NCBI GenBank assembly: GCA_018982785.1
Contig: JAHHEN010000003.1
Span: forward strand, 248,001-312,000
Direction of reading: 5' to 3'
DNA length: 64,000 nt
Origin: Enterococcus innesii
Lineage (GTDB): Bacteria; Bacillota; Bacilli; Lactobacillales; Enterococcaceae
In this document: positions 1 to 64,000 of the stretch, one piece after another
How the letters are laid out: the number at the start of each line of letters is the position of its first letter
How positions within the stretch are numbered: position 1 is the stretch's first letter
Notes under the pieces: generated by a model
Database searches by the model: none
What the model was told of the DNA's origin: nothing
Seen by the model: only the letters and a program-made list of their open reading frames with translations
Position numbers and translations under genes: made by a program

Positions 1-800
1 TGATTTACCATGCCCATTCTACAGAAGAGGATTTTCGGAATTCATTTATCGGCTCAAACCAGCTTTCGCCATTATATAAAAAATATTTGATCAGTCTTTA
101 TTCTAGAGCCGATCAGTTGATCACCCCGACTCCTTATTCGAAAGAACTTTTGGAAGGGTATGGTATCCAAGTACCGATCGAGGCAATCTCAAACGGGATC
201 GATCTTGACAAATATCAGCCGGATCAAGAGAAAGAAAAAGCCTTTCGCGAGTATTTCAATCTCTTACCAGATCAAAAAGTCATTATATCCGTCGGTTTAT
301 TTTTTGAACGAAAAGGCATTCTTGATTTTGTAGAGATAGCTAGACAGTTGCCTGAGTATACGTTTATCTGGTTTGGTCATACACCAATGATGACGATTCC
401 TAAACAGATCCGCGACCTTGTCAATGAGGACCATCCAGAAAATGTGTTGTTTCCCGGCTATATCAAAGGAGACATCATCGAAGGCGCATATTCAGCGGCT
501 GATCTGTTCTTCTTTCCATCCTATGAAGAAACAGAAGGAATCGTGGTCCTTGAGGCGTTAGCCAGCCACCAAAATGTGCTTGTTCGGGATATTCCTGTTT
601 ATAAAGGTTGGCTAAGCAATGGGCACAATGCATACATGGAAAAAACCAATCAAGGATTTATTGAGAAAATCAAAGGAATCGTGGAAGGCACATTGCCACA
701 GTTGAGTGAAGCCGGCTATGAAACGGCCAAGCAAAAAAGTATTGATGAAATCGGATATGAACTAAAAGAAGTTTATACAAAAGTGATGAATACGGAATGA
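1..800 (+). CDS. bgsA: Glycolipid glycosyltransferase, GT4 family (5' end outside window)
   Basis: The frame is open from the window edge (first full codon at position 3), so the N-terminus is missing; the TTG at 87 is internal, because the upstream codons read IYHAHSTEEDFRNSF, typical GT4 N-domain sequence. The C-terminal domain has the EX7E signature of retaining GT-B enzymes (EETEGIVVLE). It sits directly upstream of a second GT4 gene that looks like the glucosyl-diacylglycerol synthase. In enterococci these are bgsA and bgsB, which build diglucosyl-diacylglycerol, the lipoteichoic-acid anchor; this gene would add the second sugar. Family is certain; the symbol rests on gene order. Confidence 0.7.
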   Translation, partial: IYHAHSTEEDFRNSFIGSNQLSPLYKKYLISLYSRADQLITPTPYSKELLEGYGIQVPIEAISNGIDLDKYQPDQEKEKAFREYFNLLPDQKVIISVGLFFERKGILDFVEIARQLPEYTFIWFGHTPMMTIPKQIRDLVNEDHPENVLFPGYIKGDIIEGAYSAADLFFFPSYEETEGIVVLEALASHQNVLVRDIPVYKGWLSNGHNAYMEKTNQGFIEKIKGIVEGTLPQLSEAGYETAKQKSIDEIGYELKEVYTKVMNTE

Positions 801-831
801 AGAAACTAATGGAAAGTTTGGAGGGACCGTT

Positions 832-2061
832 TTGAAAATCGGATTTTTTACAGACACCTACTTCCCCCAGGTAAGTGGTGTGGCGACGATCAAGACATTG
901 AAAGAAGAGCTTGAGAAAAAAGGCCATAAAGTCTATATCTTTACTACGACCGATCCAAATGCTGATCTGGATGAAGAAGATATTATTCGCATGCCAAGTG
1001 TCCCGTTTGTGTCTTTCAAAGACCGGCGAATCGTAGTGCGCGGCATGTTGTATGCCTATTTGATCGCCAAAGAATTAGAGTTGGAATTGATCCATACCCA
1101 TACCGAGTTTGGCTCTGGGATGTTGGGGAAAATGGTGGGGCGCAAATTGCAGATTCCTGTGATCCATACCTACCATACGATGTATGAAGACTACTTGCAC
1201 TACATCGCCAACGGAAAGGTCTTACGACCATCTCACGTGAAATATCTTTCACGGCTCTTTGCCAACCACTCGACAGGTGTTGTTTGCCCAAGTGAACGAG
1301 TCATCGATACGCTGAGAGGGTATGGTGTGGTTTCACCGATGCGGATCATCCCCACAGGGATCGAAGTTGAGAAGTTTCGTCGACCGGACATTACAACTGA
1401 CATGAAAAAAGAATTGCGGGAGAAATTGGGTATCACTGAGAATCAGCCCATGCTGCTTTCCCTCAGTCGTATTTCCTATGAAAAAAATATTCAGGCAATC
1501 ATCGACGGGATGCCAGAAATTTTAACGAAGATTCCTGATGCGCAATTAGTGATCGTTGGGAAAGGTCCACATAAAGAAAAATTAGAAGAAAAAGTGGTGG
1601 ATATGGCTTTATCTGACCATGTTCAATTTGTCGGTGAAGTGGCGAATGATAAGGTAGCGATCTATTATCATGCGGCAGATTACTTCGTGAGTGCCTCCAC
1701 CTCAGAAACACAAGGTTTGACTTACACGGAAGCAATGGCTGCTGGAACACCGTTAGTCGTTGAAGGCAATGACTACTTAAATACTTTGATCGACGATCCG
1801 TCTTTAGGTGTCACCTATGAGAGTGATCGGGATTTCGCAAAAGCATTTATTGATTATTATGAACGAAAGATTCCTGCTGATCCCGAAGTTCTTGCTAGGA
1901 AGATGTATGAGATTTCGGCACTACGTTTTGGTGAGTCGATGCTGTCTTTCTACCATGACATGGTCGCTTATTATGAAACAGAACGCATCGAAAAAGAAAC
2001 CGAGCAAACATTAGAAAAATTCAAAGTTAAATTGAAAGCATTTCGCCGAACGGTCGATTAA
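832..2061 (+). CDS. bgsB: 1,2-diacylglycerol 3-glucosyltransferase-like, GT4
   Basis: This 409-residue GT-B enzyme likely transfers glucose to diacylglycerol at the inner membrane face, giving the first glycolipid of lipoteichoic-acid anchor synthesis. The N-domain starts KIGFFTDTYFPQVSGV, with the Gly-containing loop typical of lipid glucosyltransferases, followed by HTHTEFGSG and HTYHTMYEDY. The C-domain carries SLSRISYEKN and the EX7E motif in SETQGLTYTE. The start is TTG, chosen because GGAGGG ends 6 nt upstream. It follows bgsA by 31 bp and is followed by a strong terminator, so the pair ends an operon that begins outside the window. Confidence 0.75.
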   Translation: MKIGFFTDTYFPQVSGVATIKTLKEELEKKGHKVYIFTTTDPNADLDEEDIIRMPSVPFVSFKDRRIVVRGMLYAYLIAKELELELIHTHTEFGSGMLGKMVGRKLQIPVIHTYHTMYEDYLHYIANGKVLRPSHVKYLSRLFANHSTGVVCPSERVIDTLRGYGVVSPMRIIPTGIEVEKFRRPDITTDMKKELREKLGITENQPMLLSLSRISYEKNIQAIIDGMPEILTKIPDAQLVIVGKGPHKEKLEEKVVDMALSDHVQFVGEVANDKVAIYYHAADYFVSASTSETQGLTYTEAMAAGTPLVVEGNDYLNTLIDDPSLGVTYESDRDFAKAFIDYYERKIPADPEVLARKMYEISALRFGESMLSFYHDMVAYYETERIEKETEQTLEKFKVKLKAFRRTVD

Positions 2062-2187
2062 TTTGGTTTCACTCAATACATCTTGTGAGAGAGAAAGTCA
2101 TAAAGCAGTTGGTCTACTAATTAATAACAATCAATAGGTTGAAATTTATAAAAACAGGTACTTGATTTACTCAAAATGAACAGAATA

Positions 2188-2236
2188 AACAAGGAGCACT
2201 CGAAAAGCATGATATTTTCGAATGCTCCTTGTTTTT
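2188..2236 (+). terminator. Intrinsic terminator after bgsB
   Basis: A long stem (AACAAGGAGCA arm pairing with TGCTCCTTGTT, continued by CGAAAA/TTTTCG with one mismatch) is followed by TTTTTT. It closes the bgsAB transcript about 130 bp after the stop codon. Confidence 0.85.
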
Positions 2237-2325
2237 TGAGAGCGTAATTAGTTAACACATGTCACGTCACCTTTACAGTAGGTTAAGAGTTAGGCAAACA
2301 TATAATCTGATAAAAATTTTATATT

Positions 2326-2451
2326 TTACGAAAAAATTCTTAATTTGTAATTTATAATACCAGCAAGATATTTTACTATTGATAGAGCAGGTTCTAAAGT
2401 GCCGTTTTCATAATTTTCTATTTGAATAGTTGTAAATAACTGGATGGTTGA
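2326..2451 (-). pseudogene. Remnant of an XRE/Cro-type HTH regulator
   Basis: The reverse strand carries an open stretch of about 40 codons reading TTIQIENYENGTLEPALS and then IVKYLAGIIN. This resembles the recognition-helix end of HTH_3 (XRE) domains, where a 'TI..IENG...PSL..' pattern is usual. It is preceded in frame by a stop and has no start codon or Shine-Dalgarno site, so only the C-terminal half of a helix-turn-helix is left. It lies just upstream of the MntA/HepT pair. The match is judged by eye and is short. Confidence 0.35.
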
Positions 2452-2496
2452 CTATTAGATGCTTAAAAGATTCTTTTAGGAGAAATTGAAAAATGA

Positions 2497-2502
2497 TATA
2501 AT
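2497..2502 (+). promoter_or_regulatory. -10 box for mntA-hepT
   Basis: A perfect TATAAT lies 30 nt before the mntA start. No convincing -35 hexamer stands 16-18 nt upstream, so an activator or a weak promoter is possible. Confidence 0.45.
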
Positions 2503-2531
2503 AATAACGAAGAAGGGAGGGCGAAGGATAA

Positions 2532-2843
2532 ATGATGTATACATTGACAGAAATAAAACAGATTGTTTTACCAATTGCTAAGAAGTATGGTGTTGCTGAA
2601 ATGTATCTTTTTGGTTCTTATGCTAGAGGTGAAGCAGACGAACAGAGTGACTTAGATTTTGCAGTCAAAGAAGATGCTAGCGGCTACTTAATTGATCACT
2701 ATTTTTCTTTTGTCGAAGAACTTGAAACAGCGTTCCAGAAGGAGATTGATCTCATTTTTCTTGATAGTGTCAATGAATCAGCGACACGTTTTGCCAATCG
2801 TTTTGCTCCCAGATTTGAGAAAGACAAGGTGAAAGTGGCATGA
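2532..2843 (+). CDS. mntA: MntA-type antitoxin, minimal nucleotidyltransferase
   Basis: This 103-residue protein has the defining GSX10DXD motif of MNT-fold nucleotidyltransferases (GSYARGEADEQSDLD, about residues 29-43). In characterised MntA-HepT systems the enzyme transfers AMP from ATP to a tyrosine of the partner HEPN toxin and so inactivates it. The stop codon overlaps the start of the HEPN gene (ATGA), which implies translational coupling. ATG at 2532 or 2535 can serve as start; GAAGG precedes both. The gene sits in an AT-rich accessory patch between housekeeping genes. Confidence 0.8.
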   Translation: MMYTLTEIKQIVLPIAKKYGVAEMYLFGSYARGEADEQSDLDFAVKEDASGYLIDHYFSFVEELETAFQKEIDLIFLDSVNESATRFANRFAPRFEKDKVKVA

Positions 2844-3229
2844 GGAACCGACTGGAAAGTGATTTATTCCATATAGAGATTATGATTGACCGATTCTCTC
2901 GAATTGAGGAGTATTCAAGACGATTTACGAAACTTGGTATTGATATTCGTGACGAGATGGCTCTGGATAGTTTGTCTTTTCAATTGGATCAAGCAGGCGA
3001 ACAATTATCAAATGGGAAATTATCATCCGAGTTGAAGAAAGAGTTTTCCGATGTGGATTGGCGAGAAATGAAGAGTGTGAGAAATTTTATTGCCCATTCA
3101 TATGTACGTAAAAATAATGCGGTTTTAATGAAAATAATTAAAAAAGATGTGCCAAAATATATTGATCAACTCTATAGTGTTAGACAGCAACTATTGAAAC
3201 AAATACGAAATGAAGAAAATGAAAAGTAG
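2840..3229 (+). CDS. hepT: HepT-like HEPN RNase toxin
   Basis: This is a 129-residue all-helical HEPN (DUF86) protein. The RX4HXY active-site motif is RNFIAHSY (R81, H86, Y88); in studied HepT toxins R and H form the RNase centre and the Tyr is AMPylated by MntA. The gene overlaps mntA by 4 nt and is closed by its own terminator, so the two form a self-contained toxin-antitoxin unit. All catalytic residues are present, so the toxin looks intact. Its RNA target and any role in phage defence or plasmid maintenance cannot be read from sequence. Confidence 0.8.
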   Translation: MRNRLESDLFHIEIMIDRFSRIEEYSRRFTKLGIDIRDEMALDSLSFQLDQAGEQLSNGKLSSELKKEFSDVDWREMKSVRNFIAHSYVRKNNAVLMKIIKKDVPKYIDQLYSVRQQLLKQIRNEENEK

Positions 3230-3257
3230 ATTAGATGTCAGTCTAGTCTATTTTTTT
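3227..3257 (+). terminator. Intrinsic terminator of mntA-hepT
   Basis: The stem TAGATTAGA/TCTAGTCTA (one G-T pair) starts at the hepT stop codon and is followed by seven T. Confidence 0.85.
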
Positions 3258-3812
3258 ATGAACATAACAATAAATAGTGGGGAATGAGCAGAAAACACTG
3301 ATAGAATGAAAGAGATTTTTTTAGAGAGGGGAATGCTTCTGTTTATGCTTGCTATCGGAAAGAGTGTGGTTGGCTGGGTTGTGCAAAATCGATTTGGAAA
3401 AGAATTTTTGGGTTTTACGGCTGTTTTTGTTTCAGTAATACGAACAAAATTATGCCTTGATTTTTTTATTCTTTCTTTGGATGAAGGTTGGATGCTCTTT
3501 TCGATTTAGCTTTCATGGATTCCAGAAGTTAGCTATTCAGTTGAATGAAACATGAAAGTATCTTTGATAGTTGGCATTTTAGTAATCAGTCGGATTCTTA
3601 AAAAAAGGGACAAGGAAGAAAGCGATGAATGAAGACATTCTCAAAACATATTTTGATGAAAAATAGAAGGGAATTATAGAGATATGTTCTCACGAATGTT
3701 CTCACAAGAAAATAAAGGGGCTGTAACCGTTGATAGCAGTGGATTTGTTTCCCTTGTTGATGTTTTTAGCGTATACTAAAGACATGAACTTTTTTATTTT
3801 GGAGGGATCTGC
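3258..3812. other. Intergenic region with no recognisable gene
   Basis: A 67-codon frame (3306-3509) has a poor start context and no family resemblance. Two tiny frames follow: 26 codons at 3552-3632 (one hydrophobic helix, then KKRDKEESDE) overlapping 13 codons at 3625-3666 preceded by AGGAAG. ATGTTCTCAC occurs twice in tandem near 3683-3704. A TATACT at 3772-3777 may be the -10 of the downstream gene. The stretch looks like decayed accessory DNA; I cannot support a gene in it. Confidence 0.4.
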
Positions 3813-4687
3813 ATGAAATTAGGATTTATCGGTACTGGAGTCATGGGTCAAGCGATGGTTGGTCATCTCTTAGCTGCAGGACATACAGTGAATGTTTACA
3901 ATCGGACGAAAGCAAAAACAGATGAACTCGTTGCGAATGGAGCAATTTGGTGTGACACCCCAACAGAAGTTGCATCAGAAAGTGAAATCATCTTTACAAT
4001 GGTTGGTTATCCATCTGACGTTCAAGAGGTTTACTATGGGCCTCAAGGGATTTTTCAAACGACTGTGACAGGCAAAACATTGGTGGATTTTACCACCAGC
4101 ACCCCTGATTTGGCAGAACGAATCTACCAGACAGCGAAGGAAAAAGGAGCAGCGAGTATTGATGCGCCAGTTTCTGGTGGTGATCTTGGTGCGAGAAACG
4201 CCACGCTAACGATTATGGTTGGTGGCGATGAAGAAGCTTACCAACAAGTAAAACCACTTTTTGAAGTATTAGGAAAGACGTTTCAACTTCAAGGAGGGGC
4301 AGGGAAGGGTCAGCATACGAAAATGGCCAATCAGATCATGATTGCCGGAACTATGACGGGGATGACAGAAATGCTGGTCTATGCAAACCAAGCGGGTCTA
4401 GATTTACCACGAGTGATTGACACGCTTTCTGGCGGTGGGGCAGCCAATTGGTCCATGACGAATTACAGTCCACGTATCCTAAAAGAGGATTATTCACCAG
4501 GCTTTTTGTCAAACATTTCATCAAAGATTTGGGGATCGCTTTGGATGAAGCCAAGAAGATGGGATTGGATTTGCCAAGCACCACTTTAGCTAAAAAATTG
4601 TATGATCAGTTGGCTGAAAAAGGCTTCGAAAATGACGGAACGCAGGCGCTGATTAAACTTTGGTGGCAAGATGGAAAAAAATCTTAA
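3813..4687 (+). CDS. NAD(P)-dependent 3-hydroxyisobutyrate dehydrogenase-like oxidoreductase (frameshifted)
   Basis: The protein starts KLGFIGTGVMGQAM (Rossmann GXGXMG), then NRT for NADP preference, DAPVSGGDLGARNATL (substrate-binding DXPVSGG) and GKGQHTKMANQ with the catalytic Lys. This is the beta-hydroxyacid dehydrogenase family (3-hydroxyisobutyrate, tartronate semialdehyde, glyoxylate/succinic semialdehyde reductases); the substrate is not predictable. The reading frame breaks in a five-T run at 4503-4507. One more T restores ...SPGFFVKHFIKDLGIALDEA and a normal protein of about 291 residues ending at 4687. The break is probably a sequencing error. Confidence 0.75.
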
Positions 4688-4770
4688 AATGACAAAAAAA
4701 ATACGAAAAATCAATGCAAGATAGAGGATGTTTTGATACAATATAACGGACAGAAAAAGGAGGCTTACGA

Positions 4771-5001
4771 ATGAAAAGTTCGCAATTAGTCGCTATCATC
4801 AAACGTTTAGAAGCGATGGTCGAAGCGCAAGACAATGAAGTTCAAGTACGTCGTTTTGAAAAAGAAGGCGTCGAAAAATGTACCGTTACTTATGACAATT
4901 CGACAGAAACGTTTGAATTAACGGAAGCAGAATCAAGTCAATCTTATCAATTTGATAACGTTGATATTGTAGCCATGGAAATCTATGATTTGATCCAATA
5001 A
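4771..5001 (+). CDS. ykuJ: YkuJ-family small conserved protein
   Basis: This 76-residue protein (KSSQLVAIIKRLEAMVEAQ...TYDNSTETFEL, ending IVAMEIYDLIQ) matches the YkuJ family of Bacillales and Lactobacillales. The function is unknown. AAAGGAGG precedes the ATG, and the gene is monocistronic with its own terminator. Confidence 0.7.
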   Translation: MKSSQLVAIIKRLEAMVEAQDNEVQVRRFEKEGVEKCTVTYDNSTETFELTEAESSQSYQFDNVDIVAMEIYDLIQ

Positions 5002-5040
5002 GAATGAGCGGGACGTTCGTCGTCATTTTCTCATTTCTAT

Positions 5041-5071
5041 ACAGCAAGCCTACTGGGGCTTGCTGTTTTTT
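5041..5071 (+). terminator. Intrinsic terminator after ykuJ
   Basis: The perfect stem ACAGCAAGCC/GGCTTGCTGT has a 6-nt loop and a T run. It lies between ykuJ and the convergent nuclease gene. Confidence 0.9.
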
Positions 5072-6011
5072 ATTTATCTGCTGCTTTTTCTTGGCGATAC
5101 AGGTGATTGAGGATGATCCCTAATGGATCGAGATCTTTCGGGGCTAAAGGAAGCGCAGCGCTTGCTGGCGGAAGTGATTGGAATGTTTCTTCGGGAGAAA
5201 GAATGTTTGTTTGGATCAACTTGCCAAAGCTGACTTGATAGTATTTGATTTGAGTCGTCTGTGATCCTGGCTCCTCTAAGTCAAGGGGGATAGAAAAAAT
5301 CACTTCTGGTTCTTGAATAAACTGATTGACCCTCACGATTTCTTGGTAAAAGCTTTGCGCCGAATGGATTTCTCCCTGTAGCAAACTTGCTTGTTCAAAT
5401 AATAAATGATCAATAAGATAGGTTAAGCGTTCATCCAAAAGTGAGAAGCACTCGGTTTTTTGTCCAGCAAAAAAACAGCCGATTTCTCGCCACTTCTCTT
5501 CCAAGGGATACGCATCCATTTGAGGGAGTTGCTTACGTAAGGTCAATAGCGTCAGTTCGTTGACAGTCGGCAATTGAAAGGTTTCTGACAATAATTGAAA
5601 CAACATCGGCAATTTTTTTGTTTGCCGAAAGGGGCCATAACTGCCAATTTGTGGTGTTTGAGTGATCGTGAAGCTATGATTCGTCAAGTCAACAAAGCAG
5701 TAGTTGGCTGAATGGTTCATTTGTCGGTTGTAGATAGGATGAAAAGCTTGGATCAAACGACATTCAAGTAATAGTGCATCCAATTCTGTATCTGTTTCGA
5801 TCGTTTCAAAATCAACGACATTATAAACAAGTCGAAGCACCTTATTGGCATGCTGCTGGTTTTTTCGGAAGTAGGAAACGACACGCTGTTTCAATGATTT
5901 GGCTTTTCCTACATACAAGACTTCGTTGTGCTGATCTTTCATTAGATAAACACCAGGCTTTTCAGGCAGGGCATTTGCTTTGTTTTTTAGAAACTCTTTG
6001 TTCGGATTCAT
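5070..6011 (-). CDS. GIY-YIG endonuclease, UvrC/Cho-like
   Basis: The N-terminus (about residues 14-50) is a GIY-YIG domain: KPGVYLMKD...VLYVGKAKSLKQRVVSYF, as in the 3'-incision half of UvrC. The 313-residue protein lacks the UvrB-binding and RNase H-like C-terminal half of UvrC, so it resembles Cho-type UvrC homologues that incise damaged DNA after UvrAB loading. The start is the ATG at 6011, preceded by GGAGAGGAA; the frame stays open to 6137, but that extension lacks family sequence. A good SigmaA promoter lies at 6148-6176. No LexA-type box is seen in front. Confidence 0.65.
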   Translation of the reverse strand: MNPNKEFLKNKANALPEKPGVYLMKDQHNEVLYVGKAKSLKQRVVSYFRKNQQHANKVLRLVYNVVDFETIETDTELDALLLECRLIQAFHPIYNRQMNHSANYCFVDLTNHSFTITQTPQIGSYGPFRQTKKLPMLFQLLSETFQLPTVNELTLLTLRKQLPQMDAYPLEEKWREIGCFFAGQKTECFSLLDERLTYLIDHLLFEQASLLQGEIHSAQSFYQEIVRVNQFIQEPEVIFSIPLDLEEPGSQTTQIKYYQVSFGKLIQTNILSPEETFQSLPPASAALPLAPKDLDPLGIILNHLYRQEKAADK

Positions 6012-6147
6012 CGATCGTTCCTCTCCTTCCTCCAAAGAGTAGCAGATGAAGTGTAAGAGAGCAACGTTTGCTGGCCATTGACAAGAAAAAATTAGAAATA
6101 GAGTGGAGGCAACGCAATGATAAACTTTGACATTCAAAGGAAATTTC

Positions 6148-6176
6148 TCTATAACGGAAACGGATTATTTTGTCAA
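6148..6176 (-). promoter_or_regulatory. SigmaA promoter of the Cho-like gene
   Basis: On the reverse strand TTGACA and TATAGA are separated by exactly 17 nt. This predicts a leader of about 130 nt before the ATG at 6011. Confidence 0.7.
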
Positions 6177-6254
6177 CTCGCAGCTTTTAAAATCTTAGAA
6201 AATCAATTCTTAAATAAAAATGCGCTTAAAAATAAAAAAAGTTCGAAAAAATTC

Positions 6255-6311
6255 TTGCATTTCTCAATAACTTCCGATATAGTTTGACTATCAAATGATT
6301 TGATTATCAAA
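6255..6311 (+). promoter_or_regulatory. fab operon promoter with tandem FabT operators
   Basis: TTGCAT (6255-6260), a 17-nt spacer and TATAGT (6278-6283) form a SigmaA promoter. Two palindromes follow, TTTGACTATCAAA (6283-6295) and TTTGATTATCAAA (6299-6311), both matching the FabT operator known from streptococci. They cover the -10 box and the transcription start and are spaced 16 bp, so FabT with acyl-ACP should block initiation of its own operon. Confidence 0.8.
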
Positions 6312-6319
6312 GTATTCGG

Positions 6320-6772
6320 ATGGTGAAGGTTATGGACCCCAATTTAGAAACAGTTAATGACTACTTAGTCAGCGTCTTTAATGACATCTTAGTGATTGAA
6401 GAATCTGAATTGAAAAAATCTCAATTCAAAGACCTTTCAATTACCGAAATGCATACCATCGAAGCCATCGGGATGTACAAAAAAAAGACCACGACTGAAG
6501 TTGCCAAAGAGCTTTCGATCACTGTTGGGACTTTGACCATCGCGATCAATCGTTTGGTGAAAAAAGAATATGTAGAACGGATTCGCAGTGAAGATGATCG
6601 GCGAGTCGTCAAACTAGGTTTGACGAAAAAAGGAAAACTCCTTTATCGTGTTCATCAGCATTTTCATCGTGAGATGGTGAAGGGTGTCTTGAGTCAGATG
6701 TCTCCTGAAGAGGAACAGGCACTGTTGAAAGCACTGAAAAATCTGCATGACTTTTTACAAGATTATAAGTGA
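6320..6772 (+). CDS. fabT: FabT, MarR-family repressor of fatty-acid synthesis
   Basis: This is a 150-residue MarR winged-helix protein. The pattern FKDLSITEMHTIEAIG, then VGTLTIAINRLVKKEYVERIRSEDDRRVVKLGLTKKG, is characteristic of FabT. It uses long-chain acyl-ACP as corepressor and shuts down the fab/acc genes. It is first in the operon with two FabT-type operators immediately upstream, so it is autoregulated. The start is uncertain: ATG 6320, GTG 6323 and ATG 6332 are in frame; 6332 gives the family-typical N-terminus, but none has a good Shine-Dalgarno site. Confidence 0.85.
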   Translation: MVKVMDPNLETVNDYLVSVFNDILVIEESELKKSQFKDLSITEMHTIEAIGMYKKKTTTEVAKELSITVGTLTIAINRLVKKEYVERIRSEDDRRVVKLGLTKKGKLLYRVHQHFHREMVKGVLSQMSPEEEQALLKALKNLHDFLQDYK

Positions 6773-6781
6773 GAATAATGG

Positions 6782-7744
6782 ATGAATATGTTTGGAAAAA
6801 TTACCGCGACTGCAAGTTATGTTCCAGAAAAAATCGTAACAAATGATGATCTATCAAATTTGATGGATACTTCAGATGAATGGATTCATTCTCGTACGGG
6901 AATCAAACGAAGAAGAGTCGCTGTTGGCGAAAACACTTCTGACCTTTGTATTCGCATCGCTCAAACGCTCTTGCAAGATGCTCAGCTTTCAGCAGAAAGT
7001 CTGGATTTTATCTTGGTAGCGACGATCACACCGGATTTCAATACACCGGCGGTTGCTTGCCAAGTCCAAGGAGCGATTGGGGCAGTCAATGCCTTTGCTT
7101 TTGATATCAGTGCAGCATGTGCTGGTTTCGTGTATGCATTGTCTATGGCTGAAAAACTGATTCGAACAGGCGCTAAAAAAGGATTGGTCATCGGTGGAGA
7201 AGTACTTTCAAAAGTCTTGGATTGGAACGACCGTTCGACGGCTGTTTTATTCGGAGATGGTGCCGGTGGACTATTGCTGGAAGCATCTTCAGAGCAGCAT
7301 TTACTCAAAGAGTCTTTAAAAGCAGATGGGACGCGAGGCATGTCCTTGACATCTGGTTTTCGCACGAATGAGAATCCTTTTTCACAAAACGCTCCGGCGT
7401 ATAGTGCTTGTATGCAAATGATTGGACGAGAAATCTTTGATTTTGCGACGCGTGATGTGGTCGCCTCGATCAATGATCTGACACAAGATGAAGCAATCGA
7501 TTATTTTTTGCTTCACCAAGCAAATTCTCGTATTTTAGACAAAGTTGCTCGCAAGCTGAAGCAGCCCCGTGAGAAATTTTTGCAAAATATGCAAGATTAT
7601 GGCAATACTTCGGCAGCCTCGATTCCGTTATTGCTAGATGAAGAAATCAAACGAGGTACACTGTCCCTTGGCAGTGGTCAAAAAGTGGTGTTCTCAGGTT
7701 TTGGCGGCGGATTGACATGGGGAACTATGTTAGCCACCTTATAA
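6782..7744 (+). CDS. fabH: Beta-ketoacyl-ACP synthase III
   Basis: FabH condenses acetyl- or branched acyl-CoA with malonyl-ACP to start fatty-acid synthesis. The catalytic triad is visible: C113 (SAACAGF), H245 (LLHQAN) and N275 (YGNTSAAS). The length (320) is normal. It follows fabT by 9 bp with only a weak ribosome site, suggesting coupled translation. Confidence 0.93.
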   Translation: MNMFGKITATASYVPEKIVTNDDLSNLMDTSDEWIHSRTGIKRRRVAVGENTSDLCIRIAQTLLQDAQLSAESLDFILVATITPDFNTPAVACQVQGAIGAVNAFAFDISAACAGFVYALSMAEKLIRTGAKKGLVIGGEVLSKVLDWNDRSTAVLFGDGAGGLLLEASSEQHLLKESLKADGTRGMSLTSGFRTNENPFSQNAPAYSACMQMIGREIFDFATRDVVASINDLTQDEAIDYFLLHQANSRILDKVARKLKQPREKFLQNMQDYGNTSAASIPLLLDEEIKRGTLSLGSGQKVVFSGFGGGLTWGTMLATL

Positions 7745-7796
7745 CTTGTTCACGAAACAAAATTACTATTGAAAAACACATTGGAGGAATATACAC

Positions 7797-8021
7797 ATGG
7801 TATTCGAAAAAATTCAAGAAATCGTAGCAGAAGAATTAGGAAAAGAAAAAGAAGAAATCAAATTGAACACGAACATCCAAGAAGATTTAGAAGCAGATAG
7901 CTTGGATCTTTTCCAAATCATTAACGAGATCGAAGATGAATTCGATGTGAAGATCGAAACAGAAGATGGTATCACAACCGTTGAAGATCTAGTTAAATAT
8001 GTAGAAAAACAACAAGCATAA
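7797..8021 (+). CDS. acpP: Acyl carrier protein
   Basis: This is a 74-residue acidic helical carrier. The phosphopantetheine attachment serine is S35 in [14 protein letters not shown] lies upstream of the ATG. A terminator directly follows the gene, which may give acpP (the most abundant product of the pathway) a shorter, more abundant transcript than the downstream enzymes. Confidence 0.93.
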
Positions 8022-8024
8022 AAC

Positions 8025-8058
8025 AAAGGCTAGGCAGACAGCCTAGCCTTTCCTTTTT
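8025..8058 (+). terminator. Intra-operon terminator between acpP and fabD
   Basis: A perfect 11-bp stem AAAGGCTAGGC/GCCTAGCCTTT with a 5-nt loop is followed by CC and five T. The T run is short and offset, so partial read-through into fabD is likely. Related operons carry fabK at this point; here there is only about 120 bp. Confidence 0.75.
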
Positions 8059-8144
8059 AAGAACGTGTTTTTGCTGATTCATAGACGAACTGCAAGAATC
8101 CATGTTCTCCAACGATAACCATCAAAGTAATGAAGGAGTGCAAA

Positions 8145-9068
8145 ATGAAGACAGCCTTTTTATTTAGCGGTCAAGGTGCACAGTACCCAAAAATGGGGGA
8201 AGAGCTCTATCACCAAGAAGCGATCGTTCGTGAGACGTTTGAACAAGCCAGCACGATTCTAGGATATGATATGGCCGAGTTATGCTTTACTGAAAACGAA
8301 CGTTTAAACCAGACGGAATATACACAGCCTGCCATTTTAACAGTAAGCACGGCTTTTTGGCGACTTTTGGATGCGCAAGAAATCAAAGCAGATGCTGTTG
8401 CTGGCTTGAGTTTAGGTGAATATACAGCCTTAGTCGCTAGTGGTGCGCTTGATTTCCAGACCGCAGTCGCATTGGTGCAAAAACGCGGTCGGTATATGGC
8501 AAGTGCGGCGCCAGCAGGTGTTGGGAAAATGGTCGCTGTGATGAACACACCCGCTGAAACGATTGAAGAAATCTGTAAAGAAGCAAGTCAAGTCGGGATC
8601 GTGACACCAGCCAATTACAATACGCCGCAGCAGATCGTCATTGGCGGTGAAGCGCCGGCAGTGGATAAAGCGGTGGAATTGTTACAAGCTGCTGGAACCA
8701 AACGGGTGATTCCTTTAAATGTCAGTGGTCCTTTCCATACTGCGTTGTTGGAACCCGCATCGCAGCAATTAGCACAGGAATTAGCTCAAATCACCTTTGA
8801 TGAGTTGCAAGTACCTGTCATCAGCAATACGACCGCGCAGCCAATGCAGCAAGACCAAATCAAGGAACTGTTGACGTTGCAAGTGAAATCGCCAGTGCGT
8901 TTTTACGAAAGCATTGCGACACTGAAGGAACTTGGCATCCAACAAGTCATCGAGATCGGACCAGGAAAAGTATTGAGCGGTTTTATGAAGAAAATAGACA
9001 AAGAAATCCAGACTGCGCGTGTAGAAGATAGCCAAACGTTGGCAGATACACTAGCCCGATTCAACTAG
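8145..9068 (+). CDS. fabD: Malonyl-CoA:ACP transacylase
   Basis: FabD loads malonyl groups onto ACP. It has 307 residues with FLFSGQGAQYP at the N-terminus, the nucleophile S89 in GLSLGEY and H198 in GPFHTALLEP. The start at 8145 is chosen over the in-frame ATG at 8130 because AAGGAG at 8133-8138 is correctly placed for it. It opens the second half of the fab operon, after the acpP terminator. Confidence 0.92.
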   Translation: MKTAFLFSGQGAQYPKMGEELYHQEAIVRETFEQASTILGYDMAELCFTENERLNQTEYTQPAILTVSTAFWRLLDAQEIKADAVAGLSLGEYTALVASGALDFQTAVALVQKRGRYMASAAPAGVGKMVAVMNTPAETIEEICKEASQVGIVTPANYNTPQQIVIGGEAPAVDKAVELLQAAGTKRVIPLNVSGPFHTALLEPASQQLAQELAQITFDELQVPVISNTTAQPMQQDQIKELLTLQVKSPVRFYESIATLKELGIQQVIEIGPGKVLSGFMKKIDKEIQTARVEDSQTLADTLARFN

Positions 9069-9077
9069 GAGGAATTT

Positions 9078-9815
9078 ATGGATCTGCAAAATAAAAACGT
9101 CTTTGTAACTGGTAGCTCGCGAGGGATCGGTTTTACTATCGCGGAAGCCTTTGCCAAAGAAGGAGCGAATATCGTTTTAAATGGACGAAAAGAAATTCCC
9201 CAGTCACTGATCAATCGCATCACCAGCTACGGCGTGAAATGTGTAGCGATCAATGGGGACATTTCTGATTTTGATCAAGCGGCAGCCATGCTCTCGGAAG
9301 CAGAAGTGGCAGTCGGACCGATCCACATTTTAGTCAATAATGCCGGGATCACGAATGACAAATTATTGTTGAGAATGAAACCAGAAGATTTTGATTCAGT
9401 GATCAAAATCAATTTGACTGGTACCTTTAATATGACGCAACACGCGTTGAAAAAAATGATGAAGTTGCGAGAAGGCCGCATCATCAATTTGACGAGTGTG
9501 GTCGGCTTGACGGGAAATATCGGGCAAGCCAACTATGCGGCAAGTAAAGCTGGCGTGATCGGTTTTACGAAATCTGCCGCTCGTGAAGGTGCCGCTCGGG
9601 GAATCACTTGCAATGCGATCGCCCCAGGATTTATCGAAACAGAGATGACTGAAGTGCTGTCGGATAAAGTCAAAGAACAATCATTGGCAAATATTCCATT
9701 ACAGCGTTTTGGTTCCACACAGGATGTTGCGCAAACAGCAGTCTTTTTAGCAAAAAGCCCCTACATCACTGGTCAGGTGATCAGTGTAGACGGCGGGATG
9801 GCAATGCAAGGGTAG
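9078..9815 (+). CDS. fabG: 3-oxoacyl-ACP reductase
   Basis: A short-chain dehydrogenase of 245 residues that reduces ketoacyl-ACP with NADPH. It shows TGSSRGIG (cofactor loop), NNAG, and the catalytic S140, Y153, K157 (TSVVG...YAASK). It is in tight operon spacing, 9 bp after fabD, with AGGAGG before the ATG. Confidence 0.93.
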   Translation: MDLQNKNVFVTGSSRGIGFTIAEAFAKEGANIVLNGRKEIPQSLINRITSYGVKCVAINGDISDFDQAAAMLSEAEVAVGPIHILVNNAGITNDKLLLRMKPEDFDSVIKINLTGTFNMTQHALKKMMKLREGRIINLTSVVGLTGNIGQANYAASKAGVIGFTKSAAREGAARGITCNAIAPGFIETEMTEVLSDKVKEQSLANIPLQRFGSTQDVAQTAVFLAKSPYITGQVISVDGGMAMQG

Positions 9816-9827
9816 GAGGAAGAATAG

Positions 9828-11066
9828 ATGAATCGAGTAGTAGTTACAGGATACGGCGTCACTTCTCCAATCGGAAATGACCCAGAAACATTTTTAGCAA
9901 GTTTACAAAACGGGACCAACGGCATCGGCCCGATCACAAAATTTGACGCAGAAGCAACAGGGATCTCAGTTGCTGCTGAAGTCAAAGATTTTCCGTTAGA
10001 AAAGTACTTCGTTAAAAAAGATACGAAGCGGATGGATCTTTTTTCCATTTATGGAATTTATGCGGCCTTAGAAGCGATGGAAATGGCGAAGTTAGATAAA
10101 GAAACCATTGATGTGGATCGTTTTGGCGTGATGGTTGGTTCAGGGATCGGCGGCTTGCCAACGATTCAAGACCAAGTGATTCGGATGCATGACAAAGGAG
10201 CAAATCGAGTATCACCAATGTTCGTACCGATGTCGATTGTAAATATGGTTGCCGGCAACATTGCGTTACGGGTAGGTGCGAAAGGCATTTGTACGACGAC
10301 TGTTTCCGCCTGTGCTTCTGGTACCCATTCAATCGGTGAAGCTTTTCGGAACATCAAGCATGGCTATGCAGATGTTATGATCGCTGGTGGTTCAGAAGCG
10401 ACGATCTGTGAAATCGGTATCGCTGGTTTTGCGTCTCTGACGGCGTTAACCACTGAATCAGACCCTGACAAAGCTTCCGTTCCGTTTGATAAAAATCGTA
10501 GTGGGTTTGTCATGGGTGAAGGCGCTGGTGTCTTCATTTTAGAATCATTGGCGCATGCGCAAAAACGTGGGGCAACGATTTTAGGTGAAGTCGTGGGGTA
10601 CGGTGCGAACTGTGATGCCTACCATATGACTGCACCAAACCCTGACGGATCAGGTGCTGGAAAAGCAATGAAATTGGCGATGCAAGAAGCGGCGATCACC
10701 CCAGCTGAAGTTGGCTACATCAATGCCCACGGTACAAGCACACCTGCCAATGACAGTGCAGAAGCGACATCGATCCAATACGGATTAGGGGAAGACTATA
10801 AAAAACCATATGTCAGCAGTACAAAGTCAATGACTGGTCATTTGCTTGGGGCGGCTGGTGGAATCGAAGCCATTGCTTCACTATTAGCATTACAACATCA
10901 ATTTATTCCACCAACCATCAACGTGACAGAACAAGATCCTGAGATCGACTTGAACGTTGTTATCAATCAAAGCCAACCAGCAGATTTGACCTATGCCATG
11001 AGTAATTCACTTGGGTTTGGCGGTCATAATGCAGTGATCTTGCTGAAACGTTGGGAGGAAGCGTAA
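9828..11066 (+). CDS. fabF: Beta-ketoacyl-ACP synthase II
   Basis: The elongating condensing enzyme, 412 residues. Active-site residues are C162 (VSACASGTHS), H301 (NAHGTSTPAND) and H338 (MTGHLLGAAGG). AGGAGG sits 7 nt before the ATG. Its stop codon abuts the TTG start of accB. Confidence 0.93.
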   Translation: MNRVVVTGYGVTSPIGNDPETFLASLQNGTNGIGPITKFDAEATGISVAAEVKDFPLEKYFVKKDTKRMDLFSIYGIYAALEAMEMAKLDKETIDVDRFGVMVGSGIGGLPTIQDQVIRMHDKGANRVSPMFVPMSIVNMVAGNIALRVGAKGICTTTVSACASGTHSIGEAFRNIKHGYADVMIAGGSEATICEIGIAGFASLTALTTESDPDKASVPFDKNRSGFVMGEGAGVFILESLAHAQKRGATILGEVVGYGANCDAYHMTAPNPDGSGAGKAMKLAMQEAAITPAEVGYINAHGTSTPANDSAEATSIQYGLGEDYKKPYVSSTKSMTGHLLGAAGGIEAIASLLALQHQFIPPTINVTEQDPEIDLNVVINQSQPADLTYAMSNSLGFGGHNAVILLKRWEEA

Positions 11067-11549
11067 TTGGAAACACATGAGGTAAAAGAGCTGCTCAGCC
11101 AATTCGATCAATCGACGTTAACTGAGCTTCAATTAAAAAAAGAGACCTTTGAACTTTATTTTAATAAAAATACGACAAGTGGGCTACAAAATGCATCCTC
11201 TGCACCTGCACCTGCTCCTGCAGCGAATGCTGCGCCAACTCCTGTTGCACCAACGCCTGCTGTCTCAGCAACACCTGACACAGTAGAAACGACAAAACCT
11301 GCCTTAGAGGGCAAAGAAGTTGTCTCTCCATTAGTGGGTGTCGTTTATTTGAAACCAAGTCCTGATAAAGACAACTTCAAACAAATCGGCGATCACGTGA
11401 AAAAAGGCGATATTCTTTGTATCGTGGAAGCGATGAAAGTCATGAATGAAATCGTCAGCGACGTTGATGGCGAATTAGTTGAAGTCTTGGTTGAAAGCGA
11501 ACAAATCGTTGAATACAATCAACCATTATTCCGTGTGAAAGAAGGGTAA
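11067..11549 (+). CDS. accB: Biotin carboxyl carrier protein of acetyl-CoA carboxylase
   Basis: 160 residues: an N-terminal helix, an Ala/Pro-rich flexible linker (about 45-80) and a biotinyl domain with K124 in VEAMKVMNE as the biotinylation site. The start is TTG immediately after the fabF stop, with GGGAGG upstream inside fabF. Confidence 0.92.
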
Positions 11550-11553
11550 AGCA

Positions 11554-11981
11554 ATGAGCGCATTAACGATTCAAGAAATCAAAGAAATCATCCCTCATCG
11601 TTATCCGATGCTTTTAGTGGATCGGGTAGAGGAGTTAGAAGAAGGCAAACGGGTCGTTGCGAAGAAAAACGTTACTATCAATGAGCCATTTTTCCAAGGT
11701 CATTTTCCCCATGAACCAGTGATGCCCGGAGTATTGATCGTGGAAGCAATGGCGCAAGCAGGTGCTGTGGCATTGCTATCATTGGAAGATTTTCGTGGGA
11801 AAACTGCCTACTTTGGCGGTTTAGACAAAGCGAAATTCAGAAAAAAGTAACACCGGGCGATACCTTGATCTTAGAAGTAGAAATAATCAAAGTGAAATCT
11901 GCAGCCGGCATCGGCAAAGGAATTGCCTATGTTGATGGGAAAAAAGTGGCGGAAGCAGAATTGACTTTCATGATTGGATAG
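11554..11981 (+). CDS. fabZ: 3-hydroxyacyl-ACP dehydratase (frameshifted in this sequence)
   Basis: A hot-dog-fold dehydratase with catalytic H50 and E64 ([12 protein letters not shown]...VEAMAQ). In the sequence as given, a stop follows FRKK at 11850. One more A in the six-A run at 11841-11846 restores [20 protein letters not shown] and a normal 142-residue protein ending at 11981. Since the distal third is undamaged and the enzyme is needed for FASII, a run-length sequencing error is likelier than a real mutation. It is 7 bp before accC. Confidence 0.88.
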
Positions 11982-11988
11982 GTGAGAC

Positions 11989-13353
11989 ATGTTTTCTAAA
12001 GTATTGATCGCAAACCGTGGCGAAATCGCCGTACGTATCATTCGCGCTTGTCGCGAATTAGGTATTCAAACGGTCGCCGTTTATTCAGAAGCAGATAAAG
12101 AAGCGTTGCATACAGAGCTTGCCGATGAAGCGATTTGTATCGGACCTGCCAAAGCAGCCGACTCTTATTTGAATGTACAGCAGATCCTAAGCGCTGCGAT
12201 CGTCACAAAGGCTGAGGCGATCCATCCCGGATTTGGCTTTCTTTCAGAGAATAGCCGCTTTGCTGCGATGTGCGAGGAATGCAATATCGTCTTTATTGGG
12301 CCAAAGAGTGAGACTATCGATGCAATGGGAAACAAGATCAATGCAAGACGCTTGATGATCGAAGCAGAAGTACCGGTCATTCCCGGAAGCAAAGGCGCGA
12401 TTTCTGATGTGGAAGAAGCTTTAACGATCGCTGAAGAGATTGGTTACCCGGTCATGCTCAAAGCAGCAGCCGGCGGTGGCGGTAAAGGGATACGGAAAGT
12501 CGCAGATAAAGAAGCATTGCCGCATCATTTTGCTTCCGCACAGCAAGAGGCGAAAGCGGCATTTGGCAACGATGAAATGTACATTGAAAAAATCATTTAT
12601 CCTGCTCGACACATAGAAGTGCAAGTGTTAGGTGATTCTTTTGGTAATATTATCCACCTTGGTGAACGCGATTGCTCGCTACAACGCAACAACCAAAAAG
12701 TGTTGGAAGAATCCCCTTCTGTGGTGATTTCTGAAAGCAAGCGAGCAGAACTAGGAGAAGCAGCGGTGCGTGCCGCACAAGCGGTAGGGTATCGTAATGC
12801 TGGCACGATCGAGTTTTTAATGGCGGACACTGGGGAGTTTTATTTCATGGAAATGAACACTCGAATCCAAGTGGAACACCCCATCACCGAAATGGTGACA
12901 AACATTGATTTAGTCAAAAAACAACTTGAAGTCGCTAGTGGCGAACCGCTAGGCTTGACGCAAGCTGACATCAAGATGACGGGCGCGGCGATCGAATGTC
13001 GGATCAATGCAGAAAATCCAGCCTTCAATTTTGCACCCTCTCCTGGTAAGATCAACAATTTGTTTTTACCAAGTGGCGGTCTAGGCGTTCGTGTAGACAG
13101 TGCCATGTATTCCGGCTACACGATCCCACCTTATTATGATTCGATGATCGCTAAAGTGATTGTTCACGGCGAGAATCGTTTCGAAGCGTTGATGAAGATG
13201 CAGCGGGCGTTAGCCGAATTAGTGACCGATGGTGTCATTACGAATGCAGAATTCCAAATGGACTTGATCAGTCACCCGAAAGTGATTGCGGGAGACTATA
13301 CTACCGCCTTTTTACAAGAGGAATTTTTGCCGAATTGGACACCTGAACAATAG
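11989..13353 (+). CDS. accC: Biotin carboxylase subunit of acetyl-CoA carboxylase
   Basis: 454 residues, normal length. [20 protein letters not shown] begins the biotin-carboxylase N-domain; [14 protein letters not shown] is the ATP-grasp glycine loop; HIEVQVLGD and [11 protein letters not shown] hold catalytic and metal-binding residues. It carboxylates the biotin on AccB using ATP and bicarbonate. Confidence 0.94.
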
Positions 13354-13365
13354 GAGGGAAGTTGA

Positions 13366-14233
13366 GTGGCTTTATTTAAGAAAAAACTACATTCGCATCA
13401 ATCCTAATCGAGGTCAGCTGCCAACGAATGAACCAGTCGTCCCAGATAATCTTTGGGCGAAATGTCCTAGTTGCAAACGAACGCTTTATACGAAGGAGAT
13501 GGGGGCGGAAAAAGTCTGTCCTCACTGCGGGTATAATTTCCGAATCAGTGCCTGGGAACGGATCGCTATCACGATTGATGAGAAAAGCTTTGAAGAATGG
13601 GACACAGATGTAACCACAAAAGATCCCCTTGATTTCCCAGGGTACCTGGATAAAGTCGCACAAATGCAAGAAAAAACTGGGTTGCATGAGGCTGTCCTGA
13701 CAGGAGAGGCCAAAGTGCAAGGATTGCCGTTAGCAATCGGTGTCATGGATGCGAATTTCATCATGGGCAGCATGGGAACGGTCGTGGGGGAGAAAATCAC
13801 CCGTTTGTTTGAACGTGCGATCGAAAAACAGCTACCAGTTGTTCTTTTTACCGCTTCAGGTGGTGCACGGATGCAAGAAGGAATTTTGTCACTGATGCAA
13901 ATGGCAAAAATCTCTGCGGCGGTAAAACGCCACAGTAAAGCTGGCTTGTTTTATCTAACGGTTTTAACGGACCCGACCACCGGTGGCGTTACCGCTAGTT
14001 TTGCGATGGAAGGGGATATCATTCTAGCAGAACCGCAAGCCTTGATTGGTTTTGCTGGACGACGAGTGATTGAACAAACCATTCGTCAGGAATTACCTGA
14101 AGATTTTCAAAAAGCAGAGTTCTTGCTAGATCATGGCTTTGTCGATCAAATCGTTCCACGGACGAACTTGCGGGAGAAAATCCACCATTTGATTTCTTTG
14201 CATACGCGGAAAGGATGGGATCGCAATGACTAG
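13366..14233 (+). CDS. accD: Acetyl-CoA carboxylase carboxyltransferase beta subunit (start region frameshifted)
   Basis: A zinc ribbon (CPSC...CPHC), then the crotonase-fold carboxyltransferase core with [10 protein letters not shown] and [16 protein letters not shown]. The proper start is GTG 13366 (MALFKK), 8 nt after AGGAGG, but that frame does not join the body. The six-A run at 13381-13386 would have to be eight A ([16 protein letters not shown]) or five A. The in-frame ATG at 13286 lies inside accC and adds non-homologous residues, so it is not the real start. The gene overlaps accA by 8 nt. Confidence 0.88.
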
Positions 14234-15011
14234 AGCAGCCCACGAAATCGTTGAACTCGCTCGCAGCAAAGATCGTTTGACGGCACTGGATTACTTTGAA
14301 GGCATTTTTTCTGAGTTTGAAGAGTTTCATGGAGACCGTCTGTTTGGCGAAGATGAAGCTGTCGTTGGTGGGATCGCTTGTTTAGATGGCAAGCCAGTGA
14401 CCGTGATCGGTATTCAAAAAGGCCGTAATCTGCCTGAAAACTTACGCAGAAACTTTGGCTCGCCACATCCTGAAGGCTATCGAAAAGCGTTACGCTTAAT
14501 GAAGCAAGCCGAAAAATTTCAGCGACCTGTGGTCACATTGATCAATACAGCAGGGGCATTTTGCGGTATTGGCGCGGAAGAGCGCGGAGAAGGCGAAGCG
14601 ATTGCCCGTAACTTGATGGAAATGTCCGATTTAACGGTGCCGATCTTGGCAATCATCATTGGTGAAGGCGGCAGCGGCGGTGCCTTAGCACTGGCATTGG
14701 GCGATGAGGTTTGGATGATGGAACATTCGATCTATGCCATTTTATCTCCCGAAGGCTTTGCTTCGATCCTATGGAAAGATGGCAGCCGTGCCAAAGAAGC
14801 TGCTGGCTTGATGAAGATCACTGCCCAAGAACTATATGAATTAGGCGTTATTGAAAAAGTGATTGCTGAAACCAATGAAGAGGCCTTTTTACCGAAAGAG
14901 CAATTGATGGAACAGATGAAAGCGGCAATTTCAACGAAACTTGCTGAACTTTCTACCTTACAAACAGAAGAATTGCTTGAGGCAAGGTATCAGCGTTTTC
15001 GCCGATTTTAA
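14226..15011 (+). CDS. accA: Acetyl-CoA carboxylase carboxyltransferase alpha subunit
   Basis: 261 residues. It pairs with AccD to transfer the carboxyl group from biotin to acetyl-CoA. The family motifs [28 protein letters not shown] and [15 protein letters not shown] are present. It is the last gene of the operon, with its start inside accD and a strong terminator behind. Confidence 0.93.
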
Positions 15012-15013
15012 CA

Positions 15014-15061
15014 ACTAGGATATCCACTCTAATTAGAGGAAGGATATCCTAGTATTTTTTT
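15014..15061 (+). terminator. Terminator of the fab/acc operon
   Basis: The perfect 12-bp stem ACTAGGATATCC/GGATATCCTAGT is followed by a seven-T run. Confidence 0.92.
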
Positions 15062-15139
15062 ATTGAAAGTGTTATTGAATAAATCGTGCAAATGACAAAG
15101 TTTTTAGTTTAAAATTTAATTATTCTGTGCTATTATGTA

Positions 15140-15154
15140 TATATTCTGAATATA
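15140..15154 (+). promoter_or_regulatory. Possible CodY box before the amino-acid ABC operon
   Basis: TATATTCTGAATATA matches 11 of 15 positions of the CodY consensus AATTTTCWGAAAATT, including the TTCWGAA core. It lies about 50 bp before the substrate-binding protein gene, a usual CodY target class. An AT-rich palindrome can also arise by chance. Confidence 0.35.
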
Positions 15155-15201
15155 AGAAGATTATATTGCATAAATATTTGTTTTGAAGAGGAGCGTTTTT
15201 A

Positions 15202-16047
15202 ATGAAAAAATTATTTGGAGCACTTGTTGTATTGACGGGGATTTTGGTTTTAGGAGCTTGTGGGAATGGCGGCTCATCGAGTACTGGAAGTTCTAGTGCC
15301 AGCGATTCGGCGGATAATCAATTGGAAGCCATCAAAGCAGCTGGTGTGTTAAATGTGGCAACTTCTGCTGACTTTGCTCCCTTTGAATTCCATGCCTTGA
15401 TCGATGGCAAAGATACGATCGTGGGCGCAGATATCGATATGGTCAATGAGATCGCTGATCGTCTTGGTGTTGAAGTAAATATTTTGGACCTTGATTTCAA
15501 TGCTGTTTTGACTGCTTTGCAACAAGGAAAAGCCGATATCGCTGTTTCAGGCATCTCAGCAACTGACGAACGTAAACAGACTTTTGATTTCACCGACAAC
15601 TATTTTACACCAGAACAAAAATTAGTTGTCAATAAAAATAACGAGTCGGCATTTGATTCAATCGAAAGTTTAACTGGTAAAAAGGTTGGCGCTCAAAAAG
15701 GATCCATCCAAGAAATGATCGTCCAAGACCAATTAGCTGATTCGCAGTTAGTTTCCATTGCCAAAGTTCCCAATCTAGTCAATGAATTGAAACAAGGCTC
15801 GATCGACGGTTTGGTCCTTGAAAGTGCGGTTGCTGAATCGTATGTTGCACAAAATGATGACCTCGTGATCACTGATGTAGCATTAGAAGCATCTGAAGGC
15901 GATTCTTATGCAATTGCTTTACCTAAAGGGAGTACCGAACTACAAGAAGAGCTAAACAGTATTTTGAAAGAATTGATTGAAGATGGTACAATCGATGAGT
16001 ATGTACAAAAGAACACAGATCTAGCCAATGAAAATGCGGCGCAATAG
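15202..16047 (+). CDS. Polar amino-acid ABC transporter, substrate-binding lipoprotein
   Basis: A type II signal peptide with lipobox LGAC (C20) is followed by a Gly/Ser linker and an SBP_bac_3 domain (GVLNVATSADFAPFEFH... GADIDMVNEIA). It is 281 residues. It captures an amino acid outside the membrane for the permease and ATPase encoded next. The specificity (Gln, His, Arg, cystine and others in this family) is not readable. Confidence 0.85.
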   Translation: MKKLFGALVVLTGILVLGACGNGGSSSTGSSSASDSADNQLEAIKAAGVLNVATSADFAPFEFHALIDGKDTIVGADIDMVNEIADRLGVEVNILDLDFNAVLTALQQGKADIAVSGISATDERKQTFDFTDNYFTPEQKLVVNKNNESAFDSIESLTGKKVGAQKGSIQEMIVQDQLADSQLVSIAKVPNLVNELKQGSIDGLVLESAVAESYVAQNDDLVITDVALEASEGDSYAIALPKGSTELQEELNSILKELIEDGTIDEYVQKNTDLANENAAQ

Positions 16048-16069
16048 ATAGAACGGAGTAGACACAATT

Positions 16070-16759
16070 ATGGATTTATCCTTTTTAGCGATATATTACC
16101 CTTATTTTCTTTCTGGTGTGGTGATCACCATCGTGATCTCTATCATCACCGTGATCTTTGGAACGATTCTAGGGGTGATTTTTGCCCTAATGAAATTATC
16201 AAAAGTGACGCCTTTGCGCTGGTTTGCTAATGCGTATATTGAAGTCATCCGCGGCACACCGATGCTGGTGCAAATTTTGATCGCTTTTGGTCTTTTGCAA
16301 GGAATGTTTGCTTTGCCGACGGTCTCAATCGGCGTGCTGAGTCTTGATTTTGGGCGGCTCTTCCCAGGGATCATTGCCTTATCACTAAATTCCGGGGCAT
16401 ACGTTGCTGAAATCGTCCGAGGGGGGATCAATGCCGTTGATTACGGACAAACAGAAGCGGCAGGATCTTTAGGGCTTCGGCCTTTTCAAACGATGCGTTA
16501 TGTCGTGTTGCCACAAGCACTACGCAACATTTTGCCGCCACTAGGCAATGAATTTATCGTTTTGATTAAGGATTCCTCTTTGCTTTCAACGATCGGCATC
16601 TACGAGCTGATGAACAGTGCGCAGATCGTTGTCACCAGTTCTTTCCAACCATTAACGCCTTTCTATGTGGCGGCGGTCATTTACTTCATCTTGACGTTTA
16701 CGACTTCGCGACTATTGAGTTTATGGGAAAAGAAACTAGGCAAAGGCTATCGTCGTTAA
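16070..16759 (+). CDS. Amino-acid ABC transporter permease, HisM/GlnP type
   Basis: 229 residues with about five membrane helices and the EAA loop that contacts the ATPase ([21 protein letters not shown]). It lies 22 bp after the lipoprotein gene and 16 bp before the ATPase gene. Confidence 0.88.
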
Positions 16760-16775
16760 AAGGAGAAGACAAGCT

Positions 16776-17500
16776 ATGATGTTAGATATTCAAGATTTAC
16801 ACAAAACCTTTGGCAGCAATCAAGTGCTAAAAGGGATCACAACGACGATCGATCAAGGAGAAGTCGTTGTGGTGATTGGGCCATCTGGGTCAGGAAAAAG
16901 CACGTTTTTACGCTGTTTGAACCTATTAGAAGTACCGACAAGCGGGAAGATTTTTTTGAAGGAACCGATATTACCGATCCAAAGAATGATTTGTATAAGA
17001 TGCGTGAAAAAATGGGTATGGTATTTCAAAATTTTAATCTTTTTCCGAATATGACGGTTTTAGAAAACATTACTTTGTCCCCGACGAAAGTCAAGAAGGT
17101 AGCAAAATTGGCAGCGGATCAGTTGGCAAAACAACTACTAAATGATGTTGGCTTACCAGACAAAGCAAAAGCCTATCCTCAAAGTCTTTCTGGTGGACAA
17201 ATGCAACGAATCGCTATCGCACGTGCCTTGGCGATGGAACCAGACGTGATGCTCTTTGATGAACCGACTTCAGCGTTAGACCCAGAAATGGTTGGCGAAG
17301 TATTGTCCGTCATGCAGCGTTTGGCTCAGCAAGGAATGACGATGGTCATCGTCACTCATGAAATGGGCTTTGCGAAAGAAGTCGCGGATCGGATTTTATT
17401 TATGGATCAGGGAATCATTATGGAGGAAGGAACGCCAGAACAGATCTTTGATCATCCGAAAAATCCACGAACCATTGATTTTTTGAGTAAAGTATTGTAA
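16776..17500 (+). CDS. Amino-acid ABC transporter ATPase (frameshifted in this sequence)
   Basis: Walker A is GPSGSGKST, signature [16 protein letters not shown], Walker [12 protein letters not shown], switch VTHEMGFA. The frame breaks in the seven-T run at 16951-16957. One more T gives [16 protein letters not shown] joined to [20 protein letters not shown], a standard protein of about 242 residues. Both halves are undamaged, so this is probably a run-length error. It completes the three-gene uptake system. Confidence 0.85.
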
Positions 17501-17546
17501 ACTGCGAGAAGTTCGCAGTTGTTAGTGATAAATTTGGACCTTTCCT

Positions 17547-17577
17547 AAGCATCCTTTCAGTAAAAGGATGCTTTTTT
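17547..17577 (+). terminator. Terminator of the amino-acid ABC operon
   Basis: The stem AAGCATCCTTT/AAAGGATGCTT ends in six T. A weaker hairpin (AACTGCGA/TCGCAGTT) without a T run stands just behind the stop codon. Confidence 0.88.
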
Positions 17578-17858
17578 GACGGAAAAATGACTACATTGAA
17601 GAAGTGATAGAACAAACGGTTGTCTTGGCAGGTTCCTTTTTCAGTTCTTTTACAAGAAACCTGCAGAAACTGGCGCACTTGCTAGTATTCAAAAAGATTC
17701 TATTGTATAATTACAGGTTGAAGAGGTCTGATCCTTTTAGAAACGTTCTGTTTATGTTTGGTGAGATAGGACTGTATCTTTTAAGGAGCGACTATGTGGA
17801 TCGTTGACGAGTCGCCGATTTTTAATATGCGAAGAAATCATGCAGCAAAGGAGATTTT
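17578..17858 (+). promoter_or_regulatory. Upstream region and leader of yqeG
   Basis: TATAAT at 17706-17711 with TTGCTA 19 nt upstream is the likely promoter and leaves a leader of about 140 nt. Within it GCGACT...AGTCGC (about 17789-17813) could fold before ATTTTT, a weak terminator-like element. A 67-codon frame at 17604-17807 overlaps the promoter and looks spurious. Confidence 0.4.
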
Positions 17859-18383
17859 ATGTTTTCAAATTATAAACCGACTTGGATGGTCGATGCGATT
17901 TATAAAATTACGCCCAGCCAACTTAAGGCACAGGGAATCAAGGGGATTTTGACTGACCTTGACAATACCTTGATTGCTTGGAACAATCCTGATGGAACCG
18001 AAGAATTAAAAAACTGGTTATTGGAAATGAAAAACGCTGGCATACCGGTGATAGTGGTTTCTAACAACAATAGTGAACGAGTGGCACGGGCAGTTGCCCC
18101 CTTTGGCTTAAAGTACGTACACCGCGCACTAAAACCTTTTTCAAGAGGCATCAAACAAGGTTATCAGCAATTAGGTTTGAAAAAAGAAGAGGTCGTCATG
18201 ATCGGCGATCAAATCATGACGGATGTACGAGGTGCCAATCGTGCCGGTGTTCGCAGTATTTTAGTGAAACCAGTGATCCCAACGGATTCTTGGAAAACCC
18301 AGTTTAATCGAGCGGCAGAAAGAAAAATCATGAACTATCTATTGAAACATAACCCAGAGTTAAAATGGCGTGGAGGAATTTAA
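17859..18383 (+). CDS. yqeG: YqeG, HAD-superfamily phosphatase
   Basis: 174 residues with HAD motif I TDLDNTLIAW, motif II VVSNNN, and motif III/IV MIGDQIMTDVRGANRAG. This matches the YqeG III-A HAD phosphatase that heads the conserved yqeG-yqeH-yhbY-nadD-yqeK-rsfS-yqeM cluster. The substrate is unknown. GCAAAGGAG precedes the ATG. Confidence 0.88.
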   Translation: MFSNYKPTWMVDAIYKITPSQLKAQGIKGILTDLDNTLIAWNNPDGTEELKNWLLEMKNAGIPVIVVSNNNSERVARAVAPFGLKYVHRALKPFSRGIKQGYQQLGLKKEEVVMIGDQIMTDVRGANRAGVRSILVKPVIPTDSWKTQFNRAAERKIMNYLLKHNPELKWRGGI

Positions 18384-18384
18384 T

Positions 18385-19503
18385 ATGACAGAAGGAATCG
18401 AAGAAATTCACTGTATCGGCTGCGGGGCATTGATTCAAACAACAAACCCTAACGAATTGGGTTACACCCCGCAATCTGCATTAGAAAAAGGAATTGAATC
18501 AGGAGAAGTCTATTGTCAACGTTGCTTCCGCTTGCGCCATTACAATGAGATTCAAGATGTTTCGCTGACAGACGATGATTTTCTGCGTTTACTGAATGAA
18601 ATCGGAGAAAAAGATGCCTTGATCGTTAATGTCGTCGATATTTTTGATTTTAATGGTTCATTGATCCCTGGACTGCACCGCTTTGTTGGGAATAATCCTG
18701 TCTTATTAGTGGGCAACAAGGTGGATATTTTACCGAAATCTTTGAAAAAATCGAAGATGACCCAATGGATGAAGGAACGGGCTCATGAAGCTGGCTTAAG
18801 ACCCGTCGATGTATTATTGACGAGCGCCAAGAAACCAGGTGAAACGGAAGCTTTACTGCAAGGGATCGAAACGTATCGTGAAGGACGCGATGTGTATGTG
18901 GTGGGTGTGACGAATGTTGGAAAATCAACATTGATCAATCAAATCATCAAACAAACAGCAGGGATCAACGAACTGATCACGACTTCGCGCTTTCCTGGAA
19001 CCACATTGGATAAAATCGAGATTCCCTTGGACGATGGGCACTTTTTGATCGACACACCAGGAATCATTCATCGTCATCAAATGGCGCATTATCTAGGTAA
19101 AAAAGATCTAAAAATCGTGGCACCAGCCAAAGAGATCAAACCGAAAGTGTATCAATTGAATCCAGAACAAACCTTGTTCTTAGGAGGACTTGCCCGATTT
19201 GATTTCATTCAAGGAGAACGCAGTTCATTTATTGCTTATGTAGCAAATGATGTGGCGATCCATCGGACCAAATTAACGAAAGCCGATGAATTTTATGAGA
19301 AACATGTTGGTGGGCTGCTGCAGCCGCCACGAGCAGATGAAGTGGCGGATTTTCCTGAACTCGTCCGTTTTGAATTTTCAATCAAAGAAAAAACCGATAT
19401 CGTTTTTGCGGGACTTGGCTGGATCACGATCACCAAACCGTGTGTCATCGCCGGGTGGGCACCAAAGGGTGTCGATGTGCTTAGACGTAAAGCATTAGTA
19501 TAA
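18385..19503 (+). CDS. yqeH: YqeH, circularly permuted GTPase for 30S assembly
   Basis: An N-terminal treble-clef zinc finger (CIGCG...CQRC) is followed by GTPase motifs in permuted order: NKVD (G4), then SAKK (G5), then the P-loop GVTNVGKST (G1) and DTPG (G3). YqeH acts in 30S ribosome maturation. The start at 18385 is preferred over the ATG 15 nt earlier because GGAGGAA precedes it. It follows yqeG by 1 bp. Confidence 0.92.
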   Translation: MTEGIEEIHCIGCGALIQTTNPNELGYTPQSALEKGIESGEVYCQRCFRLRHYNEIQDVSLTDDDFLRLLNEIGEKDALIVNVVDIFDFNGSLIPGLHRFVGNNPVLLVGNKVDILPKSLKKSKMTQWMKERAHEAGLRPVDVLLTSAKKPGETEALLQGIETYREGRDVYVVGVTNVGKSTLINQIIKQTAGINELITTSRFPGTTLDKIEIPLDDGHFLIDTPGIIHRHQMAHYLGKKDLKIVAPAKEIKPKVYQLNPEQTLFLGGLARFDFIQGERSSFIAYVANDVAIHRTKLTKADEFYEKHVGGLLQPPRADEVADFPELVRFEFSIKEKTDIVFAGLGWITITKPCVIAGWAPKGVDVLRRKALV

Positions 19504-19518
19504 GGAAGAAGGAAGATT

Positions 19519-19830
19519 ATGGACTTACGAGGAAAACAAAAAAGATTTTTACGAAGTGAAGCGCACCATTTAAACCCGATTTTTCAAATCGGCAAAGGCG
19601 GCTTGAATGACGCAATGATGGCGCAAATTGAAGAAGCACTAGAAAAACGAGAATTGATCAAAGTCTCATTGCTCCAAAATACCGATGAGGTTGCTGACGA
19701 AGCAGCTGAAACGATCCGTGAGAAAGTCGGCTGTGAAGTGGTACAGATCATCGGACGGGTGATTGTTTTATTCAAACCGTCAAGCAAAGAAAAATACCAA
19801 ACGATTTCAAGCAAAGTTCGTTCAATTTAG
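19519..19830 (+). CDS. yhbY: YhbY, CRM-domain RNA-binding protein
   Basis: 103 residues, a single CRM domain: LRSEAHHLNPIFQIGKGGLND with the conserved GKGG loop, then LIKVSLL and IGRVIVLFK. It is thought to bind pre-50S or 30S ribosomal RNA. It lies within the yqe cluster between yqeH and nadD. Confidence 0.9.
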   Translation: MDLRGKQKRFLRSEAHHLNPIFQIGKGGLNDAMMAQIEEALEKRELIKVSLLQNTDEVADEAAETIREKVGCEVVQIIGRVIVLFKPSSKEKYQTISSKVRSI

Positions 19831-19842
19831 GAGGGAAAAGGC

Positions 19843-20484
19843 ATGCAAGGACAAACATTTGGCAAGGTACAAACGGTCTTAGAAACACAAACACAAGAAC
19901 TGGTACCGAAAAAGCAAGTGGGCATTCTTGGTGGAAATTTTAATCCAGTACACTACGCACATCTGGTCATGGGTGAGCAAGTAGGGCAAGCATTAGGGCT
20001 GGATAAAGTTTATTTCATGCCTGAGTATTTACCGCCTCATGTTGATGAGAAAAAGACGATCCCCGCTGAGCATCGTTTAGCGATGTTGGAGTTGGCGATC
20101 GCCGATAATCCGCGATTTGCTGTAGAGACCATTGAGTTGGAACGAAAAGGGAAGAGTTATACGGTTGATACGATGCGGGAATTGACAGCTAAGAATCCAG
20201 ATACTAATTATTATTTTATCATTGGCGGGGATATGGTGAACTATTTACCAAAATGGCATCAAATCGATGAGCTGATGGAATTGGTAACGTTTGTGGGGGT
20301 TCGCCGCCCGGAAGTGCCCATTGACAGTCCATACCCGATTATTTGGATTGATATCCCCTTGATGGATGTCAGCTCAACGACAATTCGTAAAAAAGTACAA
20401 CAAGGTTGTTCCGTTCGCTACTTATTGCCAGATAATGTGTTACACTATATTCAAGAAAAGGGGTTGTACTTGAATGAAGAGTGA
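19843..20484 (+). CDS. nadD: Nicotinate-nucleotide adenylyltransferase
   Basis: NadD converts nicotinate mononucleotide to deamido-NAD. The nucleotidyltransferase motif is GGNFNPVHYAHL and the C-terminal motif is SSTTIRKK. It is 213 residues, with an N-terminal extension of about 26 residues before the core; AGGAGGG is correctly placed before the first ATG. It overlaps yqeK by 11 nt. Confidence 0.92.
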   Translation: MQGQTFGKVQTVLETQTQELVPKKQVGILGGNFNPVHYAHLVMGEQVGQALGLDKVYFMPEYLPPHVDEKKTIPAEHRLAMLELAIADNPRFAVETIELERKGKSYTVDTMRELTAKNPDTNYYFIIGGDMVNYLPKWHQIDELMELVTFVGVRRPEVPIDSPYPIIWIDIPLMDVSSTTIRKKVQQGCSVRYLLPDNVLHYIQEKGLYLNEE

Positions 20485-21073
20485 ACACTACACACAAGCA
20501 GAACGGGAACTTTTGATGCAAAAGGTCCAAATGCAGATGAGTCAAAAGCGCTTTGAGCATGTGTTGGGTGTCGAAAAAACCGCCGTTGCCCTTGCGGAAA
20601 AATATGGCGCTTCACCGGTCAAAGCCAGCATTGCTGCTTTGACTCATGATTATGCAAAGGAACGCAGCGATGAAGAATTTCGATTAGTCATTCGTAGAGA
20701 TGGATTTGATTTGGATCTCTTGAACTGGAACAATGCGATCTGGCATGGACTCGTCGGTGCTGATTTCGTTCAACGAGAATTAGAGATCGATGATGAAGAA
20801 ATCTTACAAGCGATCCGTTTGCACACCACCGGAGCTGCCAAGATGAGCCTAATAGATAAAATCATCTATGTGGCAGATTATATCGAACCCGGACGAACGT
20901 TTCCTGGAGTCGTTGAGGCTAGGGAAATCGCAATGATCGACTTAGATGCCGCTGTTGCTTACGAAACGAAACATACCTTGCTTCATTTGATCGAAACAGA
21001 AGCAGTTATCTACCCAAAAACGATCGAAACCTACAATTTTTGGGTAGCCAAATATAGGAGGGAATTACCATAG
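20474..21073 (+). CDS. yqeK: YqeK, HD-domain Ap4A hydrolase
   Basis: 199 residues with the HD metal site LTHDYAKE, early His in FEHVLGVEKTA and YVADYIEPGR. YqeK proteins cleave diadenosine tetraphosphate symmetrically. The start overlaps nadD. The TAG stop (21071-21073) overlaps the apparent ATA start of rsfS. Confidence 0.9.
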   Translation: MKSEHYTQAERELLMQKVQMQMSQKRFEHVLGVEKTAVALAEKYGASPVKASIAALTHDYAKERSDEEFRLVIRRDGFDLDLLNWNNAIWHGLVGADFVQRELEIDDEEILQAIRLHTTGAAKMSLIDKIIYVADYIEPGRTFPGVVEAREIAMIDLDAAVAYETKHTLLHLIETEAVIYPKTIETYNFWVAKYRRELP

Positions 21074-21426
21074 ATAGTCAGAAAATATTAGAAATTGCTG
21101 TAAAAGCCGCCGATTCAAAACATGCCGAAGATATTATGGCATTAGATGTGCGGGAAATCTCTTTACTAGCAGATTACTTTGTGATCTGTTCAGGAAATAG
21201 TGAACGTCAAATCAATGCGATCATCGATGAAGTCATCGATAAAGAAGAAGAAAATCAAGTATCTGTTCGCCGTGTCGAAGGAAAAGATGGTGGAAAATGG
21301 GTCTTGATCGATTTAGGTGACGTGATCGTTCACGTATTCAGTGCCTCAGAACGTGCTTTTTACAACCTAGAAAAATTATGGTCTGATGCGCCGCTTGTGG
21401 ATCTTAATGAATGGGTCGTGGCGTAA
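21070..21426 (+). CDS. rsfS: Ribosomal silencing factor RsfS, apparent ATA start
   Basis: RsfS binds ribosomal protein L14 and blocks subunit joining in starved cells. The conserved N-terminal segment (SQKILEIAVKAADSKHAEDI) lies upstream of the first ATG (21136), so that ATG is internal. The only position with a proper site is ATA at 21070: AGGAGG at 21056-21061 and an 8-nt spacer. ATA would be a very rare start codon; the alternative is a G-to-A error or mutation of ATG. The downstream part (LADYFVICSGNSERQ...GKWVLIDLGDVIVHVF) is normal. The stop overlaps the next ATG (TAATG). Confidence 0.85.
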   Translation: MDSQKILEIAVKAADSKHAEDIMALDVREISLLADYFVICSGNSERQINAIIDEVIDKEEENQVSVRRVEGKDGGKWVLIDLGDVIVHVFSASERAFYNLEKLWSDAPLVDLNEWVVA

Positions 21427-22154
21427 TGGCTTACGAAACCTTCGCATTTGTCTATGACGAAGTAATGGATTCCAGTCTCTATAAAAAGTGGCTGGATTTT
21501 TCTTGTCGTCATTTAGGAGAAAGAAAACAGCTGTTAGAATTGGCTTGTGGAACCGGTGCGTTAGCCGTTGAATTTGCCAAGGCTGGTTTTGATGTGACTG
21601 GGTTGGATCTTTCAGAAGAGATGCTGATGATCGCTAGTCAACGGGCTGAAAAAGAAGCGGCAGTTGTGCAGTTTGTTGCGGGTGACATGCTGGATCTCGT
21701 AGATGTTGGCACCTATCAAGCAATTACCTGTTATTCTGACTCCCTTTGCTACATGGAAGACGAGCAGAGTGTGCAGCAAGTTTTTGATGGTGTTTACAGT
21801 TGTTTAGAAGAAGATGGCGTGTTTTTATTTGATGTGCATTCTTTATATCAAATCGATGAAGTCTTTCCTGATTATAGCTATCATTACCAAACCGATGAAT
21901 TTGCCTTTCTTTGGGAAAGCTATCAAGGCGAAAAAGACCATAGCATTGAACACTTCTTGACCTTTTTTGTTGCACAAGAGAATGGCTTGTTTGAACGCTT
22001 AGATGAGCTTCATCAAGAAAGAACCTATCCTCTCGAAAGCTATTTAAGAATGTTAGAAAATGCTGGTTTTGCTAATGTTGAATGCTACGCCGATTTTATC
22101 GATACGAAACCAAATGAAAAAAGCCGTCGCTGGTTTTTTGTCTGCCATAAGTAA
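21426..22154 (+). CDS. yqeM: YqeM, class I SAM-dependent methyltransferase
   Basis: 242 residues with SAM motif I LLELACGTGALAVEFA, then LDLSEEML. The MAYETFAFVYDEVMD start is typical of the YqeM family. The methyl acceptor is unknown. The ATG at 21426 shares one base with the rsfS stop, implying coupling; the in-frame ATG at 21411 is less likely. Confidence 0.85.
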   Translation: MAYETFAFVYDEVMDSSLYKKWLDFSCRHLGERKQLLELACGTGALAVEFAKAGFDVTGLDLSEEMLMIASQRAEKEAAVVQFVAGDMLDLVDVGTYQAITCYSDSLCYMEDEQSVQQVFDGVYSCLEEDGVFLFDVHSLYQIDEVFPDYSYHYQTDEFAFLWESYQGEKDHSIEHFLTFFVAQENGLFERLDELHQERTYPLESYLRMLENAGFANVECYADFIDTKPNEKSRRWFFVCHK

Positions 22155-22181
22155 CCGTTATGTAAAACAGGAGGGATGTCG

Positions 22182-23348
22182 ATGAAGGCTTGCGGACTAG
22201 TCGTAGAATATAATCCTTTTCACCATGGACACCAATACCACGTGGACAAAGCCCGGCAAGTAACGAACGCTGATGTCGTCGTTGCGGTGATGAGTGGAAA
22301 TTTTTTACAGCGTGGTGAACCGGCAATCATCGATAAATGGCAGCGAGCCCAAGCGGCATTGCAAAATGGCGTCGATTTGGTCGTTGAACTGCCATCCGCT
22401 TGGGCCGTCCAGTCTGCTGATTTTTTTGCAGCGGGAGCGATTAAGATCTTACAAGATCTGCAATGTGATTCTTTGTGTTTTGGAACAGATGCGAAAGAAC
22501 CCTTTGACTATGCAAAGTTCGCTCAGTTTGAAAAAGAAAATCAGCGGATGATCGATGACGCATTCCAACGCATAGCTAGGCAAAATGCTACCTATAGTCA
22601 AAATATGAGTGCGGTCCTCAGTGAGCTTTATCCTGAGTACCATGTAGAAAAAGATCAGCCGAATCATCTGTTAGGTATGGCGTATGCACGGGAAGTGTTA
22701 CATTATGAAAAACCATTGCGCTTGGTCCCCATCCAACGTGTTGCGGCGTCCTATCATTCAGAACAATTCGATCATCCAACGATCGCCAGTGCAACAGCCA
22801 TTCGCCAAGCAATCAAACAAGGTGCAGCTGTTGCGGATTTTGTTCCTGAAGCCACACAAAACTTTCTTTCACAAGCAACAGTCGACTGGGAAGCCTTTTG
22901 GCCGTATCTTCAATACCAGATCATTTCTGCCCCTCTTGAAAAATTAGCGGCTATTTACCAGATGGAAGAAGGATTAGAATATCGACTAAAACAATATGTG
23001 ACGGCGGCGGATTCTTTTGCAGATTTTATCAAGTTGTTAAAGACGAAACGTTATACCCAAACGCGCCTGCAGCGTCTTGCTTGTTATGTATTGTTCCAAG
23101 TGACAAAAGCTGAAATGAAGGAAGCCCAAGAACATCCCTTTATTCGGGTCTTAGGGTATACGAAGCAAGGGCAGCACTATTTAAAAGAGGTCAAAAAAGA
23201 GCTGACCCTGCCGCTGATCGCTAAATTCGGTAAGCAAGAAGCACAGCGCTATGGCTTGTCATTGCGGATCGACCAGATCTATCAACAAGGGAATGCTCAA
23301 ATCACAGAACAAAATTTTCGAAGAATTCCGCTTTTTATTGATAAATAA
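22182..23348 (+). CDS. tmcAL: tRNA(Met) cytidine acetate ligase
   Basis: 388 residues. The N-terminal nucleotidyltransferase-like domain starts ACGLVVEYNPFHHGHQYH (HXGH) and continues VAVMSGNFLQRGEPAI. TmcAL (formerly YlbM) acetylates the wobble cytidine of elongator tRNA-Met using acetate and ATP. The ATG at 22182 is chosen because AGGAGGG ends 6 nt upstream, whereas the ATG at 22176 touches that site. Confidence 0.9.
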   Translation: MKACGLVVEYNPFHHGHQYHVDKARQVTNADVVVAVMSGNFLQRGEPAIIDKWQRAQAALQNGVDLVVELPSAWAVQSADFFAAGAIKILQDLQCDSLCFGTDAKEPFDYAKFAQFEKENQRMIDDAFQRIARQNATYSQNMSAVLSELYPEYHVEKDQPNHLLGMAYAREVLHYEKPLRLVPIQRVAASYHSEQFDHPTIASATAIRQAIKQGAAVADFVPEATQNFLSQATVDWEAFWPYLQYQIISAPLEKLAAIYQMEEGLEYRLKQYVTAADSFADFIKLLKTKRYTQTRLQRLACYVLFQVTKAEMKEAQEHPFIRVLGYTKQGQHYLKEVKKELTLPLIAKFGKQEAQRYGLSLRIDQIYQQGNAQITEQNFRRIPLFIDK

Positions 23349-23427
23349 GTGAAAATTACTTCACAGAACGCCATTTGACAAGTATAATGAATAAGGATTT
23401 TTAAAAACAAGAAAGCGAAGTGAAATC

Positions 23428-24150
23428 ATGGGTCGTAAATGGGCAAATATCGTAGCGAAGAAAACTGCTAAAGATGCAAACAATAGCCGAGTTTATGCAA
23501 AATTTGGAATCGAAATCTACGCAGCAGCAAAATCGGGTGATCCTGATCCTCACGCGAACCAAAAATTACGCTTTGTTATCGAACGTGCGAAAACCTACAA
23601 TGTACCAAAACACATTATTGACCGTGCGATTGAAAAAGCCAAAGGTTCTGGCGATGAACAATACTCAGAACTTCGATATGAAGGATTTGGACCAAACGGA
23701 TCTATGGTGATCGTCGATACTTTGACAAACAACGTCAATCGGACTGCAGCCGATGTTCGGGCCGCGTTTGGTAAAAACGGCGGGAACATGGGCGTTTCAG
23801 GTGCAGTTGCTTATATGTTTGATAACACAGCATTATTTGGCTTTGCCGGTGACGATGCGGATGAGATCTTAGAATACTTGATGGACAAAGAGATCGATGT
23901 TCGTGATGTTGTTGAAGAAGATGGACAAATCATCGTTCACGGTGAACCAAGTGACTTCCATGCCATTCAAGAAGCCTTGAAAGAAAAAGGAATCACTGAA
24001 TTCTCAATTGCAGAAATGCAAATGATTCCTCAAAATGAAGTAACCTTGACGGGTGACGATCTAGAAAAATTCGAAAAAATGATCGATGTGTTAGAAGATC
24101 TTGAAGACGTACAAAACGTCTATCACAATGTGGCAGACGCCGAAGAATAA
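23428..24150 (+). CDS. yebC: YebC/PmpR-family DNA-binding or translation factor
   Basis: 240 residues starting [20 protein letters not shown], the YebC signature, with [25 protein letters not shown]. The family is annotated as transcriptional regulators; recent work on YebC homologues also links them to translation of proline-rich stretches. It is a single gene with its own terminator. Confidence 0.9.
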
Positions 24151-24158
24151 AACGCACT

Positions 24159-24192
24159 TGGCAGCCTAGAGGTAATCTGGCTGCCATTTTTT
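24159..24192 (+). terminator. Terminator after yebC
   Basis: The stem TGGCAGCC/GGCTGCCA is followed by six T. Confidence 0.88.
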
Positions 24193-24296
24193 GGTGTTTT
24201 TTTTTCAATGGGTTTTCCATTGCTTAGCCAAGTGAAAAAACAAGAGAGCGAGAAGCACTTCTCTTGAAAATTCTTCCAGATTCATTATCTTTTCAG

Positions 24297-24326
24297 TTGG
24301 TTTCTAGGCATTTTATATGTTATGAT
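24297..24326 (+). promoter_or_regulatory. Promoter of the unknown gene at 24363
   Basis: TTGGTT, an 18-nt spacer and TATGAT with an extended -10 TG (24318-24319). Confidence 0.6.
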
Positions 24327-24362
24327 TTACTACATAAGCAAACAACTCGTTAGGGGGCAGAC

Positions 24363-25022
24363 ATGGAAGAAAAAATCGTTTTAGAGCCATTTAATCGAAT
24401 CTTAAGTGGTTTTGAGAAGCTAGCAGAAGTGTCTGTATCGATTTCTGACTGTTCGGCCCTTTGCCGAAAATATAAAAAGTATGGGGTAGAGGGGTATCGT
24501 TTGGGCGATTATCGTGGTTCTTCCTACTTAAATCGTTATTTAAACGTCGTGGTTGATCGCGCACCATTATTGATTTATAAAGAGCGTTTTTTGATTCCAT
24601 TAGTCTTTCGCATGTCGGAATACTCTGAACGACTTTTTATCGATGAGTACCGAATGGAAGGGTTCTTCTTGCTGTTGGATTGGCTTTTAGAGCACCGACC
24701 AGAAAAAGCAATTATTGATTATAAACGAACGCGTGCTTTGCCTCACAGAAAAGAATTTGTTATCGATAGTTCATATGTACTTTTTCGATTGACAGAAATT
24801 CTTGATGGGGCTGGCTTCCCTCTTAGTCGCTTTACGACGATTGAGGAATTCAGTCAATGGAATCGTACCCATCGCTTGATCGATAACGGCAGTATCGGCC
24901 GACATACAAAATTATTCGTTCCAGAAGATCCAGAACACGTTTCTGAGCTGCAAATGATTTTAACCATCGTCGGGATGCGTTATCCAGAAACCCGCTTGTT
25001 TATCGGCGAATTAAAAGGCTAA
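24363..25022 (+). CDS. Conserved hypothetical protein, unknown function
   Basis: 219 residues, soluble, with no signal peptide or membrane helix. I do not recognise a family. It is rich in Arg, Tyr and Glu, contains two Cys early (SDCSALCRKY), and ends with a possible beta-alpha unit (LFVPEDPEHVSELQMILTIV). It has its own promoter and a bidirectional terminator, so it is a stand-alone unit between yebC and helD. Confidence 0.6.
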   Translation: MEEKIVLEPFNRILSGFEKLAEVSVSISDCSALCRKYKKYGVEGYRLGDYRGSSYLNRYLNVVVDRAPLLIYKERFLIPLVFRMSEYSERLFIDEYRMEGFFLLLDWLLEHRPEKAIIDYKRTRALPHRKEFVIDSSYVLFRLTEILDGAGFPLSRFTTIEEFSQWNRTHRLIDNGSIGRHTKLFVPEDPEHVSELQMILTIVGMRYPETRLFIGELKG

Positions 25023-25024
25023 AA

Positions 25025-25078
25025 AACATCACTTTCGACTGTTTCTTCAAATGAAACAAGCCGATCGTGATGTTTTTT
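25025..25078. terminator. Bidirectional terminator between 24363-gene and helD
   Basis: AACATCAC/GTGATGTT encloses a second hairpin (GTTTC...GAAAC). Six T follow on the plus strand, and A residues precede it, so it can also end the converging helD transcript. Confidence 0.85.
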
Positions 25079-25087
25079 GTTAGTTTT

Positions 25088-27366
25088 TTAGTCAATCTTT
25101 GATGCTTCTTGGAACTGATAAGTGGTAGGATCAGCTTTTGCTAGCAGCGGCAATTCCTCATGGGTGACGACGGTCAACTGATGCATCGCCCGTGTCGCCA
25201 TTGTATAAAAAATCAATTGGTCTTGTTCAGTCACGAAAGTGGCACCTGGTGTCCAGACAAATACTTGGTCAAACTCTAGCCCTTTTGCTAAAAAGGCCGG
25301 GAAGATCATCACATTGCGTTTCATGAAGTCTTCTTCAGAGGTGATCAGCTGCACTTGTTCCTGCATTGTTTCTGCCAGCTGGGCATATAACTGCTGGCAA
25401 TCCTTTGCGGTTTTACAAATGATCGCGGTGCGCCAACGCTGATTCTCAGCTGCGTCAAGAATACTAGTTTCTAGGAAAGCCAGATTTTCAGTTGCAGTTC
25501 CTTTAGTAATTACTGGTACCGCACCTTTACGAGCCGTCAATTCCACTTGATCACTGCCCACTAAAAATTGATTGGCGAAATCTGTGATTTCCTTAGTCGA
25601 ACGATAGCTGGTTTTCAATTGATAACGTTTCACACGTTCGTGGGGGAATAATTCTGCTAATGCCCCGACGATCGTTTCATTGCCATACACTTTTTGATTC
25701 AAATCGCCGCAAAGGGTGATACCAGCCTTTGGATAAAGCTGACGCAGCAATGCCACTTGGGCAGGTGGGAAATCTTGCATTTCATCGATAAAGATAAACC
25801 GAGCTTTTTCTTCGACGTGAACAGGATAGAGCTGTTTAATCAGTAAGAAAAACAAAACGGCGTCTTCTTGTTTGATTTGTCTTTGGCGCATACCTTGACG
25901 AATGTCGGCAATACTTTGCTGCCAAGCCGCAGCCTCGATGCCAGTTTCTTTGACTGCAGCAGACTCAACCGATTGTAGAAAGTGTAAGTATTGTTTGGCT
26001 TGGTTGATAAACTGAAAGTTTTTCACTCCCCGCGTCAAGGAACGGAACTTCTTGCGGACGATTTGCTGTCTGAGCTTCTTCCGTAAACGGCGTTCGTTTT
26101 CTTCGCTGTATTCTTGATGAGGATCGTTGGCGAATACTTGTTGCAATTGTTCTTCGGTCGCTTCTTTGACCCAGTCTTTTTTGGCTTCATCTTTTTCCAA
26201 GCCGCCGATTTTTTTAATAATTTCGTTTGAAGCAGTTGGGTTCTTTGGTAAATCGGCAGTTCATTATTGGTTTCTTGATACCAGCGGCGAATTTGTTCTT
26301 TTGTCAAATAGGTTTGCCCTTGGATTTTTAGATCACGGAACAAGGGACCAATCGGTGCGATCGAACGGACATAACGGTTGATTTTTTCCACCAAGAAAAG
26401 ACTGCTTTTGATTTTTTCAATGGCGTCGTCGTCTCCGCTTAAAAAAGTTTCTTCTTGTTGGGTTTCTTTCGTCACTTCATAGCCAGTCAGAATCAATTGG
26501 ATAAAGTGGTGGAAGGTTCTTGTGGGCACTTCACTTTCCCCTAAAGAAGGCAGGACCATGGAAATATAATCAGAAAACAAATGATTGGGTGAAAACAGCA
26601 AGACTTGTTTTTCATTCAGCCATTTGCGATTACGGTAAAGTAAAAAGGCGACCCGCTGCAACAAAGCAGAGGTTTTCCCACTTCCAGCAATCCCTTCGAT
26701 CAGTAAGAATTTATTGGTGGTATCACGAATGATTTGGTTCTGCGCTTTTTGGATCGTTGAAACGATGTTACGCATTTGAGAAGAAGAGGCTTCATCCAAA
26801 ATTTCCAACAAAAATTCGTCATTGATGATCTCCGAAGTATCGACCATCGACAAGATTTCACCATTTTGAATTTTAAATTGGCGTTTCAAAAGCAATTCTA
26901 CCGTAAACCGATCAGTGTCTGTTTCGTAGAAGGTCTCACCAAGCTCTCCTTCATAGTAAAGATTGGCGATCGGTGCGCGCCAGTCAATGACGATCGTTTC
27001 TTCATCTTTGTCTCGTAATGAAGCGATCCCCAAATAGAGGGTCTCGGTCTCTTGTTCTTCTTTGAAATCGATTCGAGCAAAATACGGATTGCCCGCCATC
27101 GTTGTTAAGGTTTTGACGCGTTTTTCTTGCGATTCTGCGGTTTGGTATTTTATCAGCAATTCTTGTTCATGCTGCTGGTACTCGATAACTGATTCATAAA
27201 AGGCTTCACTGTCGCCCCCGCGAATTTTCTTATCGGCGATTTCTTTTAATTGATCATCCATTTTAGCGGCTAACTCTTGTTTTTGCTGCGAAAGGATCGC
27301 TTGTTCTCTGTGGATCAGAGCAATGGTTTCATTAACATGTTGTTGTTCTTTTTGACGTTCGTTCAC
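25088..27366 (-). CDS. helD: HelD, UvrD-like RNA polymerase recycling factor (frameshifted in this sequence)
   Basis: HelD is a helicase-fold ATPase that releases RNA polymerase from nucleic acid. There is an N-terminal coiled arm (about 1-80), DWRAPIANLYYEG, Walker A EGIAGSGKTSALLQRVAF, and in the second part Walker B FIDEMQDF and QLKTSYRSTKEI. The frame breaks in a seven-T (plus strand) run at 26209-26215. One more base gives NEIIKKIGGLEKDEAKKDWV and a normal protein of about 759 residues. The start is GTG 27366 after AAGGAGG. Confidence 0.88.
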
Positions 27367-27399
27367 GAAGGATCCTCCTTAAAAAAATTGCGACATAAA

Positions 27400-27408
27400 A
27401 TTATAGCA
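27400..27408 (-). promoter_or_regulatory. Extended -10 promoter of helD
   Basis: On the reverse strand TGCTATAAT is an extended -10. The -35 region is weak. Confidence 0.6.
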
Positions 27409-27441
27409 TATTTTCCCTGCGAATGTCGTGGAAAAAAAGAA

Positions 27442-27472
27442 ACTATGCTAATATTTATAGAAAGAGCATAGT
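27442..27472 (+). repeat. Inverted repeat upstream of the ANT(6)-like gene
   Basis: ACTATGCT (27442-27449) and AGCATAGT (27465-27472) form an 8-bp perfect inverted repeat with a 15-bp AT-rich centre. It lies in the divergent region between helD and the adenylyltransferase gene, where an operator could sit; no T run follows, so it is not an intrinsic terminator. Confidence 0.5.
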
Positions 27473-27506
27473 AATTCAAAAATTAGTCGAATTAGAGGTG
27501 GAAAGA

Positions 27507-28379
27507 GTGAGGGAAGAAGCAGAACTACTCCGACTGATCCAATCGGTGGGCGAAGGTGTTGGGGCACGTGCCATCGGTTTATCTGGTTCACGGACCGATC
27601 CGCAGGCGCCAAAAGATTTTTTGCAAGACTTTGATGTGGTTTATGTAATGGATGATATTCAGCCCTTGGTCGATGATCCTTCATGGTTAGAAGCCTTTGG
27701 ACCGCTCATGATCAGGCAAACACCGGAAGCTAGCACCATCTATCCGCCCAGTCTGGGTGGTTGTTTTACGTACTTGATGCATTTTTTAGACGGAGTAAGA
27801 ATCGATCTCATGCTTTGTCCTCTTGCACTGGTCGATCGGCTGGCTAACGAACCAGGCTTGCAGCCGCTGCTTGATCCAGACCAATTACTAAGTTTTACTA
27901 ATCAAGCAAATCATTCGCATTACTGGATCAAGCGTCCGACCCAAGCCGCTTTTCGGGAACACTGCAACGAATTTTGGTGGGTAAGCACGTATGTCGTGAA
28001 AGGGCTGCTTCGAAAGCAGCTGATTTATGCTGCGGATCATTTATACACCATTTGTTGGCAAGAATTGTTATGGATTGAAGATTTGTTTGTTGCCCACACT
28101 CAGCAATTTCAGGTGAGTACTGGAAAAAATCATAAATACCTGCAGTCGTTTCTCACGGAAAAGGAGTGGCGGGAATTGACCTCATTGCTTGATTTTTCCA
28201 CGATCACTGCTTGCGGTCAGTCACTTTTGAAGATGCAAAAACGATTTGATGGCCAAGCAAAGAAAATTAGCGAGAAATTGGGATTGGCTTATGATTGGCA
28301 AGAAGCTGAGAATGTCCAAAAATATACGAAGTATTGGAGTGAAAAAAATTGGCAGATGAGACCAGAGAACCAAAAATAA
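27507..28379 (+). CDS. Aminoglycoside 6-adenylyltransferase-like, ANT(6) family
   Basis: 290 residues from GTG 27507, preceded by GAGGTGG. The N-terminus LLRLIQSVGEGVGARAIGLSG, then SRTDPQAPKDFLQDFDVVYVM, contains the nucleotidyltransferase GS and D-X-D residues; GVRIDLML holds the third acidic residue. This is the AadE/AadK-type family that adenylylates streptomycin. A chromosomal copy among housekeeping genes, without mobile elements, suggests an intrinsic gene, and real streptomycin activity is not assured. Confidence 0.75.
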   Translation: MREEAELLRLIQSVGEGVGARAIGLSGSRTDPQAPKDFLQDFDVVYVMDDIQPLVDDPSWLEAFGPLMIRQTPEASTIYPPSLGGCFTYLMHFLDGVRIDLMLCPLALVDRLANEPGLQPLLDPDQLLSFTNQANHSHYWIKRPTQAAFREHCNEFWWVSTYVVKGLLRKQLIYAADHLYTICWQELLWIEDLFVAHTQQFQVSTGKNHKYLQSFLTEKEWRELTSLLDFSTITACGQSLLKMQKRFDGQAKKISEKLGLAYDWQEAENVQKYTKYWSEKNWQMRPENQK

Positions 28380-28864
28380 AAGACAGTCAGATTCAGGCTT
28401 TTTGGCAACAATTTTTAAAAGTAAACCCAAGAAACCAATCTGCTCTGACCTATGAAGATGCTTGGTCCTTTGGTGATACCCCACAAATGGCCGATGAACT
28501 GGCAGCACTGGTTTTAGCTGGCAAAAAGACGGCAACGACATCTGCCGCTGCCCTCTATGAAATCGAGCAAGAAGCATTGCCGCAATCAGGAACGTATAGT
28601 GTTCTTTTAGATGGTTCGGATGTACCAAGAGCTGTTCTTTATTTAGAGTCAGTGTCGATCGTGCCTTTTGATGAGGTGACAGCAGCGTTCGCCTTTTTAG
28701 AAGGGGAAGGAGATCGCACTTTGGCTTATTGGCGCCGTGTTCATGAAGCTTTTTTTCGACGAGCTTATGCCTCAGCGGGTTTGTCTTTTCACGATCAAAT
28801 GCTGTGTGTTTGCGAGAAGTTTTCTGTTGTGTATCAAGAAGATGAAGGCCATGATTTTCAATGA
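28349..28864 (+). CDS. ASCH-domain protein
   Basis: 171 residues. The ASCH fold is indicated by AWSFGDTPQMADELAALVLAGKKTATTSA (KTATTS motif) and PRAVLYLESVSIVPFDEV with a C-terminal EGDRTLAYWRRVHEAFF. Some members are ribonucleases or N4-acetylcytidine amidohydrolases. The start is TTG 28349 with GGAG before it, overlapping the upstream gene by 31 nt, so both are cotranscribed. Confidence 0.75.
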   Translation: MADETREPKIKDSQIQAFWQQFLKVNPRNQSALTYEDAWSFGDTPQMADELAALVLAGKKTATTSAAALYEIEQEALPQSGTYSVLLDGSDVPRAVLYLESVSIVPFDEVTAAFAFLEGEGDRTLAYWRRVHEAFFRRAYASAGLSFHDQMLCVCEKFSVVYQEDEGHDFQ

Positions 28865-28902
28865 AAAGCGCGACAATCGCTTTTGTCTTTCTGAAAAAGG
28901 TG

Positions 28903-28908
28903 TATAAT
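28903..28908 (+). promoter_or_regulatory. -10 box of the tautomerase gene
   Basis: TATAAT stands 27 nt before the ATG at 28935. The upstream TTGTCT is only 14 nt away, so the -35 is weak. Confidence 0.5.
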
Positions 28909-28934
28909 CAAAAGCAAACAAAGGAGGAAATCGT

Positions 28935-29111
28935 ATGCCATTTATCCATGTCGAACTAGTTGAAGGGCGTTCACAAGAACAACTGACGAATATGATGAAA
29001 GAAATCACTGAGGCAGTCCATAAAAATACGGGTGCCCCTAAGGAGCATATCCACGTTATCATCAATGAAATGAAGCAAGGAACCTATGCTGTGAATGGCG
29101 ATTGGAAATAA
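28935..29111 (+). CDS. 4-oxalocrotonate tautomerase family protein
   Basis: A 58-residue protein beginning [18 protein letters not shown]. After Met removal the N-terminal Pro is the catalytic base of 4-OT tautomerases, and the following beta-alpha-beta pattern and IHVIINEM fit the family. It likely forms a hexamer. AAGGAGG lies before the ATG. It has no pathway partner next to it, so the substrate is unknown. Confidence 0.85.
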
Positions 29112-29126
29112 TTCTCTTGCTTTTTC

Positions 29127-29156
29127 TTGTAGGTAGTGGTTTAATTGAGCCATAAT
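29127..29156 (+). promoter_or_regulatory. Promoter of the thrS T-box transcript
   Basis: TTGTAG and CATAAT with 18-nt spacing lie just before the T-box leader. Confidence 0.5.
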
Positions 29157-29162
29157 CGATCA

Positions 29163-29388
29163 ATAAAAAAGACACCTGAATTTGAGAGTCTTCGATAAGA
29201 GAGGGAAATCTTGGCTGAAAATTTCCTAGAAGAAAACCAAAGGATGACCACTTTTTTAGACCTCTGTCGAAACGGAGGCGGTTGAACCGTTATCTCATGA
29301 AGAGGAAAACAGACTTTTTCTGTTTTTAAACAATAGGTGGAACCACGAGTGATCGTCCTAGTATCGTAACCGATATTAGGACTTTTTT
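29163..29388 (+). promoter_or_regulatory. T-box riboswitch, threonine-specific
   Basis: A structured leader of about 225 nt sits before thrS. The T-box sequence AGGTGGAACCACG is at 29335-29347. The specifier codon is likely ACC at 29247-29249 (in GATGACCACTT), a Thr codon. A terminator (GTCCTAGTATCG/CGATATTAGGAC, T run to 29388) follows. Uncharged tRNA-Thr should stabilise the antiterminator and allow thrS transcription. Confidence 0.9.
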
Positions 29389-29421
29389 ATTGATTGAAAT
29401 CATTCAAAGGAGGACATTCAT

Positions 29422-31359
29422 ATGTCATTATTTATTACATTTCCTGATGGCGCAAAAAAAGAATTTGCTGTTGGGGTAACAACCAAAGAGATTGCTGAAA
29501 GTATCTCGAAAAGTCTTGCAAAAAAAGCCTTAGCTGGAAAAGTCAATGGGCAACTGATCGATCTTTCACGTCCGATCGAAGAAGATGCAACGATTGAGAT
29601 CGTGACACCCGATCACGAAGACGCCTTAGGCTTACTTCGTCATTCGACAGCTCATTTAATGGCTCAAGCTATGCGCAGACTCTATCCATCGATCCATTTT
29701 GGGGTAGGACCTGCAATTGATTCTGGTTTTTATTATGACACAGATAATGGGGAAAACCCAGTAACTGCGGAAGATCTACCTGCAATCGAAGCAGAAATGA
29801 TGAAGATCATCAAAGAAAATCTGCCAATCGAACGACGTGTATTAACAAAAGAAGAAGCGTTGGCCCTTTTTGCCGAAGATCCATACATAGAGTTGATCAC
29901 TGAATTACCAGATGACGAAACGATTACTGCCTATCAGCAAGGTGAATTTGTCGATCTTTGCCGCGGTCCTCACGTCCCATCAACTGGTCGTATCCAAGTA
30001 TACAAATTGTTATCAGTGGCAGGTGCTTACTGGCGTGGAAGCTCTGATAACCAGATGATGCAACGAGTATACGGAACAGCCTTTTTCGATAAAAAAGACT
30101 TGAAGGAATTTATCCGTTTACGGGAAGAAGCAAAAGAACGCGATCATCGTAAATTAGGAAAAGAATTAGAATTGTTCATGTTATCACCTGAAGTCGGCGC
30201 TGGTCTGCCTTTCTGGCTGCCAAAAGGAGCAACGATCCGTCGTACGATCGAACGTTATATCGTTGATAAAGAAGTTAGCCTTGGTTACCAACACGTATAC
30301 ACACCAATCATGGCAAACGTGGACTTATACAAAACATCAGGGCATTGGGATCATTACCACGAGGACATGTTCCCACCAATGGATATGGGTGATGGCGAAA
30401 TGCTAGTTCTACGACCAATGAATTGCCCGCATCACATGATGGTTTACAAAAATGACATCCATTCGTATCGTGAACTACCAATTCGTATCGCTGAATTAGG
30501 AATGATGCATCGCTACGAAAAATCAGGCGCTCTATCAGGGTTGCAACGGGTTCGGGAAATGACCTTAAATGACGGTCATACATTCGTTCGTCCTGATCAA
30601 ATCAAAGAAGAATTCAAACGGACACTGGATCTTATGGTGGGCGTTTACGAAGACTTTAATATTACTGACTATCGTTTCCGTTTAAGCTATCGCGATCCAC
30701 AAAATAAAGACAAATATTTTGATGACGATGCGATGTGGGAAAATGCGCAAACAATGCTAAAAGCGGCCATGGATGAATTAGAATTGGATTATTTTGAAGC
30801 TGACGGTGAAGCAGCTTTCTATGGACCTAAACTAGATGTCCAAGTGAAAACAGCTTTAGGTATGGAAGAAACATTGTCAACGATCCAATTGGATTTCTTA
30901 TTGCCAGAACGTTTTGATTTGACATACGTTGGTGAAGATGGCGAAAACAACCACCGTCCAGTGGTGATCCACCGCGGGATCGTTTCAACGATGGAACGTT
31001 TTGTGGCTTATTTGACAGAAGTCTATAAAGGGGCATTCCCGACTTGGTTGGCACCAATCCAAGCATCGATCATTCCGGTCTCAGTCGAAGCCCACAGCGA
31101 CTATGCCTACGAAATCAAAGAACGCTTGCAAGCGCAAGGTCTGCGAGTGGAAGTAGATGATCGCAATGAAAAAATGGGGTACAAGATCCGTGCGTCGCAA
31201 ACACAAAAAATTCCTTACCAAATCGTTGTTGGGGATCAAGAAGTCAATGACGCAACAGTCAATATTCGTCGCTATGGCAGCAAAGAAACTCAAGTGGAAG
31301 AGTTGAATCTTTTTGTTGATGCTATGGCTGCAGAAGTGAAAAATTATAGTCGCGCATAG
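29422..31359 (+). CDS. thrS: Threonyl-tRNA synthetase
   Basis: 645 residues. An N-terminal TGS domain (about 1-62), an editing domain with [17 protein letters not shown] (HXXXH zinc site), a class II catalytic core with [13 protein letters not shown] and zinc-binding C/H residues, and a C-terminal anticodon-binding domain ([15 protein letters not shown]). It charges tRNA-Thr and is controlled by the T-box upstream. Confidence 0.95.
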
Positions 31360-31396
31360 TTTTTGTTACAAAGAAGATAATTGTCTTATAGTATAT

Positions 31397-31419
31397 GCAC
31401 CTGCTTTTTTAGCAGGTGC
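31397..31419 (+). terminator. Hairpin after thrS
   Basis: The perfect stem GCACCTGCT/AGCAGGTGC has a five-T loop, but the following T tract is interrupted (TGTTTATC), so it may be a leaky terminator. Confidence 0.6.
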
Positions 31420-31536
31420 TGTTTATCTATTTTTGTTCTATAAAAACTGTGGAAAATGCAGAAAATTTTGTTTTTGTGAATAAAATCATATATAATTAAC
31501 AGGTAGCAACAAGGAGAAAAATAGAAGGGGTATGTG

Positions 31537-31971
31537 ATGAACTATAATTATGGAGTAAGAAAAAAATCGGTTGTATCGGTCATTCTATTAACATTTATTA
31601 CTTGTGGCATTTATACATTCTTTTGGATGTACCAAACAACCAAAGAGCTAGCAGAGTACAGTGGGGACAATCGTCTTTCACCAGAGACGTCGATTTTATT
31701 AACGATCCTTACTTGTGGGTTGTATCAAATTTATTGGTGGTATCGAATCGCGGATATCTTTATGAGTGCGCAACAACGAGCGAAAATGCCTCGTTTGAGT
31801 GACAACAAAATTCTGTTTGTTGTCTTAAGCCTCTTTAATTTTGATTTTATCAATATGGCGATTTTACGAGGAGACATGAACCAAATGTGGGAAGCAGCTG
31901 ATCAAAATACTATGACATCATCTGATGCTTCAAATGATCCGTTTGATTCAGATGATTGGGTCGATTATTGA
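31537..31971 (+). CDS. DUF4234 membrane protein
   Basis: 144 residues with two or three hydrophobic segments (VVSVILLTFITCGIYTFFWMY; ILLTILTCGLYQIYWWYRIAD). The repeated TCGIY/TCGLY plus aromatic pattern is typical of DUF4234. The acidic tail (SDASNDPFDSDDWVDY) is likely cytoplasmic. The function is unknown. The start is ATG 31537 (GTG 31534 possible), after AGAAGGGG. It overlaps the following DUF2752 gene. Confidence 0.7.
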   Translation: MNYNYGVRKKSVVSVILLTFITCGIYTFFWMYQTTKELAEYSGDNRLSPETSILLTILTCGLYQIYWWYRIADIFMSAQQRAKMPRLSDNKILFVVLSLFNFDFINMAILRGDMNQMWEAADQNTMTSSDASNDPFDSDDWVDY

Positions 31972-32309
31972 TCTGTCCGTTTAAATGGATAACGGGGGTT
32001 CCTTGTCCAGGTTGTGGCATGACGCGCGCATATTTACATTTATTCCAAGGCGATCTTCAAGGCGCGCTACATTTTCATCCCTTGTTTTGGTTAGTGCCGA
32101 TCGTATTCGGGATCGTTTTATTCAAAAAAAATCCGAAAATCGGCAAACTTTACCACAGTCAAAACCTGTGGGTGACATTGACACTTTTAGTACTAGTGGT
32201 TTATGGCGGTCGGCTCTGGCTTCATTTCCCACATGAAGCGCCAATGGACTTTGATCCAGAAAGTATTTTCCCACAACTACTACGTCGGATTGGTCAAGTG
32301 ATTCACTAA
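31956..32309 (+). CDS. DUF2752 membrane protein
   Basis: 117 residues carrying the DUF2752 hallmark CPFKWITGVPCPGCGMTRA near the N-terminus, then two hydrophobic segments (LFWLVPIVFGIVLF; WVTLTLLVLVVYGG). The start is TTG 31956, overlapping the DUF4234 gene by 16 nt, so the two are cotranslated. The function is unknown; the conserved Cys residues suggest metal or redox roles, but nothing here proves it. Confidence 0.75.
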   Translation: MGRLLICPFKWITGVPCPGCGMTRAYLHLFQGDLQGALHFHPLFWLVPIVFGIVLFKKNPKIGKLYHSQNLWVTLTLLVLVVYGGRLWLHFPHEAPMDFDPESIFPQLLRRIGQVIH

Positions 32310-32321
32310 CATCCATTCACC

Positions 32322-32360
32322 CAAGCATTAAAAAACATTAAGAAAATGCTTTGTTTTTTT
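32322..32360 (+). terminator. Terminator after the DUF2752 gene
   Basis: AAGCATT/AATGCTT with an A-rich loop precedes G and a long T run. Confidence 0.65.
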
Positions 32361-32389
32361 CTGAAAGCGAAGGGAACATGCGACAGTAG

Positions 32390-32418
32390 TTGAATCTTTA
32401 TGAAAATTGTGTTATATT
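32390..32418 (+). promoter_or_regulatory. Promoter of the rimP-nusA-infB operon
   Basis: TTGAAT, exactly 17 nt, TATATT. The predicted start (about 32425) lies only some 17 nt before a terminator hairpin. Confidence 0.65.
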
Positions 32419-32441
32419 TACAATGTAATGATACTTAGAGT

Positions 32442-32471
32442 GAGTGAGCGGTTTTTTCGCTCACTCTTTTT
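32442..32471 (+). terminator. Leader terminator before rimP, likely attenuator
   Basis: The perfect stem GAGTGAGCG/CGCTCACTC has a GTTTTTT loop and a T5 tract. It lies after the operon promoter but before the first gene, so most transcripts would end here unless read-through occurs. In B. subtilis a NusA-dependent terminator in the same leader lets NusA limit its own operon; this hairpin sits in the equivalent place. Confidence 0.7.
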
Positions 32472-32516
32472 AATGGAATGAAGTTCGTTTCGTTGAGAAA
32501 TAAAGGAGGCGATGTT

Positions 32517-32990
32517 GTGAGTACAGTAGTGGAAACTGTTACAGATATAGTGACCCCTATTCTGGATGCGCAAAAATTTGAATTAGTTGAAGTAGAATTC
32601 GTGAAGGAAGGGAAAAATTGGTTTCTTCGTGTGTTCATCGATAAAGAAGGCGGAATCGATATCGAGGAATGTGCCTTTGTCAGTGAACAACTTAGTGAAC
32701 AATTAGACCAATGCGATCCTGATCCTATTCCACAAGCCTATTTCTTGGAAGTTTCTTCCCCTGGCGCCGAGCGTCCATTGAAGAAAGAAGCAGATTATCA
32801 ACGGGCAGTCGGCGAGTACATTCATGTTTCTTTATATCAACCGATTGATGGAGAAAAACAGTTCGAAGGCTTTTTACAGTCATTCGACGAAAATCAGCTA
32901 GTTATGAAGACCCGAATCAAAACCAGAGAAAAAGAACGAACGATCGACCGGAAAAATATTGCCAAAGCTCGTTTAGCCATTCAATTTTAA
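32517..32990 (+). CDS. rimP: Ribosome maturation factor RimP
   Basis: 157 residues from GTG 32517, preceded by AAAGGAGG. Family motifs: [43 protein letters not shown] and [15 protein letters not shown]. It helps 30S maturation. It is first gene of the nusA-infB operon, 21 bp before nusA. Confidence 0.93.
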
Positions 32991-33011
32991 ACACGGAGGA
33001 ATGAAAGAATC

Positions 33012-34226
33012 ATGAGTAAAGAAATGTTGAATGCATTGGATGCATTAGAAGCAGAGAAAGGCATTTCAAAAGAGATTGTCATCGATGCCTTGGAAGCGGC
33101 ATTGGTTTCAGCGTACAAACGTCATTACGGGCAAGCACAAAATGTGGAAGTGGAATTTGATCAGAAAAAAGGCAACATCCACGTATATGCAGTCAAAGAA
33201 GTGACAGAAGAAGTCATGGACTCGCAACTAGAGGTTTCATTAAAAGAAGCGATGACAATCAACCCCGCTTATGAAATCGGCGACAAAATCCGCTTTGAAG
33301 TAACACCTAAAGACTTTGGTCGTATTGCGGCGCAAACGGCCAAACAAGTCATTTTGCAACGAGTTCGAGAAGCAGAAAGAAACATTATCTATAACGAATT
33401 TAGTGCTTATGAAAAAGACATTCTACAAGGAATCGTAGAGCGTCAAGACAATCGTTATATTTATGTGAACTTAGGTAAAATTGAAGCAGTACTTTCAAAA
33501 CAAGACCAAATGCCAAATGAGTTTTATCAACCCCATGATCGGATCAAAGTATTCGTTTCTCGTGTTGAAAATACGTCTAAAGGGCCTCAAGTATTTGTTA
33601 GCCGTAGCCATCCAGATTTGCTACGCCGATTATTTGAACAAGAAGTGCCAGAAGTATATGATGGTACTGTAGAGATCGTAAGTATCGCTCGTGAAGCAGG
33701 GGATCGTGCCAAAGTGGCTGTTCGTTCTTTTGATGCTAACGTTGATCCTGTCGGCACTTGTGTTGGTCCTAAAGGGCAACGGGTTCAAGCAATCGTCAAT
33801 GAACTAAAAGGCGAAAACATGGACATCGTGGAATGGAATGAAGATCCAGCGATCTTCATTGCCAATGCATTGAATCCAGCGGAAGTTAGCGACGTTATTT
33901 TCGATGTTGATAATCCGAAGTCTTGTACCGTTGTCGTGCCTGATTACCAATTGTCATTGGCGATCGGTAAACGGGGACAAAATGCCCGCCTGGCAGCGAA
34001 ATTGACTGGCTTCAAAATCGATATCAAATCAGAAACAGACATGGAAGAGTTTTATGCGAAGTTGGATGAAGGCGACTATATCGATGAGTATGATGCAAAT
34101 GCTTCAGAAGCTGCTGAAGAAATCAGCACAGAAGCAACGGAATCTACAGAAACGCTCGATGAAGCAATCCTTTCATCAGACATGACTGCAGATGATTACG
34201 AAAATGTTGAGTTTGACGAAAAATAG
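33012..34226 (+). CDS. nusA: Transcription termination/antitermination factor NusA
   Basis: 404 residues: N-terminal polymerase-binding domain, S1 domain (about 135-200), two KH domains ([36 protein letters not shown]) and an acidic Glu/Thr-rich tail after about residue 350, longer than in B. subtilis NusA. It binds RNA polymerase and strengthens pausing and termination. Confidence 0.94.
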
Positions 34227-34242
34227 TTGAGGTGAGATCGTG

Positions 34243-34539
34243 ATGAAAAAACGAAAAATTCCTTTACGAAAATCAGTGATTTCAGGTGAAATGTTGCCTA
34301 AGAAAGAAATGCTTCGTATCACTCGTTCAAAAGAAGGCGTTGTTTCTATTGATCCAACCGGAAAAATGCCTGGTCGTGGTGCCTATATAGCGATCGAACC
34401 GGCTGAAGCCCAGAAAGCTTGGGATAAGCGTATTTTAGATCGAGTGTTGGAAACGAAATTGACAGATGAATTTTACCAAGAACTATTGGACTATGTAACG
34501 CACCAAAAAGCGCGAAAAGAGTTATTTGCAAATGAATAA
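34243..34539 (+). CDS. ylxR: YlxR, RNA-binding DUF448 protein
   Basis: 98 residues: KKRKIPLRKSVISGEMLPKKEMLRI and GKMPGRGAYIAI match the YlxR/RnpM family. The start is ATG 34243 after AGGTGAG (a GTG at 34240 is in frame). Homologues bind RNase P RNA. It overlaps the next gene by 8 nt. Confidence 0.88.
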   Translation: MKKRKIPLRKSVISGEMLPKKEMLRITRSKEGVVSIDPTGKMPGRGAYIAIEPAEAQKAWDKRILDRVLETKLTDEFYQELLDYVTHQKARKELFANE

Positions 34540-34834
34540 AACCAAAGCATTAAATATGTTAGGACTAGCCATGCGTGCTGGGAAATTAGTGACTGGTGAA
34601 GAAATGACCTTAAAAGAGATTCGCAATGAGAAAGCTGCTTTGGTCATTGTCGCCAGTGATGCTGGTAAAAATACACAAAAGAAAATTAAGGACAAAAGTT
34701 CTTATTACGAAATTCCGCTCCTAGATGCATTTTCTGCTGATGAAATCAGTGCGGCCATTGGGAAACCAAGAATGGTCATTGGCATCTTAGATCAAGGATT
34801 TGCAAGGAAGGTGCAGGAATTAATATTAGGTTAG
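34532..34834 (+). CDS. ylxQ: YlxQ, L7Ae-type ribosomal protein homologue
   Basis: 100 residues with an L7Ae/L30e fold: LNMLGLAMRAGKLVTGEEM, LVIVASDAGKNTQKKI and SAAIGKPRMVIGILD. It is a kink-turn RNA-binding protein of unassigned role, always in the nusA-infB operon. The start at 34532 is chosen over TTG 34526. Confidence 0.88.
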   Translation: MNKTKALNMLGLAMRAGKLVTGEEMTLKEIRNEKAALVIVASDAGKNTQKKIKDKSSYYEIPLLDAFSADEISAAIGKPRMVIGILDQGFARKVQELILG

Positions 34835-34846
34835 GAAGGTGATTGC

Positions 34847-37579
34847 ATGGGGAAAAAAAGAATTTATGAACTTGCAAAAGAATGGAACAAATCGAGCAAA
34901 GAGGTTGTTGAAAAAGCACAATCTTTAGGCTTTGATGTCAAAAATCATATGGGCGCGATCTCAGATGGAGAGGCGCAGAAATTGCAGCAGTCGTTAGGCG
35001 GCAATCCAAATGGTAAAACATCTGCAAACTCAAATCCCGCAAATCAGAAACCAGCCAACCAGCCGGAAAAACAAGAACAAAAGAAATTTAAAACGCAAAG
35101 AAATAATCCTAACTTCCAAAACCGTCATAACAATCAAAGTCAACAGCGAACTGCGCAAAGTAATAACCGTCCTGCTGGTCAAGGACAAGTAGATCGCACG
35201 AACAGTCAAGGAAGTAACAGACCAAATAACCAAGGAAGTCATAATCGAGTGAATAACCAAGAGAATCGTAACAATCAAGGGCAACAAAATCGCCCAACAA
35301 ACCAAGGACAACAAAATCGTCCGAATAATCAAGGGCAACAAAACCGCCCAACAAACCAAGGACAGCAAAACCGTCCAAACAATCAAGGACAACAAAATCG
35401 TCCGAATAACCAAGGGCAACAAAACCGCCCGAATAACCAAGGACAACAAAATCGCCCAACAAACCAAGGACAGCAAAACCGTCCAAACAACCAAGGGCAA
35501 CAAAACCGTCCAAACAACCAAGGGCAACAAAACCGCCCAACAAACCAAGGGCAGCAAAACCGTCCGAACAACCAAGGACAACAAAACCGTCCGGCCGCTC
35601 AATCTGCAGGAAATACGCAAGGGGCAGACCGTAACAATAACCGTGCGCAAGGATCGAATGATTCCCGTGGAGGAAATCAAAACCGCGGCAAGTCAAATTA
35701 CGGTGGTCGCAATAACAATTTCAACAATAACAATCGCAACAAATTTAACAAAAAAGGCAAAAAAGGCCGTCAGCAGACGGAAAAGAAACCGCCAGTTCCA
35801 GCACGTAAATTCCGTGAGTTACCAGAAGTATTGGAATACACAGAAGGCATGAACGTAGCGGATATCGCGAAAAAAATCTACCGTGAACCAGCTGAAATCA
35901 TCAAGAAACTCTTTATGATGGGGGTTATGGTCAATCAAAACCAACCTTTAGATAAAGATACGATTGAACTGCTTGCTACTGATTACGGAATTGAACCACA
36001 AGAAAAAGTCCAAGTGGATATCGCAGACATCGATAAATTCTTTGAAGAAGAAGAACAAGTCGAAGAGAACTTGGTGTCACGACCACCTGTTGTGACGATC
36101 ATGGGACACGTTGACCATGGGAAAACAACCTTGCTTGATACTTTACGCCATTCACGAGTGACGAGTGGTGAAGCTGGAGGAATCACCCAGCATATTGGGG
36201 CTTACCAAATCGACATCAATGGCAAACCAATCACTTTCTTAGATACTCCTGGACACGCGGCCTTTACCAGTATGCGTGCACGGGGAGCAAGTATCACCGA
36301 TATCACGATTTTAGTTGTCGCAGCTGATGATGGTGTGATGCCACAGACGGTGGAAGCAATCAACCATGCGAAAGCAGCAAAAGTGCCGATCATCGTTGCA
36401 GTAAACAAAATCGATAAGCCAGGTGCCAACCCACAACACGTGATGCAAGAATTAAGTGAACATGAGTTGATCCCAGAAGCCTGGGGTGGCGATACGATTT
36501 TCGTTGAAATCTCAGCGAAATTTGGGCAAAACATTGAAGAATTGCTTGAAATGATTCTTTTAGTAGCAGAAGTGGAAGATTTGAAAGCTGATCCTACCCA
36601 ACGGGCAATCGGTACCGTCATTGAAGCACGCCTTGATAAAGGAAAAGGACCTGTGGCTACCCTATTGGTTCAACAAGGAACGCTTCATGTAGGTGATCCA
36701 ATCGTTGTAGGGAATACCTTCGGTCGTGTTCGGGTAATGACGAATGACTTAGGTCGTCGTGATAAAACAGCAGGACCTGCTACACCTGTCGAAATCACAG
36801 GATTGAACGATGTCCCTCAAGCAGGTGATCGTTTCGTTACTTTTGAAGACGAGAAAACAGCTCGGGCAGCAGGGGAAGAACGGGCAAAACGTGCTTTAAT
36901 GGAGCAACGCGCATCAAGTAGTCGTGTGACATTAGATAACTTGTTTGAAAGTCTAAAAGAAGGCGAACTGAAAGAAGTAAATGTCATCATCAAAGCAGAC
37001 GTACAAGGTTCAGCTGAAGCATTAGCTGCGTCATTGAAGAAAATCGATGTGGAAGGTGTGCGAGTAAACATCGTCCATTCAGCCGTTGGCGCCATCAATG
37101 AAAGTGATGTAACGCTAGCAGCGGCAAGTAATGCCATCATCATCGGATTTAACGTCCGTCCAACACCGCAAGCCAAACAGCAAGCGGAAGCGGAAAAAGT
37201 CGATATTCGTTTGCATCGCATCATCTACAAAGCGATCGAAGAAATCGAAACTGCGATGAAAGGGATGCTTGATCCTGAATTCGAAGAAAAAATCACTGGT
37301 CAAATGATCGTTCGTGAAACATACAAAGTTTCTAAAGTGGGTACGATTGCTGGTTGCTATGTGACGGAAGGCAGCATTCGTCGTGACAGTGGCGTCCGCG
37401 TGATCCGTGACGGTATTGTTATCTATGAAGGCAAACTTGCCAGCTTGAAACGCTTCAAAGACGATGTCAAAGAAGTGAAGCTAGGGTTTGAATGTGGCGC
37501 GATGATCGAGAAATTCAACGATCTTAAAGTTGATGACGTGATCGAAGGCTATGTGATGGAAGAAGTACCGACAAAATAA
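34847..37579 (+). CDS. infB: Translation initiation factor IF-2 with expanded repeat-rich N-domain
   Basis: 910 residues. An IF2_N subdomain ([18 protein letters not shown]), then a Gln/Asn-rich disordered region from about residue 60 to 310 containing twelve NQGQQNRPx repeats, a second IF2_N ([14 protein letters not shown]), then the GTPase ([17 protein letters not shown]) and domains II-IV. IF-2 places initiator tRNA on the 30S and promotes subunit joining. The GTPase and C-terminal parts are normal; the extra length comes from the repeats. Confidence 0.95.
35273..35596 (+). repeat. Twelve in-frame 27-bp tandem repeats in infB
   Basis: Twelve perfectly phased units encode [18 protein letters not shown] or, last, NQGQQNRPA. 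Synonymous variation (CAA GGA/GGG CAA/CAG, CGT/CGC) marks the copies. Being a multiple of three, unit gain or loss keeps IF-2 in frame, so copy number is likely variable between strains; in short-read assemblies it may also be collapsed. Confidence 0.95.
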
Positions 37580-37611
37580 CGGAATGACAACTATACAAGG
37601 AGGCTTTTTGA

Positions 37612-37962
37612 ATGGCTAATTATCGAGATCGCCGAGTGGCACAAGAAATCTTAAAAGAAGTCAATCAAATTCTTCGTAAAAAAGTTCGTGATCCTCGCGT
37701 GCAAGATGTGACGATCACAGATGTACGAGTAACTGGAGATTTGCAGCAAGCAACGATTTTTTACAGCACTCTAACGGACTTAGCTTCAGATAAGCAAAAA
37801 GCCCAAGCAGGACTGGAAAAAGCAACTGGTTTAGTTCGTCGTGAATTAGGTCAAGCGTTAACGCTCTATAAAGTCCCAGAAATCCAATTTGAACTGGATG
37901 AATCTGTACAATACGGGAATAAAATTGATGAAATGATTCGTTCATTGCACTCAGAAGAATAA
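37612..37962 (+). CDS. rbfA: Ribosome-binding factor A
   Basis: 116 residues, KH-like: [47 protein letters not shown] and the C-terminal [14 protein letters not shown]. It assists maturation of the 16S rRNA 5' end. It is the last gene of the operon, 32 bp after infB. Confidence 0.93.
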
Positions 37963-37966
37963 AAAA

Positions 37967-38000
37967 AGAACAGCTTCCAATCGAAGCTGTTCTTTTTTTA
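37967..38000. terminator. Bidirectional terminator, rbfA / PAP2 gene
   Basis: The stem AGAACAGCTTC/GAAGCTGTTCT is flanked by A7 and T8, so it can serve both converging transcripts. Confidence 0.92.
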
Positions 38001-38013
38001 TTTGAAATGAGCA

Positions 38014-38592
38014 TCAGGTATTCATCAGTAAAGTGACCAGTCCAGCAACGCCTGTCCCCAAAAGCCAACCGCCAATCACGTCTGTTAAAAAATGGATCCC
38101 TAAGTAGACTCTGCTAAAGCCAATCATAAAGCTTAACAAAATTGCCAGTAGAGTCATCGGAAGGACTGCTGTGGGAACCAAAATTCCAAGATTCAAAGCA
38201 ATCGTTCCGTACATAGCGGCTGATGTGGCAGCATGGGCACTAGGGAAACTATGGTCCTTTTCTTCAACCAAACGATGATCGATCGGCCGATCTCTTCGGA
38301 CGATTCGTTTGATAAGATAAGCAGCTGCTGATACTATGAAGATACTGACTGCTGTTTTTGGTGCAAGATCCGCCCGCGATGATGGAAAGGCAAACAACAG
38401 TAAAGCGATCGCAACTGTCGGAAAGGCTTTTCCTAAATTGGTAAAAAAGTGCATCATGCGCGTCAAAGACGGAGTACGGCTTTGGATGATCTGCAAAGCA
38501 AACGCTTCTTCCCAACGCTGCATCGTGCCGAGCTGAATCATGATCAAAAAAATGGCAAATCCAATAAATGAGCCTATCGTTAAAACAACCAT
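38014..38592 (-). CDS. PAP2-family membrane phosphatase
   Basis: 192 residues with about five membrane helices and all three acid-phosphatase motifs: KRIVRRDRP, PSAHA and SRVYLGIHFLTD (catalytic His). It probably dephosphorylates a lipid phosphate such as phosphatidic acid, PGP or undecaprenyl-PP; the substrate is not decidable. It is transcribed against rbfA. Confidence 0.85.
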   Translation of the reverse strand: MVVLTIGSFIGFAIFLIMIQLGTMQRWEEAFALQIIQSRTPSLTRMMHFFTNLGKAFPTVAIALLLFAFPSSRADLAPKTAVSIFIVSAAAYLIKRIVRRDRPIDHRLVEEKDHSFPSAHAATSAAMYGTIALNLGILVPTAVLPMTLLAILLSFMIGFSRVYLGIHFLTDVIGGWLLGTGVAGLVTLLMNT

Positions 38593-38675
38593 TTTAGGAC
38601 CTCCTTATATGCTTAGTTTATCATGTAATGAGAAGGTGCGAAAAGGATTTTGTCGTGCAATGATTTTTTTTTATA

Positions 38676-38684
38676 TGTTATAAT
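38676..38684 (+). promoter_or_regulatory. Extended -10 promoter of truB-ribF
   Basis: TGTTATAAT is an extended -10. The -35 region (TGCAAT at 17 nt) is weak. Confidence 0.6.
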
Positions 38685-38714
38685 AAGCAAGTTGAAGTGA
38701 AATGGAGGAATACG

Positions 38715-39641
38715 ATGGACGGGATTTTACCATTATGGAAAGAGCGTGGACAAACTAGTCACGACTGCGTGTTTAAATTACGAAAAATATTAAAGACAAA
38801 AAAGATTGGGCACAGCGGCACACTAGATCCTGACGTGGATGGTGTCTTGCCCATTTGTATCGGAAAAGGAACGAAGATCGTTGAATACTTGGTTGATTCT
38901 GGAAAAGTCTACACCGGTGAGATCACTTTGGGCTTCAGTACCACTACAGAGGATCGGTCGGGGGATATCGTTGAACAACAAGCACTAACTCGTCCGTTTA
39001 CGAAGGAAGAGATCGATCAGGCAATGAAACAGTTGACGGGTACGATTACCCAAGTACCCCCGATGTATTCGGCGGTCAAAGTCAATGGCAAACGACTTTA
39101 CGAATATGCCCGCAACAATGAAACTGTCGAGCGGCCACAACGCAAAGCCGAAATTTATTCCTTTGAACGAATTTCAGAGCCGGTTACTCATGAGGACAAT
39201 ACGCAAAGCTGGCGTTTTGAAGTTTCTTGTGGAAAAGGGACTTATGTTCGCACATTAGCGGTCGACACAGGGAAATTGCTGGGTGTACCCGCGCATATGT
39301 CTGATTTGACTCGCCTAAAAAGCGGTGGTTTTTCTAAAGAACACTCTTACACGATTGCAGAGGTTCAAAAGGCAGTCGATGAACAACGTGTTTCGGAACT
39401 ACTACTACCTTTAGAATACGGGGTATCGGAGTTTGTTCAAGTGACGATCGATGCGGACCTCTGGCAGAAAGTAAAAAATGGCATGCGTTTGCCATTTCGT
39501 GCATTTGGATTACAAGAGCGCCCAGAAGAGTTAGTGGCGATTTTCTATCAAGAAAAATTAATTAGTATTTATAAAGCTCATGACAAATACCACGATATGA
39601 TGAAACCGGTAAAAGTCATCCGTACAGAAATAGGAGAATGA
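38715..39641 (+). CDS. truB: tRNA pseudouridine-55 synthase
   Basis: 308 residues. GHSGTLDPDVDGVLP carries the catalytic Asp; QVPPMYSAVKVNGKRLYEYAR and CGKGTYVRTLAVDTG are TruB motifs. The start is ATG 38715 with GGAGGA before it, not the in-frame ATG 18 nt upstream. It overlaps or abuts ribF. Confidence 0.93.
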   Translation: MDGILPLWKERGQTSHDCVFKLRKILKTKKIGHSGTLDPDVDGVLPICIGKGTKIVEYLVDSGKVYTGEITLGFSTTTEDRSGDIVEQQALTRPFTKEEIDQAMKQLTGTITQVPPMYSAVKVNGKRLYEYARNNETVERPQRKAEIYSFERISEPVTHEDNTQSWRFEVSCGKGTYVRTLAVDTGKLLGVPAHMSDLTRLKSGGFSKEHSYTIAEVQKAVDEQRVSELLLPLEYGVSEFVQVTIDADLWQKVKNGMRLPFRAFGLQERPEELVAIFYQEKLISIYKAHDKYHDMMKPVKVIRTEIGE

Positions 39642-39643
39642 AC

Positions 39644-40597
39644 ATGGAAATCATTGAAATGAGACACCCTTATGATCACGCAACGATTCCTGAAGAGGAG
39701 ATCGTCTTAGTTTTAGGCTTTTTCGATGGCGTGCATCTAGGCCATCAGAAAGTCATTGAAACAGGGCGCAAGATTGCAGAGGAAAAAGGGTTAAAATTGG
39801 CGTTGATGACCTTTAATCAACATCCCTCGATCGTGTTTCAAAAAGTCGATCCTGAAAAAATGCAATACCTGACCAGTTTGGCTCAAAAGGAAGCACATAT
39901 GGAACAACTTGGGGTAGACATTCTTTATATCATTGAATTTACTTCTGCTTTTGCAAATTTGGCACCGCAAGTATTTGTAGATGAATACATGATCGGACTG
40001 CATGCAAAAGTTGTTGTTGCAGGTTTTGACTATACCTATGGCAAGAAGGAAATTGCCAACATGGCGCTGTTGCCAACCTATGCAGAAGGACGTTTTGAAG
40101 TTGTGACTGTCACGCAAGAATCGTTTGATGAAGAAAAGGTTAGCTCCACACGCATTCGCTCTGCGCTACAAAATGGCGATATGGCGCAAGTCAATCGCTT
40201 GTTAGGGTATATTTATGAATTTGAAGGAACCGTCGTTCACGGTGATGCTAGAGGACGAGAACTTGGGTTTCCAACCGCGAATATCAAAGTGAAGAGCACT
40301 GTTCGGTTGCCAAAAGAAGGTGTCTATGTGACGGAAATCAAAGTCGGTGACAAGTGGTATCCATCGATGGGATCGATTGGTCACAATGACACCTTTGGTC
40401 AAGGGCGCCAGTTAACAGTTGAAATCTATATTCTCGATTTTCACCAAGATATCTATGGGGAAACTGTGGCAATCCGCTGGCATCATTTCTTGCGTGATCA
40501 AGTGGCTTTCAATGGTGCGCAAGCATTGATCGAACAACTAAAGCAAGACGAACGAGACACTGAAGCTTATTTTGATGGCCTTTCAGAAGAAAACTAA
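39644..40597 (+). CDS. ribF: Bifunctional riboflavin kinase / FAD synthetase
   Basis: 317 residues. The N-terminal FAD synthetase has VLGFFDGVHLGHQKVI (HXGH) and SSTRIRSALQNG; the C-terminal flavokinase has GRELGFPTANI and GVYVTEIKVGDKWYPSMGSIG. It makes FMN and FAD. ATG 39644 fits AGGAG (7-nt spacer) better than ATG 39638. Confidence 0.93.
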   Translation: MEIIEMRHPYDHATIPEEEIVLVLGFFDGVHLGHQKVIETGRKIAEEKGLKLALMTFNQHPSIVFQKVDPEKMQYLTSLAQKEAHMEQLGVDILYIIEFTSAFANLAPQVFVDEYMIGLHAKVVVAGFDYTYGKKEIANMALLPTYAEGRFEVVTVTQESFDEEKVSSTRIRSALQNGDMAQVNRLLGYIYEFEGTVVHGDARGRELGFPTANIKVKSTVRLPKEGVYVTEIKVGDKWYPSMGSIGHNDTFGQGRQLTVEIYILDFHQDIYGETVAIRWHHFLRDQVAFNGAQALIEQLKQDERDTEAYFDGLSEEN

Positions 40598-40605
40598 TCA
40601 TTCGT

Positions 40606-40642
40606 AGTGAAAAGAAGCGTTTCTGGCTTCTTTTCACTTTTT
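40606..40642 (+). terminator. Terminator of truB-ribF
   Basis: The perfect 13-bp stem AGTGAAAAGAAGC/GCTTCTTTTCACT is followed by T5CT5. Confidence 0.92.
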
Positions 40643-40698
40643 CTTTTTCTCTCTTTTTATAACGTAGTTTATTTGAATTCTAATGCTTTCCCCATGAG

Positions 40699-40722
40699 GA
40701 AAAAACGTTTTTTCGATATACT
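40699..40722 (+). promoter_or_regulatory. Palindrome and -10 box upstream of the YfcC/IadA operon
   Basis: GAAAAAACGTTTTTTC (40699-40714) is a perfect 16-bp palindrome ending 3 bp before TATACT (40717-40722). It occupies the -35/spacer region, where a regulator would compete with polymerase. It matches the CcpA cre consensus only in its AAACGTTT core. No canonical -35 is visible. Confidence 0.45.
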
Positions 40723-40782
40723 AAAAAATAGGCTAAAATGATAATTTATGCAGTACGCTGCAAAGGGAAAGGGAGAGAAAAA

Positions 40783-42528
40783 GTGACAATTGGAAAAAAA
40801 GCAAAAAAGGGGAAAGAAAAGAAAGATTTAACCAAAATGAAAACGCCGCATACGTATGTCATCATCTTTGGGGTTGTGCTGTTGGCATGGTTGCTGACTT
40901 TCTTAGTTCCCGCTGGGAAATTTAGTACACAAGAAATCGAGTATACCGATGCAAATGGGGAAATCAGTACCAGAACGGTCTTAATGCAAGATTCGTTTCG
41001 TTATGCCTACCCGTTAGATAACGAATACGTCTATCAACAGTTGAATCAATTGGAAGACGATCCACAAGAGCTGGAAGAATTAGATGTCGATCCTGAGGCT
41101 TTAGCAGCTGTTCTGGCTGAAGGTCCTAAAGAGATATCCCAGAGTCAATTAGATGAGGTGGGACTAACCGATGATACGCTTTACAGTCTTTACGGGGAAA
41201 AAATTTATGATACTTCTGAAAAACTGCATAAAACAGCCAAGGTTTGGGGAACTGATGACTTTAACGGTTTCGGCTTTTTAAATTTTGTTTTTGAAGGGTT
41301 GGTTTCTGGCGATAAATATGGATCAGCAGTTGGGATCGCAGCGCTGATCTTAGTGGTCGGGGGTGCATTTGGTATTATCATGCAAACCGGAGCGATCGAT
41401 GCAGGGATCTTTGCGTTTATCAGCAAAACCCGTGGATTAGAACGTTTGGCATTGCCGTTATTGTTCTTTGCTTTTTCATTTGGGGGTGCTACTTTTGGGA
41501 TGGCAGAAGAAGTCATTCCGTTTTCGATGGTCATGGTACCTTTCGTGATCGCATTAGGGTATGATTCGATCGTGGCGGTCACTGTCACTTATGTCGCCTC
41601 CCAGATTGGGAATGCCACCTCGTGGATGAGTCCATTTAGTGTGGCAGTGGCTCAAGGGATCGCAGGTATTCCGGTTCTTTCAGGGACAACGTTCCGAATC
41701 ATCATGTGGGTCGTGGTTACCGCATTATCTGCAGCATACCTTATGATCTATGCCGAAAGAATCCGCAAGAATCCGGAGAAGTCACTAACCTATCAATCGG
41801 ATGCATATTTTAGAAATCATCTTGAGAAAACCTCTAGTGAGCAAAAACCCTTTCTATTAGGTCATAAATTGATCTTGGTTGAAATGCTAGCAGTCTTGAT
41901 TTGGATCGTATGGGGTGTGACACAAAAAGGCTATTATATTCCCGAGATCGCTTCTCAATTCTTTGTTATGGGCTTAGGGGCAGGAATCATAGCGGTTCTT
42001 TTCAAATTAGAAGATATGGGCTTGAATGATGTGGCGAGTGCCTTTCAATCATGGGCCTCAGAATTAGCAGGAACTGCAATCGTTGTAGGGATGGCCAAAG
42101 GGATTCTTCTGGTTCTCGGCGGTTCTGATGCCAACGTGCCGTCAGCATTGAATACGATTTTGCACAGCATCGGTGGTTTGTTAAGCAATGTTCCAGCATT
42201 TATTGGGGCATGGTTCATGTACATTTTCCAAAGCTTCTTCAATTTGATCGTGACCTCCAATTCAGGTCAGGCTGCATTGACCATGCCGATCATGGCGCCA
42301 TTAGCTGATCTTTTAGGTGTTTCAAGACAGATCGCTGTATTGGCTTATCAATTAGGCTCAGGCTTCATGGATGCCTTCACTCCTGTATCGGCAAGTCTGA
42401 TCGGTGTGCTAGGTGTCGCAAGAATCGAATGGGTGAAATGGGCGAAATTCCAGATCAAAATGCAAGGGTTCTTATTTGTATTAGGAACGATCTTCATCTT
42501 TATTGCGGTCGCAATCGGCTTGCAATAA
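40783..42528 (+). CDS. YfcC-family (DcuC/short-chain type) carrier with large acidic insert
   Basis: 581 residues from GTG 40783, after GGGAGAG. About 11-12 membrane helices with the family segments GGAFGIIMQTGAIDAGI, FGGATFGMAEEVIPF and TSNSGQAALTMPIMAPLADL. The first helix (HTYVIIFGVVLLAWLLTFLVP) is followed by about 110 mostly polar, strongly acidic residues (LEDDPQELEELDVDPEAL) before the next helix, longer than usual in this family. The next gene is an isoaspartyl dipeptidase, so an amino-acid or dipeptide substrate is likely. Confidence 0.8.
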   Translation: MTIGKKAKKGKEKKDLTKMKTPHTYVIIFGVVLLAWLLTFLVPAGKFSTQEIEYTDANGEISTRTVLMQDSFRYAYPLDNEYVYQQLNQLEDDPQELEELDVDPEALAAVLAEGPKEISQSQLDEVGLTDDTLYSLYGEKIYDTSEKLHKTAKVWGTDDFNGFGFLNFVFEGLVSGDKYGSAVGIAALILVVGGAFGIIMQTGAIDAGIFAFISKTRGLERLALPLLFFAFSFGGATFGMAEEVIPFSMVMVPFVIALGYDSIVAVTVTYVASQIGNATSWMSPFSVAVAQGIAGIPVLSGTTFRIIMWVVVTALSAAYLMIYAERIRKNPEKSLTYQSDAYFRNHLEKTSSEQKPFLLGHKLILVEMLAVLIWIVWGVTQKGYYIPEIASQFFVMGLGAGIIAVLFKLEDMGLNDVASAFQSWASELAGTAIVVGMAKGILLVLGGSDANVPSALNTILHSIGGLLSNVPAFIGAWFMYIFQSFFNLIVTSNSGQAALTMPIMAPLADLLGVSRQIAVLAYQLGSGFMDAFTPVSASLIGVLGVARIEWVKWAKFQIKMQGFLFVLGTIFIFIAVAIGLQ

Positions 42529-42558
42529 GAAGTAATTAGGCACAAGGAGGAAGCACTC

Positions 42559-43743
42559 ATGAAGGTGATACGACAAGCGGAGGTTTACGCTCCTGACTAT
42601 TTAGGAAAAAAAGATATTTTATTAAATGAAGACAAGATTATTGCCATTCAAGATTCGATTCAAGGAGGATTCTCAGGCGTTGCTCTTGAAGAAATCGATG
42701 GCAGAGGGTTGCTTGCTGTGCCCGGTTTTATTGACTGTCACTTTCATATCTTAGGAGGTGGCGGGGAAGGTGGTTTTCAAAACCGTACACCTGAAGTGAA
42801 ATTGTCTCAGCTGACCTCTGCAGGGGTAACGACAGTGGTTGGCTGTTTAGGTACTGACGGAGTAGGCAGAGATATGACTGCCTTGATCAGTAAGGCCCGT
42901 GGACTAGAGGCGGAAGGCATCACGACTTACTTGTATGACGGTTCTTATCGATTGCCATTGACGCCTGTCACGGATTCCATCATCCAAGATTTTTTGACTA
43001 TCGATAAAATTATTGGTATCGGTGAAATAGCCGTTTCTGACCATCGTTCTTCACAACCAAGTTTCGAAGAATTTACCCGCGCGGTTGCGGATGCTCGTGT
43101 CGGTGGGATGCTTTCTGGAAAAGCAGGCATCGTGAACGTCCACTTAGGTGGAGGGAAGAAAAAATATGAGCTGCTTTTACGAACCATCGAAGAGACAGAG
43201 ATTCCAATCAGCCAATTTTTACCGACACATGCCAATCGGACCAGTGAGCTTTTCGAAGCGAGTATTGCTTTTGCAAAAATGGGTGGAACGATCGATTTTA
43301 CGGCGAGTGAAGATCCTGATTTCTGGGAAAAAGAAGACGATGAGGTTCGCTTCAGTAAAGGATTGAAACGTTTGTTAGCAGAAGGGATCGGGCTGGATCA
43401 ATTTACCATGACCTCTGATGGGCAAGGCAGTCTCCCTTACTTTGATGAAAACAATCAATTCATAGGTCTGGGTGTCGGCAGTTCGCGAGCACTGATGGTA
43501 GGCATTAAAGAAGCAGTCCAAAAAGAGCAGATTCCATTGGAGATCGCCATTCGTGCAATCACTTCCAATCCAGCGAAAGTATTGAAGCTTGATCAAAAGG
43601 GGCGCCTTGCAGCAGGGATGGATGCTGATATTTGCTTGCTGAACAAAGAATCATTCGCTGTAGAAACAGTTCTAGCAAAAGGCAAAACGATGGTAGAAAA
43701 ACAAGAAGTGAAAGTATGGGGTACCTTTGAGCAACTAGCGTAA
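42559..43743 (+). CDS. iadA: Isoaspartyl (beta-aspartyl) dipeptidase
   Basis: 394 residues of the amidohydrolase superfamily: PGFIDCHFHILGGGGEGGF (HXH metal site and Gly loop), GIGEIAVSDHRSSQPS, VNVHLGGGKKKYELL, LPTHANRTSELFE and MTSDGQGS hold the other metal and catalytic residues. It hydrolyses beta-aspartyl dipeptides from damaged proteins or food. It is 30 bp after the YfcC gene with AAGGAGG; the pair likely imports and cleaves such peptides. Confidence 0.9.
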   Translation: MKVIRQAEVYAPDYLGKKDILLNEDKIIAIQDSIQGGFSGVALEEIDGRGLLAVPGFIDCHFHILGGGGEGGFQNRTPEVKLSQLTSAGVTTVVGCLGTDGVGRDMTALISKARGLEAEGITTYLYDGSYRLPLTPVTDSIIQDFLTIDKIIGIGEIAVSDHRSSQPSFEEFTRAVADARVGGMLSGKAGIVNVHLGGGKKKYELLLRTIEETEIPISQFLPTHANRTSELFEASIAFAKMGGTIDFTASEDPDFWEKEDDEVRFSKGLKRLLAEGIGLDQFTMTSDGQGSLPYFDENNQFIGLGVGSSRALMVGIKEAVQKEQIPLEIAIRAITSNPAKVLKLDQKGRLAAGMDADICLLNKESFAVETVLAKGKTMVEKQEVKVWGTFEQLA

Positions 43744-43811
43744 AAAGAAGCCAATTCTGGCAGACTAAGAGTCGGTTGTTTTTCTAAACAGAGTTGTAAA
43801 AGACAAAAAAA

Positions 43812-43860
43812 CAGCCCGATCTATGACCAGCATTTGCTGGACTTGATCGGGCTGCTTTTT
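43812..43860. terminator. Bidirectional terminator, iadA / aldo-keto reductase
   Basis: CAGCCCGATC/GATCGGGCTG surrounds an inner CCAGCA/TGCTGG hairpin. A run of A lies before and T after, fitting both converging genes. Confidence 0.92.
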
Positions 43861-43879
43861 CACTTAAATGCAAGAATTC

Positions 43880-44701
43880 TTATGCTTGCAGCTCATCTAA
43901 TTTCTTCATGTCTTCTTCAGAAATTTCAAAGTCAACTTTGGCATTATCTGAAATGTATTCTTCATGAACTGATTTTGGCAATGGCAAAATATCTTTTTGT
44001 AGTAGGTAACGAATAGAAAGCTGTGGAATCGATTTTCCATAGGCTTCAGCAATCGTTTTGACTGCATCGTTGTCTAGTAAACGACCAGTAGCGATTGGTG
44101 AATAGCCTTCCACTAAAATTTCGTGCTCTTTGCAAAATGCCAATAATTCTTCATTTGTGCGACCAATATGGTAAATAAACTGATTGACCATTGGTTTCAC
44201 ATCGCAATGGTCGAATATATTTTGTAAATCTTTTTGATCGAAGTTGGAAACACCGATCGATTTTACTTTTCCACTTAAGTAGGCTTCTTCTAATGCTTTC
44301 CAAACGTCGATGTTTTCCAGATAAAAATCTTTATTTTCTGGATTGTTTCCCATGATTTTCCAAGGACGAGGGGCATGGATCAAAATCAAATCGATATACC
44401 CTAAGTCAAGTTTTTTTAGAGAAGCATCAATGCTATCAACCGCTTCTTGGTAGGTCTTTAACTCAGCAGGTACTTTCGTGGTAACAAAAATCTCTTCACG
44501 AGCAACGCCTGAATCGCGGACAGCTTTCCCAACTGCTTCTTCATTTTTATAAGCAGCAGCTGTATCGACATGTCGATAACCATCTTGGATGGCAAATTTT
44601 GTTGCATTGTAAGCATCTTCTGGCGAAGATTGCCAGGTCCCAAGGCCGATCTTAGGAATCGTCAGTTTGTTCTGCAAAGTAAATGTTTCTTGTAATATCA
44701 C
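43880..44701 (-). CDS. Aldo-keto reductase, AKR5 (2,5-diketogluconate reductase) type
   Basis: 273 residues from GTG 44701. The TIM-barrel active site is complete: D and Y in YRHVDTAAAYKNEEAVG, K in FVTTKVPAEL, H in LILIHAPRP; GVSNF and the C-terminal PLPKSVHEEYISDNAKVDFE bind NADPH. It reduces small aldehydes or ketones; the physiological substrate is unknown. The in-frame extension to 44773 overlaps the promoter, so it is not used. Confidence 0.85.
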   Translation of the reverse strand: MILQETFTLQNKLTIPKIGLGTWQSSPEDAYNATKFAIQDGYRHVDTAAAYKNEEAVGKAVRDSGVAREEIFVTTKVPAELKTYQEAVDSIDASLKKLDLGYIDLILIHAPRPWKIMGNNPENKDFYLENIDVWKALEEAYLSGKVKSIGVSNFDQKDLQNIFDHCDVKPMVNQFIYHIGRTNEELLAFCKEHEILVEGYSPIATGRLLDNDAVKTIAEAYGKSIPQLSIRYLLQKDILPLPKSVHEEYISDNAKVDFEISEEDMKKLDELQA

Positions 44702-44744
44702 GTATTTCAACCTACTTTCGTCGCTTTTTTTAGTTACATCTTTT

Positions 44745-44773
44745 ATTATAAAACGTTTTCTTATTTGATACAA
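44745..44773 (-). promoter_or_regulatory. Promoter of the aldo-keto reductase
   Basis: On the reverse strand TTGTAT, 17 nt, TATAAT. Confidence 0.7.
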
Positions 44774-44800
44774 ATCTGACGCTGAAACTTTTTCGGTAAA

Positions 44801-44829
44801 TTGACTTTCAAAGGGATCTTTGATACAGT
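44801..44829 (+). promoter_or_regulatory. Promoter of the YcxB-like gene
   Basis: TTGACT, 17 nt, TACAGT. It is divergent from the aldo-keto reductase promoter with about 27 bp between the two -35 boxes. Confidence 0.65.
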
Positions 44830-44863
44830 AGCAGCAACCTCAACCTGGAAAGATGTGGTAAGA

Positions 44864-45511
44864 ATGGATTTTGTAAAAGAAGATTTTGCCTACTATCGGC
44901 GCTCTTTTGAGTTGATGTATCGTAGTTATTTCCGTAGAAGAATGATTGCTCTTGGCGTGGCGATTTTGATTATCTTAGGTTACCTATTTTTGTTACAAGA
45001 AAGTTTGCTTTTAAATATCATTTTGTTGGTTATTTTGCTAGGGATGATGGCATGGTTAGTTTCACTTTATCAGCGAGCGAGTGAGGTCGTACTTGCTTTC
45101 GAAGAAGAAAATCAGGTGCCGAAAATTTATCAACTGACAGAATTCGAGGATCATTATGCATTCCACATGAAGGATGGAACAACGATGCGCGTGAAGAAAA
45201 ACGGCAATCGCAACTTTCCTTCCAATAATAAGCAGTACACGCTGATGGCAGGGTATAAGAAAGTGTTTTTTGTGCAACAACCCCTAATGATCTTTTATTA
45301 TGATCTCTTAGAGATGAAGTATGATGAAGCGTATCGATTAAAGCGAAATCGCCAAAATGGGTTCAGTCGTTGGTCCCGGTATTTCAGTTTTCGCTCCTTT
45401 AAAGGATCTATCGGAAATGTTTTTCAATTTTTGCTAGGAAATATTTTTTTCTTATTTATCGCCTATCGGTTGATCCGTTACTTGATCGACATCTTGCTTC
45501 ATGTTTTTTAA
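44864..45511 (+). CDS. YcxB-like membrane protein
   Basis: 215 residues: a polar N-terminus, two adjacent helices (IALGVAILIILGYLFLL; LNIILLVILLGMMAWLVSLY), then a soluble YcxB-like domain (YAFHMKDGTTMRVKKNGNR...YTLMAGYKKVFFVQQP) and a final hydrophobic helix. The function is unknown. The frame is open to 44801, but that TTG is the -35 box, so ATG 44864 (or GTG 44855 after TGGAAAG) is the start. Confidence 0.65.
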   Translation: MDFVKEDFAYYRRSFELMYRSYFRRRMIALGVAILIILGYLFLLQESLLLNIILLVILLGMMAWLVSLYQRASEVVLAFEEENQVPKIYQLTEFEDHYAFHMKDGTTMRVKKNGNRNFPSNNKQYTLMAGYKKVFFVQQPLMIFYYDLLEMKYDEAYRLKRNRQNGFSRWSRYFSFRSFKGSIGNVFQFLLGNIFFLFIAYRLIRYLIDILLHVF

Positions 45512-45590
45512 TCGATCAAGCGTCCTTACATTCCTCACTGTTTTCATAGACTGATGAAAAAGATGATAGGACTTAATTTTTAAATCAAGG

Positions 45591-45596
45591 TATACT
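45591..45596 (+). promoter_or_regulatory. -10 box of the structured RNA
   Basis: TATACT about 6 nt before the predicted 5' end of the RNA; no clear -35. Confidence 0.45.
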
Positions 45597-45601
45597 AGAG
45601 T

Positions 45602-45797
45602 CAGATAAGGCAAGCGATTGTCTTTCAAGAAGAGAGCTACTCTTATTCAGTAAGCCGCCGACATGAGCTTATCTTTTGTGGCGCTAACAATTTGGGGGAA
45701 GTGTTAGTTCTTGTAGCAGACCGCAATTTTTCTGTTTGCCATAAGAACAAAAACGGTAGTTTACCGTACTTAATAGGAGTAGTCCTCTTGGTTTTTT
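45602..45797 (+). ncRNA. ssrS: Structured RNA of about 195 nt, candidate 6S RNA
   Basis: The 5' part (45627-45655) pairs with the 3' part (45755-45790): AAGAG with CTCTT, CTACTC with GAGTAG, TTATT with AATA, GTAA with TTAC. The T6 tract follows at once, so the closing stem doubles as terminator. Inside are CTAACA/TGTTAG and GCAAA-type hairpins and, on the 3' side of the open centre, ACGGTA/TACCGT (45753-45767). A long closing stem, open bubble with a 3'-side hairpin and about 195 nt fit 6S RNA, which binds SigmaA holoenzyme. Identity is inferred from shape only. Confidence 0.45.
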
Positions 45798-45812
45798 CTA
45801 TGATTGTTCTGA

Positions 45813-45842
45813 AACATCACTTTCTTAAAGTGGTGTTTTTTT
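45813..45842 (+). terminator. Second terminator before hemW
   Basis: The stem AACATCACTTT/AAAGTGGTGTT ends in seven T. It insulates hemW from the RNA gene. Confidence 0.88.
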
Positions 45843-45883
45843 GCTTATTGCTATTTCAAGTGATAGGAGAATTCACAGATCTG

Positions 45884-45892
45884 TGCTACAAT
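45884..45892 (+). promoter_or_regulatory. Extended -10 promoter of hemW
   Basis: TGCTACAAT is an extended -10, 60 nt before the ATG. Confidence 0.5.
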
Positions 45893-45951
45893 AAGTGCCG
45901 ATACTCTCAGCAATGCGAGTGAAAAAGAAGATAGAGGAGAATCACTTAGTA

Positions 45952-47140
45952 ATGCTTGAAGGTCAAACAATAAATGATCCATCTACAAAAAGCGCAGGAA
46001 ATATATCCGCGTATCTACATATCCCTTTCTGTGAACATATTTGCTACTACTGTGACTTCAACAAAGTGTTTTTAGAAGGCCAGCCAGTGGATGAATACAT
46101 CGAAGCACTGTTGAAGGAAATTGAGTTGACTCTTTTCCACCAGCCAGTCAGCGAAGCGGAAACGATTTACATTGGCGGTGGGACGCCAACGTCGCTTTCG
46201 GCAAGCCAGCTGGATCGATTGCTGTCAGGCGTACACGAATTATTGCCGACTCACACAACGAAAGAGTTTACAGTGGAAGCAAATCCTGGTGATTTGAGCG
46301 AAGACAAAATGCTGGTGTTGAAAAACCACCAAGTCAATCGATTGTCTATGGGGGTCCAGACCTTTGATAATCGCTTGCTAAAAAAATTGGTCGCAAGCAT
46401 ACTGCTGAAGATGTTTATTCAACCATCCAACTGCTAGAAAAACATGATTTTCAGAATGTGACGATCGATTTGATTTATGCACTTCCGGGACAAAGCATTG
46501 AAAGCTTCCGTGATACGCTGATGCGAGCGATTGATCTCGGGTTGCCTCATTATGCCATGTATTCCTTAATCTTAGAAAACAAAACCATGTTTATGAACTG
46601 GGTTCGCCAAGGAAGAATGGCGTTGCCTTCTCAAGAAGCGGAAACACAGATGTTTGACGAAGCAATCGCCGCGATGAACAAAGCTGGCTTGACCCAATAT
46701 GAAATCAGTAATTTTGCCCGACCAGGGTATGAGTCCTTGCACAATCTAGTGTATTGGAACAATGAACATTATTTTGGCTTTGGGGCAGGCGCTAGTGGTT
46801 ATCTTGGACAGTCTCGCTACAAGAATAAAGGACCGATCCAGCATTATTTGAAACCATTGCAGGAAAATCAGTTGCCAATCCACGAAATCGAAGAATTGAC
46901 AACCAGCAATCAAATGGAAGAGGAACTTTTTTAGGCCTCCGTAAAAAGGCTGGCATTTCAAAAATACGCTTTGCAGAAAAATTCGGGAAGTCTTTTCAGG
47001 AAATCTATGGTTCAACTAGCGAACAGTTGATTCAAAAAGGCTGGTTGGCTAGTCAAGGTGATCGTGTCTTTTTAACGAAAGCTGGGATGTTCATTGGCAA
47101 CGAAGTGTTTGAAGCATTTCTCTTGGATGGAGAAAAATAA
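45952..47140 (+). CDS. hemW: HemW-like radical SAM heme chaperone (two frameshifts in this sequence)
   Basis: The radical-SAM cluster motif CEHICYYCDF (CX3CX2C) is near residue 30, followed by IYIGGGTPTSL, FTVEANPGD, RLSMGVQTF, TIDLIYALPGQ and YEISNFARPGYESLHNL. This matches HemW (formerly HemN-like), a heme-binding chaperone, which lies before hrcA in many Firmicutes. The frame breaks in a seven-A run (46380-46386) and a six-T run (46927-46932); one base added to each restores LLKKIGRKHTAEDVYSTIQ and EEELFLGLRKKAGIS and a protein of about 396 residues. ATG 45952 follows AGAGGAGA. Confidence 0.85.
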
Positions 47141-47156
47141 GAAAGAACAAGGAAGA

Positions 47157-47186
47157 GAAGTAGCCATTTCGCGCTGCTTCTTTTTT
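47157..47186 (+). terminator. Terminator after hemW
   Basis: The stem GAAGTAGC/GCTGCTTC (one G-T pair) is followed by six T. Confidence 0.8.
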
Positions 47187-47196
47187 GCTTTCTTTT

Positions 47197-47223
47197 TTAG
47201 CACTCTCTTAGAAAGAGTGCTAA
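47197..47223 (+). promoter_or_regulatory. CIRCE operator 1
   Basis: A perfect TTAGCACTC-N9-GAGTGCTAA, the HrcA binding site, just upstream of the -35 box. Confidence 0.97.
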
Positions 47224-47240
47224 AAAAGTGATGCAAATAC

Positions 47241-47268
47241 TTGACATTCCTAGCAAATATGGTATATT
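47241..47268 (+). promoter_or_regulatory. Heat-shock operon promoter
   Basis: TTGACA, 16 nt, TATATT. It is bracketed by two CIRCE elements. Confidence 0.85.
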
Positions 47269-47278
47269 TATAATCGTG

Positions 47279-47305
47279 TTAGCACTTAATAGGAATGAGT
47301 GCTAA
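47279..47305 (+). promoter_or_regulatory. CIRCE operator 2
   Basis: TTAGCACTT-N9-GAGTGCTAA, one mismatch to the consensus, in the transcript leader. With operator 1 it lets HrcA clamp both sides of the promoter. Confidence 0.95.
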
Positions 47306-47321
47306 CGGAGGAGTGGATAAA

Positions 47322-48365
47322 ATGTTGACACCTAGACAACAAATGATTTTACACCTCATCATCCAAAACTATACGAATACTGGTCAGCCCACGGGCTCGA
47401 AGCGATTGATGGAAGATGGGGTTGAAGCTAGCTCTGCCACCATTCGTAATGAGATGAAGGCGCTGGAAGAAGCTGGACTTCTATTAAAGACACATTCATC
47501 TTCAGGGCGTGTGCCATCAATAAAAGGGTATCGCTATTACGTTGATCACTTATTGAAGCCATCTGAAGTTGACCAAAACGAAATTCAAACCATTCGTCAT
47601 TCTTTTGGAAAAGATTTTCATGAAATCAATGAAATCATCCAGCAGTCTGCCACGATCTTGTCCAACTTGACTAGCTATACAGCGTTGTCTCTCGGGCCAG
47701 ATATGAAGGAAAGGAAATTGACGGGCTTTCGAATCGTCCCTTTGAATGCACGACAGATCATCGCGATCATCGTGACGGATAAAGGGAATGTCGAAAATCA
47801 AGTCTTTACCCTTCCTGAATCGATGAGTAGCGAAGATTTGGAAAAAATGGTAAGGATCATCAACGACAAATTGATCGGTGAACCTCTAATGACGGTCTAC
47901 CATCGATTAAGAACCGAGATTCCGATGATTCTGCATAAGTATTTTCAAACGACTGACGGAATCGTTGATCTCTTTGATACGATGCTGAGCCATATTTTTG
48001 AAGAAAAAATCTTTGTCGGCGGGCGAATGAATCTTCTGGATTTTGAACCGACGCAAGATGTTAGTCAGTTCAAATCGATGTATTCATTTATGAAAAACGC
48101 AGATCAGCTGACACAGCTGCTGGCGCCAAGAGATTCTGCGATTCAAATCAGAATCGGCTCAGAGCTTGGCAACGACTTGTTACAAAATATGAGTTTGATC
48201 CAAGCCAGCTATGAAATCGAAGGTCATGGGCAAGGAACGATCGCTTTATTAGGTCCATCAAGTATGCCGTATTCACGGATGTTTGGATTGATGGAAGTTT
48301 TTCGAGGCGAGTTAGCAAAAAAATTGGCCGATTATTATCGCGCATTAGACGCTGCCAATGAATAA
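47322..48365 (+). CDS. hrcA: Heat-inducible transcription repressor HrcA
   Basis: 347 residues: winged helix (LTPRQQMILHLIIQNY..TGQPTGSKRL...SSATIRNEMKALEEAGLL) and a dimer/GAF-like domain. It represses its own operon through CIRCE and depends on GroEL for folding. The start is ATG 47322, with GGAGGAG upstream. Confidence 0.94.
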   Translation: MLTPRQQMILHLIIQNYTNTGQPTGSKRLMEDGVEASSATIRNEMKALEEAGLLLKTHSSSGRVPSIKGYRYYVDHLLKPSEVDQNEIQTIRHSFGKDFHEINEIIQQSATILSNLTSYTALSLGPDMKERKLTGFRIVPLNARQIIAIIVTDKGNVENQVFTLPESMSSEDLEKMVRIINDKLIGEPLMTVYHRLRTEIPMILHKYFQTTDGIVDLFDTMLSHIFEEKIFVGGRMNLLDFEPTQDVSQFKSMYSFMKNADQLTQLLAPRDSAIQIRIGSELGNDLLQNMSLIQASYEIEGHGQGTIALLGPSSMPYSRMFGLMEVFRGELAKKLADYYRALDAANE

Positions 48366-48403
48366 GCGGCAATGAAACAAATCGTAGAAGGGATGGTTGA
48401 AAC

Positions 48404-48991
48404 GTGACGGAAAAAGAAGAGCGTTTAGATGAAGAATTAGCTAAAACTGCTGAAGAAACCGCAGAAACAACTGAATCTTCAAATGAATCAACTGAAACTG
48501 AAGCACAGACTCCTCAACCAGAGGAAGAAGCAGTGGAAAAAAGCGAACTGGAACTTTTGCAAGAAAAGAATAACGAATTGGAAGATCAATTCCTGCGTGC
48601 TCGTGCAGAGATCGCAAATATCACTTCACGTAACCGCAATGAGCGGGAACTTTTACAAAAATACCGCTCGCAAGATCTTGGCAAAAAACTGTTGCCAGCA
48701 ATCGACAATTTGGAACGAGCGATGGCAGCAGATGTCGATCAAGACCAAGCGGCGAATTTGAAAAAAGGCGTTGAAATGGTTCTTGAAAGTCTGCGTCAAG
48801 CCTTAAAAGAAGAGGGAATCGAAGAGATTCCTGCTGAAGGTGCAATGTTCGATCCGAACTTGCATCAAGCGGTGCAGACTGTACCTGCCTCTGATGAAAC
48901 ACCGGCAGACACAATCGTTACTGTCTTGCAAAAAGGGTATAAATTGCATGATCGTGTCTTGCGTGCAAGCATGGTCATCGTTGCACAATAG
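48404..48991 (+). CDS. grpE: GrpE, nucleotide-exchange factor for DnaK
   Basis: 195 residues: acidic disordered N-terminus (about 1-50), long coiled coil ([28 protein letters not shown]) and C-terminal beta domain ([33 protein letters not shown]). The start is GTG. Confidence 0.94.
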
Positions 48992-49019
48992 TTCTTTCTA
49001 TCTATAAGTAGATGTTTAA

Positions 49020-50873
<1,854 letters not shown>

Positions 50874-50885
50874 TCGCTGTTTGTG

Positions 50886-50915
50886 AAAAAGCCAAAGTCA
50901 CCGCTTTGGCTTTTT
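50886..50915 (+). terminator. Terminator between dnaK and dnaJ
   Basis: AAAGCCAAAG/CTTTGGCTTT is followed by TTTTC. It separates dnaJ partly from the CIRCE-controlled transcript. Confidence 0.85.
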
Positions 50916-50956
50916 CTTATGAATTTGCGAAACGTATTTTTCTAGAGCAAATTATA

Positions 50957-50965
50957 TGCTAAAAT
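50957..50965 (+). promoter_or_regulatory. Extended -10 promoter of dnaJ
   Basis: TGCTAAAAT about 35 nt before the dnaJ start; weak -35. Confidence 0.5.
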
Positions 50966-50999
50966 ACGAGAGACGCAAGAATAGAGTGGAGGGAAGCCA

Positions 51000-52169
51000 A
51001 TGGCAGACAAAAGAGATTATTATGAGGTCTTAGGTCTACAAAAAGGGGCTTCGGATGACGAAATCAAAAAAGCTTATCGTAAGCTTTCAAAACAATATCA
51101 TCCAGACATCAATAAAGAACCTGATGCAGAAGCAAAGTTTAAAGAGATTTCTGAGGCCTATGAAATATTAAGTGATTCCCAAAAAAGAGCTGCTTATGAT
51201 CAGTATGGTCATGCTGGTACCGATCCGAACTACGGAGGCGGTTATGGCGGTGGATTCGGCGGCTTTAACAGTGGCGGATTCTCCGGTGGCGGTTTTGGTG
51301 GATTTGAAGACATTTTCGAATCGTTTTTCGGGGGTGGAGGCGGCAGAGCAGCCAATCCTAATGCACCCCGACAAGGAGCGGACTTGCAATATGCGGTCGA
51401 TCTTTCCTTTGAAGAAGCGATTTTCGGAGTGGAAAAAACTGTTCAATACAATCGTGAAGAAACCTGTCATACCTGCGGCGGGAACGGGGCAAAACCAGGT
51501 ACTTCACCAGAAACCTGTCATAAATGTCATGGTGCAGGTACTATCAATGTTGAACGTCAAACACCACTTGGTCGTGTGATGAGCCGTCAAACCTGTGATG
51601 TTTGTCATGGAACTGGGAAAGAAATCAAGGAACCATGTACAACATGTCATGGTACTGGCCATGAAAAGAAAAAACATAATGTAAAAGTCAACGTGCCTGC
51701 AGGTGTCGAAGATGGACAACAAATGCGTTTATCTGGCCAGGGAGAAGCTGGGACCAACGGTGGTCCTTATGGGGACTTATACGTTGTTTTCCGTGTGGAA
51801 GAAAGTGATATTTTTGATCGTGACGGTTCTGAGATTTATTACGAGCTACCGCTGAACTTTGTCCAAGCTGCTTTAGGTGACGAAGTCAATGTACCAACGG
51901 TTCACGGGAATGTGAAGTTAAAAATCCCAGCTGGGACCCAAACAGGTACAAACTTCCGCTTACGCGGTAAAGGAGCCCCTCGCTTACGGGGAGGCGGCAA
52001 TGGCGATCAACAAGTCAAAGTGAAGCTGATCACACCGAAGAACTTAAATGAGGAACAAAAAGAAGCATTGCGGGCTTATGCAAAAGCTAGTGGACATGAA
52101 ACCACCGAACAACAACCAGAAGGATTTTTTGATAAAATGAAAGATGCTTTTGGTGGGAAAAAGAAATAA
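51000..52169 (+). CDS. dnaJ: Chaperone DnaJ (Hsp40)
   Basis: 389 residues. J domain with HPD ([10 protein letters not shown]), Gly/Phe linker (about 75-115), four CXXCXGXG zinc repeats ([32 protein letters not shown]) and the substrate-binding C-terminal domains. It stimulates DnaK ATPase. It is last of the operon but has its own likely promoter. Confidence 0.96.
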
Positions 52170-52187
52170 CAAGTCAATAATCCAATT

Positions 52188-52224
52188 CATGCCCTGATAA
52201 AACCATCCGTTTTATCAGGGCATG
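52188..52224. repeat. Long perfect hairpin without T tract
   Basis: CATGCCCTGATAAAAC (52188-52203) and GTTTTATCAGGGCATG (52209-52224) form a perfect 16-bp inverted repeat with a 5-nt loop. No T tract follows on either strand, and an ordinary terminator stands 28 bp further on. Confidence 0.8.
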
Positions 52225-52252
52225 AGTGGTTGAAAGAATATAAATGTGCAGT

Positions 52253-52289
52253 ATGGACGAGAATCGAATCTTCTTGTCCATCTTTTTTT
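52253..52289 (+). terminator. Terminator after dnaJ
   Basis: ATGGACGAGAA/TTCTTGTCCAT (one G-T pair) is followed by C and seven T. Confidence 0.85.
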
Positions 52290-52297
52290 CTTTTCCT

Positions 52298-52326
52298 TTG
52301 AAATCGCTTGCTTAGTATGTCACAAT
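52298..52326 (+). promoter_or_regulatory. Promoter of gldA
   Basis: TTGAAA, 17 nt, CACAAT with an extended TG. Confidence 0.55.
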
Positions 52327-52356
52327 GAAAGTAGACCAATTAAAGGAGGAGATACA

Positions 52357-53457
52357 ATGGAAAGAATATTTGCGAGTCCGTCACGATACGTTCAAGGAAA
52401 AGGTGTATTGAAAGATGGTTTATCCCACATTAAAGATCTAGGGAAGAAAGTGCTGCTTTTGACCGATGAAACAGTTTGGAAAATTGCCGGTGAAGACTTA
52501 TTTGATAATCTCAAAGCAGCTGATTTAGATCCGGTAAAAGAAATTTTTGGTGGAGAAGCTTCTGCAAATGAAATCGATCGTATCGTCTCTAAAGCCAAAA
52601 GCGAATCCATTGAAGTGATTGCTGCATTAGGTGGCGGGAAAGCCATCGATACTGGGAAAGCTGTTGCAGATGAATTAAAAATCCCGATTGCCGTTTTGCC
52701 AACGATCGCTTCTACTGATGCACCAACTTCGGCACTTTCTGTTATTTATACAGATGAAGGTCGCTTTGAAAAGTATCGTTTTTATCACAAAAATCCTGAA
52801 CTTGTCTTAGTGGATACAGCCGTTATTGCGAAAGCGCCTGCCAAGTTATTGGCAGCGGGTATTGCGGATGCACTCGCAACCTATGTCGAAGCACGCGCCG
52901 TTGCCCGAAGCCATAGTCAGAATATGGTTGGCGGCATTCAACCAATTGCCGGCATGGCGATCGCTGAAAAATGCGAAGAGATTCTTTTTGAGAATGCGCT
53001 GAAAGCCTATCAAGCAAATAAAAAACAAGTCGTTACCGAAGCGTTTGAACAAATCGTGGAAGCCAACACTCTGTTAAGTGGTTTAGGTTTTGAAAGTGCT
53101 GGTCTGGCAGCAGCTCATGCGATCCATAATGGCTTGACAGCCCTTGAAGGAGACGTCCATGATTTGACTCATGGAGAGAAAGTTGCTTATGGGACACTTA
53201 CACAATTGATGCTGGAAAACGCGGATCCTGATGAAATTGACCAATATATTGAGTTGTATCAGGCGTTGGAATTACCAACGACATTAGCTGAAATGCATCT
53301 TGCGGATGTCGGTGATGCAGACCTTATGAAAGTCGGCAAACAAGCAACCATCGAAGGGGAGACGATTCACAATATGCCGTTCACGGTATCTGCAGAAGAT
53401 GTTGTAGCCGCGATCAAAGCCGTGGATGCCTATGTGACCGCTTATTATCCTCTATGA
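52357..53457 (+). CDS. gldA: Glycerol dehydrogenase (iron-type)
   Basis: 366 residues. The GGGKAIDTGKAVAD loop binds NAD; metal ligands lie in GIADALATY (Asp), AAAHAIHNGL (His) and LTHGEKVAYG (His). It oxidises glycerol to dihydroxyacetone. A normal dihydroxyacetone-kinase partner is not adjacent. The start is ATG 52357 after AAAGGAGG; the longer in-frame extension overlaps the dnaJ terminator and is not used. Confidence 0.9.
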   Translation: MERIFASPSRYVQGKGVLKDGLSHIKDLGKKVLLLTDETVWKIAGEDLFDNLKAADLDPVKEIFGGEASANEIDRIVSKAKSESIEVIAALGGGKAIDTGKAVADELKIPIAVLPTIASTDAPTSALSVIYTDEGRFEKYRFYHKNPELVLVDTAVIAKAPAKLLAAGIADALATYVEARAVARSHSQNMVGGIQPIAGMAIAEKCEEILFENALKAYQANKKQVVTEAFEQIVEANTLLSGLGFESAGLAAAHAIHNGLTALEGDVHDLTHGEKVAYGTLTQLMLENADPDEIDQYIELYQALELPTTLAEMHLADVGDADLMKVGKQATIEGETIHNMPFTVSAEDVVAAIKAVDAYVTAYYPL

Positions 53458-53509
53458 TGTTATTTTATAAACGTTCATTGATCGATACTTGTTGATTAAA
53501 AAAAACGTT

Positions 53510-53538
53510 TGACAATGAAAAAGAGTCGTGCTATTTTG
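53510..53538 (+). promoter_or_regulatory. Promoter of the Cys-leader / mccAB-yrrT-luxS operon
   Basis: TTGACA, exactly 17 nt, TATTTT preceded by an extended TG. It is one of the best promoters in the window, and transcription should start near 53545, before the leader peptide. Confidence 0.75.
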
Positions 53539-53570
53539 TTAACAAGCAAATTAAAGGAGGGAACAAGACA

Positions 53571-53678
53571 TGACGAACTTCAACACGCAAACTACATGTT
53601 GTTGTTGTATGGTGCAAAAAGCAGCATACCCATTTGTCATGCCTATTATTAGTTCCTTTGTCGCAGCAGATCGCTGAG
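53571..53678 (+). CDS. Four-cysteine leader peptide, putative attenuator ORF
   Basis: 35 codons from ATG 53571, after AAGGAGGG, one of the strongest ribosome sites in the window. The peptide reads MTNFNTQTTCCCCMVQKAAY and ends in AADR. The Cys codons TGT-TGT-TGT-TGT are at 53598-53609. It has no resemblance to a folded protein. It lies between a strong promoter and a perfect terminator, ahead of the cysteine-forming operon, exactly as the leader peptides of amino-acid operons do. Ribosome stalling at scarce Cys-tRNA is the inferred signal. Confidence 0.75.
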
Positions 53679-53721
53679 TTTTTTAGTGATTCGCTTCTAT
53701 CCGGATAAGACGACATTTTTG

Positions 53722-53754
53722 GGGTACTGATGTAATAGTCAGTACCCCTTTTTG
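53722..53754 (+). terminator. Attenuator terminator before mccA
   Basis: The perfect 10-bp stem GGGGTACTGA (53722-53731)/TCAGTACCCC (53740-53749) is followed by T5. It begins 43 nt after the leader stop codon. A competing pairing is possible between leader positions 53628-53639 (TACCCATTTGTC) and 53713-53727, which would sequester the terminator's 5' arm. Confidence 0.85.
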
Positions 53755-53860
53755 TTTGCTATTTTTTACCGCTTTCATTGGCGACGGCTGGTGATTGCAA
53801 ACGAAAATGAGTACATGAAGCATACGAGTTGTACCAAAAACTTGAGCGAGGAGTCGAGCG

Positions 53861-55960
<2,100 letters not shown>

Positions 55961-55962
55961 TG

Positions 55963-56607
55963 ATGGGGAGAGAGTTTATTCCAATTTTTTCAGACTGGGC
56001 AGCTGAGTACGATGAAACAGTTGCAGGTAAGGATGAAGAATATCGAGCAGTTTTTTTAAAATATGAACAGTTACTAGCAGAAATTGCTGAAAAGGCAGGG
56101 CGGTCTGTGGTAGAATTTGGTAGTGGAACTGGAAATCTAACACAAGCTCTACTTGATCAAGGAAAAAATGTGCTGGCGATCGAGCCATCGCCAGAGATGC
56201 GGCGGATCGCCAAGTCAAAACCCAGTCTTTCTAAAGTGACTTTTGTTGATGGTGATATGGAGGTTTTTCCTGAGATCACGGATGCGATTGATACGATCGT
56301 TTCTACCTATGTTTTTCATCATCTTACGGAGGACGAGAAACAACGGGTGATCGGCAAATATGCGGCGATGCTGCCAAAAGGCGGGAAAGTGCTTTTCGGT
56401 GATACGATGTTTCTTTCTTTAGCCCGCAAAATGGAACTAATCGACGAAGCGCGTCAAGCTGGTCACCAGCGACTAGCCGCTGATCTGGAACGGGAGTACT
56501 ATCCAGTTACTGCGGATATCGAACGGTACTTTCGCCAACATGGGTTTACCAGTCGTTTTAAGCAAATCAATGAGTATGTTTGGCTTGTGGAAGCACAAAG
56601 AGAGTAG
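55963..56607 (+). CDS. yrrT: YrrT-like SAM-dependent methyltransferase
   Basis: 214 residues starting MGREFIPIFSDWAAEYDETVAG, the YrrT pattern, with SAM motif VVEFGSGTGNLTQAL. In B. subtilis yrrT shares an operon with mtnN and mccAB. The acceptor is unknown; use of SAM produces the S-adenosylhomocysteine that the pathway recycles. It starts 3 nt after mccB with a weak ribosome site, so translation is probably coupled. Confidence 0.85.
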   Translation: MGREFIPIFSDWAAEYDETVAGKDEEYRAVFLKYEQLLAEIAEKAGRSVVEFGSGTGNLTQALLDQGKNVLAIEPSPEMRRIAKSKPSLSKVTFVDGDMEVFPEITDAIDTIVSTYVFHHLTEDEKQRVIGKYAAMLPKGGKVLFGDTMFLSLARKMELIDEARQAGHQRLAADLEREYYPVTADIERYFRQHGFTSRFKQINEYVWLVEAQRE

Positions 56608-56619
56608 GAGAGAAGTACA

Positions 56620-57075
56620 ATGAAAATGAACGTTGAAAGCTTTAATTTGGATCATACGAAAGTCAAAGCACCTTATGTACGGGTTGCCGATAAAAAACAA
56701 GGAACGAATGATACCATTATCAAATATGATGTCCGTTTGAAGCAGCCGAACCAAGCGCATATGGATATGGCAAGTCTGCATTCTTTAGAACATTTGACGG
56801 CAGAATTGATTCGTAATCATGCGGATTATATCGTGGATTGGTCACCAATGGGCTGCCAAACCGGCTTTTATTTGACTGTCTTGAATCATGACGATTATGA
56901 AGAGATTTTGACAGTCCTTGAAAAAACCATGAAGGATGTTTTGCAAGCAACTGAAGTACCTGCCAGCAATGAAGTGCAATGCGGTTGGGCGGCGAACCAT
57001 ACCTTAGAAGGTGCGCAAAAATTAGCGCAAGAATTTCTTGATGAACGTGACAATTGGTCGACCGTTTTTGCCTAA
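56620..57075 (+). CDS. luxS: S-ribosylhomocysteine lyase LuxS
   Basis: 151 residues with the metal site H54-X3-H58 (HSLEH) and C121 (VQCGWAANH), catalytic E57 and C79 (GCQTGFY). It splits S-ribosylhomocysteine into homocysteine and the AI-2 precursor DPD. As the last operon gene it feeds homocysteine to MccA; the nucleosidase MtnN that makes its substrate is not in the window. Confidence 0.95.
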
Positions 57076-57091
57076 ACGAAAAAGATCATAG

Positions 57092-57130
57092 AAAAAAGTG
57101 CCTGTGTTTGTATTCACGGGCACTTTTTTT
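57092..57130 (+). terminator. Terminator of the mccAB-yrrT-luxS operon
   Basis: AGTGCCTGTG/CACGGGCACT (one G-T pair) is followed by seven T. Confidence 0.9.
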
Positions 57131-57342
57131 GTTGGCTAAGCAATAAGAAGAGGATTCAATATTTGGGGTTCTTCAAAGTGATAAGCTGCATTTTTGTTAT
57201 CTTTTTGTAAGGCGTATTAGTTTTGGGGTGAATGTTGGTAAATAAGTGTAATATGTCGCTTCTGATCTGCTCACTGGATTTCAAATATTATTTGATAGTT
57301 TCAATAAATTATGAGCTGCAGCTTACGCGGGTGAAAAGGAAA

Positions 57343-57495
57343 TGTTATAATAGAATTAACTATTCAATAAAAATATACTATATCAAAGGTGAATCCTAGT
57401 GGATCTTACCAGGTCGATAGGAAGTAGCACGCGGTTTGCCAAGAATGTATGTAAGCAATTCTTTTTTTAATAAAGAAGGAGAGGAGGAAAAGAAG
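57343..57495 (+). promoter_or_regulatory. Promoter and structured leader of the small basic protein
   Basis: TGTTATAAT (57343-57351) is an extended -10. The roughly 138-nt leader contains ATCC/GGAT and, before TTTTTT, a weak AAGAAT/ATTCTT hairpin (about 57441-57470), followed at once by the gene's GGAGAGGAGG. It does not match a riboswitch class I can name. The stretch 57131-57342 is AT-rich with nothing recognisable. Confidence 0.4.
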
Positions 57496-57735
57496 ATGAG
57501 TATCTTAAAGCAATGGCAAGCAAAACATCAAGCGAAAAAAGAAGCGAAAAAACAAGCGTTACGTTTAAAAAATGCGAGGCTTCGTGCGCAAGGAAAAGAG
57601 CCATTGAAAGGTTGGGGAAAGATGGTTGATACCGGCATCGGTGGGGCAAACAAAGCAAACCCGATCGATACAAAAGTATTTTTAGGTGAAAATCAAAAAC
57701 GGATCTCAGAAGAAACAAAAAGAAAAAATCAATGA
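57496..57735 (+). CDS. Small, highly basic protein of unknown function
   Basis: 79 residues. The first half is a charged helix rich in Lys, Ala, Gln and Arg (ILKQWQAKHQAKKEAKKQAL, RLKNARLRAQGKEP), the second half is short and polar (GWGKMVDTGIGGANKANP). No signal or membrane helix. A nucleic-acid or ribosome role would fit the composition, but I recognise no family. The start at 57496 follows GGAGAGGAGG; the upstream in-frame ATG at 57436 lies inside the leader hairpin. Confidence 0.6.
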   Translation: MSILKQWQAKHQAKKEAKKQALRLKNARLRAQGKEPLKGWGKMVDTGIGGANKANPIDTKVFLGENQKRISEETKRKNQ

Positions 57736-57740
57736 AAAAA

Positions 57741-57787
57741 GACCTCTGCAACAGTCCGAGAAAAGAACTGTTCCAGAGGGTTTTTTT
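57741..57787. terminator. Bidirectional terminator, small basic protein / glnQ
   Basis: CCTCTG...CAGAGG with inner AACAGT/ACTGTT, flanked by A and T runs. Confidence 0.85.
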
Positions 57788-58523
57788 AGATATTCAATAC
57801 TTTGTCTAAGAAATCTTTCGTACGATCGTGCTTAGGGTTGGTAAAAATTTGCTCAGGTGTGCCGTCTTCTAAGAAATTACCGCCATCAATAAACATCACG
57901 CGGTTCGCTACTTCTTTGGCAAAGCCCATCTCATGAGTGACGATCACCATGGTCATTCCTTGTTTTGCCAAATCCTTCATAACATTTAGTACATCCCCAA
58001 CCATTTCGGGATCGAGTGCGGAGGTTGGTTCATCGAACAGCATCACATCGGGATTCATCGCTAAAGCTCTCGCGATCGCCACCCGTTGTTTTTGTCCTCC
58101 AGATAGATTGTCAGGGTACATGTCTTTTTTATCAGCCAGACCTACCGTCTCTAATAAACGAATCGCGTTTTGTTCCGCTTCTTGCCGAGAAGCATTTTTT
58201 AGATCCATCGGGGCTAGAATGATGTTTTCTAAAACTGACAAGTGCGGGAAGAGATTGAAATGCTGAAACACCATGCCGATATGTTGTCGTACAGCATTGA
58301 TGTTGGTGTTCTTATCCATCAGATGCGCGCCATCAATGATGATATCACCGCTGGTTGGTTCTTCTAAGCGGTTCAAACAGCGTAAGAACGTCGATTTTCC
58401 AGATCCTGAAGGACCAATCACACAAACAACTTCTCCTTCAGCGATGGAAACATTGATATTGTTCAATACGGTATTGTCTCCGTATTTTTTCACAAGGTTT
58501 TCAACTAAGATTTTTTCTTTCAT
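57786..58523 (-). CDS. glnQ: Glutamine-type ABC transporter ATPase GlnQ
   Basis: 245 residues: Walker [10 protein letters not shown], signature [16 protein letters not shown], Walker [14 protein letters not shown]-loop VTHEMG. It lies 1 bp after the receptor-permease gene and powers it. Confidence 0.9.
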
Positions 58524-58524
58524 G

Positions 58525-60678
58525 CTATTTCACCTTCTTTTCTAAAACTTTTGCAAGTTTCGTTAAAGCTGTGATCACGACTAAGTAAATAATCGCGATG
58601 ATCAAGTAAACATAGGTACTTTGCGTGGTCCGAGCAACGATGATTTTCCCGGTTTGCAATAATTCTACGACTCCGATAACCGAGATGATCGTTGTATCTT
58701 TCAACGAGATAACGAATTGGTTAACAAAAGATGGAATCATGATTTTGATCGCTTGCGGTAAAATGATTTTCTGCATCGTCCGAGTGTAGGTCATCCCTAA
58801 ACTTCGAGAAGCTTCCATCTGACCTTTTGGCACCGCATTGATCCCGCCACGAACGATCTCAGCGATATAAGCACTGGCATTTAAGGTCAATGTAATGACC
58901 CCGGCTGCAAAGTCCGGAATTGTGATACCAATCGCATCGGAAAGACCGAAGAAGATGAAGAAAGCCAATACCATCATCGGGATACCACGAATGATATCTA
59001 CATAGATTCCTGCAAAAACCCGTAAAGCTTTGATTGGTGCGACACTAAATAGTCCAAAAATGATCCCGATCACTAATGCTAAAGCAAATGAAATCAAGGC
59101 TAGTAAAAGGGTATTCCATAATCCTTTTAATAAGACGTTATAGTTGTTGCTGATCAAACCAGTGATCGTTGATTCATCTACTCGTTTTTCTGTGGCAGAA
59201 CCATCTTCAATGTATTTGTTGATGATTTGATCGTACTCCCCAGTACGTTTCATTTCTTTCAATGCTTCATTAAACATTTGGATCAATTCAGGATTTTGGC
59301 CTTTTTTCACCGCAAATCCGTACTGACCGCCAGATTCTTTTTCAATCGGTGTCATTAGTTTTTGTCCTTGGCTGATGGCATAACCAATCACTGGATAATC
59401 ATCCATCATGGCATCAATTTGCCCACCGTTAACAGCCGCATATAATTGATCGGCGGCATCATAATATTTGATGGAATAGCCATATTTCTCTTCGTTGGCG
59501 ATCAGGAAGTCTGCACTTTCTGTCCCAACTTTCGCACCGACGGTTTTCCCATCTAAATCTTCATAAGATTTGATGGAATCATTGCCTTCTTTTACAGCAA
59601 TCTGAATACCACTTTCAAAGTAAGAATCAGAAAAGTCATAGGATTGACGACGCTCATCAGTGATTGTCATCCCAGCAATCATCCCATCTGCTTGGTTACC
59701 GTCCAACGCTTGCAAAGCTCCTGAAAAACCGATGAAATTGAATTCAATGTTGAATCCTTGCAATTCTGCAGCCCGATTCATTAAATCAACATCGATTCCC
59801 ACATATTCGTTGTCTTCGTTTTGAAACTCGAATGGGGCAAAAGCGGAATCACTGGCAATGCGGTAAACATCTTTCTTTGGTTCGACTTTCACCATTTCGC
59901 TAGTGTCTGCATCTGAATCAGACGTTGTGATGTAAGTATTGACGATTTCATCGTATTTGCCGGAAGCTTTCATATTGGCTAAACCAGCATTGAATTTTTC
60001 AAGTAGCTCTTGATTTTGGCCTTTTCTGACAGCGAATCCGTAAGAAGCACCTTTTTCAGGTTCGCCGACAAGTTTCATCGGTTCGCCATTGTTAATAGCA
60101 TAGCCAAGCACTGGATAATCATCAAAAGCGGCTGCCACAGTACCATTGCGTACAGCGCCATATAGTCCAGTAGCGTCATCATATAATTTGATGTCGTAGC
60201 CATATTGGTCTTTATTGCTTTCTAGAAAGCGGGCACTTTCGGTACCAACCTTTGCACCGACCGTTTCGCCCTCAAGATCTTCATAGCTAGTAATGCTGTC
60301 ATTATCTGCAGCTACAGCCATTTGGATCCCGCTATCAAAATAAGGGTCAGAGAAATCAAAGGCTTCTTTACGTTCCTCTGTAATACTCATCCCAGCGATC
60401 ATGCCATCTAGCTGATTTGATTGTACTCCTTGAATGGAGGCGTCAAAACCTAAAGGACGTAAATCGACTGCGAAACCTTGATCTTCAGCGATCGCGTTTA
60501 ATAAATCTATATCGATCCCAACATATTCATTGTTTTCATTTTGAAATTCGAAAGGCGCAAATGTTAAATCTGTTCCTATCTTATACGTAGTTTCCTCCGC
60601 ATTCGCTGACTTTACCGAAAAAGTAAAAAAGCTGACAATCAGCGCGATTATAGCGAAGGTCATGTGTTTTCTTTTCAA
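58525..60678 (-). CDS. glnP: GlnP: two fused substrate-binding domains plus permease
   Basis: 717 residues from TTG 60678, after AGGAGGAA. An N-terminal signal ([21 protein letters not shown]) is followed by two SBP_bac_3 domains ([20 protein letters not shown] and [20 protein letters not shown]) and a C-terminal permease with an EAA loop ([22 protein letters not shown]). This is the architecture of lactococcal GlnP, where tandem receptors differ in affinity for Gln, Glu or Asn. The two receptor domains are close paralogues. Confidence 0.9.
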
Positions 60679-60712
60679 GAAAATTCCTCCTTTAGATATA
60701 ACGTATCTATAA

Positions 60713-60741
60713 ATTATATGGATTTTTTCTTCAACACACAA
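60713..60741 (-). promoter_or_regulatory. Promoter of glnPQ
   Basis: On the reverse strand TTGTGT, 17 nt, TATAAT. Confidence 0.7.
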
Positions 60742-60852
60742 GTCTTTCTCTTTAAAAATGTGACAAATTCCTTCAAACCTCACATCGGATGTTAGAAAAA
60801 CGAACATGTTAAGTTATGCTAAATCGCATGAAACTTTCATAGCAAATGATGG

Positions 60853-60878
60853 CGAAAGTATGTTCGCTATGATATACT
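60853..60878 (+). promoter_or_regulatory. LexA-type SOS box and -10 of uvrBA
   Basis: CGAAAGTATGTTCG (60853-60866) matches the Firmicutes LexA/DinR box CGAACNNNNGTTCG with one mismatch. It lies 6 bp before TATACT (60873-60878), within the promoter spacer, so LexA would block uvrB. An upstream half-site CGAAC is at 60801-60805. Confidence 0.75.
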
Positions 60879-60949
60879 TATTTATGGAAAAGCGACAGCG
60901 CGAGTTTTTCTTTTTTGTTGTCGTTTAGAATAATCGAGGGGGAATGAAG

Positions 60950-62940
60950 ATGATCGAAAGAACAACTTCCCATGAATTTGACTTAGTATCAAAATATCAA
61001 CCAGCAGGTGATCAGCCGGAAGCGATACGTCAGTTGGTTGACGGGGTGGTCGGTGGAAAAAAAGCACAGATTTTGTTGGGAGCCACTGGTACTGGTAAGA
61101 CTTATACGATTTCTAATCTAATCAAGGAAGTCAATAAACCGACATTGATCATTGCCCATAATAAAACATTGGCTGGACAATTATATGGCGAGTTCAAAGA
61201 CTTTTTTCCAAATAATGCGGTCGAGTACTTTGTCAGTTACTATGATTACTATCAACCAGAAGCGTATGTTCCTTCCAGTGATACATACATTGAAAAAGAC
61301 TCCAGTGTTAATGATGAAATCGACAAGCTACGGCATTCGGCAACCAGTTCTTTATTAGAAAGAAACGATGTGATCGTTGTAGCGTCCGTCTCCTGTATTT
61401 TCGGTTTAGGTTCGCCGATTGAGTATGCGAGACAAGTTGTTTCTTTACGAGTAGGGATGGAAAAGTCTCGAGACCAACTATTAAAAGAATTGATCGAGAT
61501 CCAATTTGAGCGAAACGACATCGATTTTCAACGGGGACGTTTTCGCGTGCGTGGCGATGTTGTGGAGATTTTTCCAGCTTCTCGTGACGAGCGAGCATTG
61601 CGCATTGAGTTTTTGGGGATGAAATTGATCGGATCCGTGAAGTCGATGCCTTGACGGGTGAGATCATGAGTGACACCGAACATGTGTCGATCTTTCCGGC
61701 AACCCACTTTGTGACCAATGAAGACCATATGGAACATGCGATCGCCTCGATTCAAAGTGAGCTGGATGCCCGACTGGAAGTCTTGCGAGCGGAAAATAAG
61801 CTGCTAGAAGCACAGCGTTTAGAGCAGCGAACCAATTATGATATTGAAATGATGCGGGAAATGGGGTACACCTCAGGGATCGAAAACTACTCTCGCCACA
61901 TGGATGGACGAAAAGAAGGCGAACCACCTTATACGTTATTAGATTTCTTTCCTGATGACTTTCTGATCGTTATTGATGAATCCCACGTGACCATGCCGCA
62001 AGTTCGCGGGATGTATAATGGTGACCGTGCTAGAAAACAAATGTTAGTGGATTATGGCTTCCGTTTGCCTTCTGCACTGGATAACCGTCCGTTACGCTTG
62101 GAAGAATTTGAGAAGCATGTCAATCAAATCGTCTATGTTTCAGCAACACCTGGACCATATGAATACGATCAAACCGATACTGTCATTCAACAAATCATTC
62201 GTCCGACTGGTCTGTTAGATCCGGTGATCGAAGTACGACCGATCATGGGTCAAATCGATGATCTCGTGGGAGAAATTAATGAGCGCGTTGAGCGAAACGA
62301 ACGGGTCTTTGTTACGACCTTGACGAAAAAAATGTCAGAAGATTTGACGGATTACTTCAAAGAATTAGGAATCAAAGTCAAGTATTTACACAGTGATATC
62401 AAAACGTTGGAACGAACAGAAATCATTCGCGATCTACGTCTCGGTGAATTTGATGTACTAGTGGGGATCAACTTGCTACGGGAAGGTCTTGACGTACCGG
62501 AAGTTTCTCTGGTTGCGATTCTTGATGCCGATAAAGAAGGTTTCCTACGAAGCGAACGTTCATTAGTCCAAACTATTGGACGGGCAGCTCGTAACTCAGA
62601 AGGAAAAGTAATCATGTACGCCGATAAAATGACGGATTCGATGCAGCGAGCAATCGATGAAACAGCCAGACGCCGTGGTATTCAAGAAGCGTACAATAAA
62701 GAACATGGGATCGTACCGAAAACTATTATCAAAGAGATTCGCGATCTGATTGCGATCACGAAAGTGGCGGAAGAGACCGGTGAATACACTACGACATCTT
62801 ATGAAGAACTAAGTCGTGAAGAAAAAGCAACCTTGTTGCTGAAATTAGAAAAAGAAATGAAAGATGCTGCAAAAGCATTGGATTTTGAAACGGCTGCTAC
62901 CTTAAGAGATACTATTCTTGAGCTGAAGGCTGCTGATTAG
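60950..62940 (+). CDS. uvrB: Excinuclease ABC subunit B (frameshifted in this sequence)
   Basis: UvrB is the damage-verifying helicase of nucleotide excision repair. [17 protein letters not shown] and [12 protein letters not shown] (Walker A), the beta-hairpin [16 protein letters not shown] box and C-terminal UvrC-binding helices ([17 protein letters not shown]) are all present. The frame breaks in a five-T run at 61610-61614. One more T restores [21 protein letters not shown] and about 663 residues. ATG 60950 fits the GAGGGGGA site better than ATG 60944. Confidence 0.92.
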
Positions 62941-62953
62941 AAGGAGAAACAAT

Positions 62954-64000
62954 ATGGCAAATGATAAAATTGTGATCCATGGGGCACGGGCCCATAATTT
63001 AAAAAATATCGATGTGACGATTCCCAGAGACCAGCTCGTGGTTGTAACTGGTCTTTCGGGTTCAGGGAAAAGCTCCTTAGCATTTGATACATTGTATGCC
63101 GAAGGACAGCGCCGATATGTCGAAAGTCTATCGGCGTATGCCCGTCAGTTTTTAGGGCAAATGGATAAACCCGACGTAGATAGCATTGATGGACTTAGTC
63201 CAGCGATTTCTATCGATCAAAAAACCACCAGCAAGAACCCGCGATCAACAGTAGGAACGGTTACTGAAATCAATGATTATCTGCGGCTTCTTTACGCCAG
63301 AATCGGTCACCCGATTTGTCCCAATGATCATATTGAGATTACTAGTCAGTCGGTTGAGCAGATGGTGGATGAAGTTTTGGCATTACCAGAACGCACCAAG
63401 ATCCAATTGTTGGCACCGATCGTTTATCAAAAGAAAGGGCAGCACAAAAAAGTCTTCGAACGTATCCAAAGAGAAGGTTATGTTCGGATGCGGGTGGATG
63501 GCGAAGTCTATGATGTCTCCGAAGCGCCTGAATTAGAAAAAATAAAAAGCATGATATTGCCATCATCATTGACCGAATCGTTGTAAAGGAAGGCATCCGT
63601 TCTCGTCTGTTTGATTCCTTTGAAGCAGCATTACGTTTAGCGGATGGCTATGCGGTAGTCGATGTGATTGGTCAAGAAGAGATGCTTTTCAGTGAACATT
63701 ATTCTTGTCCGTATTGTGGCTTTACAGTTGGGGAATTAGAACCACGGCTCTTTTCATTCAATGCGCCTTTTGGTGCTTGTCCAGACTGTGATGGTCTTGG
63801 TGTGAAGCTCGAAGTCGATGTAGACTTAGTGATTCCCGATCAAACCAAAACCTTACGTGAAGGTGCCATATTGCCATGGAACCCAATCAGTTCTCAATAT
63901 TATCCGCAAATGCTAGAACAGGCTTGCCAAGAATTCAATATCGATATGGACACACCCTTTGAAGAACTGCCAGAAGAACACAAAGACATTATTTTAAATG
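62954..64000 (+). CDS. uvrA: Excinuclease ABC subunit A (3' end outside window; frameshifted)
   Basis: UvrA, the damage-recognition ATPase. [22 protein letters not shown] and [36 protein letters not shown] are its first ATPase half; [10 protein letters not shown]...CPDCDGLG is the first zinc module. The frame breaks in a six-A run at 63537-63542. One more A gives [18 protein letters not shown] and an open frame to the window end. It is 13 bp after uvrB with AAGGAG. Confidence 0.93.

Follow-up and report, generated by a model that had tools for sequence, protein, structure and literature searches.

A putative cysteine-codon attenuator ahead of mccA-mccB-yrrT-luxS and related operons in Enterococcus innesii and its relatives

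Introduction

The question raised by the locus studied here is what a short open reading frame with consecutive cysteine codons, set between a promoter and an intrinsic terminator, does ahead of an mccA-mccB-yrrT-luxS operon. Attenuators of the trp and his type combine a leader peptide in which the regulated amino acid is abundant with mutually exclusive helices and an intrinsic terminator, and the original prediction for this locus was an attenuator that reads cysteine codons.

We have analysed the locus in a window of 64,000 nucleotides from Enterococcus innesii (contig JAHHEN010000003.1; all coordinates below are those of the window), together with its counterparts in related genomes. On the basis of the parts of the leader, their conservation, the pattern of reading frames, the covariation of a short kernel pairing and the complementarity of two segments called S1 and S2, we consider it very likely that the element is a ribosome-mediated transcription attenuator sensing cysteinyl-tRNA, and it probably turns the operons behind it on under cysteine shortage. 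From these features we infer translation, stalling, termination and the cysteine signal; the switch under ribosome masks comes from folding calculations.

Results

All features of the leader region lie on the plus strand. The strong promoter TTGACA-N17-TATTTT proposed originally is confirmed by direct reading at 53509-53537, with the -35 box at 53509-53514, a 17-nt spacer, and a -10 box at 53532-53537 that is preceded by TG and ends 32 nt before the leader ATG. A long plus-strand ORF, called gldA in the original prediction, ends at 53457, just upstream of this promoter. The Shine-Dalgarno (SD) sequence AAAGGAGGG (53553-53561) ends 8 nt before the ATG at 53570, and together with the start codon and the first codons it forms the protector arm S1 (53553-53578), which pairs with S2. 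The leader ORF MTNFNTQTTCCCCMVQKAAYPFVMPIISSFVAADR (53570-53677) has 35 codons, with the stop TGA at 53675-53677, and the presumed sensor is a run of four TGT codons read directly at 53597-53608. Directly 3' of the cysteine codons stands the hairpin P1 (53607-53629), GTATGGTGC-AAAAA-GCAGCATAC, followed by S2, ATTTGTCATGCCTATTATTAGTTCCTT (53632-53658), whose partner is either S1 or the 5' half of the terminator. Within S2, the predicted antiterminator kernel CTATT (53643-53647) has its complement AATAG in the terminator loop (53734-53738). The intrinsic terminator GGGGTACTGATGTAATAGTCAGTACCCC with its T run occupies 53721-53753, the stem-loop being 53721-53748, and is separated by 107 nt from mccA, which begins at 53861. 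The 35 codons, the four TGT codons, the terminator and its distance from mccA thus all stand as originally described, with small corrections of position: the codons and the terminator had each been placed one base further on (53598-53609 and 53722-53754), and the stop had been put at 53678. A pattern scan found no promoter-like plus-strand site between the terminator and mccA.

The leader RNA of the window folds with -70.3 kcal/mol (z = -4.55), and none of 200 shuffled sequences was as good. It can also be noted that the minimum free energy fold shuts the entire leader by pairing AGCAAAU (53545-53551) with GUUUGCU (53754-53760), across the terminator tail.

The operon itself starts with mccA (53861-54825, plus strand like the genes that follow), which encodes a cystathionine beta-synthase/cysteine synthase-like protein. 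In this E. innesii genome it is split into the frames 53861-54433 and 54487-54825; an intact homologue of 321 aa is present in G001, an E. casseliflavus-like genome (locus L036), and the split is either a frameshift or a sequencing error. The mccB-type gene (54815-55960; the family alignment points to ATG 54815 as its start) encodes a PLP enzyme of Cys/Met metabolism that exceeds the cut-off of NF004821 (cystathionine gamma-synthase; 682.7 bits, cut-off 642) and falls just below that of NF005810 (cystathionine gamma-lyase/homocysteine desulfhydrase; 593.6 bits, cut-off 594). The yrrT-like gene (55960-56607) has methyltransferase domains only and owes its name to the gene order, and luxS (56620-57075) encodes S-ribosylhomocysteine lyase (NF002604, 211.8 bits, over the cut-off).

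We now turn to the distribution of the element. It was found in all six genomes of the genus of the window, and a DNA search matched 53 of 105 genomes of the family Enterococcaceae. For the comparison, 55 loci were used, namely the window and 54 fetched loci whose match covers a 50-nt core around the Cys run; loci matching by short promoter or terminator pieces alone were left out. These 55 elements are spread over 47 genomes and seven genera, with putative E. casseliflavus, E. gallinarum, E. avium, E. raffinosus, E. mundtii, E. lactis, E. crotali and E. moraviensis among the carriers. In eight genomes there are two copies, standing ahead of two different operons. A covariance model built from 54 elements (L050 was left out) matched 51 of the 105 genomes at E ≤ 0.05; three matches (G055, G090, G091) proved false on reading, and the 48 true ones are the 47 genomes plus G038. 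Covariance hits in six places (L137, L144, L145, L147, L148, L149) have no Cys run and were set aside as chance, and so were, after checking, the hits of a pattern search in L165, L168 and L172, which belong to three unrelated bins.

Chance is excluded for the element itself mainly because the ATG and an in-frame Cys stretch are kept in the six genomes of the genus and at the 55 loci of the family. An SD-like site with an in-frame ATG is present at 55 of 55 loci; the distance from ATG to Cys takes eight values between 27 and 51 nt, every one of them in frame. The run has four cysteines at 21 loci and three at 32, the exceptions being CCFC (L043) and CC (L083). The terminator hairpin was found by script at 54 loci, and the remaining one (L042) has an imperfect terminator by eye. 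At 53 loci a promoter site agreeing with the consensus in 9 or more of 12 letters stands 45-100 nt 5' of the ATG, a count made without a shuffle control.

The genes behind the element fall into two classes. An mccA-type gene follows in 39 of the 55 cases, and among these 39 there are mccB-like genes in 31, yrrT-like genes in 20 and luxS in 34. The other 16 elements precede an amino-acid ABC transporter operon, always with a substrate-binding protein (SBP), permease and ATPase, and in 15 cases with a Cys/Met PLP enzyme. In the single operon of this class that was scanned (L054), the cystine ABC models were the best transporter matches, under their curated cut-offs, and import of cystine is the probable function of these operons.

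Starting from the proteins alone, we found 49 mccA orthologues above 350 bits, eight of them in genus g17 and 41 outside it. All 41 outside g17 have a match to the model directly upstream, two of these being decayed. For the transporter class, the 15 best SBP orthologues of genus g3 (at least 359 bits) all carry the element; this cut, which leaves out the next homologue in the genus at 356 bits (G017), was chosen after the list had been inspected. G017 has a T-box in place of the element (RF00230, 95.5 bits, L236:2103-2339, minus strand), with an AUG-like specifier by eye, ahead of a PLP enzyme-SBP operon. This is the homologous c0-SBP operon (45% and 67% identity); by its AUG-reading specifier the operon looks methionine-regulated, and it was not counted. 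In the stretches fetched for the weaker SBP homologues (those in G012 and G019, and the second homologue of G017) the element was not found, and no Rfam model reached its gathering score.

It is important to point out that the leader is conserved differently on the two sides of the Cys run. Most of the 55 leaders have the motif CCCMV, preceded by residues that vary. The three codons before M are TGT TGT TGT in 49 of 55 leaders and TGC TGT TGT, a synonymous change, in four related ones (g4); the non-synonymous changes are one Phe (TTT) and one Ala (GCC). In family f9, discussed below, TGC occurs at the other two Cys codons. The conserved stretch TTTGTCATGCCTATTA after the run is read in one frame in 29 elements and in another in 26, since the P1 loop varies by single bases. 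To judge from these sequences, past the Cys run it is the RNA that is conserved and not the peptide. The two-frame conservation amounts to a natural experiment that tells RNA function from peptide function.

Next, the helices are considered. In P1, 99.8% of the cells are paired over 54 sequences, and two pairs are changed on both sides: pair 92/101 is CG in 49, UA in three and GC in one, with one unpaired, and pair 86/107 is AU in 53 and GC in one. The S1:S2 duplex, which includes the SD, has an energy of -18.8 kcal/mol in the window and a mean of -20.5 over the 55 elements, compared with -17.4 for non-cognate combinations. Against shuffled S2 the mean z is -3.06, and 50 of the 55 duplexes beat at least 95 of 100 shuffles. 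Its start-codon part is paired in 91.7%, with a change from AU to GC in two sequences. This SD/start-codon:S2 helix was absent from the model proposed originally.

The alternative partner of S2 gives a different picture. As a whole, the S2:S3 duplex, where S3 denotes the terminator 5' arm and loop, has a mean z of only -0.87 against shuffled S2 (in the window 47 of 100 shuffles are as stable), and the cross-lineage comparison (cognate -12.15, non-cognate -11.82) is uninformative because the kernel is shared. With S2:S3 no better than the shuffles, nor clearly better than the cross-lineage pairs, the antiterminator rests on the kernel. By script, the S2 kernel is complementary to the terminator loop in 69 of 83 elements, with CTATT or CTGTT facing AATAG or GATAG in Enterococcaceae and Vagococcus, and CTAAT facing ATTAG in f9. 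Judged by comparison of the sequences, CTATT/AATAG versus CTAAT/ATTAG is one lineage-level compensatory change present in many copies. The 14 misses comprise six failures of the finder, where the partner is visible by eye (L042, L083, L203, L205, L207, L208), and eight elements that truly have no kernel (L088, L142, L143, L146, L150, L198, L213, L218). Six of the latter keep their Cys codons (L088, L142, L143, L198, L213 and L218; in L143 as two Cys pairs, CCACC).

The antiterminator in the original prediction, 53628-53639 with 53713-53727, does not hold up, as its equivalents reach -6 kcal/mol in 15 of 55 elements, versus 52 of 55 for the pairing of S2 with the terminator loop. Another option considered was the 3' arm of P1 as antiterminator (CAGCA with TGCTG, by eye). 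It fails in the cystine class, where the 5' arm is GGTGCAGC.

The proposed switch was then examined by folding. With the RNA of the window ending at 53740, the free molecule forms S1:S2 and P1, and masking 53571-53622, the mask suggested in the original prediction, changes S1:S2 to S2:S3. For 54 elements (L088, having no kernel, was left out), masking just 32 nt over the Cys codons raises the mean P(kernel) from 0.24 to 0.28. When S1 is blocked in addition, the mean becomes 0.85, with values above 0.5 in 50 of 54, and a ribosome mask at the stop codon gives 0.004, with values above 0.5 in none. Since the Cys mask alone barely shifts the fold, the model needs a stalled or queued ribosome to hold S1 away. 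With the full-length RNA the terminator wins in all three folds made, which means that the switch must be kinetic.

Two copies of the element deserve separate mention. In L146, the second copy of G007, the run reads VCWTMV and there is no kernel, and P1 is kept, by eye with a compensatory change from G-C to C-G. In L150 (G038) the run reads YCCYMV, the loop is changed and the kernel pairing is lost. The loss of the Cys run with retention of the operon, which would speak against a Cys-codon sensor, thus does occur in these two loci, and it does not at 39 of the 41 R1-positive mccA loci. L146 and L150 look like decayed switches in which Cys run and kernel were lost together.

Finally, we searched outside the family. 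In 395 genomes of Lactobacillales there were 41 with a match at E ≤ 0.01, namely 31 in the family and ten outside it, the latter being three false ones (L137, L144, L145), two in Vagococcus (L135, L136) and five in f9. Among 397 f9 genomes, 21 match at E ≤ 0.001, at 24 places, and the leader has Cys codons at all 24. In the cases where genes were read, leaders of the MMNLNNVKQMQACCCVVMQNYYTF type stand ahead of metA-cysK-cystine ABC operons, MINVNQFNLNSCCCGLHLL ahead of an mccA-like gene accompanied by an MFS transporter, and MTNAIFTKSAACCACCANANMLF ahead of a protein of the sodium:dicarboxylate symporter family. By eye, the hairpins at the P1 position differ in sequence (GTAGTAAT/ATTACTATAC and GTGGATTGCA/TTGCAACCCAC). 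The f9 genus g57 (L206, L209, L211, L212, L231) has the variant leader CCCVVMMQNTLLYYF, which in L231 stands ahead of an ABC permease-permease-ATPase-SBP-like operon, identified by eye, and not of metA-cysK. In 398 genomes of the class, four match at E ≤ 0.001, that of the window among them; in G762, from another order, the leader is followed by a complete mccA-mccB-yrrT-luxS operon.

All seven readable regions upstream of mccA in genus g17 (L219-L222, L224-L226) contain a Cys leader unrelated to the element, MSYAKFNAFSYSCCQTSRCGDVWLALREL or a variant of it, together with a hairpin and, by eye, a terminator. The pattern is SYSCCQ(T/M)SR(C/F)GD, the third Cys being Phe in two. The eighth mccA of this genus (G104) starts 88 nt from the end of its contig, and those 88 nt contain no such terminator. 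These g17 leaders gave no Rfam match at E ≤ 0.01, and they are apparently a second, independent invention.

Discussion

The results strongly support the idea of a Cys-codon attenuator as originally put forward, with 55 of 55 elements before a Cys/Met-type operon and 53 of 55 with a run of three or four cysteines, all in frame; the specific antiterminator is the part that had to be replaced. In the mechanism we propose, the SD and start codon of the leader transcript (S1) can pair with S2, the alternative partner of S2 is S3, and the terminator would form from S3 and S4. When cysteine is plentiful, the ribosome would pass the Cys codons and reach the stop in or just past S2, thereby covering S2. 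After its release S1:S2 could reform, so that the terminator forms and mccA-luxS is off. When Cys-tRNA is short, the ribosome would stall on the Cys run and melt P1, and either this ribosome or another one queueing behind it, at the start codon 27-51 nt further 5', would keep S1 off S2. The freed S2 could then pair with the emerging S3 through the kernel CTATT:AATAG, and RNA polymerase would read through. The start and the Cys run are about one ribosome length (27-51 nt) apart, so that with queueing the second ribosome would sit on the SD/AUG.

A different signal would act through the same RNA if the nascent CCCMV chain were an arrest peptide, or if the leader were a general sensor of slow ribosomes, for example under an antibiotic, with cysteine supply irrelevant. 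The conservation of CCCMV in most of the 55 leaders would suit this explanation, and a ribosome stalled at about this position would free S2 just as well. However, MV overlaps P1, and f9, with its different hairpin, has VV, VM, GL or GS in its place. L143 has CCACC without MV, the residues before the run vary, and the g17 leaders read SCCQ(T/M)SR(C/F)G. The genes behind the 55 family loci are, moreover, Cys/Met-type enzymes and transporters. We therefore regard this explanation as unlikely. That the ORF instead makes a functional Cys-rich peptide, as a unit separate from the operon, would account for its having its own promoter, SD and terminator, but it is hard to reconcile with a C-terminal half read in two frames (29 versus 26), a variable N-terminal half and a conserved RNA, and a separate operon would have to do without a promoter-like plus-strand site between the terminator and mccA. 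This we consider the least credible of the alternatives.

The remaining possibility is that the terminator merely ends the upstream gene (gldA) and that the operon is governed by a CymR-type or LysR-type repressor at another promoter. A long same-strand ORF does end at 53457, and according to the accessible part of PMC2940859 the regulators of cysteine genes in other Firmicutes are CymR, CysR or CmbR. Against it, that ORF is separated from the leader by a good promoter, there is covariation between the terminator loop and S2, eight genomes have the element before two operons, so that it does not belong to the end of a single upstream gene, and the pattern scan shows no second promoter-like site before mccA. 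Such an arrangement seems very improbable, though a repressor might act in addition to the attenuator.

Returning to the attenuator, we compared it with known systems. In Rfam searches, the only hits in 10 kb of the window were three weak ones, none on the leader; the T-box (RF00230, at E ≤ 1) and SAM (S-box) models did not match the window leader. For 12 related loci there was no T-box or S-box at E ≤ 0.01, the only match being ceN30 in L136, off the leader. In the open-access literature, a body that mostly excludes subscription papers, we found no description of the element and none of a Cys leader serving these operons.

Among the closest known systems are mycobacterial leader ORFs of the poly-Cys kind that respond to cysteine (Canestrari et al. 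2020, Mol Microbiol 114:93, as cited in PMC9094748). As far as that citation goes, they likewise consist of a short upstream ORF with consecutive Cys codons and tune an operon to cysteine supply. They are leaderless according to the title of that paper and belong to Actinobacteria, whereas the enterococcal element is SD-led, has a terminator and alternative helices, and occurs in Lactobacillales ahead of mccA-luxS and probable cystine-import operons; the window leader, with its SD and a -10 box 32 nt from the ATG, does not have a leaderless start. In the Rhodobacterales, uORFC-8-2 is predicted to act as a ribosome-mediated attenuator; it combines tandem Cys codons with an intrinsic terminator and occurs only upstream of cysS in the accessible text of PMC8632094. 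According to that text the first stem of this alpha-proteobacterial element contains its two Cys codons, which are mostly UGC; the enterococcal one has three or four, mostly UGU, before the hairpin, and differs in genes and structure. No cysS was found among the downstream genes identified for the enterococcal element and its relatives. Clostridia have a Cys-specific T-box before ubiG-mccBA-luxS operons (PMC2940859, accessible part), which is alike in operon type, in the presumed signal of uncharged tRNA-Cys and in premature termination as the output. The T-box RNA, as described there, binds the tRNA directly, in contrast to the translated leader found here, which suggests that a translated leader has replaced the clostridial T-box on the same type of operon.

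Amino-acid attenuators in the form of His leaders are described for bacilli in the part of PMC2965389 available, and a Leu-rich attenuator peptide in Staphylococcus aureus is named in the title of a cited paper. The enterococcal element differs from the trp/his type in that the leader's own SD and start codon, and not the codon run, serve as the protector arm, that the kernel pairs with the terminator loop, and that one family serves several operons in one lineage. The sequence comparisons thus point most likely to a known kind of attenuator whose architecture and lineage are new. If this is true, enterococci and several relatives have a control dedicated to cysteine that is neither T-box nor S-box, with formation of cysteine from homocysteine, release of the AI-2 precursor (luxS) and probable cystine import among the controlled functions. 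The family is compact and conserved enough to merit an Rfam entry.

One more observation concerns the cystine operons of g3, where a second SD-led mini-ORF, beginning M-C-C-(C/R/H) and 9-17 codons long, stands after the terminator and ahead of the first gene. It was detected in 13 of the 16 cystine-class loci (L045, L046, L054-L058, L069-L071, L076, L077, L079); a Cys-Cys mini-ORF was seen at none of the 39 mccA-class loci. A combined reading, in which a ribosome queued behind the stalled one on the SD/AUG frees S2 and this mini-ORF adds a translational Cys check, giving two serial sensors, is conceivable but doubtful. As placed by the ORF caller, the mini-ORF starts 19-93 nt, mostly 55-60 nt, before the first gene.
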